Part shown: positions 1 to 21,062 of the stretch, piece after piece
How the letters are laid out: every line of letters starts with the position of its first letter
Numbering within the stretch: the stretch's first letter is position 1
Virus record (IMG/VR): IMGVR_UViG_3300035698_025512
Coordinates: 1-21,062 of that record
Origin: a virus
Reading direction: 5' to 3' (one strand)
Length of the DNA stretch: 21,062 bases
Made by a program: the position numbers and the translations under genes
The notes under the pieces: model-generated
Seen by the model: the letters and a program-made list of their open reading frames with translations, nothing else
The model's database searches: none
Told to the model about the DNA's origin: nothing

Positions 1-1
1 A

Positions 2-34
2 AAGGACGAAGGGGCAGAAGAGGAAAGGGCATAA
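2..34 (+). CDS. 3' end of an upstream plus-strand gene (partial)
   Basis: An open frame enters from the left edge and ends in TAA, giving a ten-residue acidic tail (KDEGAEEERA). Its stop overlaps the ATG of the next gene as TAATG, the translational-coupling arrangement also used several times on the other strand here. Nothing can be said about function. It may instead be chance coding, since only eleven codons are visible, but the coupled stop/start and the purine-rich stretch that doubles as the next gene's ribosome binding site favour a real gene end. Confidence 0.45.
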   Translation, partial: KDEGAEEERA

Positions 35-243
35 TGGCTGATATTGTCAGGGATTGCCTGGATGTTGCTGAAAGCCTAGCATATAAAAATGAAGCAATGC
101 AGGAATCCCTGACAATATATTCCACAATTATTAATGGCCTTTTTATCTGCTTTATATTAATATTGATTTATGCTGTGATAATTACCTTCATTCATTTCAG
201 GGGGAAAGCACGTGATAAAAAAGATTTTAAAAAGGATCAGTAA
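34..243 (+). CDS. Small single-pass membrane protein, holin-like candidate (69 aa)
   Basis: The protein has a polar N-terminus of about 27 residues, one long hydrophobic segment (about residues 28-55, rich in Ile, Leu and Phe) and a short, strongly basic C-terminus (KARDKKDFKKDQ). By the positive-inside rule the C-terminus should be cytoplasmic. A purine-rich ribosome binding site (GAGGAAAGGG) lies just upstream of the ATG. It directly precedes, and overlaps by 32 bases, a predicted NlpC/P60 endolysin, and small membrane proteins in that position are often holins or other lysis regulators. No family is recognised, so the holin role is inferred from size, topology and context only; an unrelated membrane accessory protein is possible. 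Confidence 0.65.
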   Translation: MADIVRDCLDVAESLAYKNEAMQESLTIYSTIINGLFICFILILIYAVIITFIHFRGKARDKKDFKKDQ

Positions 244-751
244 AATCCTGAACCGGTGGTATGATCATCGGATGGCTGGGTTTGATGCCACCTGGGATCA
301 TTCAGCCGTGGCCGGTCCTGATCAGTCCTTCATGCTTCAGTGCTGCCTATTCCTGGCCAGGAAGTATGCCGATCCGTTTGATGCCATGTGGTACGTGTGG
401 AATACAAACGGGGCACGGGGCACCGCTGACTGTTCTGGATTCATTGTGTTCCTGTTCCGCATCTTGCGGATATTCAAGCGAAAGGAAGACTATACCTGCC
501 AGGGCATATCTGAAATGTGGCCATCCATTGAGCAGCCCAAGGCCGGTGCCCTGGTGTTTTACGGATCACCAAAAAGGGCCACCCATGTGATGCTATGCCT
601 TGATAATCAATGGTGCATAGGTGCCACGGGTGGGAATTCGAAATGTACCACCGTGAAAAAGGCCATGGAAATTGATGCCAGGGTCAAAATTGAGCTGATA
701 AAATACAGGGGTGATATTAAAAGATACGTCTGGCCTTGGGATTCCGTGTGA
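212..751 (+). CDS. NlpC/P60-type cysteine peptidase, candidate endolysin (179 aa)
   Basis: The core matches the NlpC/P60 fold: a catalytic-cysteine motif ADCSGF (Cys74) at the start of a hydrophobic helix, then GALVFYG and a histidine motif RATHVMLCL (His125), with a glycine-rich ATGGNSKC following. Such enzymes cut peptide stems of peptidoglycan, so this is the best lysis-enzyme candidate in the window; a tail-associated cell-wall peptidase is the alternative. The third catalytic residue is not clear. Translation should start at GTG 212, since AGGGGG sits about seven bases upstream; no in-frame ATG is equally well placed. The first 20 residues (MIKKILKRISKILNRW...) form a cationic amphipathic helix rather than a classical signal peptide. 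The gene overlaps the preceding membrane-protein gene by 32 bases, suggesting coupled expression. Confidence 0.75.
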   Translation: MIKKILKRISKILNRWYDHRMAGFDATWDHSAVAGPDQSFMLQCCLFLARKYADPFDAMWYVWNTNGARGTADCSGFIVFLFRILRIFKRKEDYTCQGISEMWPSIEQPKAGALVFYGSPKRATHVMLCLDNQWCIGATGGNSKCTTVKKAMEIDARVKIELIKYRGDIKRYVWPWDSV

Positions 752-831
752 TTATGTCCAGCCTGTAACCTGAAATTATATGGATTCGTTAATGATTCCG
801 CTGCCCAGCAGGATCAAACCAAAAGGAAGGA

Positions 832-1452
832 ATGATGGAAATATTAAAAGATGTATTGCAGTATGTGCTGTATGCCGTGGCCACCGGTCTGCTGACTATG
901 GCCACCAATGAAGCCAGGAAGTGGATTAAAAGACAGAACATAAATGAATCAGTTAAAAGGATCACGGCTGCTTTCCTGTCTGCCCTGTCTGAAGGTGAAC
1001 AGATTAAATCCATACTTGGCAGGGCCATGGTGCCCGGTTCTGTTGATCCTGCAAAGCCAGCAGCAAAGCCCAGGATGGTGAAAATGAATGACGGACAGCG
1101 GAAGCAGGAAGCCAAAAATACTGCTTCAATGTTCATCAGGGATCTGCTGCATGACCGGGAAATCTATGAAGTCGAAATGGACATGGCCCCTGTGGGCAGG
1201 AAGGAAGACGGAAACAAGGAAGGGAAGGAAAATGCTGGTGATCACCAGATAAAAGCTGAAAAGAAAATGGTTAAAAAAGAACGGTTTAAGGTCAAGCCCT
1301 TGAAGAAGCGGAAAAAGCTGCTGGGTGTGCTGGCCGGTAAAATTACGGAAAGTCTGTCAAGCAGGATCATTGAAGGGCTGCTGCATAAGACGCGGAATCA
1401 GATGCTGTATGATGTTAAACCAATTGATATTGTAAAGGGATTTTTATTATAA
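832..1452 (+). CDS. Basic protein with N-terminal hydrophobic helix, unknown function (206 aa)
   Basis: A mildly hydrophobic helix (about residues 5-24) precedes a charged region; the middle (about 110-160) is very rich in Lys and Glu, and the C-terminal part is basic (KPLKKRKKLL) followed by an amphipathic stretch ending KGFLL. An AAGGAAGG ribosome binding site fits either of two tandem ATG codons (832 or 835). The gene lies 80 bases after the endolysin candidate on the same strand, so it may belong to the lysis block. The N-terminus resembles holins of the LL-H type in layout (one helix, then a charged tail), but the protein is about twice as long and I do not recognise a family. Holin, DNA- or membrane-associated protein are all possible. 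Confidence 0.6.
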   Translation: MMEILKDVLQYVLYAVATGLLTMATNEARKWIKRQNINESVKRITAAFLSALSEGEQIKSILGRAMVPGSVDPAKPAAKPRMVKMNDGQRKQEAKNTASMFIRDLLHDREIYEVEMDMAPVGRKEDGNKEGKENAGDHQIKAEKKMVKKERFKVKPLKKRKKLLGVLAGKITESLSSRIIEGLLHKTRNQMLYDVKPIDIVKGFLL

Positions 1453-1481
1453 TCTGCTAGGCAGCGGGATTACAATATTTT
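1446..1481 (+). terminator. Candidate terminator hairpin at the convergence point
   Basis: ATTATAAT (1446-1453) pairs with ATTACAAT (1469-1476) with one wobble pair in the RNA, enclosing CTGC/GCAG around a three-base loop, with a CGGG bulge. ATTTT follows on the plus strand, and further T-rich sequence after that. It overlaps the stop codon of the plus-strand 206-aa gene and lies just past the end of the minus-strand operon (1484). The stem is AT-rich and bulged, so termination strength is uncertain. On the minus strand no T tract follows. Confidence 0.4.
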
Positions 1482-1483
1482 AA

Positions 1484-1624
1484 TTATCTATTTTTGCCAC
1501 TGCCACGGCCGCCACCAGCTCCTTTTCCTGGTCCACCCTTAGGACACGGTTTAGTGTTTTGATTTCTTCCACCGCCGCCACTTTTTTTCCCTTTCCGTGA
1601 TCCATCTTTTTTTCCATACGCCAT
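1484..1624 (-). CDS. 46-residue Gly/Lys/Arg-rich small protein
   Basis: A short frame starts at ATG 1624-1622 with an excellent ribosome binding site (AAAAAGGAGC, about seven bases before the start) and ends in TAA. The product begins MAYGKKDGSRKGKKSGGGGR, has one cysteine in KPCPKGGPGKG, and ends GGGRGSGKNR: about one third glycine, strongly basic and probably disordered. It is the last gene of the leftward operon, 42 bases after the one-TM coiled-coil gene. Function is unknown; a nucleic-acid-binding or virion-associated role would suit the charge but is a guess. The good ribosome binding site, in-frame composition and position support a real gene despite its size. Confidence 0.7.
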   Translation of the reverse strand: MAYGKKDGSRKGKKSGGGGRNQNTKPCPKGGPGKGAGGGRGSGKNR

Positions 1625-1666
1625 AATTAAGCTCCTTTTTTTAGCATATCAAATTGCATAATATAA

Positions 1667-2104
1667 TCATCCTGACTTCTTTTCCAGGTCACCCACACGC
1701 TGGAATATATTGCTGTGCTGGCCTTCGTTTGCTTTAATGTAGTCATCAAGTTTCTGTGTCTGATGAAAAATAGCACCGGCAATTCCAGGCTTATCCGGTC
1801 TGCCGTTCCCTTTGATGGCCACCTGAAGTTCCTGCACGGTTTCAATAATCTGTTTGTCATTGATCAGGCCCTGATCCACACCGGCTGTCAAGGTGCTGTG
1901 TGCACCGCACTGCACCGGTTCCTGCCGGGCCAGTTCCTGCTGCTTCAACACACGCTCTTCCCTTTTATGTAAAAAATATTCCTTGGCCAGCTTCACTGAA
2001 AAATATGACAGGGTACCGATAATCAGCAGCACCACTGTCAGCGAAGTGGGCAGCTCCCAGGTCAGCGAAGCCAGGGCCTTGTCCACAATTTTTTCCACTA
2101 TCAT
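1667..2104 (-). CDS. One-TM protein with C-terminal coiled coil, possible spanin or holin-like (145 aa)
   Basis: A short amphipathic N-terminus is followed by one transmembrane segment (about residues 20-38, TSLTVVLLIIGTLSYFSV), a basic stretch (KLAKEYFLHKREERVLKQQ), then a hydrophilic region with coiled-coil character to the end (QKLDDYIKANEG...LEKKSG). The start overlaps the stop of the fibre gene upstream as ATGA, with GGAAG eight bases before the ATG. Its layout (membrane anchor plus long soluble helix) resembles inner-membrane spanins, but no lipoprotein partner is evident. It could equally be a tail-associated membrane protein. No family is recognised. Confidence 0.65.
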   Translation of the reverse strand: MIVEKIVDKALASLTWELPTSLTVVLLIIGTLSYFSVKLAKEYFLHKREERVLKQQELARQEPVQCGAHSTLTAGVDQGLINDKQIIETVQELQVAIKGNGRPDKPGIAGAIFHQTQKLDDYIKANEGQHSNIFQRVGDLEKKSG

Positions 2105-2661
2105 GCTGGGGCTTCCAGTGAACTGAAGGCAGCGGATGCAGAATCCGGCACCACCCGTTTGTATATATCCACCTTCTTCCCTTCAAAAGTGAACTGATAA
2201 TATGATCCGGTTTCAATATCAGCATTAGGGATCAGGTTAATGTTCCAGTAGCCGCTTGAATTCGTGGTGACAGTATCTGTGTTCATCCGCGCTATGTTCA
2301 CATTGCCCTTCACGCCGTCTTCCACTGACAGCTTCACGGACACTTCAATCCCTGATTCCATATCCCCGGTGATGTCTGCCAAGTACCCAAACACATTGCA
2401 GGTATCACTGACAACATAGTCCCTGGCCGGTGTACTCCAGTTGCCATCACCAGCTGTGCCGGTTCCACGTACCCTATACCAATCAGTGGCTGATCCATCA
2501 CTGTCATTGTAATCCACGGAACTGACACCCACTGTGGAATCAATGGTACTGAACGCGCCATCTGAAGGCTGACTGCCGGTGCCAGGATCATTGGCAAGCT
2601 GAATGTCATACCCGGTGGTGTTCCCGTCCGTGGCCTGTACCCAATCAACAATGGTTCCCAT
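2101..2661 (-). CDS. Fibronectin-III-like tail accessory or fibre protein (186 aa)
   Basis: Residues 1 to about 88 have the pattern of a fibronectin type III domain (a YDIQLAND strand, a DWYRVRGTGTAGDGNWS strand). Residues about 90-186 look like a carboxypeptidase-regulatory or transthyretin-like beta sandwich (VFGYLADITG, SSGYWNINLIPN, YQFTFEGKKVDIYKRVVPDS), a fold often used as a spacer in phage fibres. There is no signal peptide or membrane segment. AAAGGAT precedes the ATG. It lies between a LamG fibre gene (12-base gap) and a one-TM protein (4-base overlap), so it is probably part of the tail-tip adhesion apparatus. The domain assignment is by eye and the receptor is unknown. Confidence 0.7.
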   Translation of the reverse strand: MGTIVDWVQATDGNTTGYDIQLANDPGTGSQPSDGAFSTIDSTVGVSSVDYNDSDGSATDWYRVRGTGTAGDGNWSTPARDYVVSDTCNVFGYLADITGDMESGIEVSVKLSVEDGVKGNVNIARMNTDTVTTNSSGYWNINLIPNADIETGSYYQFTFEGKKVDIYKRVVPDSASAAFSSLEAPA

Positions 2662-2673
2662 GATAAAATCCTT

Positions 2674-3735
2674 TTATGAATTCGTTATGCTTAGGCCAGC
2701 AATTTCTGCCGGTTTAATATCATTTACCTGCACCCCCGTCACTTCGGCTGGCAGCACACCTTCATGAAATATTGATGTCTTGATTGCTGAATCCAAATAT
2801 GTTGCCAGGACAGCAATGGCTTTTACGCAGGTGGATTCCGTTATGGTGAACGGCACCGTGTAGGCTGTGTCAGATTCCGTGGGGTCATTGCCATCAGTGG
2901 TATAATAAATGTTAGCGCCACTGGTGGCGGTGGCTAGGGTTATGGTCTGTGCCTGTGAGAATATACCGCCGTTAGGGTCTATGGTGGGCGTACCGACTAT
3001 AAGCTGAGCAGCGTATAACTCCATCTGGTCAATAGCGACATTATCGTTATAACCCCAAAGACCCATTGAATTTCCGAGATTATGATTAATTAATGCTTGC
3101 GGAACTGTTAACGCTCTCTCGTATACTGCTACCCAATACATTTCACCTATAAATACTGCCGCCTCTACACCAAGTTTTAATTTGTTTGTTAATCCCAAAG
3201 CTCCCAAAGTATAATTGTCTTGAGTTGAATATGTGGATTCTGTCCCATTTATATATATTTTTAATAGTCCTGCTCCAGTTTTTACTAAATGAACAGTGTA
3301 TGTATTCCCATCCACAAGAACTATATCTGACTGAGCCTGTTTAATAGTTGTGCCATTAAATGTAAGAAAGTTTACGCCGGTTCCTACAATTCTACATCGT
3401 ACCTGCTTTGTACTAGGATCAAGCTGTGAAAAAAGAAGCCCTACACCAGTAGTATATTTAAACTTAAACTCAACTGTTCGATCATTAGCCGCTGTAAATC
3501 CAAGATCGTAAATTGTTTGTATTACATCATCAACCCCATCAAATTCACAATGACCATCCCCGGCATTGTAAAGATAACCGTTCGATGCGTCCATATTTGT
3601 AAAAGTCGCATTATATGTTCCAGCAGGATAGGCAGGCATCTCCCCGGTGTTCTGGTTTACAGTCCCATTGCCTTTAGACCAGGCATTAAAAGCCAGGGCC
3701 ATCAGGCAGTTTGTTTCGTCCCATCCACCTATCAT
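2674..3735 (-). CDS. Tail fibre protein: LamG lectin-like domain plus chitobiase-type C-terminal domain (353 aa)
   Basis: Residues about 35-225 read as a laminin-G/concanavalin-A-like beta sandwich (CEFDGVDDVIQT, RTVEFKFKYTTGVG, KIYINGTEST, GEMYWVAVYERAL). Residues about 245-325 match the chitobiase/hexosaminidase C-terminal-like repeat (TIDPNGGIFSQAQTITLA, IYYTTDGNDPTESDTAYT, CVKAIAV), found in many carbohydrate-active and adhesive proteins. Both folds suggest surface-glycan binding, so a receptor-binding role at the tail tip is inferred. The ATG overlaps the preceding stop as ATGA, with GGGAG eight bases upstream. The DNA for the LamG part is clearly poorer in GC (about 33% over 3181-3360 by hand count) than its neighbours, suggesting the domain arrived by recombination. 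Confidence 0.8.
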   Translation of the reverse strand: MIGGWDETNCLMALAFNAWSKGNGTVNQNTGEMPAYPAGTYNATFTNMDASNGYLYNAGDGHCEFDGVDDVIQTIYDLGFTAANDRTVEFKFKYTTGVGLLFSQLDPSTKQVRCRIVGTGVNFLTFNGTTIKQAQSDIVLVDGNTYTVHLVKTGAGLLKIYINGTESTYSTQDNYTLGALGLTNKLKLGVEAAVFIGEMYWVAVYERALTVPQALINHNLGNSMGLWGYNDNVAIDQMELYAAQLIVGTPTIDPNGGIFSQAQTITLATATSGANIYYTTDGNDPTESDTAYTVPFTITESTCVKAIAVLATYLDSAIKTSIFHEGVLPAEVTGVQVNDIKPAEIAGLSITNS

Positions 3736-4037
3736 AATTCAACTCCCAGTAACAAGGGCTGTATAGTTGCCCGGTCATAAATATCGTTCTGGCAATTATC
3801 AAAAAGAAACTGCTGCGGCTCGATCATGTCCGTCGGTATTTCGATAAAAATATCCCCGTCTTTCGTTTCGGGTATCTGTTCACTGTACCAAATATATTCA
3901 GACCGTTTAATGTGTTGCCCAAGTATATCTTTAATCTCCTGAATGCAGCCCATCTTTGCAAATTCAGCACGTGCTGGTCCAGGGTTAGGCTTTACAAAAT
4001 AATATGAGTCTGTGCCCGGCTGATTCTGTGTGGCCAT
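3732..4037 (-). CDS. Hypothetical protein between tail tip and fibre genes (101 aa)
   Basis: A well-placed AAGGGGAAT precedes the ATG, and the stop overlaps the next start as ATGA, so it is almost certainly translated. The protein is soluble and mildly acidic, with no signal peptide, membrane segment or repeat (MATQNQPGTDSYYFVKPNPG at the start; FLFDNCQNDIYDRATIQPLL near the end). It follows the large tip gene by 12 bases. I do not recognise a family. Its position suggests a small tail-tip or fibre-attachment protein, but nothing in the sequence proves this. Confidence 0.7.
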   Translation of the reverse strand: MATQNQPGTDSYYFVKPNPGPARAEFAKMGCIQEIKDILGQHIKRSEYIWYSEQIPETKDGDIFIEIPTDMIEPQQFLFDNCQNDIYDRATIQPLLLGVEL

Positions 4038-4049
4038 TTATAATTCCCC

Positions 4050-7000
4050 TTATGCTGATGGATCAGTCCAGGTCACAGCGTTCAAACTTCGCACTGCATA
4101 TTCACTGAACCTTCCCTTTAGCCGTTTTATTCCGGTGATATAAAAGTCAGCTTTATTATTCACTTCGTTAATCATTAGATGCTGAATGGTGATGACTTCC
4201 CCTTCATTCAGGGCATACTGTGTCACCCCGGTCATGCTGCCTACCCAGTGTGGCAAGCCATAATTTTTGATTATATAATATACTTTATTCCTGCCGAAGC
4301 GCAAAGAATGAAATCTGTTCTGTGCCCTGCCCTTGGGGAAGCTGACAAATTTTCCATCTGTCAAAACATCCCTGCTGTATATGTGCCAGGCTTGCTGCAC
4401 TGACTGTTCCTGTGCTGTTAATATCTGGCCATTGCTTTTAATTTTTATTAAGTCACCCTTGAAAAAATTATGTGTTTTACCTGATGCCAGGCTTCCTTCA
4501 ATCCGCTTCACTTTTATATTGGTGGTGCCGATCTCTTCAAAGGCATTGGCTGCGGTCAGGTCCACCAGGTCAGCAGTGGCATCATGCCATTCCCCTTCAT
4601 TGCTTTTCAAAATAGTAAATTCAGAACCAACTTCCATGGTCTGCGGCAAGCCCGTAGCGATGGTGATGGTTTGCGCAGCTGCGTTCTTGGCCGTGATTGC
4701 CCTGACAACACTGTCGCCAGATGCATCCACAAACAGGGCAGAATCACCATCAGTGCTGCTGGCATAAATGTCATCAAACCGGGCAACTTCTAGTGATACG
4801 TTCAGCACGGTTTCCAGCAGGAATTCCTTCTGGCTGAATTGTGTGATGATCTCTTCAAAGTAATTTCTCCACTTAAACTTGTTTGTGGTGCTGGTGGCAA
4901 TCAATAAAATATTGACAGCATTCAGTGTACTGGTGGATACTTCAACATCATCAGCTTCAATGTTCCATGTTGAATTGGATGTGATGGTGATGGATGAAGC
5001 CGCTGGATCAAGGACCGGTGTGTATGGTGTCACCGCTGCATGGTTAAATAAATTATCCATGTCAGGATATACCTGGATATCCTTGATCAAGTCCTGGCCA
5101 TTGACATTAGTGAACGTGAACTGGCTGGTGCCTGAAGTAGGCTTTTTAATTATATAGTAATTACCATCTAAATAAAATCCATGCATATAGTCAACACTAT
5201 CCACCAGTCCTTCCAGGGCTTCAAACCGCATCTGTTCACTTGGGGATTCAAAATCATACAGGGCCAGGTATTCAAACAGGTTTTGATCAAACTTCCACAT
5301 CTTATATTGTCCCACCCGGTCAGTGGTATAAAATTGGTTCGGATAATCTGGTGCTGTCACTCCATAATAAACCTGCTGGCTGTTTGCCGTGTCGCTGACT
5401 TCACTGATATTGCATGACAAATTGAATTCCGATTCACCCACGGTTTCAAGATTGTCCATCAGCTTAATGCCATCAGTGGCTGATGTCTGATCCCATCTGT
5501 AAAATCTGCCCGTTTCAGCTTCCACATATACCACGCCTTCCGTGGCAGTTAAAAAAGGCATCATTGGCTGGTTCGGCAGGGCATCTTTTAAATCATCAAA
5601 GGAATCCTGATCAGTCAATGGGTGTGTGCCTATAAAATATTTAGTACTGGTCACGTTCCTTTTTAAGCCCACCACATCCAGGCTGCTGTTTGGTGCATCA
5701 TAAATAATGTCAAGGGGTGTCCGGTACACGCTGGAAGTATCAGAATCAGATTGATATATGGTAGTGTCTGTATTTGACACCACATCTATCTTGCCTATAT
5801 ATGCCCTGCTCGGTGTAGTGCCGGTATCATACCATCTGACACCACCTGCATACAAATGATTTCCGTCACCGTCACAGCCACAGAGATAATGATAAAAAGT
5901 GATGGTGTCCGTGCCTGAATTCATGTCATATAGTTTTGATTCAGCTGCACCATTGATGTCATATTTATATAGACTTGACTGCCTGGGTGCACTTGGGCTG
6001 TCAAGTTTCTGGTAATATATTTCACCATCAGAAACACCATCCTTGTAAACACAAAAACCACGCTGCCCCAGGGTGAACCGGACGCTGGGAAATGACGTTG
6101 CCGGGGGTATTGATGCCTTATATTGATCATAATATCCTGCGCCAATGGTGCCGGGCGGTGATTGTGCCGCCCCTCTGTCTGTTTCATCGAATATTGTATT
6201 CCTGCTTCTGACGCTATTAACATCATTCAAAGTGGTATAATATTGGCTAAAAGGAATAGTCAAGTTTTCACCACTGTCCACATCGGTATTGCTCCACCCC
6301 ATCGTGGGCCATGCTCCTATTGTGTTCCACTGGATATCTTCCTCGGGGGTGGCCTGGCCTCTCACGTAATGCGTCCCGCCTTCCCTGTATGTGAATTCAC
6401 CGGTGAACACATCCGTGGCCGAATGTTCCTTGCTGAAGGTGGTGCCATCCCAAGAAAAAACTTTCAGGGTGCTGCCCAGGGATGAAGCAGCCGGGTCATC
6501 ATAGGACACGCCCCACACTTCACCCACATTGGAATTGTACCACAGCCTTCTGATGAACTGGCCGCTGCCCAGGTCACTGCCGTCACCAGCTGTCAGCAAG
6601 GTGAATGCGTCCTTGCTGATTTCATATTTATACAATTCTTCATTGATACCATAAAAAATAAAATCAGCTCCCAGGTTTGTGTTATGCAGCTGTGCCCTGG
6701 CCACGTGGTCGGCACCTTCAGGGTTCAGGTAGTTTCCATCTGCATCCACATAAGCTGGCCTATCAGATGTTGACAATGCCCTGGGGTCAGTGGAATCATT
6801 TGGGTTTGATCCATACTGATTTTTAATTTCTATTTTTTCAGGCATGGTGAAGCTATTAATTTCGGCCGTGCTGAAAATGCCTTCCTGCAATCTTCGCATA
6901 ACATAAGACAGCGGCCTGTTCCTGATTTTCTGCTGTCCGTTCCTGACAGTTTTGGCCGTGGCTTCCCGTAAGAAATAAGCCGGTGACACCAGATGCAGCG

Positions 7001-8084
7001 TGGCCTTTTGGCTTGCCCAGGAACCGGGCTTGACTGACTTGACATAAAATACACCATTAGCAATGTCCACGGGTATGCCATTATAATTGTACCGCCTGAT
7101 CAGTCTGCACTTCCTGTTCTTCCAGAACTTAAAATCAGCACGGGCTGACAGACTGAACAGTCTTTGCATTTCTGATTCTGACAGCACACTGTTCCAGATG
7201 CCAAGTTCATCCAGGGTTCCGTCCAGGCAAGCTGTGCCACCTGAATCATTTGCCACATACCAAGTGCCACCGTTCGCCGCCTTGCCACCAGTGCCAGCCG
7301 GTCCTACATAGGTAATGTCAGTCAAGGTGGTGCCGTCATGACTGTATATAGATAGTTTTTTCGTGGTGCTGCTGTGTGTCACAATGATATATGTAAAGCT
7401 GCCAATGGGCACCGTCCTTGTGCTAATTGCCAAGGCATCCCCCGGGGCATAATCTGCCCTAGCAACTATCCTGACATTGCCACCAGCTTCAGAACTGGTG
7501 GCAATGTATTCACCGGCCTTCATGTAAATCACCCGGCCCTGGTTCGCTTCCCCGTCACTGTCAGGGTCAATCAAAAATGCAATTGTCCAATCATTCATGG
7601 TGGCAAAAGAAGCAGCTGTCAGACTGGTGTCTGATCCATTGCTGTCAATGGCCGTGCCCAGGTCCGTGTCCACGCTGGATGTCCAGGTGCCAGCCGTGAT
7701 GGTCAGGTGTTTTCCGCTGGCTTCATCAAAGGCCGTGGTGCCGGTATTCGCATCAAAGGCATAATAATGCTGTGCTTCCCGTTTCAGGTCAGCATCAATC
7801 AGATAATGATCAGAACCGTCTGCCCGTTTCAGGTCCGTGTGCTTAGTGGGGTCTATGGTCCAGAAGTTATTTTCATTCTTTACCAGAACATTGATTCCTT
7901 TGGTTTGGTATGAACCATTTGTCAACTGCCGGGAAGTGGAAACATTGTCCATTTTAAGGACAGCATTTTCGCCCACTTCATCAGAGAAATCCACCCAGGC
8001 ACCACGGTCATCCTGGATCTGAAAGAGTTCCGTGTAAGAAGTCTCGCCCCTGATCAAGGCACCATCTATGGCAGCAATTGACAT
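4050..8084 (-). CDS. Tail tip/hub protein with inserted LamG domain and long beta-rich centre (1344 aa)
   Basis: At 1344 residues this is the largest product in the window, and its place two genes after the tape measure is where siphoviruses keep the tail-tip or host-attachment protein. Residues 1-105 and about 318-405 look like parts of one hub-like domain. Between them (about 107-310) lies a LamG/concanavalin-like module, from HYYAFDANTG to LDGTLDELGIWNSVLSESEM. Residues about 410-880 contain repeated short strands (FIFYGINEELYKYE, GEVWGVSYDD, LKVFSWDGTTF, SLYKYDING, GRFYRWDQT) suggestive of a beta-propeller. The rest returns to hub-like and beta-sandwich sequence, ending in NADFYITGIKRLKGRFSEYA-like strands. 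No enzyme motif or membrane segment was found. The ribosome binding site is weak (CCGGAT). Domain limits are by eye. Confidence 0.75.
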   Translation of the reverse strand: MSIAAIDGALIRGETSYTELFQIQDDRGAWVDFSDEVGENAVLKMDNVSTSRQLTNGSYQTKGINVLVKNENNFWTIDPTKHTDLKRADGSDHYLIDADLKREAQHYYAFDANTGTTAFDEASGKHLTITAGTWTSSVDTDLGTAIDSNGSDTSLTAASFATMNDWTIAFLIDPDSDGEANQGRVIYMKAGEYIATSSEAGGNVRIVARADYAPGDALAISTRTVPIGSFTYIIVTHSSTTKKLSIYSHDGTTLTDITYVGPAGTGGKAANGGTWYVANDSGGTACLDGTLDELGIWNSVLSESEMQRLFSLSARADFKFWKNRKCRLIRRYNYNGIPVDIANGVFYVKSVKPGSWASQKATLHLVSPAYFLREATAKTVRNGQQKIRNRPLSYVMRRLQEGIFSTAEINSFTMPEKIEIKNQYGSNPNDSTDPRALSTSDRPAYVDADGNYLNPEGADHVARAQLHNTNLGADFIFYGINEELYKYEISKDAFTLLTAGDGSDLGSGQFIRRLWYNSNVGEVWGVSYDDPAASSLGSTLKVFSWDGTTFSKEHSATDVFTGEFTYREGGTHYVRGQATPEEDIQWNTIGAWPTMGWSNTDVDSGENLTIPFSQYYTTLNDVNSVRSRNTIFDETDRGAAQSPPGTIGAGYYDQYKASIPPATSFPSVRFTLGQRGFCVYKDGVSDGEIYYQKLDSPSAPRQSSLYKYDINGAAESKLYDMNSGTDTITFYHYLCGCDGDGNHLYAGGVRWYDTGTTPSRAYIGKIDVVSNTDTTIYQSDSDTSSVYRTPLDIIYDAPNSSLDVVGLKRNVTSTKYFIGTHPLTDQDSFDDLKDALPNQPMMPFLTATEGVVYVEAETGRFYRWDQTSATDGIKLMDNLETVGESEFNLSCNISEVSDTANSQQVYYGVTAPDYPNQFYTTDRVGQYKMWKFDQNLFEYLALYDFESPSEQMRFEALEGLVDSVDYMHGFYLDGNYYIIKKPTSGTSQFTFTNVNGQDLIKDIQVYPDMDNLFNHAAVTPYTPVLDPAASSITITSNSTWNIEADDVEVSTSTLNAVNILLIATSTTNKFKWRNYFEEIITQFSQKEFLLETVLNVSLEVARFDDIYASSTDGDSALFVDASGDSVVRAITAKNAAAQTITIATGLPQTMEVGSEFTILKSNEGEWHDATADLVDLTAANAFEEIGTTNIKVKRIEGSLASGKTHNFFKGDLIKIKSNGQILTAQEQSVQQAWHIYSRDVLTDGKFVSFPKGRAQNRFHSLRFGRNKVYYIIKNYGLPHWVGSMTGVTQYALNEGEVITIQHLMINEVNNKADFYITGIKRLKGRFSEYAVRSLNAVTWTDPSA

Positions 8085-8090
8085 GATATA

Positions 8091-9266
8091 TTATCCGGTT
8101 TCAACAAATTGTACATTCAGCCAGGTGGTGCCCATGACCGGGTCTTCATAATATGGCAGTGACAGATACAAGTCACCTATCATTACCGGTGGCAGGATGT
8201 CCATGTCTGGCCTGAATACAATTTTGTATCCTTTTAAATTCCATTCTTTAAGCACCATTAAATTCTGATATTGCGCAAAGGTTATATTTCTGAACGTGGC
8301 AGGAACCATCCACCGGACACGTCCACCGGATGCATCAAATTTCCACGCCTGATTCTGATGTGTGTTTTCATTCTTTTCCCCGGTGATAATATTTGGCCTG
8401 ACTGATGTCAGCCTGGGGTTTTTAGTCACGGTATAAATACCGCTTGATGCGTCACTGGTATTGGCTGCATGTTCCAGTATCGGCAGGGCCACGGTGAAGG
8501 CAGTGTCGGAATTCGTATTGTACACTATAAACTGCATTTTCAGTGATGTGACATAGTCCTGAAGCTGTTTGGTTCCTGATGTTTCAAGGGTATATGAAGA
8601 CGTGGCCGTGGAAACATAAGTGCTGTCAGAAGCAATGTCAGTTCCGGCTGAATCAATTTGTGTCACCAGCAACCTGCATTCATTTCCGCTTTCAAATTCA
8701 GATATGCCATAATATGATGCACGGTAATTGGGCACTTCATTCCAATCAACACTATTCACCGGGGTGGTATATTCAATATAATGAGTAACTTCACCACCCA
8801 CATGATCTCTGAATATTTTGCAGCCATACCCGGTGCCCAGGGTCAGCCCACCATCACCATATCCCACACCATCCACCCTCGAATATACCTTGTCAGTCAC
8901 TGCCGTGGCTTCAGCTGTCCAGCCCCTGGGAATGGTCCTGATGGTGATGGGATCAGTGGCCATGTATTTATAATGCACTGAGCCCAGGATACTGGTGGCG
9001 TCCGTGGTGGATACAGTCATCTCTTCAATGGCAGTCAGGTTGTCAGCATGTGTGGATGGCCCTAGGATCACTACATTCCCACCGCTTACATTGTACGGAT
9101 CCGCCCTGACATCCAGGGCAGCACCGTCTTCGTCAGCCGTTTCAATGTCAGCCGTGGATGTAGGCACCTCTTCATCATTTAAAAAGAAAGCCTTCTGATC
9201 ATATTCAGCAAACTTCTGATTAATCAGTGGGATATTTACACCATATTGCCACAGTGATCCTGCCAT
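8091..9266 (-). CDS. Tail protein, possible distal tail or tip component (391 aa)
   Basis: This soluble, beta-rich, acidic protein has no signal peptide or membrane segment. It lies between the tape measure block and the large tip protein, six bases from the latter, the usual position of a distal-tail or second tip protein. The C-terminal part (about 300-391) has LKGYKIVFRPDMDILPPV and DLYLSLPYYEDPVMGTTW, suggesting a compact domain separate from a Ser/Thr/Ala-rich N-terminal part. TAAGGAAC precedes the ATG. No family is recognised with certainty, so the function comes from gene order; a baseplate hub adaptor or major tip component are alternatives. Confidence 0.65.
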   Translation of the reverse strand: MAGSLWQYGVNIPLINQKFAEYDQKAFFLNDEEVPTSTADIETADEDGAALDVRADPYNVSGGNVVILGPSTHADNLTAIEEMTVSTTDATSILGSVHYKYMATDPITIRTIPRGWTAEATAVTDKVYSRVDGVGYGDGGLTLGTGYGCKIFRDHVGGEVTHYIEYTTPVNSVDWNEVPNYRASYYGISEFESGNECRLLVTQIDSAGTDIASDSTYVSTATSSYTLETSGTKQLQDYVTSLKMQFIVYNTNSDTAFTVALPILEHAANTSDASSGIYTVTKNPRLTSVRPNIITGEKNENTHQNQAWKFDASGGRVRWMVPATFRNITFAQYQNLMVLKEWNLKGYKIVFRPDMDILPPVMIGDLYLSLPYYEDPVMGTTWLNVQFVETG

Positions 9267-9275
9267 ATTTGTTCC

Positions 9276-9479
9276 TTACTTTTTAGGTGGTGTGGGTCTG
9301 TTTTTCCAATGTGTTACATGCTCGGTTAAATCATGTTGACTATTTGGTGTAATCCAATTTTTTTTAAAATAAGCCAATATCATTTCTTGTGGCTCCCATG
9401 CATTCCATTCTTTTGATCCTAAATAACACAAATAATATCCTTTTTTTGGTAATCTATTTTTAACGGGTATCCAGTTCAT
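9276..9479 (-). CDS. DUF551-like small protein, moron candidate (67 aa)
   Basis: The sequence opens MNWIPVKNRLPKKGYYLCYL and ends VTHWKNRPTPPKK, the layout of DUF551 proteins: Trp-Ile and a Leu-Pro near the start, then a Thr-His-Trp ahead of Pro-Pro near the end. These small proteins occur widely in phages and have no established function. A strong GGGGG ribosome binding site lies within the end of the tape measure gene, and the ATG falls directly after that gene's stop. The DNA is only about 30% GC over 9301-9480 by hand count, against about 50% in the flanking tail gene, which marks it as a recent insertion between two structural genes. Confidence 0.75.
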   Translation of the reverse strand: MNWIPVKNRLPKKGYYLCYLGSKEWNAWEPQEMILAYFKKNWITPNSQHDLTEHVTHWKNRPTPPKK

Positions 9480-11486
9480 TTATGCCCCCTGTTTGATAAG
9501 TCCACCTTCTTCGTCCAGCGATTCAATGCCCTTCATGACAACGCCACTGATGGCTTCACCGGCCTCTTCTAAGGTATTAGGACCGATCAGCATGGTTTCA
9601 GCCTGGAACACATTAGAAATGGTCACAATCAGGTTCTTTGGCCCCTGCTGTGATGATGTGCTGAACTTGGTTCTGTTCCGATCCATGTCATCTTCAAAGT
9701 CTTCCACATCAGCCACGTCATCAGCTTCACTGCCTTTAATGCCTGAATATATGGCTGAACCAATTGCAATAACGCCACCAACTATTCCGATGCCTGCACC
9801 GGCCCCAGCCAAAGAAGCCAACGTTTTGGCATCTTGTAACGCCTTGAATTGCACGATCAGGCCGGGAATCTGCTGGGCCACCCGGTTCATAGAATTAAGC
9901 CAAGCCTTTTCACCCTTGGTGGCGTTTATTCCGATCCAGTTTGACAGCTGGCCCAGGGCCATCACTCCCTGGTTTGTAGTGTCTATGATTTCGGCCCAAT
10001 GTTTCTTTGATTGTGCTTCACTTTCATCCAGGTATTTTTCCTTTTTCCCTTTGAGAATTTGCATGAAATCTTCTTCTGATACTTCTTTTTCACCACGAAA
10101 TGACTCGTAATCATCTGCTGCTTTTTTCACTGCATCAGCAGGAACCAGAGTGCCATCTGTATAATATAAATTTGCACTATCAAATACCTGAACTCTCCGG
10201 CCCATTTTCTCTCTTAATATGGCTTCCCATTCTGCTTCTGATACTTCAGACAAACCTTTTTTTGATTTATCTTTACCGCCGCCACCACCGTCGCCACCTG
10301 TTGGTGCGACAGAAACTTCCAGGACGGGAAGGGTAACATCAATTTGTGGGATCTTTTTTGCTTCTAATGCCCTGCGTATATTCTCAATAATGCCGCTGAT
10401 TTCTTCTTCCACTGTCTGTTCAATTTCTTCATCAGTGCCAAATAATTTTTTTACTAATATTCCAGCTGGCCCAAGTGATGCCGCAAAACCATCCAGCATA
10501 CCTTCTGACAAGTCCTTTGTCCCGTTTTCCTTTACCCAGTCAACAAAAGTTGTCCAGCCTTCCTTCAGCAATACAGTCAGAATGTCACGCGCACCTTCGC
10601 CAACAATTTCAATATTATCAAGGATGGTGTCCCATCCAATATCATTAATTACAGTATTGACTTCGCCTATTTTTACAGCCAGGTCATCAAATGCTGGTGT
10701 AAGTTTTTCAATAATAGGCAGAAGGGTTTCACGCTTCAAGCCCTTCCAGGCACCTTCAAGCCGGGTCATGGCATCTATATAGTCAGCAGCACTGGTGGCA
10801 GCCTCTTCGCTCCATGAAATACCCAGGGCCTTGGCCTCTTCCATCTGTTCCCTGATTGCTGCTGATCCCTGATTCAAAATAGGAATCAATGCAGCACCGC
10901 CCCTGCCAAAAATTTCCTGTGCAATGGCCAGTTTTTCTGTATCATTGGTCAATCGGGCAAAGGCATCGGCTGAATCCAGTATCAACTGATCAAGGTCTTT
11001 CAGGCTTCCTTTTTCATTGGTCACTTTAATCCCCAGCCGTTCAATTGCATCAGCTGCTTCCCCTTCACCCTTGGCCATGTCACTGAAGTTCACCGCCGCC
11101 CGTCGCAATCCAGGCACCAGCAGTTCCATGCTGGCCCCTGCCAGCTTTGCCACGTGATCAAATTCAGATAAAAATTCAACTGATATTCCTACCCGTTTTG
11201 ACATCTTGTCCCACTTATCACCCGCTTCAGCCACTTCATTCAGCTGTCTTAAGCCAGCTTTTACAGCACGATTCATCAGCCAGAAGGCAGCAGTCACACC
11301 AGCCACGGCACCGGCCAGCATGATCCATTTATTTCTTTGTTTTTCCAGGCTGCCGGTGGCTTTATTGGCTGATTTCTCCGTGTCATTGAAGCCCTTCACG
11401 GTGGTTTTGCTGAACTTCTTAACCGATCTGACGGCCCCTTTTTCATCAATTTCCAGGCTGACAAACACGCTGCCCTTTTTGGCCAT
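9480..11486 (-). CDS. Tail tape measure protein (668 aa)
   Basis: Tape measure proteins run through the tail lumen and set its length. The N-terminal part (about residues 30-210) has the common tape-measure layout: a hydrophobic segment (54-73, WIMLAGAVAGVTAAFWLMNR), then helical sequence with RVGISVEFLSEF, DLDQLILDSADAFARL and FGRGGAALIPILNQG. A second hydrophobic, glycine-rich segment lies near the C-terminus (LAGAGAGIGIVGGVIAIGSA). There is a Gly/Lys linker near residue 400 (GGDGGGGGKDKSKK). The start overlaps the stop of the frameshifted chaperone frame as TAATG. At roughly 1.5 angstrom per residue a tail near 100 nm is expected. No peptidase or lytic transglycosylase motif was seen. Confidence 0.9.
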   Translation of the reverse strand: MAKKGSVFVSLEIDEKGAVRSVKKFSKTTVKGFNDTEKSANKATGSLEKQRNKWIMLAGAVAGVTAAFWLMNRAVKAGLRQLNEVAEAGDKWDKMSKRVGISVEFLSEFDHVAKLAGASMELLVPGLRRAAVNFSDMAKGEGEAADAIERLGIKVTNEKGSLKDLDQLILDSADAFARLTNDTEKLAIAQEIFGRGGAALIPILNQGSAAIREQMEEAKALGISWSEEAATSAADYIDAMTRLEGAWKGLKRETLLPIIEKLTPAFDDLAVKIGEVNTVINDIGWDTILDNIEIVGEGARDILTVLLKEGWTTFVDWVKENGTKDLSEGMLDGFAASLGPAGILVKKLFGTDEEIEQTVEEEISGIIENIRRALEAKKIPQIDVTLPVLEVSVAPTGGDGGGGGKDKSKKGLSEVSEAEWEAILREKMGRRVQVFDSANLYYTDGTLVPADAVKKAADDYESFRGEKEVSEEDFMQILKGKKEKYLDESEAQSKKHWAEIIDTTNQGVMALGQLSNWIGINATKGEKAWLNSMNRVAQQIPGLIVQFKALQDAKTLASLAGAGAGIGIVGGVIAIGSAIYSGIKGSEADDVADVEDFEDDMDRNRTKFSTSSQQGPKNLIVTISNVFQAETMLIGPNTLEEAGEAISGVVMKGIESLDEEGGLIKQGA

Positions 11487-11890
11487 TATCTTTTCCCTTT
11501 AAGCTGCGCAAGTCGCTGCATCATTTTGGAACTCCGTTCATTTTCAGCTTCATCAGTGGTTTCCTTGATTGCCCGGTGGATCAGGCACAGCATTTGAAAC
11601 ATGAACTTACCTTCATCAGTGCCCACCTTGATCTGGTGCAGTTCAAAGACAAATTGCAGCGCATTAAAATCATATACAAACCTTTGATTAATTAAACCGT
11701 ATAAATCCAAGGCATTCAGTGCAGCTGGCCCCAGGGCGTTTGCTGATGTCCTGAACTGGCATATATGGCCTTTCTTTTGACAGGCTGGCTTTATATTATC
11801 AGTGCGCTGAAGCTGTCTACAGGTGACACAATTCAATTGCGGAAAGTCAATATTAAGCTGGATGTGGTCATCAAGTGCCTTCAGCTGGTT
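11486..11890 (-). CDS. Tail assembly chaperone, -1 frameshift extension (GT-like T domain, 134 aa)
   Basis: This frame has no credible start of its own: the only early candidate is a TTG (11836) with no ribosome binding site. It is open back to 11890, inside the upstream chaperone gene, and lies in the -1 frame relative to it, so a ribosome slipping on the A run (11889-11897) would read straight into it and yield a fusion of about 257 residues. The extension begins NQLKALDDHIQLN, contains a CVTC...ACQKKGHIC cluster that could bind a metal, and ends KMMQRLAQLKGKR. Its stop overlaps the tape measure start (TAATG). This is the gene order of lambda G/GT and H. Sequence similarity to lambda T is not evident; the call rests on position and frame. 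Confidence 0.75.
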   Translation of the reverse strand, partial: NQLKALDDHIQLNIDFPQLNCVTCRQLQRTDNIKPACQKKGHICQFRTSANALGPAALNALDLYGLINQRFVYDFNALQFVFELHQIKVGTDEGKFMFQMLCLIHRAIKETTDEAENERSSKMMQRLAQLKGKR

Positions 11891-12258
11891 TTTTTTTCCT
11901 TCTCTTTTTCGATATTGATACTCCTGGCCAGCATCAGCATTTTATCTCTGATGGGTAGCGGCAATGCAATCTTGTTTTCCCTGGTGCACTCAGCTTCCTT
12001 GCCCTTCCGCTTGATACCCTTCCACCCGGTGACGATATAGGCAATCAGGTCATTGAAGTTTGCCAGGTAATCCGTTTCATACAGGGTGTTGTTATTCAGG
12101 TCAGTGGCTTCCGTGCCGTCCTTGTTTTTCCTGGGCACCATGTTCTTGCGTTCAATTTCTGTGCTGATGTCGCGGGTAGTCCGTCGATAATAGATGACAG
12201 ATTCACCCACCCTGTATTCATTCCGCTCTTCATCGTCAATCAATTCAATTAAAGGCAT
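11881..12258 (-). CDS. Tail assembly chaperone (lambda G-like position, 125 aa)
   Basis: A short acidic/basic soluble protein between the tail tube and the tape measure, where siphoviruses encode the chaperone that binds the tape measure during tail assembly. Visible sequence: an N-terminal VGESVIYYRRTTRD, then DYLANFNDLIAYIVTGWKGI around the middle, and a Lys/Glu-rich end (EKEKEKK). AAGGGGG precedes the ATG with good spacing. Translation ends at TGA just after a run of nine A residues that is a likely -1 slippery site, so two products are expected: this one and a longer fusion. Family identity is inferred from position and the frameshift rather than from a recognised domain. Confidence 0.75.
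   Translation of the reverse strand: MPLIELIDDEERNEYRVGESVIYYRRTTRDISTEIERKNMVPRKNKDGTEATDLNNNTLYETDYLANFNDLIAYIVTGWKGIKRKGKEAECTRENKIALPLPIRDKMLMLARSINIEKEKEKKTS
11890..11896 (-). promoter_or_regulatory. Programmed -1 ribosomal frameshift site (A AAA AAA)
   Basis: The zero-frame codons are GAA AAA AAA ACC AGC TGA, so the heptamer A AAA AAA fits the canonical slippery pattern X XXY YYZ. A slip of one base back reads AAC CAG CTG and stays open for 134 codons up to the tape measure gene. A short stem (AGCTG with CAGCT, about 21-base loop) can form downstream and an AGAAGG lies just upstream; whether either stimulates slippage is unknown. Confidence 0.75.
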
Positions 12259-12284
12259 TATGTTCCCCCTTTGAACGTGTAATA

Positions 12285-13385
12285 TTATGCCGTCGGTGAA
12301 GTGGTTCTTTTATTTATGTAATATAACGCAAAAGGCTGGGTGATGGCTGCATGGGTCAGGCCGGTTCCGATGTCATTGGCCTCCATACCGTCCACGGATG
12401 ATGCTGAACCGAAGCAGTCAAAGGTAATACTGACAGGAATTTTCCCTGCATCAGTCACGTTGTACGTGATTCCATTGGGTGCCACCTTCAAAGCAGGAAA
12501 ATATAATGTTCTTTGATAACGGAAAGCACCCACAATGATGTCGCCTTCAAACCGGATCAGGGCCTTTTTGGAAGTCCTGGCATCCCAGTCAGCAAAATAT
12601 AAATAATTTGTGGGGTCCAGTTTGGGGAAGTCCACTGTCAGCTGGCACGTGGTGTAGCCGGTGCTGGTGGGTTCATCAGCAAAGGCATTGCCGTCAGCAA
12701 TGTTGTCACCTTCCACTGCCCTGATAAAATTAAAAGTGAAGCTTTTTGGCTTGACTGCAAAGCTGGAAGACAGGTCACTATTTGTGGCATCATTGATCCA
12801 GAAGTCCGTGGCTGAATTCATTATGATCCGGTTTGCTTCTGAATCATTGGGCATGGTTATGTTAGCCATGGCACCGTCACTGTTTACCGTGGGTGCTTCA
12901 TTCATGTCCGTGGCAATGCCGCCATAGGTAGCCGTTATAGGGCCGTTAAATTCACCTGTCCATGACATACTGAACCATTTCACGCCACCATATTCAAAGG
13001 ATTGTTCTGACATGGGTAGGATGGCAAGACAGCCAAAATACCCATTGTTATTTCCGCTCAGTGTGATTATTCCTTCAATGGCTGAAGTGGCTGACAGGGC
13101 CGCTGGTGTGGCCGCGTTCCCCATGATCAGGGCTTCCAGCACTTCCTGTGATTCGTACCGCAGCCAGGAATCAATGGTGCCACCAGCTTCAATGTTCCCG
13201 GCCTGTTCATTCAGAATCCAGTCATTGCCCAGGGAATCATCCACATTAAAAGCATTCGTTTTGGTGAAGGATTCAGATATAATTTTTAGTCCATGACCGG
13301 CACCACATGCCAGGGGTGTTCCCCAGGCAGCAGTTTTTCTCATTCCTACAATGACATCTCTTCCGCTGTGCGCTGCATTGGCCAT
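12285..13385 (-). CDS. Major tail tube protein (366 aa)
   Basis: This protein should form the tail tube through which DNA passes. It opens with a positively charged RDVIVGMRKTAAWGTP segment typical of siphovirus tube proteins, and then shows long alternating beta-strand patterns, including two SFTFNF/TCQLTVDFP-type strands around residues 215-255 and ALIRFEGDIIVGAFRYQRTLYF near 285. It has no signal peptide or membrane segment, and its length fits the larger tail tube families. A GGAG ribosome binding site sits nine bases before the ATG. Position, immediately before the chaperones and tape measure, supports the call; the absence of a sheath gene next to it argues against a contractile tail. 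Confidence 0.8.
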   Translation of the reverse strand: MANAAHSGRDVIVGMRKTAAWGTPLACGAGHGLKIISESFTKTNAFNVDDSLGNDWILNEQAGNIEAGGTIDSWLRYESQEVLEALIMGNAATPAALSATSAIEGIITLSGNNNGYFGCLAILPMSEQSFEYGGVKWFSMSWTGEFNGPITATYGGIATDMNEAPTVNSDGAMANITMPNDSEANRIIMNSATDFWINDATNSDLSSSFAVKPKSFTFNFIRAVEGDNIADGNAFADEPTSTGYTTCQLTVDFPKLDPTNYLYFADWDARTSKKALIRFEGDIIVGAFRYQRTLYFPALKVAPNGITYNVTDAGKIPVSITFDCFGSASSVDGMEANDIGTGLTHAAITQPFALYYINKRTTSPTA

Positions 13386-13409
13386 CTTTAAATTCTCCGT
13401 TAAAAATTA

Positions 13410-13706
13410 TTATTTCTTTTTATTCTTTTTTTGTGCCAGGGCCTTCCCTGCCAATGAAGCCTCTTCCTTGCTGACACCATCTGACAGGTCAATGGTTCCC
13501 TTCACCGGCGGCTTGGATGGTCCAGCCTTTTTAATTTCCTTGTCCACCGCGGCCAGGTCCTGGTCTGCCTTGATCAGCACGCCATTGGGGATCTGTGTGG
13601 TCCGTAAAAACTGACCGGCCACATCTTTGTCCAGGTCAAAAGGCAGGTCCACTGTCAGCTGCCCCAGCCGTTTACTATATCCTGATGCAATGCTTTTTAC
13701 TTTCAT
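13410..13706 (-). CDS. Small basic-tailed hypothetical protein (98 aa)
   Basis: The product begins MKVKSIASGYSKRLGQLTVD and ends in a lysine-rich tail (KALAQKKNKKK). It has no membrane segment. AAGGGG sits six bases before the ATG, and the gene lies 11 bases after the gp37-like gene and 24 before the tail tube gene, so it belongs to the head-tail joining block. In Mu a similarly small gene (38) sits at this place, but I do not see convincing sequence similarity. Function unknown; a small tail-assembly or accessory protein is the simplest guess. Confidence 0.65.
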   Translation of the reverse strand: MKVKSIASGYSKRLGQLTVDLPFDLDKDVAGQFLRTTQIPNGVLIKADQDLAAVDKEIKKAGPSKPPVKGTIDLSDGVSKEEASLAGKALAQKKNKKK

Positions 13707-13717
13707 TGTGCACCCCT

Positions 13718-14182
13718 TTAAATACTGGCATCATACTGTTCATATTTGAATGTAATTTCTTGTTTTTGAATATACACATCTTCACCAATGGGCTTGAATT
13801 CAGACGCTGCCATGGCCACGGGTTTTGCCACATCAACATAATTGACACCACCGGTGGGGAATTTATGATCATTCAATGCGGCCACAATCAGTTTGGACAG
13901 GGCCAGGATGCCAATGGAACCGCTGCCTGATTCATCCCCCAGGATGGTTCCTTCACTGGTGTAAACACGTACCCAGGCAATCACTTTAAGTGACATTGTT
14001 TCTGATTCCTGATCCGTGGCTTCAATTTCATATAAGATGCCATTGTCCTTGATGGTGATGGCATGATCACCTGATTCTTCATAGTAGAAATTTTCGTCAG
14101 GGGTGGCCTTGACATCATCGTCAATCACCTGGGTGATCTGATCCTGAAGCCTGACTTTTACTTTATCAATTAAATCCTTCAT
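13718..14182 (-). CDS. Tail terminator/gp37-like head-tail joining protein (154 aa)
   Basis: The length, the N-terminal amphipathic helix (MKDLIDKVKVRLQDQITQV), the central beta strands (MSLKVIAWVRVY) and the late VYIQKQEITFKYEQY strand fit the small tail terminator or tail completion proteins that cap the tail before it joins the head. Its position after the gpG-like gene matches Mu gp37 and siphovirus tail terminators. Its ATG overlaps the preceding stop by one base (TGATG). The assignment relies mainly on gene order and general shape; a different neck protein is possible. Confidence 0.55.
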   Translation of the reverse strand: MKDLIDKVKVRLQDQITQVIDDDVKATPDENFYYEESGDHAITIKDNGILYEIEATDQESETMSLKVIAWVRVYTSEGTILGDESGSGSIGILALSKLIVAALNDHKFPTGGVNYVDVAKPVAMAASEFKPIGEDVYIQKQEITFKYEQYDASI

Positions 14183-14661
14183 CAGTTCCCCGTCACGTGG
14201 TCAAATAGTATGCCTTCAATTACTCTCATATCTTTATCCTGCCATAAAACAAATTCACGTTTTTTCATCTGCACAGATTTGGTCATTATGAATTTACCGT
14301 CAGCCAGCCTGAAGGCCAGGAAGGGTGCTGTCTTCGCCGTGATCCTTAAGCCATCATTATGCACCCGGCCCCTGATGTCATTGGTGCCCACAATAACCTT
14401 GTTCTTGCCCTGCACCTGGTGTGTCAGGGAATTCCGAAGCACGCCGGTTCTAATCATTGTCTGGCCACCGCTGGTTTTTACCCTGAATGACTTGGGCCAC
14501 TTGGTAGGTCTTCCACCTACATCAAAATTTTCTGTCATGGAAGCCACACCAACCAGCCCAATGTCATCCAGTGCTGGCCGAAGGTTATTTGATCGTTTTT
14601 CCAGTCCTGCTGCAACTGGCTTGAACCTTGATGTATCGGCCTTATATTTTAGCGTATACAT
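14182..14661 (-). CDS. Phage virion morphogenesis / tail completion protein, Mu gpG-like (159 aa)
   Basis: The layout matches the gpG/tail-completion (Phage_tail_S) family: an aromatic-glycine motif followed by a tryptophan (FDVGGRPTKW), then a TGVLRNSL segment and a strand giving VIVGTNDIRGRVHNDG. Mu gpG and this protein are of similar length (about 155-160 residues). Such proteins act late in assembly, at the joining of tail to head. The start is one base after the stop of the DUF1320 gene. In Mu, gene G lies next to F, before the protease; here it has moved downstream of the capsid genes. Confidence 0.8.
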   Translation of the reverse strand: MYTLKYKADTSRFKPVAAGLEKRSNNLRPALDDIGLVGVASMTENFDVGGRPTKWPKSFRVKTSGGQTMIRTGVLRNSLTHQVQGKNKVIVGTNDIRGRVHNDGLRITAKTAPFLAFRLADGKFIMTKSVQMKKREFVLWQDKDMRVIEGILFDHVTGN

Positions 14662-14662
14662 T

Positions 14663-15124
14663 TTATTGGAATCCTGTCATCTGGTCCCGGTCATTTTCAA
14701 CATCATAGGCATACTTCCTGCCAGGGTTTGATGCAGTGAAGTCCACCGTGTCCTGCTTCAACTGGGTTTCTGCAATCATGTCAATTCCAGAAATGGCCAT
14801 GGTGCCCTTGGCAATCAGTTTAAGCTGATTCATCACTTCCTTCCGCTCTTCCTTCCAACTGTCAGGCACGCCCTGCTTCCGTGCATATAAATGGGTGATG
14901 GACAGAATGACAGAAAAGCCTTCAATCAATTCAGGTGTAGAACTGAAGGGCATGACGGTTTTATATCGTGGTTCAATGAAGGATTTTATTGTGGCATCAG
15001 CCCTGGCAATGGCTTCCGTCACATTGTCATCATTGACTGCACCGCTATTCCCGTCAGATGACAGCTGAACCAGCCTGGTTTCACCAATCTTTTTGATGAT
15101 CAGGGCCTTTGTGCTGTATGCCAT
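14663..15124 (-). CDS. DUF1320 family protein, Mu gp36-like (153 aa)
   Basis: The protein matches the DUF1320/Mu gp36 pattern: a short N-terminal motif followed by VTEAIARADATIKSFIEPRY, then helices ending ITHLYARKQGVPDSWKEER. Members of this family are thought to act as head-tail connector (adaptor) components, by analogy with other all-helical phage adaptors. Its length is close to Mu gp36. The ATG overlaps the stop of the gp35-like gene by one base (TAATG), a coupling also seen at the tape measure start. Confidence 0.9.
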   Translation of the reverse strand: MAYSTKALIIKKIGETRLVQLSSDGNSGAVNDDNVTEAIARADATIKSFIEPRYKTVMPFSSTPELIEGFSVILSITHLYARKQGVPDSWKEERKEVMNQLKLIAKGTMAISGIDMIAETQLKQDTVDFTASNPGRKYAYDVENDRDQMTGFQ

Positions 15125-15657
15125 TATTTATACCCGGCAGCCAGCAGCTGCTGCACCAGTTCGGCCTTCCGCAATCCCTTTGTGGTCAGGCTTTCCTTAT
15201 TGCATAATTCGCGCAATTCAATCACGGTCATGGCCGGGTCAGTCACGGATGTCTCACCTTCAGCCAGTTCTGCATCCTCTTCCGGTGCTTCTTCTGATTC
15301 CGATTCACTGTCAGAATCAGCAGCAGGGGCTTCATCCGCGGCATCCACTTCAGGCTCTGGTGTTTCCACTTCGGCATCAGGGTCCAGGGCAGCAGGGACA
15401 ACCTGTGCCGTTTCTGTGGTCTCTTCGGCGGGGACATCCGGTTCCGGTGCCGGGGTTTCCGGTTCGGCATCCTTGCTGACCTTAACCATCAGAATAGGAT
15501 CTGCATTCAGCTGCTTCATTTCCGCTTCCGTGAACTCACCATCAGGGAAAGTGGACACCCCTTCAAACTTCCTGCCGCATCTGAAATGGCCCTGTATTTG
15601 TGACAGGCCACCACCACTTTTGCTGATGTGGTTAGTTTTCAGTTTTACTGTAATCAT
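15124..15657 (-). CDS. Mu gp35-like protein with acidic linker and C-terminal HeH/SAP-like domain (177 aa)
   Basis: Three parts are visible. The N-terminal ~60 residues (GHFRCGRKFEG, FPDGEFTEAEMKQLNADPIL) resemble the HI1506/Mu gp35 family. Residues about 65-140 form a disordered Glu/Pro/Ala-rich linker, strongly acidic. The last 34 residues (VIELRELCNKESL...LRKAELVQQLLAAGY) read as a helix-extended-loop-helix or SAP-type motif, a fold that often binds nucleic acids. AAGGAT precedes the ATG. The gene lies after the capsid gene and terminator and is coupled to the gp36-like gene. Its role in the particle is not established. Confidence 0.8.
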   Translation of the reverse strand: MITVKLKTNHISKSGGGLSQIQGHFRCGRKFEGVSTFPDGEFTEAEMKQLNADPILMVKVSKDAEPETPAPEPDVPAEETTETAQVVPAALDPDAEVETPEPEVDAADEAPAADSDSESESEEAPEEDAELAEGETSVTDPAMTVIELRELCNKESLTTKGLRKAELVQQLLAAGYK

Positions 15658-15683
15658 GATAATATCCTTTTTTGGTTTAATTT

Positions 15684-15723
15684 AAAAAGGGGTGCTGCCG
15701 ACTGATCAAGACAGCAACACCCC
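15684..15723 (-). terminator. Intrinsic terminator after the major capsid gene
   Basis: On the minus strand GGGGTGTTGC pairs with GCAGCACCCC (ten positions with one A-C mismatch) around a 15-base loop and is followed directly by TTTTT (15688-15684). It lies in the 107-base gap between the capsid stop and the gp35-like start. A partial terminator here would raise capsid mRNA over the downstream tail genes. The plus strand lacks a T tract after the stem, so it should act leftward only. Confidence 0.8.
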
Positions 15724-15764
15724 AGGGGGAACATGAACAGCAAAGCCGTCACACGTTCTTTTTA

Positions 15765-16673
15765 TTACGCACCCTGTGACCCGTAAATCAATTGCCACAG
15801 CCCATATGTACCCACTGACCGGGCTTCAGCACCAAACTTCAGGGTACCACGCATGAACACATCATCACTTTCGGGATCAGTCTGACTGACAACTATGGGG
15901 GCCTTCCGTTCCTGATAAATCAGGGGTTTAATCGGGAAGCTATCATCAATCATGAACCAGGCAGTGCTGGAAGACAGTTCAGGAATTACCAGATAATCAA
16001 ATTCATCTTTGTACGGATTCGGAACATTATTCAACAGCTTGGGAGCTGTGGCCAGCGTTTTGGCCGCCATCCGCAGGGCTGAAGGAACCACTAGAAGCTT
16101 GGCGCCTATATGCATGGGCCTTCCTTCATCGGTTTTTCTGCTTTCCATGGAAGTGATGGCAAGTCCCACACAGGCATCAGCAGAGGACAGGGTGGCGGCT
16201 GATAAGGCATAACCATTGCTTTCCTTATTGGATTCCGTGGAAGCACCCACCGGGTGATCCGTATCAATCATGTACTGGGAATCATAGCAGTTATCACTGA
16301 ACGCATTGTCCAGCAGTTCTGCCACGATTTCATTGGGAAGCTGTGCGGCACTCCACCCGGCCATTTCTGCCTGGGGCCGATAGATACCCAGCTGATCATC
16401 ATCCAGGTGATTCCGTTTTACTTCAATGGTCACTTCCCAATCCTTATTGGTGGCCGTGTAATTGTAGGCTTTAAGCTGTGAAAGCTGCTTATCACCCACC
16501 CATTCACGCATCTTGGGAAAGTTTGACACCCAGGAATAGTCATTCAATTCCCCGGTGCTGGGAACCTTGGTGGCCACCTTGTCCCAAAACAGTTCAACCT
16601 TCTGAAATGCCTGGTTAAAGATGGCTTTAAGGTTCTTGAAAATGGCAGCCACGCTGGCTTTATTTACGAACAT
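15765..16673 (-). CDS. Major capsid protein, Mu gpT family (302 aa)
   Basis: The product builds the icosahedral shell. It resembles the Mu gpT family along its length: an N-terminal IFKNLKAIFNQAF helix, ELNDYSWVSNFPKMREWVGD, LKAYNYTATNKDWEVTIEVK and DDDQLGIYRPQAEMAGW, then a HPVG segment before the central domain. It is close in length to Mu T (about 305 residues). GAGGGG precedes the ATG with eight-base spacing. Its place after the protease/scaffold and decoration genes and before the gp35/gp36-like genes follows Mu order. An intrinsic terminator follows it. Confidence 0.92.
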   Translation of the reverse strand: MFVNKASVAAIFKNLKAIFNQAFQKVELFWDKVATKVPSTGELNDYSWVSNFPKMREWVGDKQLSQLKAYNYTATNKDWEVTIEVKRNHLDDDQLGIYRPQAEMAGWSAAQLPNEIVAELLDNAFSDNCYDSQYMIDTDHPVGASTESNKESNGYALSAATLSSADACVGLAITSMESRKTDEGRPMHIGAKLLVVPSALRMAAKTLATAPKLLNNVPNPYKDEFDYLVIPELSSSTAWFMIDDSFPIKPLIYQERKAPIVVSQTDPESDDVFMRGTLKFGAEARSVGTYGLWQLIYGSQGA

Positions 16674-16703
16674 TTTCTTGCCCCTCTTTAAAGGTTAAAA
16701 TGT

Positions 16704-17765
16704 TTAGGACGTTAATATTTCACGGGTGTATTCCAGCCACACCGAATTGATGGCCATGGTGTCCGTGGTATGGGCCACCGGAGTCAGGCCAATGGTCATG
16801 GTCTGTGCACCGGCAGGTATGTCGGCAGCCGCTATGGTTGCGATTTTTTCGGCCCAGGTAACGGTCTGATTCGTGGTGCTGACATCACTGACTTTCGTGT
16901 CAGCTTCGTTGAAGAAAGTTGCCACAGAAAAGCCCACCGCATTCGTGGTTCCACCGGATACTGACCGGAAGTGGATCACGATGTCTTTGGATGAATCAAA
17001 ATCTGGGGGAATAGGTATGGAAGTTACAATCTGCGTGTTTGTACTGGAGGCCCACACAAGGCGCTGACACCCGTCCGTGGCACCATTGATGGCATCCAGC
17101 AGGGGCGTAGTGTCCGAAGCAAGCACGCCACCATTGTCACTGATATTTGACACATCAAAATTCGTGCAGTGCCTGAAATTAGTCAGAGGAATGGGAAGGA
17201 AAGCCTGGGCAGTAACCAGGTCCGTGTATAATTCGTCAATGCATCCACCCACGGTGGACTGGCTGGTGTCGCTGTTCGTCTGGCTGATGGCCGTGCCAGC
17301 ATGGGCACCGCTTGCATCAGCAATATGAGAAGCCACATCAGTCTGTTTGGTGGCCGGGGTAATATCGACCCAGGCCGTGGTGGCGGAAACATATTGAGTA
17401 ATAACACCCACAAAAACATCACTGGTGGTGTCACCCACAAGGTCCACGGTGTTGTCATCTACACAATAAGCCTTGAGGCCCACGGCAGCCTGACTGATAA
17501 CAGTGTTAAATGTCATTAAGTACACACCGTCACGGGCAACGATGACATCCTTATCACCGGCAGAACCGGCTGAATTGTCCACCTGGGCAACCGTATTGAC
17601 ACCCATAAAAATGTGGGTGGAATCATCACTGCACGGGTACGCATACCCGTCATCGGAATCCACGGCAATCAGGGCATTAACATAAAAAATGTCAACACCG
17701 GCAGCAAAGGGAAGTTTAATTCCCTGTTTGCTGTTCAACTGCTTATCCGCAGCCATTATGGTCAT
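16704..17765 (-). CDS. Capsid decoration-like protein (DUF2190-type N-terminus) with extra C-terminal domain (353 aa)
   Basis: The N-terminal ~140 residues (VDIFYVNALIAVDSDDGYAYPC, ...KDVIVARDGVYLMTF) have the look of small head decoration proteins that sit on or cement capsid subunits. A polar Ser/Thr-rich linker (around 150-180) leads to a second beta-sandwich-like region (VIHFRSVSGG, MTIGLTPVAHTTDTMAINSV, WLEYTREIL) of unknown fold, possibly displayed outward. It lies between protease/scaffold and major capsid genes, the usual spot for decoration genes. AAGGAA sits eight bases before the first ATG, favouring it over the in-frame ATG three codons later. About 350 residues is long for a plain cement protein, so it may also act as a head fibre. 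Confidence 0.65.
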   Translation of the reverse strand: MTIMAADKQLNSKQGIKLPFAAGVDIFYVNALIAVDSDDGYAYPCSDDSTHIFMGVNTVAQVDNSAGSAGDKDVIVARDGVYLMTFNTVISQAAVGLKAYCVDDNTVDLVGDTTSDVFVGVITQYVSATTAWVDITPATKQTDVASHIADASGAHAGTAISQTNSDTSQSTVGGCIDELYTDLVTAQAFLPIPLTNFRHCTNFDVSNISDNGGVLASDTTPLLDAINGATDGCQRLVWASSTNTQIVTSIPIPPDFDSSKDIVIHFRSVSGGTTNAVGFSVATFFNEADTKVSDVSTTNQTVTWAEKIATIAAADIPAGAQTMTIGLTPVAHTTDTMAINSVWLEYTREILTS

Positions 17766-17809
17766 TTTAAATTTCCTTTTTAATGATTAATATTAATACT
17801 TTACTTTCG

Positions 17810-18397
17810 TTATTCCTTTTTGCCGGTCAGCAGTTCCAGGGGAACATCCATCTGCCGTGCCACTTCCTTGTCTTCGGCTGACAGCTTGGTGGTGGTCGTG
17901 TCCTTCCCTAAAATAACATCTTCCAGGGGAACCTGGACCTGACGGGTCAGCATCATTTTAGTAAACAGCTCGGGGTTCTTTTCGGCCATATCATTGCCCC
18001 ATTCGTCACGTTCAGCAGCAGTCAATTTGCCAAGCTCCATGGCATCTGTCACCAGTTTATCCGTGGTATTCACCAGCTGGGTTTTTTCCACTGCATTCAG
18101 CCGGTCGGTTACTGACAAAAGGGCTTTTTCAGTGGAATCTTTTACCGTGTTAATGTCCTTCAGCTTCTGGATGATGTCTTCCTTTTTGGCATCTTCCTTC
18201 AGTCCTACGGCCAGGGCCACAGCTTTCAGGTCTTCGCTGCCGTCTTTCTGGTCATTCACCTTGGCTTCCAGGTCAGTCAATGACTGATTCAGGGTGGCCA
18301 GGGTGGTTCCATCTTTGATATCCTTCAGCTTGGCTTCAATCACTTTTTCAGTGCTGTCTGCCGGTAGCCCAAAGAACGCACACAGAAGTTTCAACAT
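17810..18397 (-). CDS. Internal-start scaffold product of the protease gene (gpZ-like, 195 aa)
   Basis: Codon 245 of the protease gene is an ATG preceded by AAGGGG eight bases upstream, a better ribosome binding site than that of the full-length start. From here the product (MLKLLCAFFGLP...) is mostly helical and charged, with coiled-coil-like stretches, as expected of a scaffold. In Mu, gene I likewise contains an in-frame internal start that yields scaffold gpZ. The separate product is inferred from sequence and family precedent. Confidence 0.55.
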   Translation of the reverse strand: MLKLLCAFFGLPADSTEKVIEAKLKDIKDGTTLATLNQSLTDLEAKVNDQKDGSEDLKAVALAVGLKEDAKKEDIIQKLKDINTVKDSTEKALLSVTDRLNAVEKTQLVNTTDKLVTDAMELGKLTAAERDEWGNDMAEKNPELFTKMMLTRQVQVPLEDVILGKDTTTTKLSAEDKEVARQMDVPLELLTGKKE

Positions 18398-19129
18398 TTC
18401 CGCATCCCCTTGATTAAGATTAAAATTAGGATTTAAAATACTAATTGCTGATGCTGCAATTGCTTCAATATTTTTGGTGGCCGGTTCATTGGTTAGGGCA
18501 ATGTTCATGACGCCAAATATTCTTTTAGTCTTTTTATTAAACAATATCACCGGTGAATAATATTTATACTCTTCGTTCTCAATAAATTCAGAAGCAGTGT
18601 CTGTCCATTTTCTAACGTGTGCCCACAGGCCCACCCCTGCTTCATAAGAAAGCTTATTCACCCAGCCAGCTGCCGGTGCCTTGTCGCTGCCATCCACTGT
18701 TTGGTGATGGTAGTCAATTACCATGTCCCGACCCAGGTCATTAAACCGTTCCACTGCTGCTTCGCCGCCTTCCTGATCCATGATCAGGTCAGGTGTTTTG
18801 GTGGTCCTGACAGTGCCTTCAGGGAATAACAGAATCTTTTTGGGTGCTTTTTTATCTGCCAGAGCAACAAAAACAATATCAACACCAGGCATTTGTGAAG
18901 CAGGGATCAGTTCATCAGCTGCATTAAAATCCTGATATACATAGCCAAACTGGCTGCACCACAGCCTGGCATCAGCAGAACTGAATATGGTGGAATCAAA
19001 ATGAAGTTCAAGGGTGACATGTTCCCCGGCCTTAATACCGGTGACAAAAGAAATGCCATCAAAAAATTGATCAGTCTGGATTTTCTTAAATCCAGCCCGG
19101 TCCAGAATAATTGCAATATGTTTCTTCAT
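17810..19129 (-). CDS. Prohead protease/scaffold, Mu gpI family (439 aa)
   Basis: Mu gpI cuts capsid assembly proteins during maturation and carries the scaffold at its C-terminus. Here residues about 137-215 hold the protease signature: VIDYHHQ (139-143), APAAGW (151-156), GLWAHVRKWTDTA and YKYYSPV. The C-terminal ~195 residues are helical, charged and coiled-coil-like, the usual scaffold. The ~130 residues before the protease motif are longer than expected for Mu I and include SSADARLWCSQFGY. The chosen ATG is preceded immediately by an in-frame TAG, so no earlier start exists, though the nearest ribosome binding site (AGGTGG) is about 16 bases away, farther than normal. An internal start at residue 245 likely makes free scaffold. 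Confidence 0.88.
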   Translation of the reverse strand: MKKHIAIILDRAGFKKIQTDQFFDGISFVTGIKAGEHVTLELHFDSTIFSSADARLWCSQFGYVYQDFNAADELIPASQMPGVDIVFVALADKKAPKKILLFPEGTVRTTKTPDLIMDQEGGEAAVERFNDLGRDMVIDYHHQTVDGSDKAPAAGWVNKLSYEAGVGLWAHVRKWTDTASEFIENEEYKYYSPVILFNKKTKRIFGVMNIALTNEPATKNIEAIAASAISILNPNFNLNQGDAEMLKLLCAFFGLPADSTEKVIEAKLKDIKDGTTLATLNQSLTDLEAKVNDQKDGSEDLKAVALAVGLKEDAKKEDIIQKLKDINTVKDSTEKALLSVTDRLNAVEKTQLVNTTDKLVTDAMELGKLTAAERDEWGNDMAEKNPELFTKMMLTRQVQVPLEDVILGKDTTTTKLSAEDKEVARQMDVPLELLTGKKE

Positions 19130-19147
19130 CTATATATAAAAAGCCAC

Positions 19148-19324
19148 CTACCCCCCTGACTCGTCAACCGGTTTTTTAGAATTTTTAATTAATTCCCAGT
19201 TCAAGGTGGCCCTGTTTTGCTCAAAAAGCTGGCCTTTTAACCAGATACGTGTGCCCTGGACACCAGCCTTCCCATACGGTGGCCATTCCTTTTTATCAGT
19301 TTTGGGTTCTGGTTTTAATGACAT
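19148..19324 (-). CDS. Small protein overlapping the end of the DUF115-like gene (58 aa)
   Basis: An ATG at 19324 lies within the last codons of the upstream gene, in a different frame, with AAGGA five bases before it; this is preferred over an earlier in-frame ATG (19363) that has no clear ribosome binding site. The product is MSLKPEPKTDKKEW... ending NSKKPVDESGG: charged, soluble, with no membrane segment. It overlaps the upstream gene by 29 bases and ends 18 bases before the protease gene. No family is recognised. It may be a genuine small gene coupled to its neighbour, or translated at low level only. Confidence 0.5.
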   Translation of the reverse strand: MSLKPEPKTDKKEWPPYGKAGVQGTRIWLKGQLFEQNRATLNWELIKNSKKPVDESGG

Positions 19325-20276
19325 TCTTTTCCTTGTGAAATTGATCCCTAATTTCTTGGGCATAGGCCGGTACAGTGGCCATATTATTCTTTAACCATTG
19401 CCATTTGTCTGTGGTGAAGGTCATGATTTTTCTCACTTCTGATTTCTTGCCATGGGCCGGGTACGGATAAGAATTCATCATGATCCGCTGCCCGGTTTCC
19501 CTGATCATGGTGCGGATCTGTGCCTGGTTTGAAGCCCAACAGCACCGGTTCAGTTCCGTGGGAATAGGATGTGCATACATCTGTGTGGCCTGTACTACAT
19601 AGCATTGCTTCTGTGGGTAATATAATTCACGGCCCTGGAAGGCATAGTCACATCCAATTTTCTTGACATCCGTGCAATACAGCAGGTGTGCAGCCAGGAA
19701 AGCCTGTGCAGTCACGTGGCTGAACTCCACCAGGATGGGCAAATTATATTCAGCAGCAATGGGATGGAACATGTCAGGCATGGGATTGTACCGCATCTGG
19801 AACCAGTATTTTTTCCCTTTGAAATTCTTTGTCAGGCCATGCCCACACTTAGCACAGGCCAGCAGGTCAACATCTTCCGTGTCAATATCGCTGACAAATT
19901 CATCCATGAAATTGAAGTGGTCTGGATCAATACAGGCAATGATGTCAGGCTTCACAATGCCCTGTATGCAGATTGCTGCCCGGTCTGTAGCGCAGATGAT
20001 CCAGCCCTGCCGTTTTAATTTGGGCAGGTCATGTTTTGTTTCATCGAGGCTGGGACCGGCACCCACCATTACCCATCTTCTGTGATGATATTTTTTCAAT
20101 CCAGGATGCCACCAGCCCTTGACTTCCGGTTCAAGTTCCAGGTTCAGCTTCATGTTGTCCAGCCATAATTTGTGCCGCCGTTCCACCTTGTCGTGGCCTG
20201 GGAATTTTGATGCTTCCTTTTTCACTGGTGCTGCTGGTGCTGCTTTCTTTTTCCTGAATAAGTTTAATACGTTCAT
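19296..20276 (-). CDS. DUF115/MptE-like (6-hydroxymethylpterin diphosphokinase-like or Maf-type) protein in head operon (326 aa)
   Basis: The central region matches the DUF115 pattern shared by MptE-like pyrophosphokinases and flagellin-glycosylating Maf proteins: VGAGPSL (71-77), IICATDRAA (93-101), PDIIACIDPDH (110-120) and KKIGCDYAFQGREL (205-218). In those families this Rossmann-like core binds a nucleotide-type donor. Two cysteines (CAKCGHG, 141-147) are extra. It starts with AGGGGGAATC just before the ATG, 11 bases after the F-like gene, and is read as part of the head operon. In a phage it might modify capsid or tail protein or act on a host metabolite; the substrate is unknown and the name rests on motifs seen by eye. 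Confidence 0.7.
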   Translation of the reverse strand: MNVLNLFRKKKAAPAAPVKKEASKFPGHDKVERRHKLWLDNMKLNLELEPEVKGWWHPGLKKYHHRRWVMVGAGPSLDETKHDLPKLKRQGWIICATDRAAICIQGIVKPDIIACIDPDHFNFMDEFVSDIDTEDVDLLACAKCGHGLTKNFKGKKYWFQMRYNPMPDMFHPIAAEYNLPILVEFSHVTAQAFLAAHLLYCTDVKKIGCDYAFQGRELYYPQKQCYVVQATQMYAHPIPTELNRCCWASNQAQIRTMIRETGQRIMMNSYPYPAHGKKSEVRKIMTFTTDKWQWLKNNMATVPAYAQEIRDQFHKEKNVIKTRTQN

Positions 20277-20287
20277 GATTCCCCCTG

Positions 20288-20977
20288 TTACTTTTTAGAT
20301 TTCTTGTGTGCTGCCTGTTCCTTCACATACTGTTTGCTGATTCCCGGTGGATAATTTTTCAGGTCAGGCTTGAATGGTCCAGCCTTGGCCGGGTTCTTGT
20401 TGAATCCTTTATCCGGTGGCACCTTGATCTTTTTCCTGTCCAGTTTTGGATCTGTCCGCTTGTGTAACGGTGTCACCGTGGTCCTGCAATTGAAGTGATT
20501 AGGTGGTGTGAAATGGTCAAATATGGGATCATTAGCAGGGTACGTGCCCCCGGCCAGCTGTTCGCAGATTTCAGAAGTTTCAGCATCCACCACCACATTG
20601 AACTTCCGCATGGGAAAGTTCTCTTTTCTCTTTTCCATCTGTTCAAACCGGCCCACGCTGTATGCTGTCTGCACGTTTGTCCTGAACACAGTATCAAGAT
20701 GCCAGGGTGACAGCCGTGTTACGCCCATATTATCAAACATGGTATCGACACCGTCCTTGAACATTTTCATGGTGGTGCCATCAGCCAGCGCTCGGTCCAC
20801 TTCCTTAAATACACCATTCACCATGTTCATGGCTTCCACTCGTGCCACGGTGAAGGCCAGGTCAGTCTGTGATTCCAGCAGCAGTTCAAATTCTGCCTTG
20901 CTCATGCTGACCTTATCCCTGAAAAAGCGGATGGCAGCTTCAGGTGATACCGGTTCAAGATTGATTTTACTTGCCAT
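20288..20977 (-). CDS. Phage head morphogenesis protein, Mu gpF / SPP1 gp7 family (229 aa)
   Basis: These minor head proteins bind the portal and are present in few copies in the capsid, with roles in assembly and DNA ejection. The conserved C-terminal core is clear: FRTNVQTAYSVGRFEQ (98-113), DAETSEICEQLAGG (131-144), then TYPANDPIFDHFTPPNHFNC (145-164). Family members usually end soon after this core, as here; at 229 residues the protein is shorter than Mu F (about 440) and nearer the minimal form. Its ATG overlaps the end of the preceding (portal) gene by 11 bases. It heads the visible head operon. Confidence 0.92.
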   Translation of the reverse strand: MASKINLEPVSPEAAIRFFRDKVSMSKAEFELLLESQTDLAFTVARVEAMNMVNGVFKEVDRALADGTTMKMFKDGVDTMFDNMGVTRLSPWHLDTVFRTNVQTAYSVGRFEQMEKRKENFPMRKFNVVVDAETSEICEQLAGGTYPANDPIFDHFTPPNHFNCRTTVTPLHKRTDPKLDRKKIKVPPDKGFNKNPAKAGPFKPDLKNYPPGISKQYVKEQAAHKKSKK

Positions 20978-21062
20978 TGATCATGTCCTTCAGCTTCTTG
21001 AAGTTCGCTTCCTGCACGGCATTGAATTCATTCACCAGGGAATTGACAAGGATAATGGTATC
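20967..21062 (-). CDS. 3' end of probable portal protein gene (partial)
   Basis: The last 31 codons of a gene entering from the right edge, ending in TAA: DTIILVNSLVNEFNAVQEAN followed by FKKLKDMINGK. The stop overlaps the start of the gpF-like gene by 11 bases. In Mu-type and most tailed phages the portal gene directly precedes the F-like gene, so this is probably the C-terminus of a portal (DUF935/Mu gp29-like). The visible part is too short to confirm identity. Confidence 0.5.
   Translation of the reverse strand, partial: DTIILVNSLVNEFNAVQEANFKKLKDMINGK

Follow-up and report, generated by a model that had tools for sequence, protein, structure and literature searches.

The window analyzed here is a complete virus record of 21,062 bases (IMGVR_UViG_3300035698_025512), which is itself a fragment. 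On its minus strand, a DUF115 gene with an ATG start is embedded in a Mu-like head operon, with the following genes in and around this position:

15765..16673, minus strand: major head protein gpT, 302 aa (PF10124, E 7.5e-79); second candidate acceptor, by analogy
16704..17765, minus strand: decoration-like virion protein, 353 aa (phrog_1731 domain at residues 1-135, E 4.7e-19); candidate acceptor
17810..19129, minus strand: Mu-like protease/scaffold protein (gpI-like), 439 aa (PF10123, Mu-like_Pro, E 5.6e-59); downstream of the DUF115 gene
19148..19363, minus strand: putative small ORF, 71 aa, sharing 68 nt with the 3' end of the DUF115 gene; reality uncertain
19296..20276, minus strand: DUF115/MptE-like (PF01973) protein, 326 aa, with a modelled core that resembles 8SD5 (MptE) and 5MU5 (Maf)
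20288..20977, minus strand: Mu F-like minor head/head morphogenesis protein, 229 aa (PF04233, Phage_Mu_F, E 1.9e-13; phrog_220, E 3.8e-40); immediately upstream of the DUF115 gene

The initial annotation had placed the 326-aa product among the DUF115/MptE-like enzymes, and this assignment was borne out: PF01973 (MptE-like, formerly DUF115) matches residues 62-214 with an E-value of 8e-17 and 62 bits (curated Pfam cut-off 34.6), a match by chance is excluded, and the four motifs that had been named (GAGPSL, ATDRAA, PDIIACID, and KKIGCDYAF) are all present in the ORF. The position between the F-like and protease genes was likewise confirmed by the PF04233 match upstream and the PF10123 match downstream. 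No PHROG family matched the protein at E 0.1, and the model of the flagellin modification protein PseD resembles it weakly (E 0.005, far under the model cut-off). The gene had further been described as tightly spaced and co-transcribed with the head genes. While the former holds on the F side, where 11 nt separate the 2 ORFs, co-transcription is plausible, with neither promoters (sigma-70 type scanned) nor terminators on the minus strand of the slot scoring clearly above shuffled sequences. The 166 nt between the DUF115 and protease genes are mostly occupied by the overlapping small ORF, which has no match in Pfam or PHROG and may be spurious or represent a further cargo gene. In the tail region of the window, a 1344-aa protein (4050-8084) contains a Laminin_G_3 domain, and another protein (2674-3735, minus strand) contains a chitobiase C-terminal/Fn3-associated domain, with possible carbohydrate binding.

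The F-protease interval was compared among gpT-matched Mu-like loci from GTDB genomes and IMG/VR, where it spans 25 to about 3,300 nt. Longer slots often contain a gene resembling phage gpG (PF05069 was matched by 13 of the 45 slot proteins), and single cases harbor Abi_alpha (L040), HEPN (L013), a Dam-type methylase (L023), GGDEF (L092), or HATPase (L048). At the same place, Pseudomonas phage H70 carries 2 accessory ORFs, one of which is annotated as DNA-binding; we interpret them as an anti-CRISPR/aca pair. In Pseudomonas Mu-like phages, a region of plasticity that contains anti-CRISPR genes has been described (PMC4378225), and its equation with the slot (accessory site G) rests on the H70 annotation. 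The F-protease gap is therefore a variable, accepted place for cargo in Mu-like phages. Like the genes of site G, the window gene lies in the head operon ahead of the protease/scaffold gene, between F/G and protease; few relatives carry it. It differs from the cargo of site G, which consists of small, low-GC anti-CRISPR/aca genes, in being a larger, single enzyme gene with a GC content (0.47-0.48) equal to that of the rest of the phage, and neither an own promoter or terminator (with sigma-70 promoters scanned) nor an atypical composition was found. Nothing points to a recent acquisition. The earlier wording that the gene is "inserted" in the head operon is still fair, although it overlooked that the gap is a recognised accessory-gene site, for which reason position alone is no proof of a role in head assembly. 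Moreover, a survey of Mu-like phages for the same gene in the same slot, as proposed in the initial annotation, revealed no DUF115 gene in any other slot examined, so that synteny does not prove a link to head assembly either.

Among the loci of this comparison, the slot of the Mu-like prophage L040 (L040:3222-5357) contains 2 adjacent candidate defence genes on the opposite strand (PADLOC PDC-S31 and PDC-S47/Abi_alpha), and that of an Azorhizobium Mu-like prophage (L092:2210-3136) encodes a GGDEF protein with a CZB (chemoreceptor zinc-binding) domain. The record of Mu-like phage L008 also contains a DUF115 gene, which adjoins flagellin and was therefore not accepted as a homologue in the slot. 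The far end of this record (G007, comprising L008 and L010; 45-56 kb) contains flagellin, a Maf-type DUF115, and NeuB, and is apparently host DNA.

The window protein alone could not be modelled (single-sequence AlphaFold pLDDT 32). From an alignment with 19 viral homologues (A7; 20 sequences), AlphaFold returned a model with a pTM of 0.63 and a pLDDT of about 80-90 over most of residues 30-210, while the C-terminal third (residues 214-326) was modelled poorly and with low confidence. The first ranks of a Foldseek search against the PDB were taken by MptE of Methanocaldococcus (8SD5, the best match, and 8SBU), the Maf glycosyltransferase 5MU5, and human sialyltransferases, several of which carry CMP or CTP-type ligands. 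The matches to 5MU5 and 8SD5 (E 8e-6 to 4e-5; TM about 0.40 over the query) indicate that the modelled protein has the Rossmann-like core of these structures. The profile search and structure prediction, both put forward earlier as checks, hence agree with the family assignment. At the sequence level, the A7 profile found 5MU5 at 7e-19 and 8SD5 at 1e-14.

With Maf/PseE flagellin nonulosonate transferases (5MU5; CbMaf, PMC11339370), the window protein shares the PF01973 core, the GPS(L) motif, and the G-x-D strand. However, Maf consists of 3 domains (an N-terminal domain, Maf_flag10, and a C-terminal helical domain; PMC11339370) and occurs with flagellin or flagellar genes, whereas the window protein extends beyond the core by only about 60 aa on the N-terminal and 110 aa on the C-terminal side, shows about 13% identity over the fold match, and is encoded in a phage head operon. 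With the archaeal 6-hydroxymethyl-dihydropterin pyrophosphokinase MptE it shares superfamily and fold. The second and third conserved regions read PDIIVSDLDG and GGFTDGDR in MptE (8SD5), PDFQMLLENG and GPTVTNT in Maf (5MU5), and PDIIACIDPDH and EFSHVTAQ in the window protein. The acidic segments SDLDG and FTDGDR of 8SD5, for which a catalytic role in MptE is presumed, are thus replaced by CIDPDH and FSHVTAQ. While the family name and the best fold match would favor a true 6-hydroxymethyl-dihydropterin diphosphokinase that redirects a folate/pterin precursor of the host, the replacement of these segments argues against it, no pterin genes were seen near the window gene, and its relatives accompany sialic-acid genes (see below). 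We consider this function highly improbable, and the earlier suggestion of a redirected host precursor found no support.

GAGPSL, the G-x-D strand, and Asn268, all corresponding to invariant columns in A7, are retained in the window protein, as is an N-terminal W..N...N motif. The C-terminal TEGG of most viral relatives is replaced by YPYP, and the Tyr/His-Ala segment that commonly follows G-x-D is lost. In a tree of 32 sequences, the branch of the protein is long (2.62; best identity 22%) and falls within a supported set (96/95) that also includes all viral and 4 cellular rows. Its nearest neighbours by tree path are the tail-type copies of records G059, G060, and G062, although its placement inside the set is unsure. 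No viral contig, genome contig, or phage record matched the window protein when it was used as a direct query, and its core alone yielded noise at E about 1. Neither PADLOC nor a GGT-codon motif scan, the pattern of which fits the window itself, returned a match. A tblastn search of 4 kinds of phage DUF115 proteins against INPHARED found no match and hence no cultivated relative, and 395 genomes from the phylum to which the L041 genome belongs contained no close orthologue, the best match being a 584-aa protein with 31% identity (G465) that has no obvious phage gene nearby. The best viral-model matches are "MptE-like" proteins of uncultured Caudovirales phages; phage members are thus already present in databases under this name, and no tested function was found for them in open-licence PMC papers.

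Profile-type pattern searches that were blind to NeuB identified 21 distinct other IMG/VR records with PF01973, all from uncultivated phages and most of them fragments. Four of these (G059, G060, G062, and G068) encode 3 DUF115 proteins each. In G060 and G062, for which the neighbours were tested, 1 copy directly precedes the major tail protein and 2 directly precede a gpT-like head protein. The order in G060 begins with a terminase-like gene, 2 further genes, a probable protease gene and a probable decoration gene (both without a PHROG match), DUF115, a second PF01973 match, and the gpT-like head protein; it continues with a cytidylyltransferase match, radical-SAM-like, methyltransferase-like, NeuB, and sugar-isomerase-like genes as well as neck genes, and ends with DUF115, the major tail protein, and the tape measure. 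G062 follows the same logic, with Pfam matches to NeuB, CTP_transf_3, Radical_SAM+B12, GDP_Man_Dehyd, methyltransferase, AP_endonuc_2, BNR_2, and gpT. The tail copies of G059 and G068 precede homologues of the same major tail protein, judging by sequence resemblance. Furthermore, DUF115 follows the major head gene in G079, lies a few genes past it in G066 and G075, follows the major tail gene in G065, and is located between terminase and portal in G061. In 6 records (G070-G072, G074, G077, and G078), it is not clearly within a structural module. The BNR_2 match of G062 (sialidase-like repeat; L153:7288-8388) is just below the Pfam cut-off and lies beside the cytidylyltransferase and radical-SAM genes.

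NeuB (PF03102) was found in 10 of the 21 records (G059, G060, G062, G064, G068, G070, G072, G073, G078, and G079), with weaker matches of about 53 bits in G070 and G072, and the cytidylyltransferase CTP_transf_3 in 8, all of which are NeuB-positive. G059, G060, and G064 form one closely related group and G062 and G068 a pair of relatives, so that the NeuB-positive records represent about 6 rather than 10 independent lineages. In G079 (G079:C1:2412-3023, minus strand), the NeuB match is broken by an in-frame TAA, reflecting a decayed gene or a sequencing error. For comparison, a tblastn search with NeuB of G062 found 3 of 50,697 phage records, a contrast that is indicative only, as collection and method differ. 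Among 9 viral control records (L011 was used solely as a control), 1 contained NeuB; this 56.6-kb record probably includes host DNA, because it also harbors a flagellin gene and its own flagellin-linked, Maf-type DUF115. The contigs with NeuB and DUF115 (G059, G060, G062, G064, G068, and others) include the nearest relatives of the window protein by tree path, encode DUF115 among head and tail genes, and in several cases have gpT-like heads. In contrast to the window fragment, where neither was seen, they harbor NeuB and cytidylyltransferase. They also differ in having up to 3 DUF115 copies and the TEGG motif, and in the location of these copies, which stand ahead of gpT or the major tail protein and not in the F-protease gap.

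Based on the likeness to Maf, we tentatively propose that the window protein, a member of the DUF115 superfamily, acts as a single-domain, Maf-like glycosyltransferase in the O-glycosylation of a virion protein. Maf enzymes O-glycosylate Ser/Thr of flagellin and can accept CMP-Neu5Ac or CMP-Kdo when their own donor is absent (PMC11339370); by analogy with Maf/PseE, a CMP-sugar donor, a Ser/Thr acceptor, and a gene beside those of the presumed acceptor would be expected. The enzyme would be made together with the head proteins. Its most likely donor, supplied by the infected host, would be an acidic sugar of 8 or 9 carbons in CMP-activated form (CMP-Kdo or CMP-nonulosonic acid), which the enzyme would link before or during assembly to Ser/Thr of a virion protein such as the Ser/Thr-rich decoration protein or gpT, with masking, stability, or adsorption as the putative benefit. 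The decoration-like protein is a candidate acceptor, since its C-terminal extension of about 215 aa consists of 25% Ser/Thr; the enrichment of the entire protein is modest (353 aa and 21.2% S+T, whereas 74 loci, many of which are near-copies, have a median of 133 aa and 14.2% with 20.3% as the highest value). Most Mu-like relatives are devoid of this extension. By analogy with the phages in which DUF115 genes precede gpT, the latter is a second candidate. Across phages, the acceptor of each DUF115 protein may be the structural protein encoded next to it, as in Maf.

The earlier suggestion that the gene modifies a virion protein is partly supported, if indirectly, by the further phages whose DUF115 genes lie in the midst of head and tail genes and are accompanied by NeuB and cytidylyltransferase genes. 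Speaking against glycosylation, neither of the latter 2 was among the matches of the scanned proteins of the window, a 21-kb fragment; other points on this side are the divergence of the protein with YPYP in place of TEGG, the lack of DUF115 in the other slots examined, the poorly modelled residues 214-326, and the modest enrichment of the decoration protein. The same divergence would fit a degenerate, non-enzymatic member that transfers no sugar and has kept its fold to serve the head proteins in assembly or in a chaperone-like way. We regard this as unlikely, as the retained GAGPSL, G-x-D, Asn268, and W..N...N point to constraint on a nucleotide-binding core. It is somewhat easier to envisage, if still rather unlikely, that the gene is cargo (a moron) in an accessory site, the product of which modifies a host surface structure such as flagellin rather than the virion, altering the motility of the lysogen or excluding other phages. 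The variability of the slot, with its anti-CRISPR-type ORFs in H70 and the defence candidates, methylase, GGDEF, and HATPase elsewhere, is in line with this, and the closest cellular look-alikes are found within flagellar hook operons. However, the window gene has no promoter of its own above background and lies 11 nt from F, making late expression likely; its GC content is phage-like, unlike that of the low-GC anti-CRISPR region (PMC4378225); it lacks a PADLOC match; and other phage DUF115 genes adjoin major head and tail genes, outside the slot.

Glycosylation of the virion by the window phage might be part of a broader pattern. Somewhat more speculatively, several uncultivated tailed-phage lineages could make nonulosonic acid themselves (through NeuB and cytidylyltransferase, with tailoring by radical-SAM and methyltransferase enzymes) and decorate their virions via separate head and tail DUF115 transferases, as bacteria do with flagellin, the window phage being a minimal version that borrows the donor of its host. 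Virion glycosylation has so far been established for few phages, namely mycobacteriophages: capsid and tail-tube proteins of Che8, Corndog, and Myrna are glycosylated by phage-encoded glycosyltransferases, according to Freeman et al. 2023 as cited in PMC12363180. These systems involve other hosts, phages, and glycosyltransferases (Che8 gp110 and Corndog gp38 in that account), and their parallel to the DUF115 proteins is one of proposed function. If true, a Maf/DUF115 route with a self-encoded sialic-acid-type sugar, present in several lineages of phages, would link the enzymes of flagellar glycosylation to capsid and tail decoration. It would also offer a hypothesis on what phage proteins do that so far bear only the name "MptE-like", and it predicts that the structural protein encoded beside each DUF115 gene carries the sugar.

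Among the cellular relatives, 2 Nitrospinaceae genomes (L109:5104-6021 and L110:5675-6595) encode a stand-alone DUF115 protein of about 305 aa after flgD and flgE (hook), with gene names read from the sequence, and this protein may modify the hook protein.
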